A stretch of 64,000 bases of DNA from the NCBI RefSeq assembly GCF_025263685.1, contig NZ_CP092109.1, forward strand, positions 2,295,001-2,359,000. The letters are read 5' to 3'. The number at the start of each line of letters is the position of its first letter. Positions within the stretch are counted from its first letter, which is position 1. Shown in pieces: positions 1 through 64,000 of this stretch. Below the pieces are notes generated by a model that was not told the DNA's origin, searched no databases, and worked only from the letters and a program-made list of their open reading frames with translations. This stretch comes from Geoalkalibacter halelectricus (lineage in GTDB: Bacteria > Desulfobacterota > Desulfuromonadia > Desulfuromonadales > Geoalkalibacteraceae). A program made the translations under genes and the position numbers.

Positions 1-1890
1 GCGGCCCCCCTGGCCTACCTGCTCTACCGCCGCCACCTGCGGCACAATCCCGCCGACTCCCACTGGCCGGGGCGCGACCGTCTGGTGTTGTCCTGCGGTC
101 ATGCCTCGATGCTGCTCTACGGAGCACTGCATTTGGCAGGCTACGACCTTTCACTGGAGGATCTGAAAAATTTTCGCCGCCTGAACAGCCCGACGGCGGG
201 TCATCCGGAATTCGGCAAGGCAGCGGGCGTCGAAACAACGACCGGACCCCTGGGTCAAGGGTTGGCGGTTGGGGTCGGGATGGCCATGGGCGCGAAATTT
301 CTTGCCGAGCAGGTCAGTGACGAGTTGTTCAATTACCGCGTCTACGTGCTTTGTTCGGACGGTGATTTGATGGAGGGCGTGACCGCCGAGGCGGCCTCCC
401 TGGCCGGACACCTGGGCCTCGGCAACCTGATCCTCATCTATCTGGACAACCGCATCACCATCGAGGGGTCTACGTCCCTGGCGTTCAGTGAGCAGGTGGC
501 GACGCGCTTTCTCGCCTACGATTGGCAGGTGCAGCAGGTCGAGGGCGAGAATCTTGGGGAAATCGAGACGGCCCTGGACGCGGCCAAGGCCGACCCGCGC
601 CCCTCGCTGATCATCACGCGCACCCACATCGCACCGGGCGCGCCGACCAAGCAGGACAGCGCCGAAGCGCACGGCGCTCCCCTGGGCGCCGCGGAACTGG
701 CGGCGACCAAGCAAGCCTATGGCCGGCATCCGGACAAAAGTTTCGAAATTCCCGACGAGGTGCGCGCGCACATGGCGCATTGCCGGGTGCGCGGCGCCCG
801 CCTGCAGGAACTCTGGGAAGAACAGCTGCGCCGCCTCGCGGACGATCCCCCGCCGGGGCTGCTCAACTGGCTGCGCAGCCGCGACGGCGGCCTGCCCGAG
901 GGCTGGGACCGCAACCTGCCGGAATTTAGTTGCACCGACGGCCCCCTGGCCACCCGCCAGGCGAGCGGCATCGTGCTCAACGCCCTGGCCGCGCGCCTGC
1001 CCCTGCTCTTGGGCGGATCGGCGGATCTGGCCCCCTCCACCAACACCCTGCTTAAGGGTGAACGTTCCTTTTCCCGCTCCGGCAGCGGCCGCAATCTGCA
1101 TTTCGGCGTGCGCGAGCACGCCATGGGCGCGATCCTCAACGGCCTGAGCCACACACCCGGGCTGATCGCCTACGGCGCCACCTTTTTGATTTTCTCCGAT
1201 TACATGCGCCCGCCCATGCGCCTGGCGGCTCTCATGGGTCTGGCGCCGATTTACGTCTTTACCCACGACTCCATCGCCCTGGGCGAGGACGGCCCCACCC
1301 ACCAACCCGTGGAACAGTTGCCGGGACTGCGCGCCCTGCCCCATCTGCACGTCATCCGACCCGCGGACGCCAACGAAACGGCCGAGGCCTGGCGGCTGGC
1401 CGTGGAACGCCGCGACGGCCCCACCGCCCTGATTCTCAGCCGCCAGGGGCTGCCGGTACTTGACCGCGAGCGTTATGCTCCCGCCGACGGGATTCGGCGC
1501 GGCGGCTACGTGCTGGCCGAGGAACAGGGAGAGTTGCGGGCCTTGCTCATCGCCACGGGCGCCGAGGTGCATGCGGCATTGGCGGCGCGCGAGCTGCTCG
1601 AGGCCGAAGGCCTGGGAACCCGGGTGGTTAACCTGGCGTGCTGGGAACTCTTCACCGCCCAGGCGCAAGGCTACCGCGAAGCAGTGCTGCCGAGCGCCTG
1701 CCGGGCGCGTGTAGCGATCGAGGCCGCCGCGACCCTGGGCTGGGAGCGCTGGGTGGGCGCCTGGGGTGAGGTCATCGGCATGCATGAGTTTGGCGCCAGC
1801 GCCCCCGGTGCTGAACTTTTAGCCCATTTCGGGTTTACCCCTCAGGCCATCGCTGCTAGGGTAAGGCACCTGTTGGCGAGACTGAACTAG
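1..1890 (+). CDS. tkt: Transketolase, 5' end cut by window edge
   Basis: Transketolase moves two-carbon ketol units between sugar phosphates in the pentose phosphate pathway, using thiamine diphosphate and Mg2+. The frame is open from base 1, so the gene starts outside the window. The 629 residues seen lack roughly the first 30 to 40 of a usual enzyme of about 660. Visible family motifs are [14 protein letters not shown], the thiamine/Mg-binding CSDGDLMEG, the central-domain GVREHAMG with its catalytic Glu, and [19 protein letters not shown], where the last His-Gln segment belongs to the active site. All three domains (pyrophosphate, pyrimidine, C-terminal) are present. The transporter gene follows 85 bases later on the same strand, but nothing shows a functional link. 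The identification is secure. Confidence 0.95.
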
Positions 1891-1975
1891 CCGGTCCACG
1901 GCCACAGCCGTTCCAGGGGCCGGCCCTGAACCTAAAGGCCCCGGGGAAAAATGTCCCGGGATCAAGGAGAAGAGC

Positions 1976-3967
1976 ATGGCAAAAAAGGAGGAGAACCCGC
2001 ACGCCGGCGCACCACGCATTCAGATCAACCCGCCGGTTTTTTTCATTTCCAGCATCCTCGCCCTGATTTTCGTGTTTTTCGCCGTCATCGCCCCGGAAAC
2101 GGCCGGCGCCCTGTTCGGTGAAATCCAGGCCTGGGTGACCCACTCCGCGGGGTGGTTCTACGTGCTTGCCGTGGCCGGTTTTCTGGTGTTCGTGGTGTTG
2201 CTCGCCGTCTCCGACTACGGCCGCATCAAGCTCGGTCCCGACCACAGCCTGCCCGATTACAGCTACACTTCCTGGTTCGCCATGCTGTTCTCGGCGGGCA
2301 TGGGCATCGGGCTGATGTTTTTCGGCGTGGCCGAACCGGTCATGCACTACGTCAGCCCGCCCGTCGGCGAGGGTGAAACCGTGGCGGCGGCGCGCGAGGC
2401 CATGAAGATCACCTTCTTTCACTGGGGCATCCATGCCTGGGCCATCTACGCCGTGGTCGCCCTGTCCCTGGCCTACTTCGCCTTTCGCCACGACCTGCCC
2501 CTGACCATCCGCTCCTCCCTCTATCCTCTCATCGGCGAGCGCATCCACGGTCCCCTGGGCCACGCGGTGGATATTTTCGCGGTGCTCGGCACCATCTTCG
2601 GGGTGGCAACTTCACTGGGCTTCGGGGTCATCCAGGTCAACTCGGGCCTCAACTATCTGTTCGGGGTGCCCAGCACCATCGGCGTGCAGATCCTGCTCAT
2701 CGCGGTGATCACCGCCATCGCAACCCTCTCCGTCGGCCTGGGACTCGATGCCGGCATCCGGCGTATTTCCGAACTCAACATGATCCTCGCGGTGATTCTC
2801 GTGAGTTTCGTGCTGGTGACCGGACCGACCATCTTTCTGCTGCAGACCCTGGTGCAGAACACCGGCGAGTATCTCTCCAGCCTGTTCCGCATGACCTTCA
2901 ACCTCTACGCCTACGAACCGACCACCTGGATCGGCGGCTGGACCCTGTTCTACTGGGGCTGGTGGATCGCCTGGTCACCCTTCGTGGGCATGTTCATCGC
3001 CCGTGTTTCACGGGGCCGCACCATCCGCGAATTCGTTATCGGCGTGCTTATGGTGCCGGTGGGCTTCACCTTCATGTGGATGACCTTTTTCGGCGACACC
3101 GCCATCCACATGATCCTCATGCAGGGCATCACCGAGTTGGCCGACGCCGTGGCGGCGGATACTTCAGTGGCGCTTTTCCAGTTTTTCGAGCATCTGCCCT
3201 TCTCCGGCGTCATGTCCCTGCTGGCCACGCTGCTGGTCATCACCTTCTTCGTCACCTCCTCGGACTCGGGCTCGCTGGTGGTCGACATGCTCACCTCCGG
3301 CGGCAAGGAAGAATCCCCCACCTGGCAGCGCATCTTCTGGGCGGTGGTCGAGGGCATCGTCGCCGCCGCGCTGCTGCTGGCCGGCGGCCTGGGCGCCCTG
3401 CAGACCGCCACCATCGCCAGCGCCCTGCCCTTTACGGTGATCATGGTCCTGATGTGCTGGGGCATGCTGCGCGCCCTGCGCATCGAGGCCTTCAAGCGCA
3501 TGAGCCTGCGCGAGGCGCGGGTGACCCCGCGCGGTCCGCACGCCGCCATGAACTGGCAACGCCGGGTGCGCTCCATGATCTATCATCCCAAGCGACGCGA
3601 AGTGGTGCGCTATATCAAGGAGGTGGTCACGCCGGCCTTAACCGAGGTGGCCGAGGAGTTGCGCAAGCAGAACCTCGATGCGCGTATCGGCGCGGATGAC
3701 AACGATCAGGTCTGGGTCGAGGTCCGGCACGGTGAGGAGATCGATTTTTACTACTCCGTGCATCCCCAGCCCTACGAGCCGCCGACCTTCGTTATGCGCG
3801 ACACCAAGCCGGAGCGACTGGAAGAGCTGAAATACTACCGCGCCGAGGTGCATCTGAGTGAGGGCGGGCAGGACTACGACATCATGGGCTGGAGCAAGAG
3901 CGATGTGATCAACGACGTGCTTGATCAATACGAGCGGCACATGCATTTTCTCTCCAGCGTGCGCTGA
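1976..3967 (+). CDS. BCCT-family betaine/choline/carnitine transporter
   Basis: This is a secondary transporter of the betaine-choline-carnitine family, which imports quaternary-ammonium osmoprotectants with Na+ or H+. It has 663 residues with about 12 hydrophobic helices between residues 20 and 500. The Gly-rich stretch FSAGMGIGLMFFGVAEP and the Trp-rich family signature FYWGWWIAWSPFVGMFIAR near residue 325 are both intact. The start is chosen because AAGGAG lies seven bases before the ATG. About 150 charged residues follow the last helix and form a long cytosolic tail like those of osmosensing members such as BetP and BetT. The substrate (glycine betaine or choline) cannot be fixed from sequence. 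It is followed at once by a strong hairpin, so it is probably the last gene of its transcript. Confidence 0.92.
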   Translation: MAKKEENPHAGAPRIQINPPVFFISSILALIFVFFAVIAPETAGALFGEIQAWVTHSAGWFYVLAVAGFLVFVVLLAVSDYGRIKLGPDHSLPDYSYTSWFAMLFSAGMGIGLMFFGVAEPVMHYVSPPVGEGETVAAAREAMKITFFHWGIHAWAIYAVVALSLAYFAFRHDLPLTIRSSLYPLIGERIHGPLGHAVDIFAVLGTIFGVATSLGFGVIQVNSGLNYLFGVPSTIGVQILLIAVITAIATLSVGLGLDAGIRRISELNMILAVILVSFVLVTGPTIFLLQTLVQNTGEYLSSLFRMTFNLYAYEPTTWIGGWTLFYWGWWIAWSPFVGMFIARVSRGRTIREFVIGVLMVPVGFTFMWMTFFGDTAIHMILMQGITELADAVAADTSVALFQFFEHLPFSGVMSLLATLLVITFFVTSSDSGSLVVDMLTSGGKEESPTWQRIFWAVVEGIVAAALLLAGGLGALQTATIASALPFTVIMVLMCWGMLRALRIEAFKRMSLREARVTPRGPHAAMNWQRRVRSMIYHPKRREVVRYIKEVVTPALTEVAEELRKQNLDARIGADDNDQVWVEVRHGEEIDFYYSVHPQPYEPPTFVMRDTKPERLEELKYYRAEVHLSEGGQDYDIMGWSKSDVINDVLDQYERHMHFLSSVR

Positions 3968-3970
3968 GGA

Positions 3971-4009
3971 CAAACGTCCCCGTTCTCGTTCTGGGAACGG
4001 GGACGTTTG
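3971..4009 (+). terminator. Strong hairpin after the BCCT gene
   Basis: A perfect 15-bp stem (CAAACGTCCCCGTTC paired with its complement) closes a 9-base loop four bases after the stop codon. There is no long T-run, so it may act as a bidirectional or weakly Rho-independent terminator, or be an extragenic palindrome. Confidence 0.6.
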
Positions 4010-4010
4010 C

Positions 4011-4327
4011 AATTGAATTTTAGTTGGTTGATTCAGGTAGCGGAGAGTATGACAATCATAAAAAGTTCATCTCTTGACAGCATCTTTTTATTGTTATAGG
4101 GTTCCCCATTGTCTTGAACTAATCCCTTTGATTACGCCTATTTCACGCAAACATCATCTTCCCGCACCGGGCAAGGTTCAGCATCAGAATCCGTTCTGCC
4201 TCCCTTTGTTCATAGGATCTGAGGCTGTATTCTTCAACCCTGACTTCGTTGTCCCTGTTGGAGGCTTTCATGGCTTACCGTCGGATTTTTTTTGTCCGCC
4301 GGAGCCTCCAACTCCTTGATATTTTTT
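4011..4327. other. Non-coding stretch with no recognisable gene
   Basis: No credible coding region was found. GC content is visibly lower than in the neighbouring genes. It contains an orphan promoter-like pair (TTGACA at 4074, TAGGGT 17 bases later) and a perfect 9-bp inverted repeat, gttggaggc (4257-4265) and gcctccaac (4304-4312). It borders the IS end at 4328 and is probably decayed mobile DNA. Confidence 0.4.
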
Positions 4328-4469
4328 GGCTCTTCGCTGTTTCAAGTGGGTTGAGGGAATTTGAGCTTGCCGGCAATGAGGTACGCCATGGCAATCAGGT
4401 TGTCGGGATTGCGATAGCCTCTTGCCTTGGCTTTGGCCTGTTCCCCGGCTCTCATAACCTCAACTTCTC
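4328..4469 (-). mobile_element. ISL3-family insertion sequence remnant: terminal repeat and transposase C-terminus
   Basis: Read on the minus strand the segment encodes a transposase tail (AKAKARGYRNPDNLIAMAYL, then IAGKL and a stop at 4342-4344). This resembles the end of ISL3-family transposases (ARGYRN...LI..IYL..GKL). Fourteen bases beyond the stop, at 4328, the plus strand begins GGCTCTTCGC, which matches the usual start of ISL3 terminal inverted repeats. One IS end is therefore preserved, and the rest is gone at about 4469, where group II intron sequence begins. The family is assigned from memory of the motif. Confidence 0.65.
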
Positions 4470-4548
4470 GAACCGCCCGGTGCGGACCCGCATGCCGGGT
4501 GGTGTGGGAGGGGAGCGGTCAGAGAGCCTGACCGCCCCCTATCCCGAT
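4470..4548 (+). mobile_element. Group II intron 3' end (domains V and VI), remnant
   Basis: The segment folds like the ribozyme end of a bacterial group II intron. Domain V (4470-4506) pairs CCGCCCGG-TGCG with CGCA-TG-CCGGGTGG around a GACC-type loop, leaving the characteristic two-base bulge on the 3' strand. Domain VI (4507-4548) is a GGTCAG/CTGACC stem on a longer helix ending in CCCCTATCCCGAT, with an unpaired A suited to be the branch point. The 5' domains and the reverse transcriptase are absent, so it cannot move by itself. It directly abuts the IS tail. Confidence 0.65.
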
Positions 4549-4621
4549 TTGTCGCTATCTTTTGCACAGATCCCGGGGCCGCAGTTTTCCAGTGCCTGAT
4601 AATAGGGACCATTAAATTCCA

Positions 4622-4650
4622 TTGCTCACAGAATCGATTTTTGATAGTAT
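4622..4650 (+). promoter_or_regulatory. Candidate promoter of the toxin-antitoxin pair
   Basis: TTGCTC and TAGTAT are spaced 17 bases apart, 32 bases upstream of the antitoxin start. The following TGTATCGCAAATGCAACGCA could hold the autoregulatory operator that such antitoxins usually bind. It is a weak match to the sigma-70 consensus. Confidence 0.35.
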
Positions 4651-4681
4651 GTATCGCAAATGCAACGCAAGGAGGTTCGTG

Positions 4682-4963
4682 ATGAAATCAGCAACAATTC
4701 CTTCTCTGCGGGTTGAACCCGAACTTCGCCAAGCCGCTGAAAGCGTATTGCGTGAAGGAGAAACCTTGTCCAGTTTTATGGAAGAGGCATTGCGGTCTGG
4801 TATCCAGAACCGGAGAATCCAGCGAGAATTTATTGCTCGTGGTTTGGCCGCAAGGGACGAGTCTCGACGGACTGGGGAATATTATTCGGCAGAAGATGTC
4901 TTCAATGAACTGAGAGGGATGCTTGCTCAGGCAGAGGCAAAGAGCAGAGGCAAAGAGGAATAA
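4682..4963 (+). CDS. Antitoxin of a ParE-type toxin-antitoxin pair
   Basis: A small, highly charged protein of 93 residues. Its N-terminus (MKSATIPSLRVEPELRQAAE) looks like the DNA-binding strand and helix of YlcI/ribbon-helix-helix-type antitoxins, followed by a helical tail rich in Glu, Arg and Ala that would wrap the toxin. The start is set by AAGGAGG seven bases upstream; an in-frame upstream ATG at 4622 lies in the promoter and is not used here. The stop is immediately followed by the toxin start, the usual tight antitoxin-toxin order. It should neutralise the toxin and repress the operon. Codon use is less GC-biased than in the flanking core genes, as expected of acquired DNA. The exact antitoxin family is uncertain. 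Confidence 0.75.
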   Translation: MKSATIPSLRVEPELRQAAESVLREGETLSSFMEEALRSGIQNRRIQREFIARGLAARDESRRTGEYYSAEDVFNELRGMLAQAEAKSRGKEE

Positions 4964-5263
4964 GTGAATTATCGGATTCGCTATACACGAGCAGCTAAGG
5001 ACGATCTTGTTCGGCTCTATGGTTTCCTTGTTGAACGGGACGTTGATGCTGCACGTAAAGCCCTAGATTCCATTCAGAAGGGCATAGAATTTCTACAGGA
5101 ATTCCCCTTCACCTGCCGGAAGGCAACGCCCGAAGATCCTCTGTTGCGCGAAATGATCATTTCTTTTGGTGCAATGGGGTATGTCGTTCTTTTCGAAATT
5201 GAGAACAGTAAGACCGTAACCATTTTAGCGGTTCGGCACCAGCGCGAGGAGGACTATCACTAA
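4964..5263 (+). CDS. ParE/RelE-superfamily toxin
   Basis: A protein of 99 residues with the ParE/RelE fold pattern: an N-terminal strand (YRIRYTRAAKDDL), two helices (residues about 12-45), the family segment EFPFTCRKA near residue 46, then REMIISFGAMGYVVLFEI and the closing VTILAVRHQREEDYH. It starts with GTG directly after the antitoxin stop codon, with GAGG of the preceding gene as ribosome site, so the two are translationally coupled. ParE members poison gyrase and RelE members cut mRNA on the ribosome. The Arg-His end resembles both, so the target is not decided. The pair appears intact although everything around it is broken. Confidence 0.8.
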   Translation: MNYRIRYTRAAKDDLVRLYGFLVERDVDAARKALDSIQKGIEFLQEFPFTCRKATPEDPLLREMIISFGAMGYVVLFEIENSKTVTILAVRHQREEDYH

Positions 5264-5572
5264 CCCCTAGGAAAATTGACCGGTTCGATAATGCACCCCC
5301 TGCCATACACAAGAACGCCCTCGGTCACCAAATCTTGTCGCTATTTTTTTTGCACGGCTCTGGCTGCAGTGGTTTTCCCCCTGCCCGACATTGGAGGGTC
5401 AGCAAGACGGTATCCTTTCGAGCCCTTTTTCGCCATCGACTTGACTCGGAACGACTTATCGGACGGCCTTTCCCTTGACGGCTCTGGCCGGTCGGAAAAG
5501 ATTGGCTTTATCTAATTCTGGTTGGGTTTTCATCGGGTGGCCAAAAAATAAATCCGTCCCCTTTTTCCTTCC
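5264..5572. other. Gene-free remnant DNA between the toxin and the bacterioferritin tail
   Basis: Apart from the short minus-strand frame and the imperfect direct repeat with 4551-4570, no gene is seen. The end of the stretch (AAATCCGTCCCC plus a pyrimidine run) is followed abruptly by coding-like sequence, which marks a recombination or deletion junction near 5570. Confidence 0.4.
5341..5436 (-). other. 31-codon open frame of unknown status in the remnant region
   Basis: On the minus strand an ATG opens 31 codons (MAKKGSKGYRL...GRGKTTAARAVQKK) ending at TAG. The last 15 codons resemble a frame at 4551-4595 on the same strand (SGTGKLRPRDLCKR and stop). The plus-strand sequence is shared too (ttgtcgctatcttttgcac against ttgtcgctattttttttgcac). 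This may be the tail of an old mobile-element gene present twice. No good ribosome site is seen, and the product is not recognised. Confidence 0.2.
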
Positions 5573-5764
5573 AGTGCGTGCAGCACCAATGCGGATTCCG
5601 TCTCGAAAAAGCTGTTCGAGCAACTGGTGATCGACGAGGAACGCCACTACGACCAGTACGATAACGAGGTCGACAACCTGGATCGCTTCGGCAAGGAATA
5701 TCTCGCCCTGCAGTCGACCGAACGCGGCAGGGCACGCGCAAAGGGTGGTCCGGGCGCCGATTAG
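5573..5764 (+). pseudogene. bfr: Bacterioferritin/ferritin-like protein, C-terminal fragment
   Basis: The frame reads ADSVSKKLFEQLVIDEERHY, then DQYDNEVDNLDRFGKEYLAL and a short basic tail to a stop. This is the last helix region of a ferritin-like diiron protein, with the conserved EExH iron ligands. The N-terminal two thirds, including a start codon and the other iron ligands, are missing: upstream of about 5573 the reading frame continues into unrelated low-complexity sequence. It is followed by a good terminator, the natural end of the former gene. A bacterioferritin-type protein is the best reading, and a Dps- or rubrerythrin-like origin cannot be fully excluded. Confidence 0.65.
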
Positions 5765-5792
5765 GCGAGCCATAGCTAGATCTGGCATGCAG

Positions 5793-5829
5793 ACGGCTTA
5801 ACGGATCATCCCCTTAAGCCGTTTTTTTT
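5793..5829 (+). terminator. Rho-independent terminator after the ferritin fragment
   Basis: A 9-bp stem (ACGGCTTAA with TTAAGCCGT) closes a 12-base loop and runs into eight T residues. It is the textbook form and was presumably the terminator of the intact bacterioferritin gene. Confidence 0.85.
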
Positions 5830-5853
5830 CAGACACTCCGAGCCCGAAAACCC

Positions 5854-5964
5854 ATGAAGACCGATTCCCTTCTGTTCGCCTTTGGGCCGTCCTTTCTGGC
5901 CGGGCTTGCCACGGACATCGGCAGTTCGTTGTCCTTTTTTACCCGCCGCCCCATTTTGAGGTAA
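5854..5964 (+). pseudogene. zupT: Zinc transporter ZupT, N-terminal fragment
   Basis: The 36 codons (MKTDSLLFAFGPSFLAGLAT, then DIGSSLSFFTRR and a quick stop) match the first transmembrane helix of ZIP-family ZupT proteins, whose usual start is similar to LAFGLSFLAGLATGIGS.LAFF.RR. A full ZupT has about 260 residues; here the frame stops six codons after the helix and the sequence that follows is unrelated. The canonical Gly after LAT is Asp. It is a truncated relic, in the same orientation as the ferritin tail 89 bases upstream, so the two may have been neighbours in an ancestral metal locus. Confidence 0.6.
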
Positions 5965-6037
5965 GGGGTGTGTAGTCAGATATAGAATAAAACAGTGATG
6001 TTTGAATTTCGGAGAGGTAACCCAGCTATCGGTTGTA

Positions 6038-7753
6038 TTACACCGAGTACAACGGCTCGGGAGATCCAAGATGGTACCCCTGTCCGTAATCCACCCCGAT
6101 TTTCAGGAGCTGTGCCCTGACCGGTTCCGATTCGATGAACTCCGCGATCGTCTGGATTCCCGCGACATGGGCGACGCGGTGGATGGCCTCGACGAAAGCG
6201 CAGTCCATGGGGTCGCTGAGGATGTTCTGAACAAAAGCTCCATCGATCTTGAGATAATTCACCGGTAGCATCTTCAGATAGGGAAAAGAACTCAGGCCGC
6301 TGCCGAAATCGTCCAGGGCGAAGCGGCAGCCTTCTGCGCGGATATCCTTGATGAACTCGGTGGCTCGTCCGAGGTGCGTGATGGCCGCCGTCTCAGTGAT
6401 CTCGAAACAGAGACGTTGCGGTGGAATCCTGTACTGCCGCAGTTTCTCTCGCAGATAATCGAAAAAGGCGGCGTCGCTGAGACTACTTCCCGAGAGATTG
6501 ATGAAACAGGTTTCCTCGGCCAGCGAGACATTATTCCGGTTCCGCGCCAGATGGGAGAGGACGGCATCGATGACCCAGCGGTCTACTGCGGGCATGATAT
6601 TGTAACGTTCCGCAGCCGGAATGAAGGCTCCGGGACTGATCAGGCTCCCGTCGGCGTGTCGCATCCGAAGGAGAAATTCACGGTGAACTTGGCCTTGCCC
6701 CGGGTTCAAAGGAGCCAGGGGCAATATTGGCTGGCTGAAGAGAACGAAACGCTCCTCGCGCAGAGCCTGGGTCACCTCGCCCGCCCATTCCATCTCGTTG
6801 CGCCGGCGGGCCAGCTCGGAATCGCCATCGCTGTAAACGTGGATGCGATTGCGACCTTCGTCCTTTGCCACGTAGCAGGACATGTCGGCGGCGCTGAGCA
6901 CTTCACGTGGGCTGCCGCTCCCGGCCGTGATGGGGACCAGTCCTATGCTTCCCCCCACGGAGAAAACTTTCCCCCGCCAGGCAAAGTGAAACTGGTTCAG
7001 GCTCTTGAGAAGGTTCTCTGCCATCTGCAGGGCATGGTCGAGCTGGCAACCCTCGAGTAGCAGGCCGAATTCATCTCCTCCCAATCGGGCGAGAGTATCA
7101 CTCTCCCGGATGCGGCTTTTGAGAACCTGCCCAAGCTGCCGCAGCAGTTCATCCCCTGCTTCGTGGCCCGAGGTATCGTTGATGATTTTGAACTGATCGA
7201 GATCCAGGTAAAGAAGAGCATGCACCGTTTCACGCTCACGGGCGCTTTCCAGGGCCTCCCGCAGGCGCCTCTCGAACTCATAACGGTTGGCCAGCCCCGT
7301 GAGCGCATCATGCACCGCCATGTGCCGAATGGTGGCTTCTGTCTGGCGACGGAGGCGGCGCGAAGCGGCCTCCTGCAGTTCACGCTCCACAGCGGGAACC
7401 AATCGCATCAAATTCTCTTTCATGATGTAGTCCTGGGCACCGGAACGCATGGCATCGACGGCAAGCTCTTCGCCGATACTACCGGAGACGATGATTACCG
7501 GGGTATCTGGAAGATGCGCCTTGGCCAACCCAAGTGCCTCCCGGGAGTTGAACCCCGGCAGGCAATGATCGGTGATCACCAGATCCCAGGCGTTCTGACG
7601 CAACGCCCTTTCCATCCCCTCGATGCTGTCGACCAGCACATGTTCGGTCTCGAATCCCCCTTTTTTCAACGTGCGCAGCAACAATAGTGCATCGTCCTCA
7701 CAATCTTCCACCATCAGAACGCGCAGCGGCTTTCTCGCGCCGGACTCACTCAT
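6038..7753 (-). CDS. Response regulator with GGDEF and EAL domains (c-di-GMP turnover)
   Basis: A cytosolic protein of 571 residues: receiver domain (1-130, phosphoacceptor Asp62 in VITDHCLPG), GGDEF (about 165-330, intact RLGGDEFGLL) and EAL (about 345-571). The EAL core is largely complete: EFLLRM, INLSGSSLS, FEITET, LDDFGSG, LKIDG and the closing QGYHLGSPEPL. It could therefore both make and break cyclic di-GMP, and a working dual enzyme cannot be told from a one-sided one by sequence. Its ATG overlaps the stop of the single receiver gene by eight bases, so it is the last gene of the binding protein-kinase-receiver operon and is probably the output. Confidence 0.9.
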   Translation of the reverse strand: MSESGARKPLRVLMVEDCEDDALLLLRTLKKGGFETEHVLVDSIEGMERALRQNAWDLVITDHCLPGFNSREALGLAKAHLPDTPVIIVSGSIGEELAVDAMRSGAQDYIMKENLMRLVPAVERELQEAASRRLRRQTEATIRHMAVHDALTGLANRYEFERRLREALESARERETVHALLYLDLDQFKIINDTSGHEAGDELLRQLGQVLKSRIRESDTLARLGGDEFGLLLEGCQLDHALQMAENLLKSLNQFHFAWRGKVFSVGGSIGLVPITAGSGSPREVLSAADMSCYVAKDEGRNRIHVYSDGDSELARRRNEMEWAGEVTQALREERFVLFSQPILPLAPLNPGQGQVHREFLLRMRHADGSLISPGAFIPAAERYNIMPAVDRWVIDAVLSHLARNRNNVSLAEETCFINLSGSSLSDAAFFDYLREKLRQYRIPPQRLCFEITETAAITHLGRATEFIKDIRAEGCRFALDDFGSGLSSFPYLKMLPVNYLKIDGAFVQNILSDPMDCAFVEAIHRVAHVAGIQTIAEFIESEPVRAQLLKIGVDYGQGYHLGSPEPLYSV

Positions 7754-8183
7754 AAGGCACCTTGTTCAAGATCAGCCAGTACATGCCGAGTTGTCGCACA
7801 GCCTCGATGAACGATTGAAAATCCACTGGTTTCTGGATATAACTGTTGACTCCCTGATCGTAACAGGCAGCAATGTCCCGCTGCTCGCTGGAGGTGGTGA
7901 GCGCGACAACCGGCAGAAATCGGGTACGCTCGCACGCGCGGATTCGTCGCAATACTTCTATACCGTCTACTTTGGGCAGATTGAGGTCAAGCATCACCAG
8001 CAACGGCAGGACGAAGGGGTCACGGCCAGCGTGAACGCCTTCACCAAAGAGCCAGTCGAGAGCTTCGGCTCCGTCCCGGGCCACGACCACCTCGTTGGCA
8101 ATATTGTTTTTCTTCATGGCTCGAAGTGTGAGTGCGATGTCGTCCGGGTTGTCCTCGACCAGAAGAATGATCTTGTCGCTCAT
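7746..8183 (-). CDS. Single-domain response regulator (Rcp1/CheY-like)
   Basis: A stand-alone receiver of 145 residues with no output domain. The acidic pair ED-DD (residues 10-15), phosphoacceptor Asp66 in VMLDLNLPKVDG, switch Thr in ALTTSSEQ and Lys in SYIQKPVDF are all present. The insertion LFGEGVHAGRDP before the Asp strand and the LNLPK motif are typical of Rcp1-like regulators paired with phytochrome-style kinases. It overlaps the kinase gene by four bases (ATGA) and the GGDEF-EAL gene by eight, so the three should be translated together. It may pass phosphate from the kinase or compete with the receiver of the GGDEF-EAL protein. Confidence 0.92.
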   Translation of the reverse strand: MSDKIILLVEDNPDDIALTLRAMKKNNIANEVVVARDGAEALDWLFGEGVHAGRDPFVLPLLVMLDLNLPKVDGIEVLRRIRACERTRFLPVVALTTSSEQRDIAACYDQGVNSYIQKPVDFQSFIEAVRQLGMYWLILNKVPYE

Positions 8184-10018
8184 GGGACCTCCTTGTCAGT
8201 CAAACCTGCCTCGGACAGGGTGAAATAGAAAGTTGCCCCCCGATCCACCTCGGAATCGGCCCAGATGCGCCCTCCGTGCTTGTAGATGATGCGGGCGACG
8301 GTGGCGAGTCCCACTCCGGTCCCGGGAAAATCTTCGATTCGGTGCAGACGCTGGAATGGCACAAAGAGCTTGTCGGCATAGCGCATTTCGAAGCCGACAC
8401 CGTTGTCCCGGACGAAAAAGGTCCGTTCCCGGTCTTCCGACACACACCCGAATTCGATTCGGGGAGCTGCATGTTTACTGCTGTATTTCCAAGCATTTCC
8501 AAGGAGATTATCCAGGGCGATGGACAGCAGCCTGGAATCTCCGTGGGCCTTGAGGTCTGGAGCGATCACGACCTCTGCCCGGTGGTCCGGTTCCAGTTTC
8601 TGGAGTCGCTGTAAGGATTTCTCGGCCAGTTGTCCGAGATCGACGGATTCCCGACTCAACTGCGTGCGCGTTACCCGTGAGAGCTCGAGCATGTCCTCGA
8701 TGAGTTCCCCCATGCGCTGTGCGGCGGACCGAACCCGCCGCAGATAATCGCGGCCGGTATCGTCGAGATTGTCATGGTAGTCCTCCATAAGAGCCTGCGC
8801 AAAACCGTCGATACCCCGCAGAGGGGCCCGCAGGTCGTGCGACACGGAATAGGAAAACGACTCGAGCTCCCTGTTGGCAGCCTCCAGCTGGGCGGTACGG
8901 TCGCGAACCCGCGCCTCAAGAGTCGCATTGAGATTTCGGATCTGCTCTTCGATGCGTTTGCGCTCGGTGATGTCGCGCATAATGGTCGAGAGAAATTTGA
9001 GATTACCCTTCACATCCCGATGGCTGAGAATCACTTGGGACACGGCGATTTCCGATCCGTCGGGAGCGAGCAGGGCGGTATCGCCCGACCAGATTCCCTC
9101 TTTCATCGCGGCGGGAATCCCTTCCTTCAGCACCCGCTCTGCCGCCCATCGCGGATGGAAGCGGGGAATTTCGACTTCCGAGACAGGAATATCTCCGATT
9201 CCCGTCATTTTCCGTCCCCCCTGATTGATGTAGAGGACATTTCCGTCCTCCTCGGCGATGCTCACGAAATCGGTTGTCGCCTCGAGAATTGAAATCAGCC
9301 GATCGCGCTCATGCTCCGCCGACCGCCGCTGATCCACTTCGGCACTGAGGTGCCGGTTCTTCTCGGCCAGATCCCTCATCTGCTCCCGGATCGCCTCCCG
9401 CATCTTGATGAAACTTTGCCCGAGAACCGCGATCTCTTCGGCTCCCGAGGGCTTGATCTCCTGATCGAGTCTGCCGTCCGCCATCGCCCGGGCGGCCTCG
9501 GTGAGATTCTCAATGGGTCTTGTGAGCCCCCGGGCGACGAGGAAGATGACAACTGCCAGACTCAGAACCGAGGCGAGCGACAGGAGGGTCAGATCGATGC
9601 GCGATTGCAACAACCGCTCCTCGATGTTCGCGGTGGTATAAACAATTCGAATCTCGCCCAGTTCATCGATGCCACGCATGATCGGTATTTTGTGCTCGAT
9701 CAAGCGGCAGTTTTTCAAGGGGCACTCACGCTCCACGGTCAGGACGATATCTCCTCGATTCTCCTGTAGATGAATGTGAAGGATGTCAGGGTTCAGCAGA
9801 AAGGAGCTGAAATCCGCCTCCAGCTGTTCAACGTTGCCGTCGTAGAGCGGTCCGGCAGTGATAGAGCCGAGCAGCCGGTTCGTCTCGTCGATGGTAGCCT
9901 GCAATCTAAGGAGGGCGTTCTGCCGCTCATTTTTAAGAAAATAGGCGGCATAAGCGAGATTCGCCACCATGACGACCGCCAGGGCTGCAATGATGATTCT
10001 CGTACGGATGCGCTTCAC
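8180..10018 (-). CDS. Membrane sensor histidine kinase with HAMP and PAS domains
   Basis: With the GTG start used here it has 612 residues: transmembrane helix (about 8-26), a periplasmic domain of roughly 115 residues, second helix (about 144-162), HAMP, a PAS domain with PAC tail (about 240-350), HisKA (SYSVSHDLRAPLRG) and a HATPase domain (NAWKYS, DNGVGF, GTGVGLAT). The layout predicts a sensor of a periplasmic cue. GTG is chosen because it lies four bases after the binding-protein stop and puts KRIRTR directly before the first helix. An ATG at 10057 would add 13 residues and overlap the upstream gene. The kinase ends in a four-base overlap with its receiver. Confidence 0.9.
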   Translation of the reverse strand: MKRIRTRIIIAALAVVMVANLAYAAYFLKNERQNALLRLQATIDETNRLLGSITAGPLYDGNVEQLEADFSSFLLNPDILHIHLQENRGDIVLTVERECPLKNCRLIEHKIPIMRGIDELGEIRIVYTTANIEERLLQSRIDLTLLSLASVLSLAVVIFLVARGLTRPIENLTEAARAMADGRLDQEIKPSGAEEIAVLGQSFIKMREAIREQMRDLAEKNRHLSAEVDQRRSAEHERDRLISILEATTDFVSIAEEDGNVLYINQGGRKMTGIGDIPVSEVEIPRFHPRWAAERVLKEGIPAAMKEGIWSGDTALLAPDGSEIAVSQVILSHRDVKGNLKFLSTIMRDITERKRIEEQIRNLNATLEARVRDRTAQLEAANRELESFSYSVSHDLRAPLRGIDGFAQALMEDYHDNLDDTGRDYLRRVRSAAQRMGELIEDMLELSRVTRTQLSRESVDLGQLAEKSLQRLQKLEPDHRAEVVIAPDLKAHGDSRLLSIALDNLLGNAWKYSSKHAAPRIEFGCVSEDRERTFFVRDNGVGFEMRYADKLFVPFQRLHRIEDFPGTGVGLATVARIIYKHGGRIWADSEVDRGATFYFTLSEAGLTDKEVP

Positions 10019-10022
10019 GGGA

Positions 10023-11567
10023 TTATTCGTTGTCTTCAAAGCGCACCAGATGTTCATAGGCCTCGCGCTGTTTGTCGACGCCGATCCTTGCCGTCAGCTT
10101 GCGCCAGCGCTCGGCGACCTCATCGAGGGCAGCCTGCGGCGTGTCCCGGCCGGTGATGGCACGGTAGACACCGACAGAAAGGAGGTACAGGTATTCCTGA
10201 CCGCGATGAATGCGAAGATCGAGGACCCGGTTGCGGCTTTTGTTCATCTTTTCAAGTGTTTCGATGTAGGAACGGGCCACTACCGGATCCCATCCTGCCC
10301 TTTTGACCCAGAAATTCGCATCCAGGTCAGAAGCCCGAAAGGGGTTGATACCGAATCGACCGATAAGCATGTCGGAGCGGTGATTTTCAGGGTTTGCGAA
10401 GAACCCGAGAAAATTGAAAGCCGCCTCTTGGTGGGGGGTCGAGAGGGGAACGCCTGCAGTCCAACCATAGGCGATGTAGGGGGCATAGTTGACCTCGGGG
10501 AAGAAGTCCCATTGACCAGTTTTTCTATTCCAGACCTTGTGCGATCCCGGAGAAAGGGCTGCGGCAACATTGTTGCGCAGGGGATTGCCCGGTTCCATCG
10601 CCTGAATGAAAGGATCATCCCAGCAGTCTGAAAAGACCGATTCGCCGGAGCCGAAGGATCGAATCACTTCGGGGAAGCTCATCCTCTGCCCCCCTGGAGG
10701 ATAAAGATTCTGTGCGGCGACAAAATCCCGGAGCGCCTCAACGAACCCCGGTGTATTGATCAGAGGCTCCATCGTCTCGAGGTCGAAGTAGAACCCTCCC
10801 TTGACATCGGGATGCTTGGCGTAAGGGGCGGCACGTTTTATAAACTGATTGCCGAGCAGGACATCACTGACGGTGATTTCCGAAATACCGCTGATCGTTC
10901 TCCCGTTCTCGAGCTGCATGCCATGAAAGAAGGCGGCGATTTCCTGCAATTCAGGCCATGTCCTGGGAACCGCAAGCTCACGCCCCGTTTTCTCTTTGAA
11001 CTGAGCGCGATAAAGGGGATTTTCGAGCAGGTCCCTGCGATATTGGAGATAATGGCGATCACCGTCGATCGGCACCTGGTAGACGACGTTCCCCCACTTC
11101 GCCACCTGCCGATAATGTGGGAGGACATCCCGGTATTGCGCCGATGCAAGCATTTCCTGCGGAACCGGATGAAGATAGGGTGCCACGTCTGCCACCCACA
11201 TTGATCCATAGAACAGAATGTCGTACTTCTTCTGGCGCAGACCGAGCATGACCTCCTGGTGCAGCCGGTCGAAGGGGATGTGGTGCAGAATGATGGTGGC
11301 CCCGGTAAGTCGCTCAAATTCGCGCGCATGAAGTTCGGCGGGCTCACCCAGAACCGGCTTTTCATGCACCAGGACATGGAGGGTGACCCCCTTGTAATTC
11401 TTCCCGGCGATGGTCGCATGGGAGTAGGGATCTGCAGCGGCTCCCGCGAAAGCGGGTGGAACGGCAATGAGCGCCGCCGCTCCCCAGGCGAGGAGTATGG
11501 ACTTCACTGCATGGAAGGGTGTGCTCTTTTCGGGGTTTGGCGCACCTCTTCCGGTCCAGATCTTCAT
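10023..11567 (-). CDS. Periplasmic extracellular solute-binding protein (family 1 type)
   Basis: A protein of 514 residues with a signal-like N-terminus (ILLAWGAAALIAVPPAFAGA, residues about 23-42) and the two-lobe pattern of ABC sugar-type binding proteins: VTLHVLVHEKP, GATIILHHIPFDRLHQEVML, YDILFYGSMWVADV, PRTWPELQEIAAFF and SYIETLEKMN. It is longer than the usual 420 residues or so. AGGAGG before the ATG at 11567 decides the start. No permease or ATPase gene is near. Instead the next gene, four bases on, is a kinase with a periplasmic domain, so the protein probably presents a ligand to the kinase rather than feeding transport. The ligand is unknown; a carbohydrate or polyol is a family-level guess. 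Confidence 0.85.
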   Translation of the reverse strand: MKIWTGRGAPNPEKSTPFHAVKSILLAWGAAALIAVPPAFAGAAADPYSHATIAGKNYKGVTLHVLVHEKPVLGEPAELHAREFERLTGATIILHHIPFDRLHQEVMLGLRQKKYDILFYGSMWVADVAPYLHPVPQEMLASAQYRDVLPHYRQVAKWGNVVYQVPIDGDRHYLQYRRDLLENPLYRAQFKEKTGRELAVPRTWPELQEIAAFFHGMQLENGRTISGISEITVSDVLLGNQFIKRAAPYAKHPDVKGGFYFDLETMEPLINTPGFVEALRDFVAAQNLYPPGGQRMSFPEVIRSFGSGESVFSDCWDDPFIQAMEPGNPLRNNVAAALSPGSHKVWNRKTGQWDFFPEVNYAPYIAYGWTAGVPLSTPHQEAAFNFLGFFANPENHRSDMLIGRFGINPFRASDLDANFWVKRAGWDPVVARSYIETLEKMNKSRNRVLDLRIHRGQEYLYLLSVGVYRAITGRDTPQAALDEVAERWRKLTARIGVDKQREAYEHLVRFEDNE

Positions 11568-11734
11568 CGGTCGGCCTCCTCTTGAAACCCGGGACAATAA
11601 CTTGACCCGGGTGAAAACATTTCAGCGAAATGACAGACAGGGCCGTCAATTCCCCTCACAGAATAAAGGGGCTCAAATACTCCCTTTGAAAAACAAAACG
11701 AAACGCGCCTGTACAGTGGTCAATGGCGAATAGC

Positions 11735-11752
11735 TTGCCAGATTTGCGCCAA
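11735..11752 (-). promoter_or_regulatory. Possible sigma-54 promoter of the binding protein-kinase operon
   Basis: On the minus strand TTGGCGCAAATCTGGCAA has GG and GC exactly ten bases apart and a good -24 half. The -12 half is TGGCA rather than TTGCA. It lies about 170 bases before the operon start. Treat it as a weak candidate. Confidence 0.2.
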
Positions 11753-11803
11753 TTATGCCGATTGAGCTGGCACGTCTGCAACAAGTTTCGCAAAATCATC
11801 AAA

Positions 11804-12088
11804 TCACCGGCGTAAGGCTTGCAATGTTGCAAATTCTGCAAGGATTTTCTTTATGTTCACCATTCTCGGTAGCCTAATAGATTGCAAGCCATGAGCCCGA
11901 CCTCGTCTGTCCGGCAGGATAGAGGGACGGCCGGTGTGAGAGTAGATGGCAAAAAAATGAGCGGACAACTGCTTGAGCGCGGCATCGACCATGGCCTTGA
12001 TGGGGCGCAAGGGATGATCCTTGGGAACCATAGCCTCCGGGGAGAGATAGTAGCACATGGACTGGGTTGATTCTTTCTCGCTGCGCAT
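11804..12088 (-). pseudogene. Transposase N-terminal remnant (IS5/IS1182-like, DUF772 type)
   Basis: The frame begins with the typical opening of DUF772-type transposases: YLSPEAMVPKDHPLRPIKAM, then VDAALKQLS and TGRPSI. After TGRPSI, where intact relatives continue with PPE.LLRALLLQ, the reading becomes unrelated and runs to an early stop, so the frame is shifted or lost near 11910. No DDE catalytic core exists. The IS has lost most of its length, and no clear terminal repeats were found. It sits between the sensing operon and the FKBP gene. Confidence 0.7.
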
Positions 12089-12261
12089 AAAAATCTATTG
12101 CAATAACTGTGAGAAACTGGTTACCGCTAAGCCGATGCCCAGGAGGGAGTTGGTATTGGTGATAAGCGGCCTGCTTGTTTGCACCGACCATGGAATAAGC
12201 AGGGACTGTGCCGTTCCTCATTGCAGATGTCGTCCGAAAAATCACCACCTCCAAGACAAAT

Positions 12262-12295
12262 AAAGGCCCAGCCTGTTTTTACAGGCTGGGCCTTT
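12262..12295. terminator. Bidirectional hairpin terminator
   Basis: A perfect 15-bp stem (AAAGGCCCAGCCTGT and its complement) closes a TTTT loop and is flanked by A and T runs on either side, so it can stop transcription both ways. It isolates the IS remnant from the FKBP gene. Confidence 0.8.
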
Positions 12296-12472
12296 CCAAA
12301 AAGTTGTTCTGCGTTGCGATCTTGCTTTGCCTTGGGATTTATAGCGCGCTCAGAACGACCATTTTTGTAGTTACCCGGTCACTACCCATAATTCCGCCGC
12401 CCGCCCCAGCCTTAACGTGCTTTATTTTCCGCTTTCTGAGGCGACCCCATTTAGATCTTTGTGGTAGAAAAT

Positions 12473-12501
12473 GAAATAGCCTGCCGTTGGCAGGCTATTT
12501 C
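12473..12501 (-). terminator. Terminator of the FKBP gene
   Basis: A 13-bp stem (GAAATAGCCTGCC and complement) with a three-base loop lies 25 bases past the FKBP stop, followed on the minus strand by a T-rich tail (TTTC, ATTTTC). Confidence 0.75.
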
Positions 12502-12525
12502 GGTTCTCAAGCGTTTCAATAATAT

Positions 12526-13047
12526 TTACTGCCCGGGGAGGATTTCGAGCAGTTTGAAGTCAAAGTTCAAGGCATTGCCCGCCAGGGGATGATTCCCGTC
12601 CAGAGTAATGCTGTCGGCGTTTACCGCCGCCACCCACACCGGAAAGCCCTCATCCTCGTCCTCGCCCTCATCTCCGGCGAGTTCGAGCATTTCGCCCTCT
12701 TCGGGGTCCATGCCGGGCGGCAGGTCGCTGCGCGGCACCTCGAAGACCATCTCGTCGTTGCGCTCGCCGTAGGCGTCGGCGGCTTCCAACCGCACGTTGC
12801 GGCTTTCTCCGGGACTCATCCCGATAATGGCCTGCTCAAGTGCGGGGAACACCTCGCCCGCGCCGATGGTGAATTCAAGGGGCTCGGGCTCGCAGCCGCA
12901 GTCATCGGCGGCGTGGCCGCATTCATCTTCCGGGGTGCAACCGCAATCATCGTCAATGCATTCTTCGGAGGATTCGAAAATCGTTCCGTCATCAAGTCGG
13001 CCGACAAAATGAAGTCTGACCCGGTCGCCGGATTTGGCTTGGGACAT
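12526..13047 (-). CDS. FKBP-type (SlyD-like) peptidyl-prolyl isomerase with Cys-rich insert
   Basis: A cytosolic proline isomerase and chaperone of 173 residues. The FKBP frame is visible: GDRVRLHFVGRLDDGTIFES, LEFTIGAGEVFPALEQAI, GMSPGESRNVRLEAADAYGE, the insert-in-flap segment, and NHPLAGNALNFDFKLLEI, the standard SlyD-like ending. Between residues 30 and 52, inside the first loop, lies an extra stretch of six Cys plus His and many Asp/Glu (CIDDDCGC, DECGH, DDCGC) absent from ordinary SlyD. Ordinary SlyD carries its metal-binding His/Cys tail at the C-terminus, and here that tail is missing. The insert looks like a relocated metal-binding site, which is an inference. The gene stands alone with its own terminator. 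Confidence 0.88.
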   Translation of the reverse strand: MSQAKSGDRVRLHFVGRLDDGTIFESSEECIDDDCGCTPEDECGHAADDCGCEPEPLEFTIGAGEVFPALEQAIIGMSPGESRNVRLEAADAYGERNDEMVFEVPRSDLPPGMDPEEGEMLELAGDEGEDEDEGFPVWVAAVNADSITLDGNHPLAGNALNFDFKLLEILPGQ

Positions 13048-13163
13048 GGTTTGGTCCTTTCCATACGTGTCAATTGTTGATCTGGCGAATCCTAACGCAT
13101 CTGCCTTCGCGGGGGCAAGAGAAGTCTGAAAAAAAGCTTAAGCCTGAGTAAGCTGTGCAGCAT

Positions 13164-13266
13164 GGGATCGCAACCCCCATGGCAAGGGGCGCTTTTCGCC
13201 GTCCATGGCCGCTTGACCGGCGCCATCCCTGGCGCCAGACACCCTCGCCATGGGGGCTGCGACCCC
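13164..13266. repeat. Long imperfect inverted repeat
   Basis: Arms at 13164-13183 and 13247-13266 (20 bases, two mismatches, GGGATCGCAACCCCCATGGC type) enclose about 63 bases that hold two GGCGCC palindromes (13219 and 13231). It lies between two minus-strand genes and could be an extragenic palindromic element or a miniature transposon relic. No gene is seen in it. Confidence 0.5.
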
Positions 13267-13308
13267 ACACCCGGCGGACTGGATGCAGGCCTGGATCCGT
13301 TCTTAAAA

Positions 13309-13722
13309 TCAAGCTGTTTCCCGGGTAGGGAGTTTGAGCAGGTGAATGGTGACGCAGGTGGCGATGAAAAACAGCAAGACCTTGACCCAGGCCAAGGGCA
13401 CGACCAGCAGCGCCGAGATGGAGATGCTCACCCACAGGAGGCTGATGGCGCTGACCTTGGCGCGCAGAGGGATGCCCTCGCCTTCGAGGTAGCCGTTGAT
13501 CATCGGTCCCAAGCGGGGGTGGCCGGTCAGCCAGATGTAGAATTTCTCGGAGCTGCGGGCGAAGCAGGCCGCGGCCAACAGCAGCAGGGGAACGGTCGGC
13601 AGCAAGGGCAGAAAAATACCGAGGATGCCGAGGCCGGTGCTGAGAAATCCGGCGCAAAGCAGCAGCAGTTTCAGCGCTTTGGTGCGCAGCGGTTCGGGAG
13701 TTGTGGGGGAGGTCTGGTTCAT
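13309..13722 (-). CDS. DUF454 (YbaN-like) small inner-membrane protein
   Basis: A protein of 137 residues with the DUF454 layout: a first hydrophobic stretch (LLLLCAGFLSTGLGILGIFL), the conserved LPLLPTVPLLLLAAACFARS, SSEKFYIWLTGHPRLGPMIN, then two further helices. The ATG at 13722 is chosen because AAGGGG precedes it; the eight codons upstream begin only with a TTG. YbaN-type proteins are inner-membrane proteins of unknown function, often near haem or respiratory genes. The neighbours here (FKBP, fumarase) give no firm hint. Confidence 0.85.
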   Translation of the reverse strand: MNQTSPTTPEPLRTKALKLLLLCAGFLSTGLGILGIFLPLLPTVPLLLLAAACFARSSEKFYIWLTGHPRLGPMINGYLEGEGIPLRAKVSAISLLWVSISISALLVVPLAWVKVLLFFIATCVTIHLLKLPTRETA

Positions 13723-13903
13723 TTGCCCCTTCGTAAAAGCAAGCAAAAATCAATTGGACGCAGATTTTCAGGATGAACACGGATAAAGCGAAAAAAACCG
13801 AGAAGATCAAGGATCTAAAGGGGACATGCGCATCCTGAATTTATCGGTTATCAGGATTATATAACAGATCCTGGCCGGGAAGTTATTGACATGGGTCAAA
13901 AAA

Positions 13904-13935
13904 ACAGCCCCGGAAGCACGGGCTCCCGGGGCTGT
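13904..13935 (-). terminator. Terminator of the fumarase gene
   Basis: A 10-bp stem (ACAGCCCCGG with CCGGGGCTGT) lies 20 bases after the fumarase stop and runs, on the minus strand, into seven T residues. It is a clear Rho-independent terminator. Confidence 0.9.
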
Positions 13936-13955
13936 CGAGCGGTCAGGGCTTGGGA

Positions 13956-15575
13956 TCAGCAGCCGAGCTGCTTGAAGAAGTCGTTGCCCTTGTCATCGAC
14001 CAGGATGAAGGCGGGGAAGTCGACCACTTCGATCTTCCATACGGCTTCCATGCCCAGTTCTGGATAGTCGATGCATTCGACCTTCTTGATGTTCTCCTCG
14101 GCAAGCAGGGCGGCCGGGCCGCCGATGGAGCCGAGATAGAAGCCGCCGTGCTTCTTGCAGGCGTCGGTGACCTGCTGGCTGCGATTGCCCTTGGCGATCA
14201 TGATCAGCGAGCCGCCGTTGCTCTGCAGCAGATCGACGTAGCTGTCCATGCGGCCGGCGGTGGTGGGGCCGAAGGAGCCGGACGGTTTGCCCGGGGGCGT
14301 CTTTGCCGGACCGGCGTAGTAGATGGGGTGCTTCTTGAGGTAATCGGGCAGCGGCTTGCCGGCGTCGAGCAGTTCCTTGAACTTGGCGTGGGCGATGTCG
14401 CGCCCGACGACGATGGTGCCGGTGAGCAGCAGCGGCGTGGCCACCGGATGCTTGGTCAATTCGGCGAGAATCGCATCCATGGGCTGGTTGAGATCGATCT
14501 TGACGCCATGGTCATGCTTGCGGCGGTAGGCGTCGGGAATCAGGCGGCCGGGATTGCTGTCCATTTCCTCGACCCACAGGCCCTGCTTGTTGATCTTGGC
14601 CTTGATGTTGCGGTCGGCCGAGCAGGATACGCCCATACCCACCGGGCAGGATGCGCCGTGGCGGGGCAGGCGGATGACGCGGATATCGTGGGCGAAATAC
14701 TTGCCGCCGAACTGGGCGCCGATGCCGAGCTTCTGCGCGGCCTTGAGGAGTTTTTCCTCGAGTTCCACATCGCGGAAGGCCTGGCCGTGCTCGTTGCCCT
14801 TGGTGGGCAGGGAATCATAATACTTGGTGGAGGCGAGCTTCACCGTCTTGAGGCAGCTTTCGGCCGAGGTGCCGCCGACGGCAAAGGCGATGTGATAAGG
14901 CGGGCAGGCGGCGGTGCCCAGGGATTTCATTTTCTCGACGAGGAACTTTTCAAGCTTCTCGGGGGTCAGCAGGGCCTTGGTTTCCTGATAAAGCATGGTC
15001 TTGTTGGCACTGCCGCCGCCCTTGGCGACGAAGAGAAATTTGTACTCACTGCCCTCGGCGGCATAAAGATCGATCTGGGCGGGCAGGTTGGTGCCGGTGT
15101 TCTTCTCGGCGTACATGTCGAGGGCCACGGTCTGGGAGTAGCGCAGGTTTTCCTCGGTGTAGGTCTTGAACACGCCCTGGGAGAGCATCTCGGCGTCGTT
15201 GCAGCCGGTCCACACGTTCTGGCCCTTTTTGCCGACGATAGTGGCGGTGCCGGTATCCTGGCAGAAGGGCAGCTCGAAATTGGCCGAGACTTCGGCGTTG
15301 CGCAGAAAGGCGATGGCCACGCCCTTGTCGTTCATGGAGGCTTCGGGGTCGGAGAGAATCTTGGCCACCTGCTCGTTGTGCTCGGGGCGCAGCAGGAAGG
15401 AGACGTCGCGGAAGGCTTGATTGGCGAGCACGCTCAGGCCTTCGGGCGCCACTTTGAGAACTTCCTGGCCGTCGAAATTGGCGACGCTGACGTACTTCTG
15501 CGAGTCGGGAAGGAGGCGGTACTTGGTTTCGTCCTTGCCCAGCGGAAAAGGTTCCTGGTACACGAAATCCGGCAT
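13956..15575 (-). CDS. fumA: Fumarate hydratase, class I (iron-sulfur)
   Basis: Interconverts fumarate and malate in the TCA cycle. The 539 residues match the single-chain class I enzyme, which uses an oxygen-sensitive [4Fe-4S] cluster. Family landmarks are [10 protein letters not shown] with the first cluster Cys (about residue 100), the central [10 protein letters not shown] segment with [16 protein letters not shown] before it, and [20 protein letters not shown] in the C-terminal beta domain. The chosen ATG at 15575 is preceded by AAAGGAG; an in-frame ATG seven codons earlier overlaps that ribosome site. The gene has its own promoter and terminator and is divergent from the thiolase gene. 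Class I enzymes are usual in anaerobic or microaerobic metal reducers. Confidence 0.95.
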
Positions 15576-15659
15576 CTTCTTCTCTCCTTTACTCATGGGA
15601 ATTGTAGGCGGCGGCGCCGCGCAACGCAGGCGCCGCCCATCGAACCTTGCGCGATCGTT

Positions 15660-15688
15660 ATTATATATACTGTATACACTCTTGTCGA
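15660..15688 (-). promoter_or_regulatory. Sigma-70 promoter of fumarase with palindrome in the spacer
   Basis: Read on the minus strand, TCGACA and TATAAT are exactly 17 bases apart, giving a start about 78 bases before the ATG. The spacer carries TATAC-A-GTATA, an 11-base inverted repeat placed where a repressor would block polymerase. A perfect TATAAT for the divergent thiolase gene also occurs at 15727-15732 on the plus strand, without a good -35 box. Confidence 0.6.
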
Positions 15689-15779
15689 CCTTTTAGACGT
15701 GTTTTCCCATTGTGAATCAGGCAGGTTATAATTGATGTCAGGGCAAGATTCCACCATATCCGCGAAAAGGACCGAATCC

Positions 15780-17033
15780 ATGAGCGATCATTCACCACGC
15801 ACGGCAATTGTCGGCGGCATGCGCACCCCCTTCGTCAAGGCCGGTGGACCCTTTCGCCATCTGGATCCCCTGCGGCTCTCCAGCCATGCGGTGCGGGGCC
15901 TGCTTGAGCGTTTCGCCCTGGACCCCGCCCAGGTTGAGCGACTGGTATGGGGCCGGGTCATTCATGATCCACGCATCTCCAACCTGGCGCGGGAGATTGT
16001 CTTTGACCTTAAACTTCCGGCGGCAATTCACGCCGAACTGGTATCCAACAATTGCATCACCGGCATTCATGCCGTGGCGGCGATTTCCACGGCCATCGCC
16101 GGCGGGCAGTGCGACATCGGCATCGCCGGCGGAGTGGAGTCCATGTCCAATCCGCCGGTGCTGTTCAGCCGCGAGGCGGGAAGGCTGTTTGTCGATGCAG
16201 CCATGAGCAAGACCTTAGCTGATCGCCTGAAAATTCTGGCCCAATTGCGCCCGCGCCATTTCAAGCCGCGCGCCCTGGGTTTCAAGGAACCCTCCACCGG
16301 CCTGACCATGGGTGAGCATGCCGAAATTTCGGCGAAACAGTGGCAGATCACGCGCCGCGAGCAGGACGAAGTCGCCCTGCGCAGTCATCAGCGCGCCGCC
16401 GCCGCCACCCAGGACGGCCGGCTGAAGGCGGAGATATTTCCTTTGGAGGGCGTGGATCAGGATACCCTGGTGCGCGGCGATACCAGCCTGGAAAAACTTG
16501 CGCGCCTGGCGCCGGTGTTTGATCGTAGTGCGGCGGGGACCATCAGCGCCGGCAATTCCAGTCCCCTGACCGATGGGGCCTCGGCCCTGCTGCTGGTGTC
16601 CGAGGAGCGGGCCGCGCAACTCGGTCTGAAGGTTTTGGCTTATATCAAGGCGGTGGAGTTTGCGGCCATCGACCCGGCCGACGGGTTGCTGATGGCTCCG
16701 GCGGTGGCGGTGCCGCGCCTGTTGCGGCGCGTCGGCCTGAGCTTGGAGCAAATGGATCTGATCGAAATCCACGAAGCCTTCGGTGCGCAGGTGGCCTGCA
16801 ATCTCAAGGCCTGGGAGCAGGGTTGGAAAGAGACGGCCATCGGCCGGGCCGCCGTGGAAAAACTCAATGTCCTGGGCAGTTCCATCGCCGTCGGCCATCC
16901 CTTTGGCGCCACCGGCACGCGCATTCTCACCACTTTGGCTAACGAAATGGCGCGCCGCGAGGCCAAATACGGCCTGGCGTCCATCTGCGCGGCGGGCGCC
17001 ATGGCGGCGGCGGTCATCCTGGAACGGCCCTGA
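15780..17033 (+). CDS. Acetyl-CoA acetyltransferase / 3-ketoacyl-CoA thiolase (FadI-like)
   Basis: A thiolase of 417 residues that joins or cleaves acyl-CoA thioesters at the acetyl-CoA step. The nucleophilic Cys sits in SNNCITGIHA (about residue 90), the general-base His in EIHEAFGAQVACN, and the second active-site Cys near the end in SICAAGAMAAA. GHPFGATGTR and GGVESMSN are also standard. The substitution pattern (HEAFGAQ, FKEPSTGLTMGEHAE) resembles the FadI-type anaerobic beta-oxidation branch. The ATG at 15780 follows AAGGA; an earlier ATG lies 16 codons upstream. No hydratase/dehydrogenase partner is next to it, so its direction (fatty acid breakdown or acetyl-CoA condensation) is open. 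Confidence 0.9.
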   Translation: MSDHSPRTAIVGGMRTPFVKAGGPFRHLDPLRLSSHAVRGLLERFALDPAQVERLVWGRVIHDPRISNLAREIVFDLKLPAAIHAELVSNNCITGIHAVAAISTAIAGGQCDIGIAGGVESMSNPPVLFSREAGRLFVDAAMSKTLADRLKILAQLRPRHFKPRALGFKEPSTGLTMGEHAEISAKQWQITRREQDEVALRSHQRAAAATQDGRLKAEIFPLEGVDQDTLVRGDTSLEKLARLAPVFDRSAAGTISAGNSSPLTDGASALLLVSEERAAQLGLKVLAYIKAVEFAAIDPADGLLMAPAVAVPRLLRRVGLSLEQMDLIEIHEAFGAQVACNLKAWEQGWKETAIGRAAVEKLNVLGSSIAVGHPFGATGTRILTTLANEMARREAKYGLASICAAGAMAAAVILERP

Positions 17034-17048
17034 CGCGAAATACCTTTC

Positions 17049-17117
17049 ACCGCAGAGTCCGCGGAGACCGCAGAGAGAGCAGATCTTTTCTCTGTGCTCT
17101 CCGCGCTCTTATGTGGT
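17049..17117. repeat. Dispersed CACCGCAGAG-type inverted repeat
   Basis: A purine-rich arm (CACCGCAGAGTCCGCGGAGA) is mirrored, imperfectly, by CTCTCCGCGCTCTTATGTGGT after an AGATC centre. Similar half-copies occur near 50259-50296 (TTTTCTCCGCGACCTCTGCG). It matches a widespread style of intergenic repeat and may act as a hairpin terminator of the thiolase gene. Confidence 0.5.
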
Positions 17118-17157
17118 AAATGCTTTTAAATCCTATCCTCCTTCCAGGATTGTCCCC

Positions 17158-18666
17158 ATGCAGAAGATGTTGAAGCTCATTTTGACCTCTCGGGTCTACG
17201 ATGCCGCCATCGAGACACCCCTGGACGAAGCGCCCGCCTTGTCCGCCGCCCTCGGTAACCGCGTGCTGCTCAAGCGCGAGGATTTACAGCCGGTCTTTTC
17301 CTTCAAATTGCGTGGCGCCTACAACCGCATGGCGCATCTGACCGGCGAGGAACGCCGCCGCGGGGTGATTGCCGCTTCGGCCGGCAACCATGCCCAGGGG
17401 GTGGCCTATTCGGCGCGCATGCTCGATATTCCCGCCACCATCGTCATGCCGGCGACCACCCCGCAAATCAAGGTGGAGGCGGTTTCGAGCTATGGAGCAC
17501 GCATCCTGCTGCACGGCGACAATTATTCGGAGGCCGCCGAGCATTGCGCCCGGCTCGTCGATGAAACCGGGATGGTCTTCATTCCTCCCTTCGACGATGA
17601 GCTGGTGATCGCCGGTCAGGGCACCGTGGCCGACGAATTGCTGCGCCAGAGCGCGGGCAAGCTTGATGCCGTGTTCGTGCCCGTGGGCGGCGGCGGGTTG
17701 ATCGCCGGCATGGCCGCCTACCTCAAGGCGCTGCGGCCCGATGTCCGCATCATCGGCGTCGAGCCTCTGGATTCCGATGCCATGGCCCGCTCCCTTGAGG
17801 CCGGCCGCCGCGTCACCCTGGAGTCCGTGGGTATTTTTGCCGACGGCGTGGCGGTGCGCGAGGTGGGTCGGCTGACCTTTGAGCTCTGTCGCAAATACGT
17901 GGACGAAATCGTGCGGGTCGATACCGATGAGCTGTGCAGCGCCATAAAAAGCGTCTATCAAGCCACCCGCTCCATCGTCGAACCGGCAGGGGCCCTGGGA
18001 TTGGCCGGACTCAAAAAGTACGTGCGCCGGAACAAGGTGCAGGGGCAAACTCTGGTGGCGATCAATTCCGGGGCCAACATGAATTTCGACCGGCTGCGGT
18101 ATGTGGCCGAGCGCACCCTGGTGGGGGAGAAAAAAGAAGCCCTGTTTGCCGTCACCATCCCCGAACAGCCCGGCTCCCTGAAGCGCTTCTGCCAGGACAT
18201 GGTGGCGGGGCGCAACATCACCGAGTTCAATTACCGGCTTTCACGGCGCGATCATGCCCACATCTTCGTCGGCATCACCGTGCGCGACGAGGAGGAGCGC
18301 CTGGCTTTCGGCCGGCACATGAACGATGCCGGTTTTGCCAATATCGACCTGACCGACAACGAGCTGGCCAAAACGCATATCCGCTACATGGTCGGGGGGC
18401 GCTCGACCACGGCCGGACGCGAATTGCTCTATAGATTCTGGTTTCCCGAGCGCCCCGGCGCTCTGGGGCGGTTTCTTGATGCCATGGGCACCAATTGGAA
18501 TATTTCCCTGTTTCACTACCGAACCCAGGGCGGCGAGTTCGGGCGGGTATTGATCGGATTGGAGATTCCCGCGGGGGATGATGAAAACTTTCAGCAATTC
18601 CTCGGCAATCTCGGCTATCGCTACCAGGACGAAACGGCCAACCCGGCCTATCGGCTTTTTCTTTGA
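17158..18666 (+). CDS. ilvA: Threonine ammonia-lyase, biosynthetic type
   Basis: Deaminates threonine to 2-oxobutanoate, the first step of isoleucine synthesis, with pyridoxal phosphate. The 502 residues fit the long form with two regulatory ACT-like domains. The PLP lysine is in FSFKLRGAYN (about residue 47), the phosphate-binding Gly loop in VPVGGGGLIAGMA, and SAGNHAQGVA is present. The C-terminal ACT-like repeats (about 325-500) show paired IPEQPGSLKRF and FPERPGALGRF openings, which bind isoleucine and valine in the family. The start ATG has no strong ribosome site; a second Met three codons on is an alternative. Upstream coding-looking sequence in the same frame overlaps the thiolase gene and is not counted. 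Confidence 0.95.
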   Translation: MQKMLKLILTSRVYDAAIETPLDEAPALSAALGNRVLLKREDLQPVFSFKLRGAYNRMAHLTGEERRRGVIAASAGNHAQGVAYSARMLDIPATIVMPATTPQIKVEAVSSYGARILLHGDNYSEAAEHCARLVDETGMVFIPPFDDELVIAGQGTVADELLRQSAGKLDAVFVPVGGGGLIAGMAAYLKALRPDVRIIGVEPLDSDAMARSLEAGRRVTLESVGIFADGVAVREVGRLTFELCRKYVDEIVRVDTDELCSAIKSVYQATRSIVEPAGALGLAGLKKYVRRNKVQGQTLVAINSGANMNFDRLRYVAERTLVGEKKEALFAVTIPEQPGSLKRFCQDMVAGRNITEFNYRLSRRDHAHIFVGITVRDEEERLAFGRHMNDAGFANIDLTDNELAKTHIRYMVGGRSTTAGRELLYRFWFPERPGALGRFLDAMGTNWNISLFHYRTQGGEFGRVLIGLEIPAGDDENFQQFLGNLGYRYQDETANPAYRLFL

Positions 18667-18810
18667 CCAGAATCCGTGAGATCCGCCCGGACCTCAGGGC
18701 TCCAGGTCTGATTCCAAGCCTTGAGCGGAAAATTGGGCGGCATGTGGTTGGTCGCACACTTTCTGGTAAAATGGATCCGAAGGGATTTCAGAGGGAAAGG
18801 AGGATGGCCT

Positions 18811-18999
18811 ATGGTTCGCTTCTATGATCCCCCCAATATCGCCGAGCAGGCAGTCATCGAAGGCATCTTGCGCAAGGCCGGAATCGAGTATGTCCTGGCG
18901 CCCGGTGCCGAAGCCGCGGATGGCCCGTCGCAAATTCTTGTCGCCGAGGAAGATGTGCCGCGCGCCATGGAACTTCTTGCCAAGCAAGGTCGTGCCTGA
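18811..18999 (+). CDS. DUF2007-type small protein
   Basis: A cytosolic protein of 62 residues. The pattern VRFYDPPNIAEQAVIEGILR, AGIEYVL and ILVAEEDVPRAMELL is that of DUF2007, described as a putative signal-transducing PII-like fold of unknown role. AAAGGAGG eight bases before the ATG fixes the start; longer in-frame readings begin without a ribosome site. It has its own terminator, so it is probably a one-gene unit. Confidence 0.75.
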   Translation: MVRFYDPPNIAEQAVIEGILRKAGIEYVLAPGAEAADGPSQILVAEEDVPRAMELLAKQGRA

Positions 19000-19020
19000 A
19001 TCATTTGGCTTTCGTTTTTG

Positions 19021-19047
19021 GCTCCCAATTGCAGGGAGCTTTTTTTT
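19021..19047 (+). terminator. Terminator of the DUF2007 gene
   Basis: A six-bp stem GCTCCC/GGGAGC with a seven-base loop runs into eight T residues, 21 bases after the stop. Confidence 0.85.
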
Positions 19048-19347
19048 GTTCCGGGACCAAGGACGGGCCTTTTCCAATGATCAAGGAAGGGTAATTTGGT
19101 CATTTGGCGGAGATTCGGGAACGGCCGTGGCCATTTCGCCGATCGCTAAGGTCTTGAAAAATAGAAAAATTTAATTGTTTAGCGTTTTTTTTAGGCGCGC
19201 AACCTTTAATGATTCGGGTTATCCCTGGGTTGTCGCCAGTCGCGGAGAAGCCAATCGCTTTGCTGGCATGAGCTCTGCACACGGAACAAGGTATGCGGTT
19301 ATTTGTTCTGTTGTTTGATTCATCCCTCCAGGGGAGGAGTGCACAAG
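19048..19347. other. Intergenic stretch before the receiver-GAF-kinase gene
   Basis: No gene is seen. The sequence is less GC-rich around 19160-19200 (AAAAATTTAATTG), where a promoter for the following kinase gene is plausible, but no convincing -35/-10 pair was found. Confidence 0.3.
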
Positions 19348-20967
19348 ATGCAGACCATTCTCATTGCCGATCCCGAAGCGGATGAAGGACTCCTCGGCGC
19401 ACTGCGCGCACAGGGGTACTCTCCCCTTGAGGCTCAATCCTTCACCCAAGTGCTGAACCTGTGCGCGGATCAACGCCCGGACGTCCTGCTCATCGATCTG
19501 AGTCTTCCCGGTTTCAAGGGCGCGGCGAGTCTGAAAAAGCTGCGCCAGTTGCCCGGACTCATGGATTGTGCTTTGCTTTTGAGCGCCGCGCCGGGGGCAT
19601 CTCACTCGCGCCTCAATCCCTTCGTGCTGCAGGCCGACGATTATTTGCCCAAGCCCTACCAGGTCGAGGATCTGATCGGGCGGGTTAACGCCTGCCTGGT
19701 CCGCAGAAAGGCCTTGGCTCAGGATTCGACCCACCTGCCTGCCGCATACCCCGCGACGGTCGAGACCGATCCGGCCGGCCAGGACGACCTTTTCCAAGTC
19801 ATGCAGAAAATCCTCAAGGACCTTTCGCGGTTCAAAAGTCTTGAACGTTGTTCGGTGGCCTTGCTGCAGCAGGAGCGCAGCCTGGCCTACGTCATCGCCT
19901 CCAGTGATGCACCGGCGCCGACGGGCTGGCGGCTGGATCTGGCCAACTATCCCGAGTTGCGCGAGGTCGGCCGCACCGGCCATCCCTTAATCGTGCGCAA
20001 CGTGCGGCAGTCGCCGATCATGGCCGATGTGGCCGATCGTCTCCAGACGCAGTTATTTCAATCGCTGCTGGTGGTGCCGGTGGTGCTCGGCGGCTGCGTG
20101 GTTGGTGCGCTGGTGCTGCGGTTTGCCGAAGCCGACCCCGAGTTCACCCAGGAGGAGCTGTTCTTTTGCCAGTTGATGGCCCTGATGTTCGCCCAGGTCA
20201 TCAAGAGCTCCCAGGAACTACCCCAGCTTCATGCCATGCTGCGCGAGGAAAACCGGCAACTGGTGAAAATGCTGGAAAAACGCGATCTGTTCGCCGTTAA
20301 GGCGATTGCCGCTCTGCACACGCCGGTGACCGCCATCCATGGTTTCTGCGCCCTGATCAAGGATGGCGGCGTCTCGCGTCTTGATGCGGATCAGCAGGAC
20401 TATTTCGACAAGGTGATCGACACCTGCGAGTCCCTGGACGGGCTGATGAGCGACTTGCTGGAGCTATCGCATTTTATCTCCGGCACGGCCCCCCTGGAGA
20501 TGGGCGAGCGCGACCTGTGCGTGATCCTGCGCAAGGTCTATGACAAAACCTGGCCGCAGGCCTTGGCCAAGGGCTTGATTTTTCAGTGGGATATGGAGCC
20601 CTATGACTGCCGCGCCTGGTTCGATGCGGCAAGCATTCAGCGGGTGCTGGAAGGGTTGGTGGCCAACGCCGTTCGCTTTACTCCCACAGGCGGCCAGATA
20701 CGCATGGCGGTCGAGGATCGCGACCAGGAAATTCATGTGCATGTCCAGGATTCCGGAATCGGCATCCAGGCGCCCGACCTGGCCCGGTTGCTCGGCGAGT
20801 GCACGGCGGAAACCGCCCTGAGCGAGGATTCGGGCTGCGGCCTGAGCATGGCTTTGTTTCGCGCCATCCTCAATGCTCACCAGGGTCGGCTTTGGGCGAA
20901 AAGCCACCCAGGGCACGGCAGCCAGTTCAGCTTCAGTCTTCCCAAGCATCCGGTAGCGGTCAGCTGA
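19348..20967 (+). CDS. Receiver-GAF-histidine kinase (soluble)
   Basis: A soluble kinase of 539 residues: receiver (1-120; VLLIDLSLPG with its Asp, Lys in DDYLPKPYQ), a GAF domain (about 140-300), HisKA (AIAALHTPVTAIHGFCALI, phospho-His in ALHTP) and a HATPase domain (ANAVRFTP, DSGIGIQ, SGCGLSMAL). In the receiver one of the two N-terminal acidic residues is Pro-spaced (IADPEADEG), a mild variation. A receiver at the N-terminus suggests it takes phosphate or a docking cue from another kinase. The ATG at 19348 has GGGAGGAG nine bases upstream. No cognate partner gene is adjacent, and a terminator closes it. Confidence 0.88.
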   Translation: MQTILIADPEADEGLLGALRAQGYSPLEAQSFTQVLNLCADQRPDVLLIDLSLPGFKGAASLKKLRQLPGLMDCALLLSAAPGASHSRLNPFVLQADDYLPKPYQVEDLIGRVNACLVRRKALAQDSTHLPAAYPATVETDPAGQDDLFQVMQKILKDLSRFKSLERCSVALLQQERSLAYVIASSDAPAPTGWRLDLANYPELREVGRTGHPLIVRNVRQSPIMADVADRLQTQLFQSLLVVPVVLGGCVVGALVLRFAEADPEFTQEELFFCQLMALMFAQVIKSSQELPQLHAMLREENRQLVKMLEKRDLFAVKAIAALHTPVTAIHGFCALIKDGGVSRLDADQQDYFDKVIDTCESLDGLMSDLLELSHFISGTAPLEMGERDLCVILRKVYDKTWPQALAKGLIFQWDMEPYDCRAWFDAASIQRVLEGLVANAVRFTPTGGQIRMAVEDRDQEIHVHVQDSGIGIQAPDLARLLGECTAETALSEDSGCGLSMALFRAILNAHQGRLWAKSHPGHGSQFSFSLPKHPVAVS

Positions 20968-20998
20968 ATTAGCCGCACACCGCCCGGAAAAAAATAAG

Positions 20999-21038
20999 AG
21001 CGGGGTCTTCGCTGGGATGGAGACTTCGCTTTTTTTTT
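20999..21038 (+). terminator. Terminator of the kinase gene
   Basis: AGCGGGGTCTTC pairs (with two G-T pairs) with GAGACTTCGCT and is followed by nine T residues. It separates the kinase from the Fe-S cluster operon. Confidence 0.75.
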
Positions 21039-21046
21039 CGATCAAA

Positions 21047-21071
21047 TTAATTGACAGGTTTAGTCAGGTAT
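21047..21071 (+). promoter_or_regulatory. IscR type 1 operator overlapping the promoter of the cysE-isc operon
   Basis: The 25 bases have the halves TTAATTGAC and AGTCAGGTAT around AGGTTT. By eye they match 21 of 25 positions of the published type 1 IscR consensus (ATASYYGACTRWWWYAGTCRRSTAT). TTGACA inside it (21051-21056) is a perfect -35 box, as in the E. coli isc promoter. The operator lies 62 bases before cysE, and the operon encodes IscR itself, so autorepression by cluster-loaded IscR is expected. Confidence 0.7.
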
Positions 21072-21132
21072 GTTAATCAACTTAGTAGGTCCAAGAGAGT
21101 TAATTTCTTGTAATCTCATGGAGTTTTCAGAC

Positions 21133-21861
21133 ATGCTTGAGAGCATCAAGGAAGACATCAAGGCGGTATTCGATCGGGATCCAGCGGTGCGCAGCGTTGC
21201 CGAGGTGATATTCTGCTATCCCGGCTTTCACGCCATGTTGTTCTATCGCCTGGCGCATTGGCTGTGGCTGCGCAAGTTTTATTTTCTCGGACGTTTCGTG
21301 TCGCACCTCGGGCGATTCTTCACCGGCATCGAGATCCATCCCGGCGCCCGCATCGGGAGTGGATTTTTCATTGATCACGGCATGGGCGTGGTCATCGGTG
21401 AAACCGCGGAAATCGGCGACAACTGCACCCTCTATCACGGGGTGACCCTGGGGGGTACATCCTGGGCCAAGGAAAAACGTCATCCGACCCTGGGCAACAA
21501 TGTGATCATCGGTTCGGGAGCCAAGGTTCTCGGCCCATTCACCGTCGGCGACAACAGCAAAATCGGCTCCAATTCGGTGGTGGTCAAGGAAGTTCCGCCC
21601 AACAGCACGGTGGTCGGCGTGCCGGGTCGCATGGTCATCTCGGGGGGGCACAAGGTCGAGGAGCGTGTCGATCTCGAGCACGACAAACTGCCCGATCCCG
21701 AAGCCAAGGCCATTTCCTGCCTGTTCGATCAGGTGCGGGCCCTTGAACGCAAGGTCAAGGAACTGTCCGCGCGTCTGGAGGATCAGGAGGCGGGCTCAAG
21801 CAATGTGCCGCCGAGCGAGGGACAGGAGCAGGACATGGAAGAGAAGAAGGCGGCAGGATAG
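21133..21861 (+). CDS. cysE: Serine O-acetyltransferase
   Basis: Transfers acetyl from acetyl-CoA to serine, giving O-acetylserine for cysteine synthesis. The 242 residues show the short N-terminal helical part ([20 protein letters not shown]) and the left-handed beta-helix hexapeptide repeats with the catalytic motif [18 protein letters not shown] and GVTLGGTSW. The C-terminal 40 residues or so are a charged, coil-like extension (about 200-242) beyond the usual short bacterial form. The ATG at 21133 has GGAG nine bases upstream; an ATG five codons earlier is possible. It is the first gene of cysE-iscR-iscS-iscU, tying cysteine supply to Fe-S assembly. The iscR start is only four bases after its stop. 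Confidence 0.95.
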
Positions 21862-21865
21862 GGCC

Positions 21866-22300
21866 ATGCGTCTTTCCACCAAAGCTCAATACGCGGTGCG
21901 CGCCATGGTCAGCCTCCATCTCAACACTGACGGCGCCCCCATGACGACCAAGGACATATCCGCGCGCGAAGGCATTTCGCTGCCTTACCTGGAGCAGCTT
22001 TTCGTCAAGCTGCGTCGCGGGAAGATCGTGCAGAGCGTGCGCGGCCCCGGCGGCGGCTATGTGTTGGCGCGGCCGGCGGACAAGATTCAGGTCGATCAGA
22101 TCATCGACAGCGTCGAGGAGACCCTGGTCCCCGTGTCTTGCATGGAGGAAGACGGCACCTGTGCCTGCGCCGATCAGTGCATCACCCATACCGTTTGGCA
22201 GGGGCTCGGTGAAAAGATCCGGGCCTTTCTTTCGTCCATAACCCTGGAGGACTTGACCCGCGAAGCGCGCGAGCGCATGGGCGAGCGCCAGGTGCAATAA
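21866..22300 (+). CDS. iscR: IscR-like Rrf2-family transcriptional regulator
   Basis: A DNA-binding regulator of 144 residues that senses the Fe-S state. The winged helix-turn-helix (MRLSTKAQYAVRAM, ISAREGISLPYLEQLFVKLR, VRGPGGGYVLARP) is standard for Rrf2 proteins. The cluster-binding loop has Cys in VSCMEEDGTCACADQC followed by the conserved His in ITHTVW, the likely fourth ligand. It carries four Cys where E. coli IscR has three, so one may be spare. Position between cysE and iscS and the matching operator upstream support an IscR-type autoregulator. Confidence 0.93.
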   Translation: MRLSTKAQYAVRAMVSLHLNTDGAPMTTKDISAREGISLPYLEQLFVKLRRGKIVQSVRGPGGGYVLARPADKIQVDQIIDSVEETLVPVSCMEEDGTCACADQCITHTVWQGLGEKIRAFLSSITLEDLTREARERMGERQVQ

Positions 22301-22329
22301 AGCCGTTGAGGCATCGGAGGATTTTGACC

Positions 22330-23496
22330 GTGAAGCAAATTTACATGGATTACAACGCCACGACCCCGTTGCGTCCGGAAGTGCTTGAGGCCATGCTGCC
22401 ATTTTATCGCGAACACTTCGGCAATCCCTCCAGTGTGCATTGGGCCGGCCGCATGGTCAGCGGCGCGGTGGAAAAAGCCCGCGAGCAGGTGGCGCGGCTC
22501 ATCAATGCCTCGCCTGCGGAGATCGTGTTCACCAGTTGCGGCAGCGAGGGCGACAATCTGGCCCTTAAAGGCACCGTCGAGGCGCTTAAGGACAAGGGCA
22601 ACCACATCATCACCACGGCCGTGGAGCACCCCGCCGTGCTCAACACCTGTGAATTTCTTGAAAAGAACGGCTGCGAGGTCACCTACCTGCCCGTCGACGC
22701 CGAGGGCATGATCGATCTGGCGCAACTCGAGGCCGCGATCACCGAAAAGACCATTCTCATCTCGGCCATGTGGGGCAACAATGAAACCGGCACTATTTTT
22801 CCCATCAAGGAGATCGGTGCCATCGCCCGCAAGTACAAGGTGCGCTTTCATACCGACGCCGTGCAGGCCGTGGGCAAGCTGCCCGTCGATGTGCAGAAGG
22901 CCGGCGTCGATCTGCTGGTGATCTCAGGCCACAAGATCGGCGCGCCCAAGGGGGTCGGGGCCATTTACATTCGTCGCGGCGCGCGCATGGTGCCGCTGAT
23001 TCACGGCGGACATCAGGAGCGCAACCGGCGCGCCGGCACCCACAACGTGGCCGGTATTGTCGGCCTGGGTCTGGCGTGCGAACTCGCCGGGCGACATTTA
23101 GAAGAGAACGCCGCACGGCTCAAGGCTCTGCGCGACAAGCTCGAGCGCGGCATTGTCGAGCGCATCCCCGAGGTCAAGGTCAACGGTCATCCGACCCGGC
23201 GCCTGCCCAACACGCTCAACGTCAGTTTCGCCTATATCGAGGGCGAATCCCTGCTGCTCAACTTCGATATGAAGGGGGTGGCGGCATCCTCGGGTTCGGC
23301 CTGCACCTCGGGCTCCCTGGAGCCTTCCCACGTCATGGGCGCCATGGGCGTGGATATCGCCCTGGCCCACTCGAGCACCCGCTTCAGCCTCGGTCCCGAC
23401 AGCAGCGAGGAAGACGTCGATTATATTCTCGAAATTCTGCCGCCCATCGTCGCGCGGCTGCGGGAGATGAGCCCGCTTTATCCCGGCAACAAATAA
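22330..23496 (+). CDS. iscS: Cysteine desulfurase
   Basis: A PLP enzyme that takes sulfur from cysteine and passes it as persulfide to IscU, MnmA and others. The 388 residues begin IYMDYNATTPLRPEV. The PLP lysine is in ISGHKIGAPKGVGA (about residue 203), with TTAVEHPAVLN and HTDAVQAVG nearby. The catalytic Cys loop SGSACTSGSLEPSHVM near residue 325 is complete and is the long, group I type. The GTG start has GGAGG nine bases upstream. NifS-type members are similar, but the isc context favours IscS. Confidence 0.95.
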   Translation: MKQIYMDYNATTPLRPEVLEAMLPFYREHFGNPSSVHWAGRMVSGAVEKAREQVARLINASPAEIVFTSCGSEGDNLALKGTVEALKDKGNHIITTAVEHPAVLNTCEFLEKNGCEVTYLPVDAEGMIDLAQLEAAITEKTILISAMWGNNETGTIFPIKEIGAIARKYKVRFHTDAVQAVGKLPVDVQKAGVDLLVISGHKIGAPKGVGAIYIRRGARMVPLIHGGHQERNRRAGTHNVAGIVGLGLACELAGRHLEENAARLKALRDKLERGIVERIPEVKVNGHPTRRLPNTLNVSFAYIEGESLLLNFDMKGVAASSGSACTSGSLEPSHVMGAMGVDIALAHSSTRFSLGPDSSEEDVDYILEILPPIVARLREMSPLYPGNK

Positions 23497-23571
23497 CCCG
23501 ACGCAGGGTTCTAGCTATTGACCGGATTTGACGTAACGCCAGAAAAAGACACGCGAAGGAGAACAGCGGCT

Positions 23572-23946
23572 ATGTACACCGAAAAAGTCATGGATCATTT
23601 CAGCAATCCGCGCAACGTCGGCGAAATCGAGAATGCCGACGGCGTGGGCGAAGTTGGCAATGCTTCCTGCGGCGACATCATGAAGATCTTTCTCAAGGTC
23701 GAGGACAACATCATCAAGGATGTCAAGTTCAAGACCTTTGGCTGCGGCGCCGCCATCGCGACTTCGTCCATGGTGACCGAGATGGCCATCGGCAAGACCC
23801 TGGATGAGGCCATGGAGCTGACCAACGCCGCCGTCGCCGACGCCCTCGACGGCTTGCCCGCCAACAAGATGCACTGCAGCAACCTCGCCGCCGACGCCCT
23901 GCACGAAGCGATCAAGAATTATAAGGAAAAGCAGGGGGCGGGGTAG
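23572..23946 (+). CDS. iscU: Fe-S cluster assembly scaffold
   Basis: The scaffold on which clusters are built, 124 residues. The three cluster Cys are visible in NASCGDIMK, FKTFGCGAAIA and NKMHCSNLAADAL, and the Asp after the first Cys (CGD) is conserved. MYTEKVMDHFSNPRNVGE is the typical start; AAGGAG precedes this ATG by ten bases. The NifU-like C-terminal domain is absent, so it is the short IscU form. It ends the core isc set; HscA, HscB and ferredoxin genes are not found here. Confidence 0.95.
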   Translation: MYTEKVMDHFSNPRNVGEIENADGVGEVGNASCGDIMKIFLKVEDNIIKDVKFKTFGCGAAIATSSMVTEMAIGKTLDEAMELTNAAVADALDGLPANKMHCSNLAADALHEAIKNYKEKQGAG

Positions 23947-24009
23947 GTAGAATTTCGCAACAGCGCAGATTCGCGAAGGGGCTGCTGCATGGCGGGAGCC
24001 CTTTTCGTA

Positions 24010-24122
24010 TTTGTCCTTTGTCCTTTGTCATTGGTCATTGGTCATTGGTAAAAGGGCAAAGGCAAGAAAAAATGCTTGGTATTGGCGGTTTTAACCAATG
24101 ACAAATGACAAAGGACCAATGA
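24010..24122. repeat. Heptanucleotide tandem arrays facing each other before mnmA
   Basis: Six 7-base units (tttgtcc, tttgtcc, tttgtca, ttggtca, ttggtca, ttggtaa) at 24010-24051 are followed, after about 43 bases, by four units of the opposite strand (ccaatga, caaatga, caaagga, ccaatga) at 24095-24122. The arms can pair into a hairpin. The last unit contains the mnmA start codon. Confidence 0.8.
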
Positions 24123-25204
24123 CAGCCCCTAAAAAAAGAATCGTCGTCGCCATGAGCGGCGGGGTTGATTCATCGGTGACGGCGGCGCTGCTCAAGGAGC
24201 AGGGCCATGAGGTCATCGGCATGACCATGCAGATCTGGGATTACTCCAAGTTCACCGCGGCAAACGGCGAGACCTTCGGCACCTGCTGCTCCCTGGATGA
24301 TGTTTATGATGCGCGGCGGGTGGCCCAGGCCCTGGAAATTCCCTTCTATGTGGTCAATTTCGAGAAGCAGTTTCAGCAGGCGGTCATCGATGATTTTTGC
24401 GACGCCTATTTTTCCGGGCGCACGCCCAACCCCTGCGTGTTGTGCAATCAGGTGCTGAAATTCGATCTGCTGCTGCGCCGCGCGCGCGAACTGGAGGCCG
24501 ATTTCCTCGCCACCGGACACTACGCCATCATCGAGGCGGATGGCCAGGGCGGCCAGGTGCTGCGCAAGGGGTGCGACGAAAGCAAGGATCAGAGCTATTT
24601 CTTGTTCACCTTGACCCAGGAACAGATGGCGCGGGTGCGGTTTCCCCTGGGCGCCATGAGCAAGGATGAGGTGCGCGAGCACGCCGCGCGCTTCAATCTG
24701 CCCGTGGCCGAAAAAGCCGAGAGCCAGGACATCTGCTTTGTACCCGACGGCGACTATGTGCGTTTTCTCGAAGAAGAGCGCGGCGCGGGACAGCGGGACG
24801 GTGAGATCGTGCATGTCTCCGGCCAGGTGCTGGGACGCCACCGGGGAACCTATCGCTACACCGTCGGGCAACGGCGCGGGCTGGGCATTGCCTGGCACGA
24901 ACCCCTGTTCGTGGTGGGCATCGATGCCGGGAAGCGGCAGGTGATCGTGGGCGAAAAGCCGTTTCTGGAACGCGATGCCCTCATCGTGCAGCAGTGCAAC
25001 TGGCACATCCCCGTGCCTGGAGAGCCGCTGCGGGCCGCCTGCCGCATCCGCTATCGTCACCGCGAGGTGCCCGCCCTCATCACCGCTCTGCCCGATGGCC
25101 GCGCCGAGGTGCGCTTCGACGAGGCGCAGCGCGGCGTGACGCCCGGTCAGGCGGCGGTGTTCTATGCCGACGACCGGGTACTTGGAGGAGGCTGGATCTC
25201 ATGA
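24119..25204 (+). CDS. mnmA: tRNA-uridine 2-sulfurtransferase
   Basis: Thiolates U34 of tRNA Glu, Lys and Gln, using ATP and sulfur relayed from IscS. The 361 residues carry the PP-loop [16 protein letters not shown], the catalytic Cys in [13 protein letters not shown] and its partner in [12 protein letters not shown], and the C-terminal barrel ([28 protein letters not shown]). The start is taken at the last ATG of a heptamer repeat; an in-frame ATG seven codons upstream (MTNDKGP) is also open, and neither has a clear ribosome site. It follows iscU and overlaps mtaB by four bases, so sulfur donor and acceptor enzymes are grouped. Confidence 0.94.
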
Positions 25205-26496
25205 ACCGCACCGTTGCCGTGACCACCCTGGGGTGCAAGACCAACCAATATGAATCGGCGGCCATGGAAGAGCGCCTGATCGGCGCCGGCTATGAAATCC
25301 TGCCTTTCGAGGAGGGCGCCGAACTGGTCATCGTCAACACCTGCACCGTTACCGCGGCCACCGACCGGCAGTCACGCAACCTCATTCGCCGTGCCCGGCG
25401 CCTCAATCCCGCGGCACGCATCGTGGTCACCGGCTGCTATGCCCAGGTGGCCCCCGACAAGTTGATGAATCTGCCGGGCGTCGCCCTGGTCATCGGCAAC
25501 GCGGAAAAAAAGGAATTTCTCGATCTGTTGCAGGACGTGGCCGATACCCCAAGGGTGAAGGTTTCGGATATCGGCCGGACGCGCGAAGCGGTCGCTTTGC
25601 CCCTGTCGCGTTTTGCCGACCGCAGCCGCGCCTTTGTGCAGATCCAGAATGGCTGCGATGCCTTTTGCAGCTACTGCATCATCCCCCATGCCCGGGGGCG
25701 CAGCCGTTCCCTGGCGCCGGACGAGGCCCTGGAGCAGGTGCGGCAATTGGTGGAGCACGGCTACCCGGAAATCGTGCTGACCGGGATTCATATCGGCGGC
25801 TACGGCGCCGATCTTTCCCCCGCGACCTCCCTGCATGAGTTGGTGGCCCGCATCGAGGAAGAAACCGCCGTGCGGCGCTTGCGCCTGGGGTCCATTGAAC
25901 CGACCGAAATCCCCGCCGCCCTGGTGGCGCGCATGGCCGCCTCGCAAGTGGTCTGCCCGCACTTTCACATTCCCTTGCAGTCCGGCGACGACGAGATCCT
26001 CAAACGCATGAACCGCCTCTACGACACGGCCTTCTTTCGGCGCACGATCATGGGCATTCACAGCCGCATGCCCGAGGGCGCCATCGGTTTGGATGTGATC
26101 GTCGGCTTTCCCGGTGAAACCGAAGAGCAATTCGCCAACACCTGCCGCTTCGTGGAGGAGCTGCCGGCAACCCATCTGCATGTATTTCCCTTCAGCAAAC
26201 GTCCCGGCACCCCCGCCGCCCTGATGCCCGATCAGGTTGCGGCAGCCGTCATCAAGGAGCGCGCCGCCCGGCTGCGTGCCCTGGGCGAGGAAAAAAACCG
26301 CGCCTATGCCCAGCGGTTTATCGGCCGCACGCTGGAGGTGGTCGTCGAGGGCGGCGGCAGCGTCGGGTCGCGCAAGGGATTGAGCCGCAACTACCTGCAG
26401 ATCTCCTTCCCCGGTTCCGAGGCTTTGATCGGTAAAGTCGTCCCGGTGAAAGTCACCGCTCTGGGTGATGGCGGGCTTGAGGGATCCCTCGCATAA
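25201..26496 (+). CDS. mtaB: tRNA t6A37 methylthiotransferase
   Basis: A radical-SAM enzyme that turns t6A37 into ms2t6A37 in tRNAs reading ANN codons. The 431 residues include the N-terminal MTTase domain with the second-cluster Cys in [20 protein letters not shown] and VTGCYAQ, the radical-SAM motif CDAFCSYC (about residue 155), [10 protein letters not shown], and a C-terminal TRAM domain (about 370-431). The GCKTNQ start separates MtaB from MiaB, and a separate MiaB lies at 43560. ATGA overlap with mnmA shows translational coupling. Confidence 0.92.
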
Positions 26497-26506
26497 GGAC
26501 ATGCGC

Positions 26507-27460
26507 ATGCAGCAGAGCAGACGGCTCGTCACGCACCGCATCGGCGTCGAAGCCCAGGCTCGCGGCGAACGTTTGGATCTTTTCCTGGCGCGGCGCATCG
26601 CCGGTGTCTCACGCAAGAAAATCAAGCGCGCCCTGGATGATAACCGCGTCAGCGTCGATGGCCGCGTGGTGCGCCGGGCCGGGCAGGTGCTGGTCGGCGG
26701 TGAGCAAATCGTCGCCGAGGTCGAGGTCGACGAGGCGCCTCCGCGACATACCCTGGAGATTATCTTTCAGGATCAAACCCTGCTCGCCCTGAACAAACCC
26801 GCCGGGTTGGCCGTCCATGGCGGCCCCGGCGCCGGCGCCAACGCCCTGGATCTGGTCAGGGAACGACTCGGCGCGAACGCCGCGCCCATCCTGCTGCACC
26901 GCCTCGATCAGGACACCAGCGGGGTGTTGCTTTTTGCCCTCGATGCGGCCGCCAATCGCGAGCTCGCGCGCCAGTTCAGTGCCCGCGAGGTGCAAAAAAC
27001 CTACCTGGCCCTTGTGTCAGGAGACCCTCCGGACAGCTTCGTGGTGGACAATCATCTCCAACCGAAAAAACGCGGGCGCACCCTCGCCGTGCGCAGCGGC
27101 GGTCTGGCGGCACAGACCTTTTTCACCACCTTGATGCGCGGCGAGGGTTTTGCCCTGGTCGAGGCCCGCCCGCGCACCGGGCGTACCCACCAGATCCGCG
27201 CTCACCTGGCAGGGGAAGGCTTTGCCTTGTTGGGGGATAGCCTCTACGGTGGCCCTGAATTCGTCGCCCTTAATGGACAAACCCTGGCCGTTGCACGCCA
27301 TCTGCTGCACGCCTGGCGTCTGCACATCCACCATCCGCTCAGCGGCGCGGCGCTGAGCCTGGAAGCCCCCATCCCGCAAGATTTCAAGGTGTTTCCGGAG
27401 GTGGAGTCGGTTTGCCGTTCGCTCCCTCCTCCCCACCGGGCTTGCGCGCCACCAGAATGA
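26507..27460 (+). CDS. RluA/RluD-family pseudouridine synthase
   Basis: Converts specific uridines of rRNA or tRNA to pseudouridine. The 317 residues have an S4 RNA-binding domain (about 15-75, ERLDLFLARRIAGVSRKKIK) and the catalytic domain with HRLDQDTSGVLLFA, whose Asp is the nucleophile, LNKPAGLAVHGG, and RPRTGRTHQIRAHL. The ATG at 26507 is favoured because AAGGA lies about seven bases before it; an ATG two codons earlier is too close to that site. It follows mtaB by ten bases. RluC or RluD specificity is not resolved. Its end overlaps the convergent methyltransferase gene by 77 bases. Confidence 0.9.
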   Translation: MQQSRRLVTHRIGVEAQARGERLDLFLARRIAGVSRKKIKRALDDNRVSVDGRVVRRAGQVLVGGEQIVAEVEVDEAPPRHTLEIIFQDQTLLALNKPAGLAVHGGPGAGANALDLVRERLGANAAPILLHRLDQDTSGVLLFALDAAANRELARQFSAREVQKTYLALVSGDPPDSFVVDNHLQPKKRGRTLAVRSGGLAAQTFFTTLMRGEGFALVEARPRTGRTHQIRAHLAGEGFALLGDSLYGGPEFVALNGQTLAVARHLLHAWRLHIHHPLSGAALSLEAPIPQDFKVFPEVESVCRSLPPPHRACAPPE

Positions 27461-28277
27461 TCTTGTTCTTGGGGCGCAGCAGCGGGGGGCGCATGCCCAG
27501 CAGCTCGTCGTAGCCCGCGCCCTGAGCCAGAACCTCAAATCCGGCCTGCTCGACGCATTGGGCGAGTTGTCGGGGGGTAAAAATCTGTTTGTGGCCGTAG
27601 GGCAGGGTGGAGTAGTAGCCGGGCAGGAACAGGGAAATGCGGCCACCGCTCAAGCGGTGGGCCCAGAGGCTGATGCGGTAGGGCAGCACCTCGCGCGACG
27701 GGGTGTCGAGAAACAGAACGCCCCCCGGTTTGAGCACTGTGAAGGTGCTCTGGATGGTCTCGGCGGGGAAATTGACGTGTTCGATGACATCCCACAGGGT
27801 GATCAGATCAAAGGTCGCGCGGTATTTGTCCCGCCAGATGGGCGATTCGACGGTCTGTCCCTCGAGGTGCAGATCGAATTTTTTCCGCGCGAACAAACGC
27901 CTCAGGCGGCTGGGCTCTATGCCTATCCCAAGGGCCTCGGCCGCGCGCAGCAACAAGAGAAACTGACCGACTCCGGCGCCGATGTCGAGGCAGCGTGTGC
28001 CGGGCAGGGAGCAGTATTTCTCCACCAAGCGCAGGCGCCAGACCAGCTCTCCTTCGCCGATACCCAATCGCTCCTCGATGTATTTCCAGGATTTTTCATC
28101 AAGCTCTTTGTGCTGTTCGGTCTCTGCGGGGGGCAGGGGATCGAGGTAGTCGATAAAGTGAAAATCGCACTCGCGGCAGACCTGTATGGTTGTCGAGGGC
28201 AGATGAATGGTCTGTGAAGCGGCCGAGGCGCCGCAGAGCTTGCAGTGGCGGGGTTCAAGGGAGCCGGGATTGGTCAT
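27384..28277 (-). CDS. Class I SAM-dependent methyltransferase with N-terminal zinc ribbon
   Basis: A protein of 297 residues. The N-terminus has two Cys pairs (CKLCGAS and VCRECDFHF, residues about 12-40) that can bind zinc. The methyltransferase fold follows with the SAM loop CLDIGAGVGQFLLLLR (about 100), acidic strand end IGIEPS, and DLITLWDVIEHVNFPAETI (about 150). This is the Methyltransf_23 type with a CxxC header seen in sugar or natural-product methyltransferases and in proteins of polysaccharide loci. The substrate is unknown. The start (ATG at 28277) has only a weak site; upstream codons in frame look non-coding. A small membrane-protein gene lies 16 bases upstream on the same strand. 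Confidence 0.8.
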   Translation of the reverse strand: MTNPGSLEPRHCKLCGASAASQTIHLPSTTIQVCRECDFHFIDYLDPLPPAETEQHKELDEKSWKYIEERLGIGEGELVWRLRLVEKYCSLPGTRCLDIGAGVGQFLLLLRAAEALGIGIEPSRLRRLFARKKFDLHLEGQTVESPIWRDKYRATFDLITLWDVIEHVNFPAETIQSTFTVLKPGGVLFLDTPSREVLPYRISLWAHRLSGGRISLFLPGYYSTLPYGHKQIFTPRQLAQCVEQAGFEVLAQGAGYDELLGMRPPLLRPKNKIILVARKPGGEEGANGKPTPPPETP

Positions 28278-28293
28278 GGGGTGATTCCGCGTA

Positions 28294-28527
28294 TCATCCC
28301 TGGTCTTTGCGCCAGGGCTGTTCGAGCCCGAGCTTGATTCCCAGCAGGATGGTGGGTAGCAGGTGGAAGAACAGGTCAAAGACATCGAGAGGACGAGTCA
28401 GGGTGCCCTGAAAAAGCATGCGCAATTTTTCGATCAGGTGCGGTTCGGGATAAAAGGGCGAAAGGCCCAGAATAATCGCGATGAAGATCAGAATCGGATA
28501 GTCGATTTGGGCCAGAAAGCGTCTCAT
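28294..28527 (-). CDS. Small two-helix membrane protein
   Basis: A protein of 77 residues with two hydrophobic helices (IDYPILIFIAIILGLSPF and FDLFFHLLPTILLGIKLGL) joined by the conserved-looking PEPHLIEKLRMLFQGTLTRP. Short proteins with this PEPHL.EKL.ML..GTLTRP.D pattern are common in related genomes and are sometimes labelled 'RND transporter', a label the size does not support. Function unknown. It probably shares a transcript with the methyltransferase downstream and is divergent from the gene at 28767. Confidence 0.65.
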   Translation of the reverse strand: MRRFLAQIDYPILIFIAIILGLSPFYPEPHLIEKLRMLFQGTLTRPLDVFDLFFHLLPTILLGIKLGLEQPWRKDQG

Positions 28528-28766
28528 TGCCGGCTCACTGAATTTCCGGCGCCGCAAAATCCCCTTGCTGGTCGCTTTTTCCTCGACCTGCGGGAAACGG
28601 TGCGAATCCGGAGCGGATGGTTGTTAAAGAATTTTACAACAACTTGGCACTTGTGCGATAATTCGAAATTATTTTTTGTGGCCGAAACGAGTGGTTCGAC
28701 CGGTTTTCGCGGCCCGGCGCGGCGGCAGTTTTTTGCCCCGGCAGCATTTTTTCGAGGTAAAACCTG

Positions 28767-29549
28767 ATGGTTGCGGATTTGACATTTCGCTGGCGTGAAA
28801 CCCAGCGGTTCCTGGCGGCGATTTTGACCAGCTCCCAGGGACGGGGCTTTTTGTTCGCCCACGCATTGAACAGCCTGTTGCTGGCCGTTCTGGTGTGGCT
28901 GGCGTTGTCACTGGCGCTGTTCGGCATGCTCGAAGGCTACGTCATGCGCCGGCGCATGATGGCCTTGAGTTTGGGATCGTTGTTTGTTTTTCTCACGGTT
29001 CTGCCCCTGGCAACCATGCCGTTTTTCTCGTTCAAGGACGTATGCAACCGCTTCGTGCGGATTCTGACGCGCCGCCGCCTGTTCGTCAACCTCAGCCGCC
29101 ACGTCTATTTTCGTCCGACGCTCAGTGGCGATATCTCCCTGCACCTGGCCAAGGCCCACACGGTTCTCGCCGAAAAGCGCCAACTGCTCGCTTCCGGGGC
29201 CCTATTGGGGCAAAATCCCAGCCGCCAACTCGCCTGTTCCCTGGCGCGCTCCATTCGTGATGCGGTGCGGCGGGCCCGACGACTGGTGCGCAACGGCATG
29301 CTCCAGCCCCAGCAGCAGATCGTCGGCGCCACCTACGGCTATCTGTTCGGTGCCGCAAAGAGCAAGCTGCGCCTGCGCCGCCGTGAGCCCTCGCGGTTTT
29401 CACGTTTTTTCAATGGGATATTTTATCGCTACGGCGCCCTTCACGCGGTTTATATGTACTACATCATTCACGACCGCTTGCCGGCCGCCTTTGACCCGGT
29501 TTACTTCGTCGCCAGTGTCGGTGAGGTGGTACGGGGCAAGGGCGGATAA
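28767..29549 (+). CDS. Hypothetical membrane protein with two helices and basic tail
   Basis: A protein of 260 residues that I do not recognise. Two hydrophobic segments (about 34-57 and 66-88) are followed by a strongly basic, Arg-rich cytosolic part (about 95-215, for example RRARRLVRNG and KLRLRRREPSR) and a closing YYIIHDRLPAAFDPVYFVASV segment. GAGGT eight bases before the ATG supports the start, and a terminator follows. The Arg-rich stretch could bind nucleic acid or lipid head groups; that is speculation. Confidence 0.65.
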   Translation: MVADLTFRWRETQRFLAAILTSSQGRGFLFAHALNSLLLAVLVWLALSLALFGMLEGYVMRRRMMALSLGSLFVFLTVLPLATMPFFSFKDVCNRFVRILTRRRLFVNLSRHVYFRPTLSGDISLHLAKAHTVLAEKRQLLASGALLGQNPSRQLACSLARSIRDAVRRARRLVRNGMLQPQQQIVGATYGYLFGAAKSKLRLRRREPSRFSRFFNGIFYRYGALHAVYMYYIIHDRLPAAFDPVYFVASVGEVVRGKGG

Positions 29550-29582
29550 GTACTCACCTTCACTCTGACTGTTTTCAACTTT

Positions 29583-29613
29583 CGCCTCTTGGGTCACCTG
29601 GGAGGCGTTTTTT
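29583..29613 (+). terminator. Terminator after the hypothetical membrane protein gene
   Basis: CGCCTC and GAGGCG pair around a 13-base loop and run into six T residues, 33 bases after the stop. Confidence 0.8.
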
Positions 29614-29663
29614 GGGGGCAATATTGATTCCAACCGGCAAGTCCATTCAGATCCAGGATTGGT

Positions 29664-32657
29664 ATGAATGAGCCAAATATAGCTAGATGTGCCGCCGATG
29701 CTGAGCAACAGCGTAGCGAGTTTTTCGAGTGCATGGACCGCATCAACCGGGTGATCCATCAATCCGATGATGTAGAACAAATGTTGTGGCGGGTGCTTGA
29801 GAGCGCTTTCGGTATGTTCGGCTGTGACCGCATCTGGCTTTTTTATCCTTGCGACCCCGAGGCGCCCACCTATCGCATTCCGGTCGAAATCACCCGCCCC
29901 GAGTACCCCGGTGCCCACGCACTTGATGTCGAGGTTCCCATGAAGCCCATGGGCGATCGCTTCTGCGCCAAGGTTTTGGCCGCCGACGGTCCGGTGGTGT
30001 TCGGCCCCGCGACCGATCCGCCGATCTTCCCCGAACTCTCGGAGCAGTTCGGGGTGCGCTCGCAGCTGTCCATGGCTCTCTATCCCCGGGTGGGCAAACC
30101 CTGGATGCTGGGCATGCATCAGTGCTCTCACGCCAGGGACTGGAGCGATGCGGAGCAACGCCTGTTCGAGGGCCTCGGCCGACGTATCGCCGAGGGCCTG
30201 AGCACCCTGCTGTTGCTGCGCGATCTGCGCCAGAGCCAGGAGCGTCTGGATTTGGCCGTCACGGGTTCGCGCGAGGGCCTCTGGGACTGGCCAGATCTGG
30301 ATCAGGACGCCATGTGGTGGTCACCCCGGGTTTATGAGATGTTCGGTTATCGGCCCGACGAACTTAAGCCCGCGCAAAGCACCCTGGTCGCCCTGGCGTC
30401 CCCTGAGGATCAGGCACGTTTTTGGCCCACCTTTCAGGCGTTTTTGAACTCCGACGAGTCGGTCTATGACTTCCAGTTCCGGGCGCGGAGCAAAGCGGGT
30501 GAAGAGTTGTGGATCGGCTCGCGCGGCCGTCTGGTGCGCGATTCAAAGGGTCGACCGCTACGCATGTCCGGAGCCTTCGAGGACATCACCCAGCGCCGGC
30601 GCGTTGAAGATGAGTTGGAATCCTATCGTCTACAGCTCGAACGTCTCGTGGATGAGCGCACCGCCGAATTGCAGCGCGCCAATGACCAGCTCAAGCGCGC
30701 CAACCGCGAACTCGAGCACGCCGGCCAAGAATTGCGCCACAGCGAGGAGCGCCTGCGGCTATTCATCAAGCATGCCCCCGCCGCCTTGGCCATGTTCGAT
30801 CGCGATATGTGCTATCTGGCCGCCAGCCATCGCTGGAAAAGTGATTTCGGCCTGGGGGACCGCGATCTCATCGGGCTTTGGGAATATGAGGTCTTTCCCG
30901 ACTTGCCCGACCACTGGAAAGAGGCGAATGATCGCGCCTTGGCCGGTGAGGTGACCAAGGTTGATGAGGATCGCTATGAGCGCCCCGACGGATCGGTGCA
31001 ATGGCTGCGCTGGGAAGCGCGCCCCTGGCACGATGCCGTCGGCGGGATCGGTGGCATCGTCGTGGCCTGCGAGGACATCACCGCCATCAAGATCGCGGAG
31101 CAGGCCCGACGCGACAGCGAGTCCCAACTGCAAATCCTCTTCGAAAAATCGCCCTTGAGCATCGTGCTGGTCGACCCGGCGGACATGCACTTTGTGCGCT
31201 TCAACGAGAAGGCCCATACCTCCTTGGGCTATTCCCGGGAGGAGTTCGCGCGGCTGCGCGTCTTTGATCTCGACAACCGCTACTCCGCCGAGGAAATCCG
31301 CGCCATCTTGCCCAAGTTGCAAAATAGTGACTGGCACCAGTTCGAATCCACGGCGCGCACCGCGGCGGGTGACACGCGCGATTTCCAAATCACCGGGCAG
31401 GTGGTCGAGATCGGCGGCAAGCTATTGCTGCTGCAGATTCTTGAGGATATTTCCGAGCGCAAGGCCATGGAGCGCGAGCTGCGGCAGGCCAAGGACTCGG
31501 CCGAAGAGGCCAGCCGCGCCAAAAGCGATTTCCTCGCCACCATGAGCCATGAGATCCGCACCCCATTGACGGTGGTCATGGCCGGCATTGAACATCTGCT
31601 GCACAATGCCGCGGACCCCCAACAAAAGGCCGTCCTGGAGATGGTCGACAATTCCGCCGAGCGGCTGCACATCCTCATCGAAGACATCCTCGATTTCTCC
31701 CGGATAGAGGCCCGGCGTCTCGAAATCCACCGAGAACCCTTCAATGTGCGTGATTGTCTTGACAAGACCCTGGAAATGTTTCGCATGCAGGCACGAGACA
31801 AAGGGCTTGAGCTGGCAACCGAAATTTCTCCGGATGTTCCCGACACCTTTTGCGGCGATGCCGACCGCCTGGCGCAGGTGCTGATCAATCTGGTTGGCAA
31901 CGCCGTGAAATTCACTCCCGCGGGACGGATCTCCGTGCGTGTCGGCAGGGATGCGCGAAACCTGTTGATCCATGTCGAAGATACGGGTATCGGCATCGCC
32001 CAGGATCAATTAGGACGCCTTTTTGAGAGTTTCAGTCAGCTTGACAGTTCTCTTACCCGCAAGTACGGCGGCACCGGGCTGGGGCTGGCCATCAGCAAGT
32101 CGCTGGCGGAGTTGATGGGAGGCAGCCTTTCGGTCTCAAGCGAGCAGGGCAAGGGCAGCACATTTTCTTTGACGCTGCCTTTGCAAGCGGCCCCCGGAGA
32201 AGGGGAATCGGCACCTTGCACGGAGGCTGTGTCGGTTGTCGAACCCTCACCCGCTCTGATTCTGCTCGTGGATGACGATCCTCAGGTGCGCAAGCTGGTC
32301 GGTTTGATCCTCGGGGGCGGCAACTGGCAGGTGACGACCGTGTCAAGCGGCGCCGAGGCCGTTGAGAGGGTTTTGGAACAACGGTTTGACCTGGTTCTGA
32401 TGGATCTGCAGATGTCCGGCATGGACGGCCTGGAAGCAACGCGCATTATTCGCGAGGCTGAAGCAAAAAGCGGCGCGCATACCCCGATTGTCGCCCTGAC
32501 CGCCCATGCCCGCGTCGATTACAAGGAGCAGTGCCTGGCGGCGGGCATGGATGACTTTCTCAGCAAGCCGGTGAGCAAGCAAAAACTTCGCGGTATGCTT
32601 GAAAAACACCTTCGCGACAGCGTCGAGGATGCGAGTTCCCTCTCTTGTGGTAGATAG
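29664..32657 (+). CDS. Large soluble hybrid histidine kinase (GAF, three PAS, HisKA, HATPase, receiver)
   Basis: A kinase of 997 residues with no membrane segment. Order: GAF-like domain (about 20-190), three PAS domains (about 195-320, 355-480, 485-610) separated by a coiled coil (about 315-360, [20 protein letters not shown]), HisKA ([20 protein letters not shown], near residue 630), HATPase ([25 protein letters not shown]) and a C-terminal receiver (about 870-990, [13 protein letters not shown] with Asp; FLSKPVS with Lys). All catalytic landmarks are intact. The end of phosphate flow may be an Hpt protein elsewhere. The cue is unknown; a GAF-PAS stack usually senses small ligands, redox or light. 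MgtC follows 36 bases on. Confidence 0.92.
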
Positions 32658-32693
32658 TAAGAGTAGAGCTGTTAACGCGAAGGTGAACGCGGC

Positions 32694-33398
32694 ATGTTTT
32701 CTTCTCCCTATCTTTTTGGCAGTTATGAGCTGGCCGTGCTGCTCAAGATCCTGTTGGCGGCGGTCGGCGGCGGGCTGATCGGCATCGAGCGCGAACGGCA
32801 CGGTCGCCCCGCGGGGCTGCGCACGCATCTGCTGGTGGCCGTGGGCGCCTGCCTGATGATGATCGTCTCTGAATCCTTTTACCTCAAATACGGAGGGCTG
32901 GAAGCAGAGATGACCGCGACCCGACTCGATCCGGCGCGCGTGGCGGCGCAGATCGTCACGGGGATCGGTTTTATCGGCGCCGGGGTCATCATCAAGGAAG
33001 GGCTCGCGGTGCGCGGCCTGACCACCGCCGCTTCCCTGTGGCTGGTGGCCGGCCTCGGCATGGCCTTCGGCGCGGGACTGATCTGGCCGGGAATGGTGGC
33101 AACCGCTGTTGCGCTGTTCGGGCTCGTAGTTCTTAAACGGTTTGAGCCTAGCATCCCCAAGGATCGTTATCTTCATTTGACCCTGACCACCGACAGGGTT
33201 CCCGATGTCTACCCCGAAATCGAGAGAACTCTTTGCGAAAAAAAAATGATAATTCGCGCACTCGGTTCGACGATTGATCTCGAGAGTCAAACGACCGTTT
33301 ACCGCTTAACCCTCACTCAGCACGGCACGCGAGTTAGCAGGGATCTGGCTTCCATCCTTTCCGAACTACCAGGCATCCGAAAAATAACCTTCGATTAA
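32694..33398 (+). CDS. MgtC/SapB-family membrane protein
   Basis: A protein of 234 residues with about five helices and a C-terminal ACT-like cytosolic domain (about 160-234). The MgtC core is clear: GGGLIGIERERHGRPAGLRT, TGIGFIGAGVIIKEG and VRGLTTAASLW. MgtC proteins are linked to growth in low Mg2+ and to inhibition of the F-type ATPase in pathogens; in free-living bacteria the role is less defined. It lies 36 bases after the hybrid kinase and may be co-transcribed. AAGGTG precedes the ATG by seven bases. Confidence 0.9.
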   Translation: MFSSPYLFGSYELAVLLKILLAAVGGGLIGIERERHGRPAGLRTHLLVAVGACLMMIVSESFYLKYGGLEAEMTATRLDPARVAAQIVTGIGFIGAGVIIKEGLAVRGLTTAASLWLVAGLGMAFGAGLIWPGMVATAVALFGLVVLKRFEPSIPKDRYLHLTLTTDRVPDVYPEIERTLCEKKMIIRALGSTIDLESQTTVYRLTLTQHGTRVSRDLASILSELPGIRKITFD

Positions 33399-33526
33399 AG
33401 TCTTTCCATATCAGCGTTTTTTACTTCCTCGCCCCCTCCGGTCTTCGCCATTTCTGGTAAAGTTCCTCCATGCTCATGCGGGTTTTGCCGTAAACATTCG
33501 AACGATGCTGAGACAGGGAGGACGCC

Positions 33527-34054
33527 ATGAAAAAGCCCCATGCACCCTTGGTTTTTGTATTGGCATTTGTTGTGGTGGCAAGCTGGTCGGTCCAGGCACA
33601 GGGATGGTCCAGGGAGGGTTTTGACGACCGCGGTTCAGGTTCGGGTTGGGATGGCGGGAGCTTCAGCGGGAGTTGGGCGGCGATTTTCAATGGTGCTCCC
33701 ACCGAGGAAGCCTGCCGTGAATGCCATGAAGATTTACGAAGTTTCCCGCGTTTGGAGTTTCTCAATCCCGATAAGCATCATCTTTTTCTCGGCCAGCAAA
33801 TTCCCCAATCCACAGTCGCGCCCAATGGGCAGGTCGGTGGGGTTTACGATTGCTTCTCTTGTCACGTGGTCGAGCAGTTCGGTGATGTTTTCCAGGTGAT
33901 AACCGTGCGTAATTGTCTTCAATGCCACACTCGTCAAACTGTGACGGGCAGTCCACGAAGCAGCAATGTTCACCACTTAAGAGATATCCTCCGGCATTAT
34001 TCCTGTGGTGATTGTCACGATTTCGGTGACAGACGGGGCGGATGGGGCAGATAG
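33527..34054 (+). CDS. Periplasmic tetraheme c-type cytochrome
   Basis: A secreted protein of 175 residues with a signal peptide (KKPHAPLVFVLAFVVVASWS, cut after VQAQ) and four CxxCH haem-binding sites: CRECH (about 63), CFSCH (about 109), CLQCH (about 130) and CGDCH (about 160). Further His (KHHLF, NVHHL, RHYS) can serve as distal ligands. After the signal the sequence is Gly/Ser/Trp-rich with no haem for 35 residues. It is not a close match to PpcA-type or NapC-type cytochromes, so its partner is unknown. GGGAGG precedes the ATG. Electron transfer in the periplasm or to the outside is the likely role. Confidence 0.88.
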   Translation: MKKPHAPLVFVLAFVVVASWSVQAQGWSREGFDDRGSGSGWDGGSFSGSWAAIFNGAPTEEACRECHEDLRSFPRLEFLNPDKHHLFLGQQIPQSTVAPNGQVGGVYDCFSCHVVEQFGDVFQVITVRNCLQCHTRQTVTGSPRSSNVHHLRDILRHYSCGDCHDFGDRRGGWGR

Positions 34055-34258
34055 TGTAAATTAATTCGACACATGTCTCAATTCACCCTGAGCGGGTTAT
34101 GTGGCTCCGGGTTGTTCAATTTTCTCTTGTAATTTAAGCATGTTTTGCCATGTTTGTCGAAGTAGGGAATGTGTGGCGATTTGTCGGAATTTTTTACACC
34201 TTCTTGGGTGAGTGTGTAAGGTTTCTCAAAAAAGTTAATAAAAACAAGCCCTTGGTGA

Positions 34259-34275
34259 TTGGTGCGTTTTTTGCT
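34259..34275 (+). promoter_or_regulatory. Sigma-54 promoter of the PEP-CTERM gene
   Basis: TTGGTGCGTTTTTTGCT has the GG and GC doublets (34261 and 34273) exactly ten bases apart and the -12 box TTGCT. The match to TGGCACG-N4-TTGCW differs at two places. It lies 57 bases before the GTG start. PEP-CTERM genes are known to be under sigma-54 with PrsK/PrsR in several species. Confidence 0.65.
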
Positions 34276-34330
34276 ATAAAATTGGCTTAGATATGGTCTA
34301 ATTTTTACGTCCATGAAAATAGGAGGGTTT

Positions 34331-35098
34331 GTGAAAAAAACATTGTTTTTTGTCCTTGGCTTGTTCGCTTTGGTGGCTCTGAATGTTAATTCCGGCAACG
34401 CGGCCCTTATCGCCCAATACACTTTTGACGACTTCTCTCTGTCGGATTCCAGCGGCTCCGCAACCGCCTACAACCTGACGGCGGTTGGCGCGGCGCCGAA
34501 TCTGTCCAAGCAGGCCTATTTTTCCGATGGGTCGGCCGACAACTACCTGCAGGTGGCCGGTCCCGGCGGCATGCCGGATTGGACCCTGTCCCTGTGGGTC
34601 AACACCCGAGTCATCGATCAGGGCACCTTCAAGGCGCTGTTCAGCAACAATATCGACGCCAATGCGGATTTCTCCTGGCAGATCGACAGCCACAACGGCG
34701 AGTACCGTCTGGTGTCGCGCACAACGACGAACAACCCGACAATCATCATCGGCGCTCCGACTTTCGATACCTGGGAAAACATCATCGTGCAGAAATTCGG
34801 CGGCAATAACGCGCGGGTTTTCTTCAACGGAGATCTGGTAGGGTTGACCGGCTTCAATCCCGGTGGTCTGCAGAATTTCCGCATCGGTATCAATCGCAAT
34901 TCCAATCAGTCCTTCCTGGGCTACCTCGACAACATTCAGATCTGGGACGACAGCCAGGTTGATCCCTGGGCGATTTTCCAGGCGGGGCCCGGAGCGCACC
35001 GGGTTGACCCCATCCCCGAACCCTCCACGCTGCTTCTTCTGGGCGGCGGACTGCTCGGGGTAGCGTTCTGGCGGCGTCGCCAGGGAAGAACATCCTGA
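34331..35098 (+). CDS. PEP-CTERM-sorted LamG-like surface protein
   Basis: An exported protein of 255 residues: signal peptide (KKTLFFVLGLFALVALNVNS, cut near GNAA), a concanavalin/LamG-like beta-sandwich (about 25-220; TLSLWVNTRV, WENIIVQKFGGNNARVFFNG, LDNIQIWD), and a PEP-CTERM tail (PIPEPSTLLLLGGGLLGVAF with following RRRQGR). That tail is recognised by an exosortase (EpsH/XrtA) and removed during export of exopolysaccharide-linked proteins. GTG at 34331 is preferred because AGGAGG lies just before it and KK then opens the signal; an ATG six codons earlier overlaps that site. No exosortase gene is in the window. Confidence 0.88.
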   Translation: MKKTLFFVLGLFALVALNVNSGNAALIAQYTFDDFSLSDSSGSATAYNLTAVGAAPNLSKQAYFSDGSADNYLQVAGPGGMPDWTLSLWVNTRVIDQGTFKALFSNNIDANADFSWQIDSHNGEYRLVSRTTTNNPTIIIGAPTFDTWENIIVQKFGGNNARVFFNGDLVGLTGFNPGGLQNFRIGINRNSNQSFLGYLDNIQIWDDSQVDPWAIFQAGPGAHRVDPIPEPSTLLLLGGGLLGVAFWRRRQGRTS

Positions 35099-35130
35099 TT
35101 CAACCGGTTTCAATATACCAATGCCATATC

Positions 35131-35166
35131 AAAAAGGTCGCCTCCGCGGAGCGCGACCTTTTTTTT
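35131..35166 (+). terminator. Terminator of the PEP-CTERM gene
   Basis: AAAAAGGTCGC pairs with GCGACC followed by eight T residues, with a CTCCGCGGAG palindrome in the loop. A classic terminator, also usable for the convergent nitrilase gene. Confidence 0.9.
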
Positions 35167-35208
35167 ACCACGGCCGACACCGAATCACGGCAGGGCTGCG
35201 GGGAATTT

Positions 35209-36021
35209 TTAATAAAGGCGCCGATGGGTCAGGGCGGGCAGTTGTTTGCGCACCTGATGGACGCGTTGCAGGTCGATGTCGGCAAGGACGACCTCTCCTT
35301 CGGTTGCTCGCTGATTGGTGGCCTGCGCCACCACCAGGCCCCAGGGATCGACAATCATGCTGTGCCCGAAGGTTTCGCGTCCCCCGGGATGGCGACCGAT
35401 TTGGGCCGCGGCCAGGACATAGGCCTGGTTTTCCACGGCGCGGGCCCGCAGCAGCAATTCCCAGTGTGCCTGGCCGGTGGGTACGGTGAAGGCCGAGGGA
35501 ATGCAAAGCAATTGCGCACCCAGGGCGGCATAGTGACGGTAGAGTTCGGGAAAACGCAGGTCGTAACAGATGCTCAGGCCCACAAGCCAGTCCTCCAGAT
35601 CCAGCACCACCGGTTGGCTGCCCGGTTGAATGCGGGCCGATTCGTGATAACTGCGATCGGGCAGGTCGCCATCGAAGAGGTGGATTTTGTCGTACAGGGC
35701 CACTTGTTCGCCGTCGGCGGAGAAAACCACACAGGTGTTGCGCAGCAACTCGCCCTCGCCCGGCAGCAGCAAAGATCCGCCGATGAGGGTCAGAGCGTGA
35801 CGCCGGGCCTGGTCGGCCAGAAACGGCAGAACCACCTGGCGCGCGAGCACCTCGGCAAAATGTCTCTTGCGGTCATCGTCGGGGTGGAAAAAGGCAAACA
35901 TTTCTGGAAGCAGGGCCAGCTTCGCCCCCTTGGCCGCGGCCTCGTCAAGCAACGCCGAGACAACGGCCAGGTTGGCTTCGACCCGATCCCCGGAACTAAG
36001 CTGCAGGCAGGCGACGCGCAT
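35209..36021 (-). CDS. Carbon-nitrogen hydrolase (nitrilase superfamily, Nit/omega-amidase-like)
   Basis: A hydrolase of 270 residues for amide C-N bonds. The catalytic triad is plain: Glu in LLPEMFAFF, Lys in LYDKIHLFD and Cys in LSICYDLRFPELYR. IHLFDGDLPDRSYHES and the Cys motif are like Nit1/Nit2, deaminated-glutathione or omega-amidases rather than true nitrilases. Substrate therefore probably a deaminated glutathione or 2-oxoglutaramate-type amide, by family. GGAG seven bases before the ATG decides the start. It is a one-gene unit reading towards the PEP-CTERM gene. Confidence 0.88.
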   Translation of the reverse strand: MRVACLQLSSGDRVEANLAVVSALLDEAAAKGAKLALLPEMFAFFHPDDDRKRHFAEVLARQVVLPFLADQARRHALTLIGGSLLLPGEGELLRNTCVVFSADGEQVALYDKIHLFDGDLPDRSYHESARIQPGSQPVVLDLEDWLVGLSICYDLRFPELYRHYAALGAQLLCIPSAFTVPTGQAHWELLLRARAVENQAYVLAAAQIGRHPGGRETFGHSMIVDPWGLVVAQATNQRATEGEVVLADIDLQRVHQVRKQLPALTHRRLY

Positions 36022-36101
36022 GAGTGTTCTCCATGTGGATGGTAACAGCTCGGGGTGGGGTCGCAACCTTCCATCCTCCCGGTCGCGGGAGGGAAAAAAG
36101 C

Positions 36102-36161
36102 AACCAGGCACGGACCCGTTGCGGCGAGTTCATCACTCAAACAAGCAAGCTGTGCCTGGTT
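36102..36161 (-). terminator. Terminator of the duplicated-CxxC gene
   Basis: Arms AACCAGGCAC (36102) and GTGCCTGGTT (36152) pair around a 40-base centre and, on the minus strand, are followed by GCTTTTTT. A second hairpin (CCTCCCG/CGGGAGG, 36074-36092) lies just beyond. Confidence 0.6.
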
Positions 36162-36189
36162 TATGCTCCATCAAAAACTTTTATTATCC

Positions 36190-36393
36190 TTAATGCCCGC
36201 ATTGTTCACAAACAAAAGCGGATTTTTCTCCTTCCTCCGCCACCGCTTCGGAAAAGCGATCATGAACCCCCGTCATATGTTTTCCCTCGGATGTTTCCCG
36301 TCCCCGGGGGATTTCATGGGGTTGACAAGTCGTACAGATGAAGGAGGATTTGTCCTGAAGTTCTTTAACGGCGTCCGTGAATCGATCGGTCAT
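36190..36393 (-). CDS. Small protein with a duplicated CxxC module
   Basis: A protein of 67 residues made of two copies of one unit: DRFTDAVKELQDKSSFICTTC (residues 3-23) and DRFSEAVAEEGEKSAFVCEQC (residues 45-65), each ending in a CxxC pair. The linker is basic and polar (HEIPRGRETSEGKHMTG). Four Cys plus His at the C-terminus can bind one zinc or iron, or form redox disulfides. AAGGAG eight bases upstream of the ATG makes it a real gene. I do not recognise the family. The next gene upstream on the strand is the Cys-dense 4Fe-4S protein, 132 bases away. Confidence 0.8.
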   Translation of the reverse strand: MTDRFTDAVKELQDKSSFICTTCQPHEIPRGRETSEGKHMTGVHDRFSEAVAEEGEKSAFVCEQCGH

Positions 36394-36525
36394 GGCTATT
36401 CTCCTTTCCTTGGCCTCGCACGCACCTGGGTTTCCTGCCAAACAAACAGATCTACCGGTGCGTGGCACAGGCACCTCATTACCTAACCAATTTTATCATG
36501 ATTCAGCGGGATTGGCTAAACGCGA

Positions 36526-37836
36526 TCAGGCGCTCTTATGGCTGCTGCTCGACTCATCGCGCAGAATATCGATTCTGGCGCAAAGCCGCTCGAGGTAGCG
36601 AGAACCCAATTGGCTGCCGGCCAGGGCGCGCTTGGCGGGGGAGAGTTTAAGGATGGCGCCCAGCAGCGCGGCGAGGGCGCGGTGGCTCCGCAGCACCTGG
36701 TTGTCGAAAATCAGGTGCTGCAAGGTGCCGCGCTCGATGGCCATGAGCACTGTTTTGTGCACCGCGTTGACGGGCGTAATCACGCGCTGGGCGCGCGGGC
36801 TCATGTGCAGGGCCTTCAGGCGGCACACGCGGGCGCACACGCCGCAGCCCAGACAGGCGTCTTGATCAATGACTGCGCGTTTGCGCCCGTATCCACCGGG
36901 CTGGTCGGTTTCCAGGCTGATGATCCTGGCGGGGCACACCGGCAGGCAGCGGCCGCAGCCCGAACAGTTCTCGCCCACCGCGGCGATGAAATTGGAGGTG
37001 TGGATGGGGTGTTCGGGACCAAAGCGCTGATGGGCGAGCATGGCCTCGCAGCAGCAGGGGCAGCAATTGCAGATGAAATTGACGCCCTGTTGGACGTTCT
37101 CGGCGAATTGGGCGAGGTTCTGCTCGCGCGCCTTATGCAGCAACTCCTTGCATTCGCCGCGCTCGACAGGGCGCACCTGGCCGTGGCGAATCAGCGACGC
37201 CGCCACGCCGTTGAATGTCATGCAGATGTCCATCTCCGCCGCGCAGGCGCGGCCCTGATGGGTGCGTTTGTGTCGACAGTAGCACAGGCCGATGCCGATA
37301 TGCGTGGCCGCATCGATGATGGCTTCGGCCCGCTCGTAATCCAGCACGTGCAAGGCCTGGGCGCTGCTCAACACGTCCTCGCCGACCAGAACGCGGCCGA
37401 ATTGGGTTTCCCCGCCGCTGAACAGAGCGCGGACGAAATCATCCTCGACGCTGATGTATTGCTCGAACAACCGCGACAGCAGGCCCTGGTCGAGATCATC
37501 ACGCACGCGCATGAGGGCGAACTCGAAAAAGCCCGCCATGGGTGGCGGCAGAACGTAATGCATCTGCCCGCGCTGTTGCATGTCCACCAGCAGCCCGCGT
37601 TCCGCCATTTGTTCCAGCAGCACCTGTGCCCGCGCCGCCGGCATATCCCAGGCCCTTGCCGCCTGGTCCGCGGAAAAGGGCCGCAAGGGCAGCCGGGCCA
37701 CCAGCTCGGCTTCTTCGGGACGGAACAGCACGGCCAAAATCTGTTCCAGCAGTTCCGAGGGTGGAGCACCCTGGGGAAAGCGATTGAGCCGCTCGGTGAG
37801 GCGTGCGTAGGAGGAGCGGGCGGTCAGATGGGCCAT
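36526..37836 (-). CDS. Dicluster 4Fe-4S ferredoxin-type protein with extra Cys cluster
   Basis: A cytosolic protein of 436 residues. An N-terminal helical, winged-helix-like region (about 1-100) leads into a Cys-rich middle: CYCRHKRTHQGRAC (about 187) and FICNCCPCCCEAML (about 256). Then come two ferredoxin motifs, CSGCGRCLPVCPARI and CLGCGVCARVCRLKAL (about 290-345), each with four Cys for a [4Fe-4S] cluster. The last 80 residues are basic and helical. Similar proteins occur in anaerobes as putative electron carriers or redox sensors; a DNA-binding role of the N-terminus is only a guess. AAGGAA before the ATG supports the start. Confidence 0.8.
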   Translation of the reverse strand: MAHLTARSSYARLTERLNRFPQGAPPSELLEQILAVLFRPEEAELVARLPLRPFSADQAARAWDMPAARAQVLLEQMAERGLLVDMQQRGQMHYVLPPPMAGFFEFALMRVRDDLDQGLLSRLFEQYISVEDDFVRALFSGGETQFGRVLVGEDVLSSAQALHVLDYERAEAIIDAATHIGIGLCYCRHKRTHQGRACAAEMDICMTFNGVAASLIRHGQVRPVERGECKELLHKAREQNLAQFAENVQQGVNFICNCCPCCCEAMLAHQRFGPEHPIHTSNFIAAVGENCSGCGRCLPVCPARIISLETDQPGGYGRKRAVIDQDACLGCGVCARVCRLKALHMSPRAQRVITPVNAVHKTVLMAIERGTLQHLIFDNQVLRSHRALAALLGAILKLSPAKRALAGSQLGSRYLERLCARIDILRDESSSSHKSA

Positions 37837-37971
37837 GGTCAGTTCCTTAGCTGCGCGGAAAAGGACATATTTAAAAGAATTGTGCAGGCTTTCGTCCGCT
37901 CCGGGCAAGGGAAAAGCAAAATCTGAATCCGCGCGAAAACTTGATATGCTGAAGATAATGGGGAGGAAGCG

Positions 37972-38613
37972 ATGAAGCTACGACTGTCATTGTTGCTGCT
38001 GGCAGGATTGTTGGCCGGCTGCGGCTCCATGTATTACGCAACCATGGAAAAGATGGGAATCCATAAGCGCGACATCATGGTGGATCGCGTCAAGGCCGCG
38101 CGCGATTCCCAGGAAGACGCCAAACAGCAGTTTCTCACCACCATGGAGCAGTTCAGAAGCGTGGTGCATTTCGAGGGCGGGGAGCTGCAAAAGTCCTACG
38201 ACCGGCTCAGTGCGACCTTGCAGGAGAGCGAAGCCAAGGCAAATGAAGTCAGCAGGCGGATTCGTGCCGTCGAGCATGTTTCCGAGGCACTGTTCAAGGA
38301 GTGGCGCGAGGAAATCAAGCAGTATGACAGCGATGCCTTGCGTCGTTCAAGCCAGCGCCAGTATGACACCACCCGGCAGAGGTACACCGAGCTCATGGCC
38401 GCCATGAAGAAGGCCGAGGCCAGATTGGAGCCGGCCCTGATCCCTTTGCGGGATCAGGTGTTGTTTCTCAAGCACAATCTCAACGCCGCCGCCATCGCCG
38501 GGTTGAAAAATGAAGTGGTGATGGTTGAGTCGAACGTCGATGTCCTGGTGCGCTCCATCGAACAAGCCATTGCCCAGGCGGACGCCTTTATCGCCTCCCT
38601 GGATGTGCCGTGA
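37972..38613 (+). CDS. DUF2959 lipoprotein, coiled coil
   Basis: A lipoprotein of 213 residues: signal with lipobox LLAGC (Cys17), then MYYATMEKMGIHKRDIMVDR typical of DUF2959, followed by long amphipathic helices (about 40-210) able to form a coiled coil. Function of the family is unknown; it is thought to sit at the inner leaflet of the envelope. GGGGAGGAAG precedes the ATG. Divergent from the 4Fe-4S gene. Confidence 0.85.
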   Translation: MKLRLSLLLLAGLLAGCGSMYYATMEKMGIHKRDIMVDRVKAARDSQEDAKQQFLTTMEQFRSVVHFEGGELQKSYDRLSATLQESEAKANEVSRRIRAVEHVSEALFKEWREEIKQYDSDALRRSSQRQYDTTRQRYTELMAAMKKAEARLEPALIPLRDQVLFLKHNLNAAAIAGLKNEVVMVESNVDVLVRSIEQAIAQADAFIASLDVP

Positions 38614-38755
38614 CGGCCGCGCGGGCCGATTATCCTTCAGTCGGTAGACCGCGAACTGAAATTTGGCTGTCGGCGCACTCCATGACCCAAGCAAAAAAAG
38701 TCCGCGATGCTGGGAGCAGGATAGGCGGCTGCTCTTCTTTGATTCGCTGATCGTA

Positions 38756-39106
38756 TTAGGGCGTGCGGCTGTCGCTGTTCTCAAACAGACGCTGCCGTGC
38801 ATGGGAGGCCTTGTCGGGATGGCAGGCTATGCAGCCCTGCTCGGCCTGAAGATCCAATCCCAACTGATTGAGAACGGTGCGTGCGGGGATTTTTCCGAGG
38901 GCCGGGTCGAATTGAAGACGCGTTTCGGGCTGCAGCGCATGGTCGGCGAGAAACTGGCGGCGAAACAGTTCCTCTTCGTCCAGGCCCCCATGGCCCAACA
39001 AGGGATGCGCGGCCTCGGGTTGCGGACCCGGTTCAAGCCACTGAGCCGGAAATTGGCAGGCGGCCAGCAGAAGAAGCACAAGGGCGGCGAAGAGGGCTTT
39101 GTTCAT
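38756..39106 (-). CDS. Monoheme c-type cytochrome lipoprotein
   Basis: A protein of 116 residues with a lipoprotein signal (MNKALFAALVLLLLAAC, lipidated Cys17) and a single haem site CIACH near residue 93 in LQAEQGCIACHPDKASH. The 70 residues between are Leu/Gln/Glu-rich and unfamiliar (EEELFRRQFLADHALQPETR). Only one haem and no known cytochrome family pattern; the sixth ligand could be Met-free, so His. GGGAG upstream sets the start at 39106. The TAXI-like gene lies 83 bases upstream on the strand, so the two may be one transcript. Confidence 0.75.
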   Translation of the reverse strand: MNKALFAALVLLLLAACQFPAQWLEPGPQPEAAHPLLGHGGLDEEELFRRQFLADHALQPETRLQFDPALGKIPARTVLNQLGLDLQAEQGCIACHPDKASHARQRLFENSDSRTP

Positions 39107-39188
39107 TTGAGATTCTCCCGGTCTTGAAGACCTCAGGGGGATAATAAAATGTCCCCTCTGGTTTACGGAGTTTCCGAATGGGCACCAA

Positions 39189-40475
39189 TTAGGACGGCGT
39201 CTGCATGCTCTCGCGGACCAACTCGATATGCAAACGCAGATCATACAACTCATCGGCGTAGCTCAAGGGTACCGCGATCCGCCTGACCTCGTCATCAATC
39301 ATTTCCAGTTCCTTCCACATTTGGGGCGTTGCCTCACCGGCTTCTCGAAACTGCTTTTCCACGGCGAGAATATCCCGATACCAGCAGTAGATGCGTGAGC
39401 GAATCCGCCAGCGGTAGATCGGCGGCAGGGTCTTGAACAGCGGAATCAGCAATACCAGCAGCGGCAACAGCATTACTTTGAGACGGTCGATCAGCGTCGC
39501 CGCCCAAAACGGCAGATAACGCTGCAGAAAGGGCGGGCCGTACTCATAAAAACGCTCGGCTTCCTTAAGGAGCGGAAAGGCGAGAAAATCAGGGGAGGGA
39601 AACTGCCCGCCGTCCGAAAACCATCCCGCGCTGCCGTGTACCCGCCGGGCGGTTTGCAGAATCAGATCAATCAGGGCCGGATGAAATTCCTCGGTGGTTA
39701 CCAGATTGGCGCTTGCCGCGATCAGCTCGACATCCGCATCCGGAAGGTTTCTCGCCAGATCAATCAATCCCTGCGGCACCACCACGGAAGATAAATGAGG
39801 ATAAAGGCGCGCGTAGGCCGCGGCACGCTTGAAACCGAACAAGCGCACCGTCTGCGTCTTGTTCAAATGAACCACATAGTCGGCTTGCGGCGAGGCAACG
39901 AAAATCGCCGCATCAATCTCGCCGGCCGTCAGCCGATCTGCCGCCGCGTCGCCGCCCATATCCAGCAGCAGCGCATTGGAATGGTCGATGCCGTTGGCCG
40001 CCAGCAACTCCAATGCCAGGGGGCGGGTGCCGCTGCCTTCGGCGCCGACGGCGATGCGCAGCCCTTGAAAATCCCTGAGCAGGGCGACCTCTTGAGAGTC
40101 ATGGACAAAGACCCACAGCGGTTCGAGAAAAAGACTGCCGAGGGACCACAGCGGCTTGTCTTCAGTGTCGGCGGCCACGCCGCTTTGCACAAAAGCGATG
40201 TCAACCTCGCCCCGATGGAGCATCGCGATGTTGTCCAGGGTGCCGCTGCTCGGCACCAACTCGAGTTCGATTCCCTCGGCGGCCAGATGGGCGACATACT
40301 GCCGAGCGAATTTATGATAGGCGCCATCCGCGGATCCCGTCGCCATGCGGATATGCTTGGGCGGCGCGGGTTGAACAAACTGGTAGGCCACCCAGAAGCC
40401 GAAGATAACCAGACCGATTGCGGGAAGAGCGACCTTCCACGCCTCGCGGCCCGATCTGTGTGTCTGTTCCGCCAT
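39189..40475 (-). CDS. TAXI-family (TRAP-associated) solute-binding protein, membrane anchored
   Basis: A protein of 428 residues: N-terminal helix (about 16-34, VALPAIGLVIFGFWVAYQFV), a TAXI-type binding domain (about 40-310; IRMATGSADGAYHKFARQYV, VDIAFVQSGVA, VGAEGSGTRPLALELL) and a C-terminal helix (about 338-355, MLLPLLVLLIPLFK) with a charged tail. Usual TAXI proteins are freely periplasmic with a cleaved signal; this one is held by a helix at both ends. No TRAP permease is nearby, so it may act in sensing or scaffold work. AGAGG before the ATG at 40475 is chosen over an upstream GTG. Confidence 0.8.
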   Translation of the reverse strand: MAEQTHRSGREAWKVALPAIGLVIFGFWVAYQFVQPAPPKHIRMATGSADGAYHKFARQYVAHLAAEGIELELVPSSGTLDNIAMLHRGEVDIAFVQSGVAADTEDKPLWSLGSLFLEPLWVFVHDSQEVALLRDFQGLRIAVGAEGSGTRPLALELLAANGIDHSNALLLDMGGDAAADRLTAGEIDAAIFVASPQADYVVHLNKTQTVRLFGFKRAAAYARLYPHLSSVVVPQGLIDLARNLPDADVELIAASANLVTTEEFHPALIDLILQTARRVHGSAGWFSDGGQFPSPDFLAFPLLKEAERFYEYGPPFLQRYLPFWAATLIDRLKVMLLPLLVLLIPLFKTLPPIYRWRIRSRIYCWYRDILAVEKQFREAGEATPQMWKELEMIDDEVRRIAVPLSYADELYDLRLHIELVRESMQTPS

Positions 40476-41049
40476 CGTCCACCTCTCGTTGCCCCGGATG
40501 GTTTCCTCAGGGCAAATCCATCTCATCCCATGCCTTGGCACAAAGCCAAATGACCATCATCCTCTCCGCGTTAGCCTGATCGAATCGCGCAACGTGCAGC
40601 GATTCACCCGCAATGCCCCGCTGACCATTTGAGTCGCAGATGATGTCGTGTCAACCTTCGGCACATGGTGAATATTCTTTTTCGCGGACAATGGAATTGT
40701 AGCAGTTCTGAATCAGATGGCCGCTACGGTGTAGCGTAAATTGACGCAAATGGCGTAACCGGTGGGGAGTCGAAGCATTTTGCCCGCCCCGGCCTCAGGA
40801 AGTCAGGTTAAAAGGTATCTTTTGGCTCATGGTGCGTGTATTATAGTACATTATAGTTGGAACCCACCCTGATTCCTCCTCAACCCCCCATTGTCCCTCA
40901 GCCCCTCGATCCGGAAACGAGATTTCCGGAAGAAGGCACGCTAAAAGGCGTGCTGAGTATTTCGGATCCCTTGTTTTTCGAGCATCATTCGCTATCCCCA
41001 GCGCTCGAGGAAAAAATTTCGAATTAGAATTTTTAAAAGGAGCTATTCT
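40476..41049. other. 574-base gene-free stretch
   Basis: No coding region, tRNA or known riboswitch is seen. It contains a repeated GCGTAA motif (near 40735 and 40752, around TTGACGCAAATG) and hairpins around 40915-40980 (GGAAACGAGATTTCC; GGCACGC and GCGTGCT). It ends with the AAAAGGAG ribosome site of the next gene. It probably holds promoters in both directions. Confidence 0.4.
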
Positions 41050-41454
41050 ATGCAAAGCACCAAGCTCACCCCCGGCGACTCGATTGAAGCGCGCTGCACA
41101 AAATGTCGAAAAAATACCGCCCATGTCATTCTCACCCTGGGTGAAAAGGAACCCCTAACGGTGGAGTGCGGTAGTTGCGCTCGCCAGCACAAATACCGGC
41201 CGCCCAGCTCCCCCAAGAAACCCGTCGCCCGGCGAAATACCAACTCCAAGGATGCTGAGCGCAAGGAATGGGAAACCCTGCGCCCGAGCATGAACGGCGC
41301 TAATGCGCACGAATATTCCATGACCGGTACGTACAAGGTCAAAAATCTCATCAATCACCCGATTTTCGGTCTCGGCCTCGTTCAGCGAGTGGTTGGTGCT
41401 CAAAAGGTAGAAGTTCTTTTTGAGGACGGGAAGAAAATGATGCGCTGTAAATAG
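41050..41454 (+). CDS. Zinc-ribbon protein with C-terminal beta domain, unknown role
   Basis: A protein of 134 residues. N-terminal zinc ribbon from two Cys pairs (CTKCRKN and CGSCARQH, residues about 16-40), a basic disordered linker (about 45-95), and a C-terminal SH3- or CarD-like stretch HPIFGLGLVQRVVGAQKVEV then LFEDGKKMMRC. Proteins of this pattern are common in Desulfuromonadia and appear to bind nucleic acid or RNA polymerase, but that is by analogy. AAAAGGAG seven bases before ATG makes the start secure. It has its own terminator. Confidence 0.75.
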   Translation: MQSTKLTPGDSIEARCTKCRKNTAHVILTLGEKEPLTVECGSCARQHKYRPPSSPKKPVARRNTNSKDAERKEWETLRPSMNGANAHEYSMTGTYKVKNLINHPIFGLGLVQRVVGAQKVEVLFEDGKKMMRCK

Positions 41455-41490
41455 GTGAGGGAGCAGGGCCCCGTTGGTGTAGCAGGCAAC

Positions 41491-41523
41491 GCCCCGTCTT
41501 TTTGGCGGGGCTGTTTTCTTTTT
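41491..41523 (+). terminator. Terminator of the zinc-ribbon gene
   Basis: GCCCCG pairs with CGGGGC (41506-41511) around a nine-base loop and is followed by a T-rich tail. Confidence 0.8.
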
Positions 41524-41700
41524 TAAGAGCCTCCCGCTCTCACGCACCAGTTCCAAAGGGTAACGTCATATCTTCATGTTTTTCCTGATGCAAATTCAGA
41601 CTATGGCGCGTGGTGTACTTGTCACCCCTGTCTTATAATTTTCTGGCCGGTCTGCGGTTCGACTTTTAGGCTGAGTTCTGCGACTGGAATAGGTGGATGC

Positions 41701-41734
41701 AAAATGCCTCGGCTTTCACTGGCCGGGGCATTTT
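41701..41734 (-). terminator. Terminator of the AspT/YidE-type transporter gene
   Basis: AAAATGCCTCGGC pairs with GCCGGGGCATTTT (one mismatch-like G-T) at 41701-41734, about 60 bases past the transporter stop. Between 41455 and 41794 nothing but the two terminators is seen. Confidence 0.65.
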
Positions 41735-41794
41735 GTGTTTTTGGAGACCTTAGGGAACGCAGTAGTGTTGTTAACGTGACGAAATGACAAATCC

Positions 41795-43390
41795 CTACAA
41801 AACCAAAAACAACACTTTCACCGCCAAAATCTTGCTGATCAAAGCCACGGGATAAACCGTCGCGTAGGCAGACGACGCGTAGGGTGTCGCGGAGAGGGTT
41901 CCCGCGGCGGAGAGACCCGAGACGCTGGTCATGGCGCCGACCATGACGCCGAGCATGCGCAGAAAACGAATGCGCAGCAGCCACAGGCCGACGGCCATGC
42001 CGACGACGACGGGCAGCAGGGTGACGAGGATGCCGGAGAGGACCAGCGGCAGGCCGTAGGTTTGCAGGGTGGGGATGAAGGTTGTGCCGGCCGTGGTGCC
42101 CACCGCGGCCATGAACAGGGCCAGGCCCAGATCGCGGATCAGGCGGTTGCCGGTGGCCGGGATTTCCCAGATGAGGCGCCCGGTCTGGTAGCGTGCGCCG
42201 AGCAGCAGCCCGGCCACCAGGGCGCCGCCCGTGGTGCCGAGGGTGAAGGAGCCGAGCACCGGCAGGGGCAGGGTGATTTGGCCGAGCAGTATGCCCAGGA
42301 TCAGGCCGAGCAGGATGGGCAGCAGATTGATGTCGTAGGTGGCCTTGAGGTCGTTGCCGACGATGCGGGCGATGTTGCGCAGGGAGCGCTCATCGCCCAC
42401 CGCATGCAGAACATCGCCCAGGTGCAGGCGGGTGTTGGCGTCGGCGGGCAGGTCGACGCCGTTGCGGGTGATGCGCGCCACCTGCACGTTGAAGACCTCG
42501 CGGAAATTGAAAAAGCCCAGGGTCGTCCCGGCGAATTCGGGTTTGGAGACGACGATGTCTTTTTTGGTCAGCACCCGGTCGAAGGCGATCTCGCCTTCGA
42601 TGGGGCGGCCGATGTAGAGCTGGATCTTCTCCAGATCCGCCAGACGTCCCACCACCCGCAGATGATCGCCCTCGTTGAGCACCGTGTCGGCGCCCACCAG
42701 CACCGGCTCATCGGCGCCCCGGCGCAACAACCGGGTGATGGTCACCGGGGCGATGCTTTTCAGGTGCAGATCCACGACCCGCTTGCCGAAGATGTTGGGA
42801 TTGCTCACCTCGATGTGCTGAAAGGCGATGGGCGGGTTGATTGCCGCCAGTTCGTCCGCCAGGCGCTGCTCCTCGGCGGCGATGTCGGTGCGCAGCAGCT
42901 TGGGCAGCGCCTTGACACACAGGGCGACGCCGATGACGCCGATGCCGTAGGTCACGCCGTAGGCGGCCGGAGCCTTGTCGGTCCCGAGCAGTTCGACGGC
43001 CGCGGCCAGGGACGGGGTGCTGGTCATGGCGCCGGAGAGCAGGCCCGCGCCGATGGCGGCGTCGAAACCGAACAGGCGGCAGCAGGCGTAGGTGACGGCG
43101 ATGCCGACGCTGGTCATGACCAGAACGGCGAGGGCCATCACCAGGCCGTGGCGGCGGAAGGAGCTCACGAAGCCGGGGCCGGACTGCAGGCCGATGGCGT
43201 AGATGAACATGGCCAGGCCGAGGGTCTGGACCGCTTCGGGCAGGGTATACCCGTAGTGACCGAAGGCCAGAGCCACGAAGATGATGGCCGAGGGCCCCAG
43301 GGAGAGGTTCCAGATCCGGACCTTGCCGATCAATTCCCCAAGGACGATGACCAGCAGGAGAAGAAAGATGGGATTGCTGAGCAGCGACAT
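41795..43390 (-). CDS. AspT/YidE-family transporter with two TrkA-C domains
   Basis: A membrane protein of 531 residues: six helices or so (about 1-175), two RCK/TrkA-C domains (about 195-350, with HIEVSNPNIFGKRVVDLHLK and EFAGTTLGFFNFREVFN), then five or six helices (about 360-531). The two halves carry the repeated motif GAMTSTPSLAAA and GAMTSVSGLSAAG, the internal duplication of the aspartate:alanine exchanger family. Related proteins exchange dicarboxylic amino acids or are orphan YidE/YbjL. Substrate unknown. The ATG at 43390 has only a weak site; upstream codons in frame look non-coding. Divergent from miaB. Confidence 0.88.
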   Translation of the reverse strand: MSLLSNPIFLLLLVIVLGELIGKVRIWNLSLGPSAIIFVALAFGHYGYTLPEAVQTLGLAMFIYAIGLQSGPGFVSSFRRHGLVMALAVLVMTSVGIAVTYACCRLFGFDAAIGAGLLSGAMTSTPSLAAAVELLGTDKAPAAYGVTYGIGVIGVALCVKALPKLLRTDIAAEEQRLADELAAINPPIAFQHIEVSNPNIFGKRVVDLHLKSIAPVTITRLLRRGADEPVLVGADTVLNEGDHLRVVGRLADLEKIQLYIGRPIEGEIAFDRVLTKKDIVVSKPEFAGTTLGFFNFREVFNVQVARITRNGVDLPADANTRLHLGDVLHAVGDERSLRNIARIVGNDLKATYDINLLPILLGLILGILLGQITLPLPVLGSFTLGTTGGALVAGLLLGARYQTGRLIWEIPATGNRLIRDLGLALFMAAVGTTAGTTFIPTLQTYGLPLVLSGILVTLLPVVVGMAVGLWLLRIRFLRMLGVMVGAMTSVSGLSAAGTLSATPYASSAYATVYPVALISKILAVKVLFLVL

Positions 43391-43559
43391 GGGCACTGCT
43401 TTATACCAACCTTGGGGCAAAGTCCAGTGTAAACATTTGTGCGACCCGTCAAGCACGGATCGGCACCGATGGACGCCGCCCGCCAATTCGTTTGACATCC
43501 TCTCGGGCGATTGATTACCATGGCGGCCAACATTCCAGAGAAGGTGAAAATTCAGCGAG

Positions 43560-44903
43560 ATGACGAAGTTTTTTTATCTTGAGACGTTCGGCTGCCAGAT
43601 GAACGTGGTTGATTCGGAGCAGATCGTCGACTTGCTCGGCCGTGTCGGTTATGCCCAGGTGGAAACTCCCGAGCAGGCCGATCTGATCCTGCTCAATACT
43701 TGCTCGGTGCGCGATAAGGCCGAGCGCAAGGTCTACGGCCACCTCGGCCGCTTCAAGCCCCTCAAGCAGCAGCGCCCCGAGTTGATCATCGGCGTCGGCG
43801 GCTGCGTGGCCCAACAGGAAGGCGAGCGGCTGCTCGACAAGCTGCGTTTTGTCGACCTGGTGTTCGGCACGCACAATATCCACCGCCTGCCGGAAATGCT
43901 CGCCGCGGTCGAGGGACGCCGGCAGCGGCGCCTGGAAACCGATTTCCTCGATGCTGAAACGCGTCGCCAGCTTTTCCCCGAGCGCAAGGCCGATGATGCC
44001 GTGACGCGCTTCGTCACCGTGATGCAGGGCTGCGACAATTTCTGTTCTTATTGCATCGTGCCCCATGTGCGCGGCCGCGAAATCAGCCGCCCGAGCGGCG
44101 ATATCCTTGCCGAGATCCGCGCTTTGGCGGCCGGTGGGGTCAGGGAAATCACCCTGCTGGGGCAAAACGTCAATTCCTACGGACTGCGCGAGGAGGATGA
44201 AATCAGCTTCGCGCAACTTCTGCGCCGGGTTCATGAGATCGAGGGCATCGAGCGCATTCGCTTCACCACCTCGCACCCCAAGGACCTCTCCGACGAGCTG
44301 ATCGCCTGCTTCGGTGAGTTGCCCAAGCTCGCCAAGCATCTGCATCTGCCCGTGCAGTGCGGTTCCGACAGGATTCTGACGGCCATGAATCGCGGCTATA
44401 CGCGCGCGCAATATTTGGACAAGGTGGCGCGGCTCAAGCAGGTGTGCCCGGACATCCGGCTGACCTCGGACATCATCGTCGGCTTTCCCGGCGAGACGGA
44501 AGAGGATTTCGGCGAGACTCTTGCATTGGTTGCCGAGGTGGAGTACGCCGACATCTACAGCTTTCTCTATTCACCCCGGCGCGGCACCGCGGCGGCGGAG
44601 CTGGAAGAAACCCTCGATCCCAAGGAAAAGCAGGCGCGCTTCGATCGGCTGATTGCGCTGCAACAGGAGATCGGCGCCAGGATCTGGCAAAGCGATGTCG
44701 GCCGGGTGCTGCCGGTGCTGGTCGAGGGCGTCAGCCGTCAGGGCGGCGGACAGCTGTTCGGCCGCACGGTTTGGAATCGCATCGTCAACTTCAGCGGTTC
44801 GCCTGATCTGGTCGGGCGCATCGTGCCGGTGCGCGTCACCACCTCGTTCAAAAACAGCCAGGCCGGAGAGCTGGACGCCGATGAGGTGCGCGCGGCCAGC
44901 TGA
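43560..44903 (+). CDS. miaB: tRNA-2-methylthio-N6-dimethylallyladenosine synthase
   Basis: A radical-SAM Fe-S enzyme that adds a methylthio group to i6A37 of tRNAs. The 447 residues contain the N-terminal MTTase domain with Cys in ETFGCQMNVVDSEQ, NTCSVRDKA and GCVAQQ, the radical-SAM motif CDNFCSYC (about residue 160), [10 protein letters not shown], and a TRAM domain (about 380-440). GCQMN and SVRDKAE are MiaB-specific. A start at 43560 has no strong Shine-Dalgarno; TTGACA at 43492 may belong to its promoter. With MtaB and MnmA in the same window, three tRNA thio-modifying enzymes are encoded here. Confidence 0.94.
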   Translation: MTKFFYLETFGCQMNVVDSEQIVDLLGRVGYAQVETPEQADLILLNTCSVRDKAERKVYGHLGRFKPLKQQRPELIIGVGGCVAQQEGERLLDKLRFVDLVFGTHNIHRLPEMLAAVEGRRQRRLETDFLDAETRRQLFPERKADDAVTRFVTVMQGCDNFCSYCIVPHVRGREISRPSGDILAEIRALAAGGVREITLLGQNVNSYGLREEDEISFAQLLRRVHEIEGIERIRFTTSHPKDLSDELIACFGELPKLAKHLHLPVQCGSDRILTAMNRGYTRAQYLDKVARLKQVCPDIRLTSDIIVGFPGETEEDFGETLALVAEVEYADIYSFLYSPRRGTAAAELEETLDPKEKQARFDRLIALQQEIGARIWQSDVGRVLPVLVEGVSRQGGGQLFGRTVWNRIVNFSGSPDLVGRIVPVRVTTSFKNSQAGELDADEVRAAS

Positions 44904-44937
44904 AAAATATTTTATCCCCTGATCCACGGACCCCCGC

Positions 44938-46824
44938 ATGGCCAAAGGGCGCATTCTCGCCATAGACGACGAAAAGTTCTTCCGCGAACTCTACCGCGAC
45001 ATTCTGGCCCGCGAGGGCTATGTGGTGCGCACCGCGGGGAGCGGCGAGGAGGCCCTGGACATCCTGCGCCGCGAAGACTTCGATCTGGTCATCTCCGATC
45101 TCGGCCTCACGGGCATGGACGGCGTCGAAACCAGCCGCGCCATCAAGCGTTTCAACCCCGAGCAGGAAATCATCGTGGTCAGTGCCCTGGCCGATGTGCC
45201 CACGGCGGTAGCGGCCATGAAGGCGGGCGTGACCGATTACGTCTGCAAGCCCATCAATCCGGACGAATTTCTGCTGCTGGTCAACAAAACCCTCTTCCGG
45301 CGCGCCCAGCATCTCGAACACCGCAAACTCCTCAGCGAAAACCTCGAATACGTCTCCATTGTCGCCACCTATCAGAAATGCCGCGCCTTTCTCCATGTCC
45401 ATGACCTCGACCGCCTGGGGGATCTGATTTTGGACACCCTGATGGAGCTGCTGCGCGCCGAGGGTGGGGCGCTGTGGCTTGCCGGGTTCGACGGCAGCTA
45501 TTTCCGGCGGCGGTGTCGTCGCGGTCTGGCGCGAGTTCTTCCGGAGGAAGAAACCCTTCACCTGGGCGATGATCAGCACCCCTTGCCGGAGGGCGATGAG
45601 CCGGTGCTGCTCAAGGGCGATGACCGCCTGTGGGTGCCCTTGCGTCACGAGCGCGAAACCCTGGCCCTGATGCGCATCGAAGCGCCGGTGGGGCGCGCGG
45701 TGTTCAACCGCGGCGATCTCAAGATCGCGGCCGCGGCCGCCGAGTTTGCCGCCAGCGCCCTGCACAACGTGCTGCGGCAACGCGTTTTGGAGCAGGCCAG
45801 CCTGCGCATGCCGCGCGCCGAAGCCTACACCATGGCTTTTTTCCGCGACCACATGGATAAAGAGCTGAGCAAGGCGCGACGCTATGGGCGTAATCTGGCG
45901 CTGATTCGCCTCAGAGTGGAAAATTACACCGAGTTGCATCACCATTTTCGCAGCCGCGAACTCGACGCCGCCATGAGCGCGGTCATCGAGGCGATCAATT
46001 CGATTCTGCGCGATGCCGACATCATGGCCATGGCGGCGGCGGACGATTTCTACATCCTTTTGCCGGAAACCGATTACTGGGGCTCGCTCATCACGCAGAA
46101 GCGCATTCGCAAGGCCCTGCGCGGCAAGTTGATGCTGAGCGACCTGAAAAAGACCTTTCCCATCAGGGCACACATGCGCTCGGCGGCTTTTCCCCTGGAC
46201 GGCACCAGTTTTGAACAGCTCAACGGCCACGCCGAAGACCGCCTGACCCGGCTGCAGTCAAGTCTTTATCTCAAAGAGAGTTGGGATAACACCTCCTTTT
46301 GGGGGGTGGTCGGAAAAATTCTCGGCAAGACCGAGGATTACCATTTCAGTCGCGACGGCCTCGAGGTTGCGCCGGGGTTGCACGCCTTTGGGGAGCCCCT
46401 GAAAAGCTGTTATGTGCGAATGCCCGAAGACAATATCGATTTAATTCACCGCGCCTTTTTGCGCGAGGTGGTCGAGTCGATTCGGGTGCGCGGCGTCATT
46501 TTCCGCGGTTGCGCGGATTTCGACCAGGTGCATGCGGCGCTGCCCAATCTGGATCAGGTGGAAAAGTCGGCGACGTCGCTGTTTCTGTTGGGCGGCGGGG
46601 GGCGGGTGCATTGGGATTATCAGCGCACGGTGCCCATCTTCATCGCCGAGGAGCCCTTCGGCAAGGTACCTTTTTTGTTGTATCTGAATGAGGATTCGGC
46701 CTATGCGCTGTTCGTCCGGCGCCGGGGCAGGGAATTGGTGGGCTTTCATACCTGCGATTTTTACTTTGTGGAGAATATGATCGCCAAGCTTCAAGAGCAA
46801 TATCAGCTTCAGGTGCAGATCTAG
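44938..46824 (+). CDS. Response regulator with GAF-like and degenerate GGDEF domains
   Basis: A cytosolic protein of 628 residues. The receiver (1-125) is intact: IDDEKF, Asp in VISDLGLTGMDG, and Lys in DYVCKPINP. Then a GAF-like region (about 145-285) and a GGDEF-like fold (about 300-440) whose signature reads AAADDFYILLP instead of GGDEF, so it should not make c-di-GMP but might bind nucleotide. The C-terminal 190 residues (about 440-628) show no domain I know; they include LFLLGGGGRVHWDYQRTVPI. It is 34 bases after miaB and six before the PATAN regulator, and the two may act together. Confidence 0.8.
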   Translation: MAKGRILAIDDEKFFRELYRDILAREGYVVRTAGSGEEALDILRREDFDLVISDLGLTGMDGVETSRAIKRFNPEQEIIVVSALADVPTAVAAMKAGVTDYVCKPINPDEFLLLVNKTLFRRAQHLEHRKLLSENLEYVSIVATYQKCRAFLHVHDLDRLGDLILDTLMELLRAEGGALWLAGFDGSYFRRRCRRGLARVLPEEETLHLGDDQHPLPEGDEPVLLKGDDRLWVPLRHERETLALMRIEAPVGRAVFNRGDLKIAAAAAEFAASALHNVLRQRVLEQASLRMPRAEAYTMAFFRDHMDKELSKARRYGRNLALIRLRVENYTELHHHFRSRELDAAMSAVIEAINSILRDADIMAMAAADDFYILLPETDYWGSLITQKRIRKALRGKLMLSDLKKTFPIRAHMRSAAFPLDGTSFEQLNGHAEDRLTRLQSSLYLKESWDNTSFWGVVGKILGKTEDYHFSRDGLEVAPGLHAFGEPLKSCYVRMPEDNIDLIHRAFLREVVESIRVRGVIFRGCADFDQVHAALPNLDQVEKSATSLFLLGGGGRVHWDYQRTVPIFIAEEPFGKVPFLLYLNEDSAYALFVRRRGRELVGFHTCDFYFVENMIAKLQEQYQLQVQI

Positions 46825-46830
46825 CCGATC

Positions 46831-48303
46831 ATGAGCCAGACGATTTCTCGCAAAATTCTGTTCGCCGGCGCCCGTGGAGATTTTTCCGCGGTGGCTGAAT
46901 CGTTGCTGCGTCGCGGCTACGAGGTGCAGTCCTGCGCGGAGGGCAGCCAGGCGCTGGAAAAAGCCCTGGCGCTCATGCCGGATCTGGTCGTGGTCGATGT
47001 GGATCTGCCGCTCATCGAGGGAGCGCGCCTGGCGCAGATTCTGCGCGCCAACCCGCGCACCGCCAAGCTGGCGTTTATTTTCGTCGGCCCCGAGGGGGGC
47101 GAGGTGGAGGGGTTTCGCCGTCACCGCGACCATTACCTGGTGCGCCCTTTCAATACCGAGCAGGTGCTCTCGGTGACCTTGGGGCATCTGCTGCGCCAGG
47201 AACGCACCGAGCAGGTGACGCGCCAGGGCAAGCAGGTCGAGGGCAGCCTGGAGCAGGTTTCCCTCACGGACATGCTGCAGATCTTCGGGCATAACCGCAA
47301 GGACGGATTGCTGACCCTGGAGCGCGGCGAGCAGCGCGGCACCATTGCGCTGCTCGAAGGCAGCGTCATCAACGCCCGGGTCGGTCAGGTCGAGGGTGAA
47401 AAGGCATTTTTCCGCCTGCTTGCCTGGGAGCAAGGCCGCTTCTCCTTCGCGCCGGGAATTCCCGCGGATGAGGTGCGCATCACCCGGCCCCTGGAGCATC
47501 TCATCATGGAGGGGCTGCGCCAGGTCGACGAACTCAACGCCTATGCCGCCGATCTGCCGCGGGCCGAGTCCCTGTTGTTCCTCAAGGTTCCCCTGGAGCG
47601 TATGCCGCGCGGCCTGCGGCCGACCACCCAAGAGATCCTGGTGTTGCTCGAATACTACCAGCGCGTCGACGAAATTCTCGATCATTGCCCGCGCAGCGAC
47701 TACGACATCCTGCAGATTCTGCGCATCCTCCTGGAAAAGGGTCTGATCGAGGAGCGCCGTGAGGAGTCCGGCGCCGACGAGGAGCATGCGCCGCTGCTGC
47801 ATTCGGACGAGGTTATCCGCATCAAGGATCGCTTCGGCGAGCGCGACACCCTTCTGGAAGGTTCCACGGTCAAATTGGTTCTCTTCGTCGCCGACAGCGA
47901 CGACATTCATCATTTCGTGAACTACCTTCAGAGTCTGCCGGATTTCGAACCCGACCCGCGATTTGTCAACGGTTCCGCCTCCGCGGGGGTACATGATCTG
48001 GGCCTGCTGCGCATGGGCGACACCTTTGCCTTGCGCCTCATCACCTTGCCGGCCGCCGCCGCCGCGGCGCCGCTGTGGTCGCCGTTCTGCCGGCGTCTTT
48101 TCGGGGCACTGTCTCCGGTAGGCGGCGCCGGGCTCGAGGTTGCCGAGTCGTTTTTCGCTCACCGCGCCGATGTGCCCCTGGCGCGTGTCGCCTTTAGCCC
48201 GGGAACCGCCGACGCCTTTTTCCTCGAGCGCGGCAATCGTGAGGGGCTGCGCCGTTTGCTGGTTTTTCTGTTGACGCAATTGACCCAAAAGGACCTGCCA
48301 TGA
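46831..48303 (+). CDS. Receiver-PATAN (DUF4388) regulator with GTPase-like C-terminus
   Basis: A cytosolic protein of 490 residues. The receiver-like part (1-125) keeps Asp in VVVDVDLPL but replaces the conserved Lys by Arg (YLVRPFN), so switching may be altered. A PATAN/DUF4388 domain follows (about 130-250; GSLEQVSLTDMLQIFGHNRK, DGLLTLERGEQRGTI), then a winged-helix-like part (about 255-310). The C-terminal 130 residues (VKLVLFVADSDDIHHFV...) resemble a small GTPase fold without a P-loop Lys, which is an inference from layout only. PATAN proteins are frequent in Geobacter and myxobacteria in motility or gliding switches. The stop overlaps the PHP start (ATGA). Confidence 0.8.
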   Translation: MSQTISRKILFAGARGDFSAVAESLLRRGYEVQSCAEGSQALEKALALMPDLVVVDVDLPLIEGARLAQILRANPRTAKLAFIFVGPEGGEVEGFRRHRDHYLVRPFNTEQVLSVTLGHLLRQERTEQVTRQGKQVEGSLEQVSLTDMLQIFGHNRKDGLLTLERGEQRGTIALLEGSVINARVGQVEGEKAFFRLLAWEQGRFSFAPGIPADEVRITRPLEHLIMEGLRQVDELNAYAADLPRAESLLFLKVPLERMPRGLRPTTQEILVLLEYYQRVDEILDHCPRSDYDILQILRILLEKGLIEERREESGADEEHAPLLHSDEVIRIKDRFGERDTLLEGSTVKLVLFVADSDDIHHFVNYLQSLPDFEPDPRFVNGSASAGVHDLGLLRMGDTFALRLITLPAAAAAAPLWSPFCRRLFGALSPVGGAGLEVAESFFAHRADVPLARVAFSPGTADAFFLERGNREGLRRLLVFLLTQLTQKDLP

Positions 48304-48950
48304 TCGACCTGCATACCCACACCCTGTTCAGCGACGGCGAGCTGATTCCCGCCGAACTCATTCGCCGCGCCGCGGTTGCCGGTTACACGGCCCTGGCCAT
48401 CACCGATCACGTGGATCTGTCCAATCTAGATTTCATTTTGCCGCGTATCATCGAGAGCGCGGCCATCTACGGACCCGCCTGGGGGCTGCAAGTCATTCCG
48501 GGCGTGGAACTCACCCACATCCCTCCGGCCCAGATCGCCGCCGCCGCGCGGCAGGCACGTTCCCTGGGAGCGCGCATCATCGTCTGCCATGGGGAAACCC
48601 TGGTTGAGCCCGTCGCCCCGGGCACCAACGCCGCCGCCCTCGCCGCCGACATCGACATCCTGAGCCATCCGGGCCTGATCGGTGAAGACGAAGTTCGGCT
48701 GGCCGCGCAGCGCGGCATTTGCCTGGAGATTACCACCCGCAAGGGACACAGCCTGGCCAACGGCCATGTCGCGCAGTTGGCCAGAAAGCACGGCGCCAAA
48801 CTGGTGGTCAACAACGACGCCCACGCCCCCGGCGACCTGGTCTCCCCCGACCTGGCTCGCAAAGTGGCCCGAGGCGCGGGTTTGAGCGAGGAAGAATACG
48901 AGCAGTGCCGAAAGAACAGCGCGGCACTGGTTGAGAGGGCAATGAGGTAA
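48300..48950 (+). CDS. PHP-domain metal-dependent phosphoesterase
   Basis: A hydrolase of 216 residues with the PHP metal motifs: DLHTHTLFSDGEL (first metal-binding His pair, Asp), ITDHVDLSN, PGVELTH, IIVCHGET, LSHPGLI and NNDAHAPGD. It belongs to the small PHP group annotated as histidinol phosphatase-like or PHP hydrolases. The real substrate (nucleotide or sugar phosphate) is unknown. It is translationally coupled to the PATAN regulator, which is an unusual partner and suggests a signalling-nucleotide role as one option. Confidence 0.85.
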   Translation: MIDLHTHTLFSDGELIPAELIRRAAVAGYTALAITDHVDLSNLDFILPRIIESAAIYGPAWGLQVIPGVELTHIPPAQIAAAARQARSLGARIIVCHGETLVEPVAPGTNAAALAADIDILSHPGLIGEDEVRLAAQRGICLEITTRKGHSLANGHVAQLARKHGAKLVVNNDAHAPGDLVSPDLARKVARGAGLSEEEYEQCRKNSAALVERAMR

Positions 48951-48953
48951 ATC

Positions 48954-49120
48954 GTCATTGGTCATTGGTCCTTTGTCATTTGTTAAAATCAAAGGCATAA
49001 TCCAAGACCAACGACCAACGACCAACGACCAACGACCAACGACCAACGACAAATGACAAATGACAAATGACAAATGACAAATGACAAATGACAAATGACA
49101 AAGGACAAAGGACAAAGGAC
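48954..49120. repeat. Heptanucleotide tandem array before the M42 peptidase gene
   Basis: Left arm: four units (gtcattg, gtcattg, gtccttt, gtcattt) at 48954-48981. Right arm: an unbroken run of 16 heptamers in phase, 6 x CAACGAC (49009-49050), 7 x AAATGAC (49051-49099) and 3 x AAAGGAC (49100-49120). The arms are partly complementary. The array ends ten bases before the start codon of the next gene. Confidence 0.9.
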
Positions 49121-49130
49121 AGCCTTTAAT

Positions 49131-50201
49131 ATGACCGACTCCCATTTTTCCTTTCTGAAAGAACTTGTCGAAGCTCCCAGTCCTTCGGGGTTTGAACAGC
49201 CTGCGCAGCGGGTGATCCGGCGCCATTTGGACGGGCTGGTGGATGAACTCACGACCGATGTCATGGGCAATGTCATCGGTTTGGTCAAAGGGCAGGGGGA
49301 CAACCTGCCGCGGGTCATGCTGGCCGGCCACTGTGACGAAATCGGCCTGATGATCAAGTACATCGACGATCAGGGGTTTCTCTATTTCGCCGCCATCGGC
49401 GGGGTCGATGCCCATCTGGTGCCCGGGCAGAGGGTCTACGTGCATGGATCCCGGCGAGCGGTGCTCGGCGTGGTGGGGAAAAAGCCCATCCACCTCATGG
49501 ACCAGAAGGATCGTGAAACGGTGGTCAAGCTCAAGAGCCAATACATCGACATCGGCTGCCGCTCGCGCGAGGAGGCCCAGGCCCTTGTGGCGGTGGGTGA
49601 TCCGGTGACCTTTGCCGTGGGCTTGGAGCGGCTGGAAAACGACCGGGTGATCTCACGTGCTTTCGACGACAAGATGGGCGCGTTCATCGTTGCGCGGGTT
49701 TTGCAGGAGGTGCGGGCGCGCGGTGCGGCCGCGGTCGATCTGTACGGGGTCTCCACGGTGCAGGAGGAAATCGGTCTGCGCGGCGGCGCGACCAGCGTGT
49801 ACGGGATCAATCCGGATGTCGGTATCGCCGTCGAGGTGGGCTTCGCCACCGATGTTCCCGAGGTCGACAAGAAGGAAAACGGGGAAACCAAGGTCGGCGG
49901 CGGACCGATCATCGCCCGCGGCCCCAACATCAATCCGGCCTTGTTCGAGCTGTTGACGGCGACGGCCATCGCGGAAAACATCCCCTACCAGGTAGTCGGC
50001 CACCCCCGCGCCACCGGCACCGACGCCAACGTCATGCAACTCTCGCGCGGCGGCGTCGCCACCGCTTTGGTCAGTGTGCCCCTGCGCTACATGCACACCC
50101 CGGTGGAACTGCTGTCCCTCGAGGATCTGGAGAACACCGTGCGGCTGCTTTCCGGGCTGATCTACCGCATTGAAAGCCGCGCGATGTTCATCCCGAACTG
50201 A
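49131..50201 (+). CDS. M42-family metallopeptidase (aminopeptidase/endoglucanase-like)
   Basis: A binuclear-metal aminopeptidase of 356 residues. Ligands and catalytic residues are visible: His and Asp in AGHCDEIGL, Asp in RAFDDKMG, Glu pair in VQEEIGLRG, Asp in AVEVGFATD and His in YMHTPVELL. The family makes large dodecameric shells (TET peptidases) that trim short peptides. The ATG at 49131 is taken because it begins the conserved TDSHFSFLKELVEAPSPSG; it follows the heptamer array by ten bases without a clear ribosome site. The gene stands alone before guaB. Confidence 0.92.
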   Translation: MTDSHFSFLKELVEAPSPSGFEQPAQRVIRRHLDGLVDELTTDVMGNVIGLVKGQGDNLPRVMLAGHCDEIGLMIKYIDDQGFLYFAAIGGVDAHLVPGQRVYVHGSRRAVLGVVGKKPIHLMDQKDRETVVKLKSQYIDIGCRSREEAQALVAVGDPVTFAVGLERLENDRVISRAFDDKMGAFIVARVLQEVRARGAAAVDLYGVSTVQEEIGLRGGATSVYGINPDVGIAVEVGFATDVPEVDKKENGETKVGGGPIIARGPNINPALFELLTATAIAENIPYQVVGHPRATGTDANVMQLSRGGVATALVSVPLRYMHTPVELLSLEDLENTVRLLSGLIYRIESRAMFIPN

Positions 50202-50307
50202 CAGAAGCCCTTCCGGTGCAGATTGCCGTGAAGCTTCGCCTGTCGCCCCGGTTTACCCGATTTTCTCCGCGACCTCTGCGCTCTCAGCGGTGGAAAGATT
50301 TTAAGGC

Positions 50308-51881
<1,574 letters not shown>

Positions 51882-51920
51882 GTAAATTCTCACCTTATCT
51901 TAATATTAGCCTGGAATCCT

Positions 51921-51960
51921 GGCGGGGGCGGCGTTCACCAACCGTCCCCGCCCGCGTTTT
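51921..51960 (+). terminator. Hairpin between guaB and guaA
   Basis: GGCGGGGGCGG pairs with CCGTCCCCGCC (one G-T) around a ten-base loop, followed by GCGTTTT. It may terminate or attenuate between guaB and guaA. Confidence 0.65.
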
Positions 51961-51976
51961 AGGTACGGAGCCCTAC

Positions 51977-53539
<1,563 letters not shown>

Positions 53540-53549
53540 ATTTCGGCGC

Positions 53550-54311
53550 ATGACGCTTTGCTGGTGGCGGAGGGGGCTGGTCGGATTGGTTTTGGTTCTG
53601 GCCGTGCCCTGGGTGGCCGCGGCCGAACAGGGCCGATTCGAGGATGAGGGGTATTGGGGCCGTTCCGAAACGGTGCTGACCTTGGGAGTGCTGAGCGCGG
53701 CGGGGATTTTTTCCCTCTTCGATGAAGACGTGCGGCGCGAGGTGCAGCGCAGGGATCGCGGCACCCTCGATTCCCTGGCCAACGGGTTGGATGTCCTTGG
53801 TCATCCGGCAACCGGACTGGGTCTGTCGGCAGCGCTATGGGGCGCGGGTATCTGGCGCGAGAACCCCGACCTCGCCGAAACCGGGCAGATGGCTTTCGAG
53901 GCGGTCTTGGTTGGACAGGCGGCGACGGCGGCCCTCAAATACGGTGTCGGACGCAAGCGCCCCGACAGCCGGGAAGATGCCTGGTCGTTCAAACCTTTTT
54001 CCTTTGCCGGGGATCATGATTCCCTGCCTTCGGGCCATACCGCCAACGCCTTTGCCCTGGCCGGAGTGCTGAGCCGCCGAGGTGCTGAGCCCTGGGTTCC
54101 CTGGGCGGCCTATGGCATGGCCTCGCTGGTGGGGGCGGCGCGCATCCAATCCGATGATCATTGGCTCTCCGATGTGGTTATCGGTGCCTTGGTGGGTGAG
54201 CTTGCGGCGCGCACGGTGGTACGTTTTCACGAGCGAAATCCGGACTTTTTTTTCGGTGTCGGTCCCGTGGGCATTGAAGGTGTGGGTTTTCGCCTTGCGT
54301 GGTCCTGGTAG
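53550..54311 (+). CDS. PAP2-superfamily phosphatase, exported
   Basis: A membrane or periplasmic phosphatase of 253 residues. The signal-like helix (LVGLVLVLAVPWVAAAEQG) is followed by the three PAP2 motifs: KYGVGRKRP, LPSGHTANAFALAG, and SDDHWLSDVVIGALVG, with both catalytic His. It lacks the six-helix fold of lipid phosphatases, so is more like the periplasmic acid-phosphatase type; a lipid or undecaprenyl-type substrate is still possible. The start at 53550 is by similarity of the signal peptide, since no close ribosome site exists. galE begins 19 bases after it. Confidence 0.85.
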   Translation: MTLCWWRRGLVGLVLVLAVPWVAAAEQGRFEDEGYWGRSETVLTLGVLSAAGIFSLFDEDVRREVQRRDRGTLDSLANGLDVLGHPATGLGLSAALWGAGIWRENPDLAETGQMAFEAVLVGQAATAALKYGVGRKRPDSREDAWSFKPFSFAGDHDSLPSGHTANAFALAGVLSRRGAEPWVPWAAYGMASLVGAARIQSDDHWLSDVVIGALVGELAARTVVRFHERNPDFFFGVGPVGIEGVGFRLAWSW

Positions 54312-55307
<996 letters not shown>

Positions 55308-55309
55308 GC

Positions 55310-55354
55310 GCGACCCGCTGGGTCGCCCTGGGTGAGGCAGCGCCTCGCCCCTAC
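55310..55354. repeat. Paired palindromes between galE and ugd
   Basis: GCGACCCGCTGGGTCGC (55310-55326) and GAGGC-AGC-GCCTC (55334-55346) form two hairpins ending in CCCCTACG. This matches a dispersed GGGCGACCC/CGAGGC-type intergenic repeat seen in many genomes, and is not a T-tailed terminator. Confidence 0.5.
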
Positions 55355-55406
55355 GAAAGAATGGTAATTTTTCAGAGGGAGTTTCCCCTTCAGGAGGTTT
55401 TAAATC

Positions 55407-56774
55407 ATGAATTTGACCGTTGTGGGTACCGGCTATGTCGGCCTGGTGACCGGTGCTTGTTTTGCCGAGATGGGCAACACCGTTTATTGCGTTGATGTCG
55501 ACGGCGAGAAAATCGCGCGCCTCAAGCAGGGCATCATTCCCATCTACGAGCCCGGGCTCGAGCGCATCGTACAGAGCAATTTCAAGGAAGGGCGGCTGCG
55601 TTTCACCACCTCGCTGGCCGAGGCCATGGCCGACAGCAACGTCTATTTCATCGCCGTTGGCACGCCCCCGGGCGAGGACGGTTCCGCGGATCTGCGTTAC
55701 GTGCTGGGGGTTGCCGATGAAATCGGCCGGCACCTGGGCGACTACGCGGTGGTGGTGAACAAGTCGACGGTGCCGGTCGGAACCGCCGACAAGGTGCGCC
55801 AAGCCATTGAGGACCAACTGGCCCAGCGCGGCGTCGCGCACCCCTTCGATGTGGTCAGCAATCCGGAATTTCTCAAGGAAGGCGCGGCGGTGGATGATTT
55901 CATGCGCCCCGACCGCATCATCATCGGCTCCGACAGTGAGCGCGCCGGCGAAGTCATGCGCCTGCTCTACGCGGATTTCTCGCGCAATCACGACAAAATC
56001 ATGGTCATGGGCGTGCGCGACGCCGAAATGACCAAATACACCGCCAACGCCATGCTCGCCACCAAGATCTCGTTCATGAACGAGATCGCCAACCTGTGCG
56101 ATAAGCTCGGTGTGGACGTGGAGAAGGTGCGTCTGGGCATCGGCTCCGATTCGCGCATCGGGTATTCCTTCATTTATCCCGGCTGCGGCTACGGCGGCTC
56201 CTGCTTTCCCAAGGACGTCAGTGCCCTGATCCACATGGCCGAGCAGAACCAGCTCTTTCCCCTGGTGCTGCAGTCGGTGCATCAGCGCAACATGTTTCAG
56301 AAATTGCTGATGGGCGAGAAGATCACCACCCGCTTCGGCCAGGATCTTTCCGGCAAGACCTTTGCCCTCTGGGGGCTGGCCTTCAAGCCGGGGACCGATG
56401 ATCTGCGCGAGGCGCCTTCCATCGTGCTGATGCATCAGCTCATCGGGTGCGGCGCCAAGGTGCAGGCCTACGATCCCATCGCCATGGACGCAGCCCGGCG
56501 GGAATTGCCTCGGGCCTGGTTCGAAAACGGCAGCCTGACCCTGGCCGAGCACCAGTACGACGCCCTCAAGGGCGCCGACGCCTTGGCCCTGGTCACCGAG
56601 TGGAAACCTTTCCGCCATCCGGATTTCGGCGCCATGAAGCGGCTGATGAAAAGCCCGATCATTTTCGATGGTCGCAACCAGTACGACCCGACCCGCATGG
56701 AGACCGAGGGCTTTGAGTATTTCGGCATCGGCCGGGGCAAAAAGCTCGCGGGTCCGGGCCCCGCGTGCGGTTAA
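55407..56774 (+). CDS. ugd: UDP-glucose 6-dehydrogenase
   Basis: Oxidises UDP-glucose to UDP-glucuronate with two NAD+. The 455 residues have the N-terminal [18 protein letters not shown], the catalytic Cys in [12 protein letters not shown] (about residue 265), [11 protein letters not shown], and the C-terminal [23 protein letters not shown] eight bases before the ATG is strong. Probably shares a transcript with galE. Products supply exopolysaccharide or lipid A modification. Confidence 0.95.
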
Positions 56775-56806
56775 CCCGCGCAACCCACAACCGCGAGGAT
56801 GAATCC

Positions 56807-57193
56807 ATGAGCCAGTCGCCCGTCGATGATCGCACGACCCTGCAGGAACTCAAGAACCGCGTCGCGGCCTTTGTCGCCGAGCGCGACTGGCAGCAGTTTC
56901 ACACCCCGAAAAACCTCAGCATGTCCATCGCCATCGAGGCGGCTGAACTCATGGAGCACTTTCAGTGGTTGACCGTGGAAGCCTCGCGCAACCTGGCCCC
57001 CGAGGCTTTGGCGGACATCGGCGAGGAACTCGCCGATATCGTCATCTATTCCCTGTCGTTGGCCAACACCCTCAATTTGGATCTGGCCCAAACCGTCGAG
57101 GCGAAGATGACGAAAAACATCCGCAAATACCCCGCCGACAAAGTCAAGGGCAAGGCCCACAAATACACCTGGTACGAAAAAGGCGAGGAATGA
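56807..57193 (+). CDS. MazG-like nucleotide pyrophosphohydrolase
   Basis: A protein of 128 residues of the RS21-C6/MazG-like dCTPase group that cleaves dNTPs (dCTP and variants) to monophosphates. The Mg-binding motif is IAIEAAELMEHFQW and ELADIVIYSLSLAN (ExxE, ExxD). YTWYEKGEE closes it. GAGGATG before the ATG supports the start at 56807. No operon partner is evident; the WYL regulator lies downstream after the heptamer repeats. Confidence 0.88.
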   Translation: MSQSPVDDRTTLQELKNRVAAFVAERDWQQFHTPKNLSMSIAIEAAELMEHFQWLTVEASRNLAPEALADIGEELADIVIYSLSLANTLNLDLAQTVEAKMTKNIRKYPADKVKGKAHKYTWYEKGEE

Positions 57194-57222
57194 TGGGCGA
57201 AGGTCTGTAGATTACCAGCCCC

Positions 57223-57243
57223 GGACAACGGACAACGGACAAC
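57223..57243 (+). repeat. Heptanucleotide repeat, three GGACAAC units, before the WYL regulator gene
   Basis: Three perfect units (57223-57243) and a partial fourth (GGACGGC) lie 13 bases before the start codon of the next gene. Short member of the 7-bp array family. Confidence 0.85.
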
Positions 57244-57256
57244 GGACGGCCTCCAA

Positions 57257-58249
57257 ATGGGCAAACCGGCAAAAAAATACAGCCAGGCGGCGCGCCTGCA
57301 CGATGTCATCCGCATTCTCGAAGCACGCTATGGGGCAAGCGTCGATGAACTGGCCGAGGAGTGTCAGGTCAACCGGCGCACCATTTACCGTGATCTGCGT
57401 GCCATCGCCGAGGCCGGCTATCCCCTGGTTCGGGACGAGACCGAGAGCGGCCCGCTGTATCGTTTTGTGACCGGCTTTAAAAATGTGCCGCCCATCATCT
57501 TTTCCCTTGAGGAATTGCTCACCCTGTATTTTTGCCGCGAGCAGCTCGGTTTTCTGCAAGGCACGCCCTTTCAGGATGATCTCGACGCAATTTTTGGCCG
57601 CATCCGCTCGTCCCTGCCGCCACGCAGCGTCGCCCATCTCGAGCGCATCGCCTCGGCGGCGGCGCCACGTTTTCAAGGGGTGCGCAATTATCAGGATAAA
57701 AAAGCGCTTCTCACCGATCTGCGCCGAGCCTTGTTGTACCAGTACCGCTGCCGCATTTGTTATGCACCGGCGCGCCGAGCCGCCCAAACCTACGAGTTTG
57801 ATCCCTATCTGCTGATTTTTTATCAGAATTCCCTGTATCTCGGCGGCTATGCCCACAATCGCAAGAGCTTGCGCCTGTTTCTCGTGGATCGCGTGCAGCG
57901 GGTCGAGGTGCTGAATGAGCGTTTCGAGGTGCCGGAGGATTTTCGTGCCGAGGATCTGACCGGGCAAGCTTTCGGGCTGATCGACGATGCGCCTCTGGAT
58001 CTTGATCTGCGCTTTGGTCCCGAGGTGGCGCATTTTATCCGCGAACGCCGCTGGCATCCTCAGCAGGTGCTCGACGAGGAGAGCGACGGCGGGGTGCGCC
58101 TGCGCTTTACCGCCGCGGGGCGCGCCGAGATTCTCGCCTGGGTGTACTCCTTTATTCCCCACGTCGAAATTCTTGGCCCCGCGGACCTGCGCGCGGAATT
58201 TGAGCAGGGTCTGCGCCAGGCGCTGGAAAAGACCAATTCGTCTTTGTGA
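57257..58249 (+). CDS. WYL-domain transcriptional regulator (YafY-like)
   Basis: A regulator of 330 residues: N-terminal HTH (about 14-60; YGASVDELAEECQVNRRTIY), WYL domain (about 150-235; YQYRCRICYAPARRA, YEFDPYLLIFYQNSLYLGG) and a WCX C-terminal domain (about 245-330). The family switches on ligand binding (often nucleic acid or small nucleotides) and controls DNA-damage or phage-defence genes in some bacteria. Nothing of that kind is next to it. Start follows the GGACAAC repeats and lacks a clear ribosome site. Confidence 0.88.
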   Translation: MGKPAKKYSQAARLHDVIRILEARYGASVDELAEECQVNRRTIYRDLRAIAEAGYPLVRDETESGPLYRFVTGFKNVPPIIFSLEELLTLYFCREQLGFLQGTPFQDDLDAIFGRIRSSLPPRSVAHLERIASAAAPRFQGVRNYQDKKALLTDLRRALLYQYRCRICYAPARRAAQTYEFDPYLLIFYQNSLYLGGYAHNRKSLRLFLVDRVQRVEVLNERFEVPEDFRAEDLTGQAFGLIDDAPLDLDLRFGPEVAHFIRERRWHPQQVLDEESDGGVRLRFTAAGRAEILAWVYSFIPHVEILGPADLRAEFEQGLRQALEKTNSSL

Positions 58250-58319
58250 CACATTCTGTCTCTTTGTCCGTCTAGTCTCGGGTTGTCGGCACCACACACC
58301 CCGGACAAGGAGACAGCTC

Positions 58320-58748
58320 ATGGTACCCATCCGCACCAACGGCAGCACCCCCAGTCTGTATCTCGACATTCACCATGTAGAACTCAACAGCGGCGGCGGG
58401 GACTTGCGGATGGTTGTTTCCGCCGTGCTCGGCGACGGCTGGTACGAGGGGGAGGTCGCGGTTGAAATCGGCCCCAGATCCGGCGTGACCTTCGCCGATG
58501 CCTATCTCGATGAACAGCGCATGGCGGATTTTTTTACCCGCGTCGATCGCGCTGAGCTGGAGCGGGCGCTCGTTGACGCGGTCGGCACCCTGGTCTTCTC
58601 CGTCGGCAAACCAGGCGCGCGCCAAAGGATTCGGGCCTATCGCCACGACGACCGTATCCTCTCTCTCCCGGGCCGTTCCCCCCGCCGCGCCGCAACAACA
58701 AAACGCCCCCCAACCCACCACCCCTCCCGCCTGACCGCAACAGGCTAA
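58320..58748 (+). CDS. Hypothetical protein
   Basis: A protein of 142 residues that I do not recognise. The first 105 residues look foldable (YLDIHHVELNSGGGDLRMVV, VEIGPRSGVTFADAY, ELERALVDAVGTLVFSVGKP) and the last 35 are basic and disordered (RRAATTKRPPTHHPS), ending in the heptamer repeat region. AAGGAG eight bases before the ATG makes it a likely gene. It follows the WYL regulator by 70 bases. Confidence 0.6.
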   Translation: MVPIRTNGSTPSLYLDIHHVELNSGGGDLRMVVSAVLGDGWYEGEVAVEIGPRSGVTFADAYLDEQRMADFFTRVDRAELERALVDAVGTLVFSVGKPGARQRIRAYRHDDRILSLPGRSPRRAATTKRPPTHHPSRLTATG

Positions 58749-58751
58749 AGA

Positions 58752-58871
58752 GTGGGAAGTGGGAAGTGGGAAGAGGGAAAATCACGAGTCACTATTAACC
58801 ACGGACAACAGACAACGGACAACGGACCAACAACCAATGACAAATGACAAATGACAAATGACAAACAACCA
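58752..58871. repeat. Heptanucleotide arrays before maf
   Basis: Four units of GTGGGAA type (58752-58779), then ten in-phase units at 58802-58871: CGGACAA, CAGACAA, CGGACAA, CGGACCA, ACAACCA, four ATGACAA, ACAACCA. The period is exactly seven although the unit sequence changes. The array ends 38 bases before the maf start. Confidence 0.85.
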
Positions 58872-58909
58872 ACTTGCCCCCTCCCACTTTATCAAGTACA
58901 AATATCAGC

Positions 58910-59518
58910 ATGTCGACTGAAAAACACACACCACCGGCCCGCGACATCGTGCTCGCTTCGACCAGCCCCTATCGGCTGCAACTGCTGCGTCAGCTGGGCT
59001 TTCCCTTTCAGGTGGCGGCGCCGCTCTCTAAGGAGAGTATCGATCAGCAGGTGGCTCCCGAGCTGCAGGTCAAGTTCCTGGCCTCGCAAAAGGCTCTGAG
59101 TCTGGGCGCCAAGTATCCCGATGCCTTGATCATCGGCGCCGACCAACTGTTCATGGATGCCCGCGGGCGGATTCTCGGCAAGCCGGGCAATTTTGAGCAA
59201 GCCGAGGAGCAGTTGCGGCAGATGTCCGGCAAATCCCATGTTTTCTATACCGGAATCTGCGTCTATGACAGCAACGGCGGGCAATGCCTGACCGATTACA
59301 CCACCTACCGCGTGACCCTGCGCAGCTTGACGCGCGACCAGATCCACCGCTACGTGCGCCGGGAAAATCCCGTCGACTGCGCCGGCTCCTTTAAAATCGA
59401 GGGGTTGGGAATCGCCCTGATGGAGAAGATGCAGGGCGAGGACTACACCTCCCTGATCGGTTTGCCGCTCATTCGGCTGACCGGCATGCTTGAACACTTC
59501 GGCGTGCAGATCCTCTGA
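58910..59518 (+). CDS. Maf-family nucleotide pyrophosphatase
   Basis: Hydrolyses modified or canonical nucleoside triphosphates (m7GTP, dTTP/UTP, pseudo-UTP) as a house-cleaning enzyme. The 202 residues carry the Maf motif VLASTSPYRLQLLRQLGFPF, IIGADQLFMDARGRILGKP and SFKIEGLGIALMEKMQGEDY. The changes from the usual GADT and Q-loop point to the YceF (m7GTP) branch more than to YhdE. The ATG at 58910 is used although the ribosome site is poor. Independent of dnaE, which has its own promoter. Confidence 0.9.
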   Translation: MSTEKHTPPARDIVLASTSPYRLQLLRQLGFPFQVAAPLSKESIDQQVAPELQVKFLASQKALSLGAKYPDALIIGADQLFMDARGRILGKPGNFEQAEEQLRQMSGKSHVFYTGICVYDSNGGQCLTDYTTYRVTLRSLTRDQIHRYVRRENPVDCAGSFKIEGLGIALMEKMQGEDYTSLIGLPLIRLTGMLEHFGVQIL

Positions 59519-59546
59519 GGAATCGCTCCCGCGCGCCGAAAGTGCG

Positions 59547-59576
59547 TTGACCCCCCGAAAGTCCCTATGCAATAAT
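59547..59576 (+). promoter_or_regulatory. Sigma-70 promoter of dnaE
   Basis: TTGACC and AATAAT are 18 bases apart, about 140 bases before the dnaE start. The leader holds a 9-bp stem (CGACTTAAA at 59616, TTTAAGTCG at 59649). Confidence 0.5.
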
Positions 59577-59714
59577 ACCCCCTTGGATTTTTAGTGCGGC
59601 TGTTGGTTTTTTGCACGACTTAAAAATTGGCCCGATATCGAGTTTTTATTTAAGTCGGCGAGAATAAAAAGAATTCTTTCCCAGGATCTGGCCCTCCCCA
59701 CGGATTCCACGGAC

Positions 59715-63185
<3,471 letters not shown>

Positions 63186-63227
63186 CGCCGGCGGCCGGGT
63201 GCCATTCCATTTACTGGAGACAAAAAC

Positions 63228-64000
63228 ATGCAATTTTACCTCGATTTCGAAAAGCCGATCGTTGATTTGGAGCGCAAGATCAAGGAATTGCGCGAGTTTT
63301 CCACCGAGAACGTGGACTTTTCCAGCGACATCAAGAAGTTGGAGAAAAAAGCCGCCAAGCTGCGCGACGATATTTTCTCCAATCTCAACCGTTGGCAGCG
63401 GACTCAACTGGCGCGTCACACCAACCGTCCTTACACCCTCGATTACGTGAACAACATCTTCACCGAATGGTTCGAGGTCCATGGCGACCGCAATTTCCGT
63501 GACGACCCGGCGCTGGTCTGCGGCTTCGCCCGCCTCGATGGCGAACCCTGCGCGGTGATCGGCCACCAGAAAGGCCGCGACACCAAGGAAAAAGTCTATC
63601 GCAATTTCGGCATGCCCAACCCCGAGGGCTACCGCAAGGCCCTGCGCGTGATGAAGATGGCCGAGCAGTTCGGACTGCCGATTTTTTGCTTCGTCGACAC
63701 GCCCGGCGCGTTTCCGGGCATTGGCGCCGAGGAGCGCGGCCAGGCCGAGGCCATCGCGCGCAACCTGCGCGAAATGGCGGCCCTGACCGTGCCGGTCATC
63801 GTGACGGTGACCGGTGAAGGCGGCTCGGGGGGCGCCCTGGCCGTCGCCGTGGGCAACCGCGTGCTGATGATGGAGTATTCGGTTTATGCCGTGATCTCGC
63901 CGGAAGGCTGCGCGGCCATCCTGTGGAGCGACGGCACCAAGGGGCCAATGGCCGCCGAGGCGCTGAAGCTGACCGCGGCCGACATCGCCTCCCTGGGCTG
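63228..64000 (+). CDS. accA: Acetyl-CoA carboxylase carboxyltransferase alpha, 3' end cut by window edge
   Basis: Carboxyltransferase alpha subunit for malonyl-CoA synthesis in fatty acid production. The 257 residues seen (of about 320) open with [17 protein letters not shown] and a coiled coil (about 1-45), then [20 protein letters not shown], the CoA-binding [18 protein letters not shown] and the oxyanion-hole segments [20 protein letters not shown] and [21 protein letters not shown] eight bases before the ATG fixes the start. dnaE-accA adjacency is common in Proteobacteria, so co-transcription is likely. Confidence 0.95.

Follow-up and report, generated by a model that had tools for sequence, protein, structure and literature searches.

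A LamG-like PEP-CTERM gene of Geoalkalibacter halelectricus as a predicted member of the PrsK/PrsR sigma-54 regulon, and the helical register of PrsR boxes and promoters

A stretch of 64,000 nucleotides from the genome of Geoalkalibacter halelectricus, hereafter the window, contains a gene for a LamG-like protein which very probably belongs, as a single-gene unit, to the sigma-54 regulon in which PrsK/PrsR control PEP-CTERM proteins. Its control by PrsR is inferred from a PrsR box in front of the promoter and from studies published on other species. This type of regulon has been known since 2006 and the gene is an ordinary member of it, while two aspects may be regarded as modest new points, i.e., the helical register between boxes and promoters and additional likely targets of PrsR.

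The gene and its control region

The gene (34331..35098, + strand) starts with GTG and encodes 255 amino acids, beginning with a putative hydrophobic N-terminal leader (KKTLFFVLGLFALVALNVNSGNA after the GTG, read from the sequence), followed by a LamG/concanavalin-A-like domain and by a PEP-CTERM tail in which the C-terminal PEP motif, the hydrophobic stretch and the basic end are all present. The initial annotation had described a LamG-like protein with a PEP-CTERM tail, which is borne out by matches to PF13385 (Laminin_G_3, 39.9 bits, cut-off 27.6), PF07589 (PEP-CTERM, 32.4 bits, cut-off 20.7) and TIGR02595 (27.8 bits, cut-off 16). The nearest named relative found belongs to a Geoalkalibacter MAG (68% identity), and the orthologue in G003, a genome of the same genus, is 88.5% identical. 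An alternative in-frame ATG at 34313 is kept in G003; the GTG at 34331 is favoured because the Shine-Dalgarno sequence AGGAGG (34321..34326, + strand), likewise conserved in G003, fits this start codon. Upstream, an intergenic region up to 34330 separates the gene from the stop of a multihaem cytochrome gene (34054). Its own stop codon is followed by a stem-loop and T-run (35131..35166, + strand; fold -19.9 kcal/mol, z -5.5), a likely terminator that is absent from the output of a simple scan. Due to this stem-loop and the upstream intergenic region, it probably forms a single-gene unit, as is described for most PEP-CTERM genes (PMC1569441).

The -24/-12 element TTGGTGCGTTTTTTGCT (34259..34275, + strand), aligned with 40 others, features the GG at 34261-34262 and, after ten bases, the GC at 34273-34274. 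The GTG lies 55 nt past this 17-mer and 57 from the C of the GC, so that the well-spaced element which had been placed 57 bases before the start codon was found exactly there; the transcript start is predicted near 34286. The PrsR box (motif 1) TGTCGGAATTTTTTACA (34182..34198, + strand), 17 nt long and ending in TTTACA as does the published motif 1, is located 60 nt before the 17-mer. It had been overlooked in the initial annotation, and its presence ties the promoter to PrsR and not to another activator of the NtrC type. Motif 1 was described as 17 nt ending in TTTACA and motif 2 as carrying the GG/GC, with a spacer of 62.8 (SD 10.6) between both and an average of 71 nt from motif 2 to the start codon (PMC1569441), and the values in the window (spacer of 60; 55 to the start codon) fit this published spacing. 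Between box and promoter, an A-tract and an IHF-like core (34228..34254, + strand) with one mismatch to WATCAANNNNTTR (counted by eye) were recognized by conservation at a fixed offset. This element is only partly conserved in the orthologous G003 region, in which box and -24/-12 element are each changed in one base and the spacing and the GTG are kept. A second exact PrsR box, in inverted orientation (34055..34071, - strand) and identical in G003, immediately follows the stop codon of the cytochrome gene upstream; these two are the only exact PrsR boxes of the 64-kb window. The small multihaem cytochrome gene whose stop codon abuts the inverted box occupies positions 33527-34054 (Cytochrom_c3_2, 32.6 bits).

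Partner genes and conservation among relatives

An exosortase as well as prsK and prsR had been predicted to occur elsewhere in the genome, and all of them were found on the 4.13-Mb single contig. PF09721 identified one exosortase (257.8 bits; 226.5 with the XrtA model TIGR03109, cut-off 208), which is followed by EpsI and then by PrsK and PrsR. In genome-wide profile searches, PrsK reached 533.7 bits (cut-off 300) and PrsR 655.3 bits (cut-off 502.6), the latter being the sole protein above the cut-off with the next one at 435. Past PrsK/PrsR, a divergent GAF-HisKA-HD gene is followed by XrtA-associated polysaccharide genes comprising export, chain-length, kinase, outer-membrane, ATPase, deacetylase, FemAB and glycosyltransferase functions; models of PrsT gave 0 matches in the 20 ORFs of the stretches L021/L022 at E 1e-10. 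RpoN is present (TIGR02395, 453.8 bits, cut-off 277.35), and so are IHF beta (127.6 bits, cut-off 115) and IHF alpha, which exceeds the cut-off of NF001401 (131.5 vs. 111 bits) and stays below that of TIGR00987 (114.4 vs. 120.25 bits). PF07589 revealed 6 PEP-CTERM genes in the genome, of which 5, including the window gene, feature a box together with a -24/-12 element; the sixth (L006), which has the weakest PEP-CTERM match, lacks a box. The proposal that PrsK/PrsR and sigma-54 govern this gene is consequently supported by the partner genes, the PrsR box and the matching promoters, with the control itself being inferred.

The survey was extended to 24 genomes, this one included. PEP-CTERM proteins occurred in 15 of them and exosortase in 16, i.e., in the same 15 and, with weak partial matches, in G014. 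PrsR was found in 14 genomes, namely 13 of the 15 with PEP-CTERM and G018, which features PrsR and no PEP-CTERM. G011 has PEP-CTERM and exosortase and no PrsR match, and both of its PEP-CTERM genes are devoid of a box; G002 (92% complete) likewise gave no PrsR match, yet its PEP-CTERM gene has a box. In total, 116 regions upstream of PEP-CTERM genes were divided into a discovery set of 33 and a test set of 83 (84 loci, one dropped). A composite, defined as a box with at most 1 mismatch and a -24/-12 element with at most 3 mismatches, was present in 24/33 discovery and 53/83 test regions, compared with 3 of 4150 copies obtained by shuffling the bases of the test regions. A forward box with at most 1 mismatch was missing in 6/33 discovery and 19/83 test genes. 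The box-less discovery genes comprise L006 of this genome, L025, L035 and L043 of other PrsR-bearing genomes, and L038 and L049 of G011; for some box-less genes, wrong start codons may have been picked by the script.

Two other explanations of the promoter have to be weighed against PrsR control. The -24/-12 element might be a chance pattern of AT-rich intergenic DNA, with an ordinary promoter being used instead. Lone GG-N10-GC patterns do occur several times per kilobase, each of the 6 PEP-CTERM frames in this genome having 2 to 5 of them within roughly 500 nt upstream (with less upstream sequence available for the sixth), and positions 33900-35300 hold three sigma-70-like sites where 0.9 are expected. 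Only one of these three lies on the + strand, however, with its end (34055) some 275 nt upstream of the GTG, whereas the combination of box and promoter is nearly confined to real regions (53 of 83, vs. 3 of 4150 shuffles) and its elements are kept in the G003 orthologue. The shuffles and the footprint in G003 led us to reject a chance promoter, which is highly improbable. Somewhat less remote, and still improbable, is a genuine sigma-54 promoter that is served by another NtrC-type activator, with PrsR merely sharing a similar box: 32 further proteins of the genome match the PrsR model at 164 bits or more, all below the cut-off, and in Desulfovibrio DVU0110 and DVUA0057 were predicted to share one motif (PMC4641369). 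Against this stand the single protein passing the PrsR cut-off (655 bits, next 435), the co-occurrence of PrsR and PEP-CTERM in 13/15 genomes, and the two PEP-CTERM genes without boxes in the PrsR-less G011.

Under the favoured PrsK/PrsR control, PrsK would sense a signal and phosphorylate PrsR, which would then bind the box at 34182-34198, perhaps aided by the inverted box at 34055-34071. Bending of the DNA at the A-tract/IHF-like element could bring PrsR onto the RNA polymerase-sigma-54 complex at the -24/-12 element, where ATP hydrolysis would open the promoter. The LamG protein would presumably be exported and its PEP-CTERM tail cut by the exosortase, so that it could be released or anchored in an exopolysaccharide layer produced from the locus beside prsKR. 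Against this mechanism count the box-less genes listed above, the discordant genomes G002 and G018, and a result from Aquincola, where a plasmid with prsK or prsK-prsR failed to restore a mutant in that gene cluster (PMC9850573).

Helical register and the element between box and promoter

Box and promoter stand in helical register, with their spacings grouped by whole turns. The distance from the end of the box to the GG was left free from 20 to 200, which yielded 77 box/promoter pairs, 71 of which do not exceed 90 (22 from the discovery set, 49 from the test set); the remaining 6 pairs, at 106-181, lie outside the register test. All 71 spacings fall into four groups of 49-53, 59-64, 71-74 and 82-87 (near 51, 61, 73 and 85), and none of the 71 occurs at 54-58, 65-70 or 75-81. 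These band edges were fixed after both sets had been seen; under a smoothed null about 27-29 spacings would be expected in the gaps, and never fewer than 11 were obtained in 20,000 draws with each of three bandwidths. When period and phase were derived solely from the discovery set, the test set conformed to them (p = 3e-11). The register of the test set was retained when the dominant group at 59-64 was left out (n = 14, p = 3e-4) as well as after the removal of similar elements (p = 2e-11). An exact 10.5-bp period was rejected, since the best period ranged from 10.4 to 10.85 in the discovery set and from 11.4 to 12.05 in the test set; because of this difference between sets and cuts, a grouping by whole turns is claimed and not an exact period. 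Such a register is to be expected if the spacer is short and bent and PrsR has to be turned towards the polymerase. No prior report of the helical register or of the third element was found in the open-licence literature searched, and the words 'IHF' and 'phasing' are absent from the main text of PMC1569441.

The promoters of the group near 61, aligned on the GG, feature an A-rich part near -31, an AATTTCA-like block from -21 to -15 and TTA from -9 to -7. When a weight matrix built from 44 promoters of this class was applied at the same offset to the 27 belonging to the other classes, the scores far exceeded those of shuffles (z about 10); among shifts from -12 to +3, zero shift performed best in these 27. 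The conserved element is consequently assigned a fixed place before the -24 position and, judged from its sequence, resembles the IHF consensus with an A-tract. It is a serious possibility, at a little less than an even chance, that this part of the spacer reflects intrinsic curvature or a polymerase contact of any sigma-54 promoter and not an IHF site. The conserved AT positions near -31, -20 and -9 from the GG, which are about one helical turn apart, would agree with this, as would the control set of sigma-54-like promoters without a box, which is small and not clearly different (5 AT-rich of 10, p = 0.08). An IHF site is favoured by the occurrence of WATCAANNNNTTR with at most one mismatch at the single fixed offset of -19 in 10/44 promoters of class 61 and 3/27 of the other classes, and by the fact that both IHF subunits are encoded in the genome. 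Deletions of ihf in G. sulfurreducens, where prsK/prsR correspond to GSU1941/GSU1940 (PMC1569441), raised the PEP-CTERM gene GSU1943 about threefold and lowered GSU1945 two- to threefold (PMC7962754). IHF thus affects genes near prsK/prsR in that organism, although not simply as a helper, and the rise of GSU1943, which speaks for curvature or polymerase contact, is a misfit with the simple helper role that IHF would have in the mechanism favoured here. In view of the partial consensus matches, the small box-less control and this rise in the ihf mutants, IHF is not claimed as a proven part of PrsR-dependent promoters.

Further candidate targets and known systems

Besides PEP-CTERM genes, two transcription units are likely further targets of PrsR, as suggested by their upstream elements. 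The GAF-HisKA-HD gene (L022:3512-5987, C1:3938512-3940987; 750 residues), which adjoins prsR and is divergent from the XrtA polysaccharide genes, is preceded by an exact box and a strong -24/-12 element at a spacing of 120. Among 12 stretches taken from relatives downstream of prsR, 3 contain an orthologue (G001, G003 and G004), and all three carry a box and a -24/-12 element (2 or 3 mismatches) at spacings of 123, 139 and 61. Accordingly, a box precedes this gene in 4/4 genomes where it was found, this one included, with the spacings of 120, 123 and 139 falling beyond the four spacing groups. The second unit was encountered with R1, a sequence-only model of the box/promoter composite that had the window element in its training set. 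R1 ranks this training sequence first (E 1e-11), recovers the untrained element of L003 (E 1.7e-6) and points to a new place at C1:2691159-2691243 (E 1.7e-4). As for the other PEP-CTERM elements, L002 obtained E 0.058 and L005 was not listed, and the box before the HD gene obtained E 1.07; matches with E above 0.01 were looked at in part and are not claimed as targets. The new place precedes a gene whose 110-residue product is similar to precursors of NHLP-type RiPPs (26 bits, cut-offs 34 to 51). The genes behind it encode a B12-binding radical SAM protein, a large protein weakly matching the subtilisin type and, after a frame that matches nothing, a methionine adenosyltransferase (535.6 bits, cut-off 557). 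The names in this operon are kept broad because no protein reaches its curated cut-off. The stretch in front of it (L172:493-745, C1:2690992-2691244) contains two exact PrsR boxes and one with a mismatch, together with a -24/-12 element.

The central features of the system agree with those described by Haft et al. (2006; PMC1569441), including a PEP-CTERM substrate, motif 1 ending in TTTACA, the -24/-12 motif 2 and the spacing of both, a single-gene unit with a long upstream region, and a tandem PrsK/PrsR near exosortase and polysaccharide genes. Compared with the text of that work, in which a few sites before other genes are mentioned, the additions are the register, an A-tract/IHF-like element at a fixed place and two targets apart from PEP-CTERM genes. 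Likewise, the PEP-CTERM gene pepA of Aquincola tertiaricarbonis has a -24/-12 promoter, upstream of which an enhancer sequence was predicted; its start site at the -24/-12 element and its dependence on RpoN1, which it needs for high transcription, were measured, whereas both are predicted for the window gene (PMC9850573). In Desulfovibrio vulgaris, the PrsR protein DVUA0057 has PEP-CTERM targets as well, and its five predicted ones were enriched in DAP-chip (PMC3333781); that regulon differs in belonging to another bacterial group and in its other target proteins (PMC3333781, PMC4641369).

Taken together, it may tentatively be proposed, at a chance well short of even, that PrsR promoters are rigid and helix-phased, with boxes sliding by whole turns relative to a fixed element bent by IHF, and that the regulon extends beyond sorting substrates to the GAF-HisKA-HD protein, a possible c-di-GMP phosphodiesterase, and to the operon of the NHLP-like peptide and the B12-dependent radical SAM enzyme. 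If this holds true, PrsR would jointly activate proteins of the cell surface, a second messenger and a modified peptide. The comparative set offers testable rules, i.e., whole-turn spacing and an architectural element at a fixed place, which are of use in predicting PrsR targets and in clarifying the contact between PrsR and polymerase, and the additional targets provide a starting point for finding which other functions may be activated along with the exosortase system.

A LamG PEP-CTERM protein of Alteromonas antoniana (L008:6001-6711) is 51% identical to that of the window and its gene has a one-mismatch box at a spacing of 51, which would possibly reflect transfer between distant groups. 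A one-mismatch box at this spacing occurs in 2/5 Alteromonas loci; with 4 and 5 mismatches, however, their -24/-12 matches are weak, so that the orthologue was not adopted as a strong second clade and is only supportive. In the own genome, further exact boxes away from PEP-CTERM genes are located at L165:1522 (- strand, near C1:1.44 Mb), with a -24/-12 element at a spacing of 100, and at L169:1532 (- strand) and 1661 (+ strand), near C1:0.57 Mb. Composites in 136 kb of own-genome sequence, which is little for inference, numbered 2 compared with 1 in three shuffles. Moreover, exact PrsR boxes on either strand were observed within 200 nt past the PEP-CTERM stop codon in 10/57 loci (L002, L003, L026, L027, L034, L039, L045, L054, L066 and L074). 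In eight of these ten, no -24/-12 element with up to 3 mismatches follows within 250 nt, and in L003 and L054 the box lies 1-2 nt from the stop codon.
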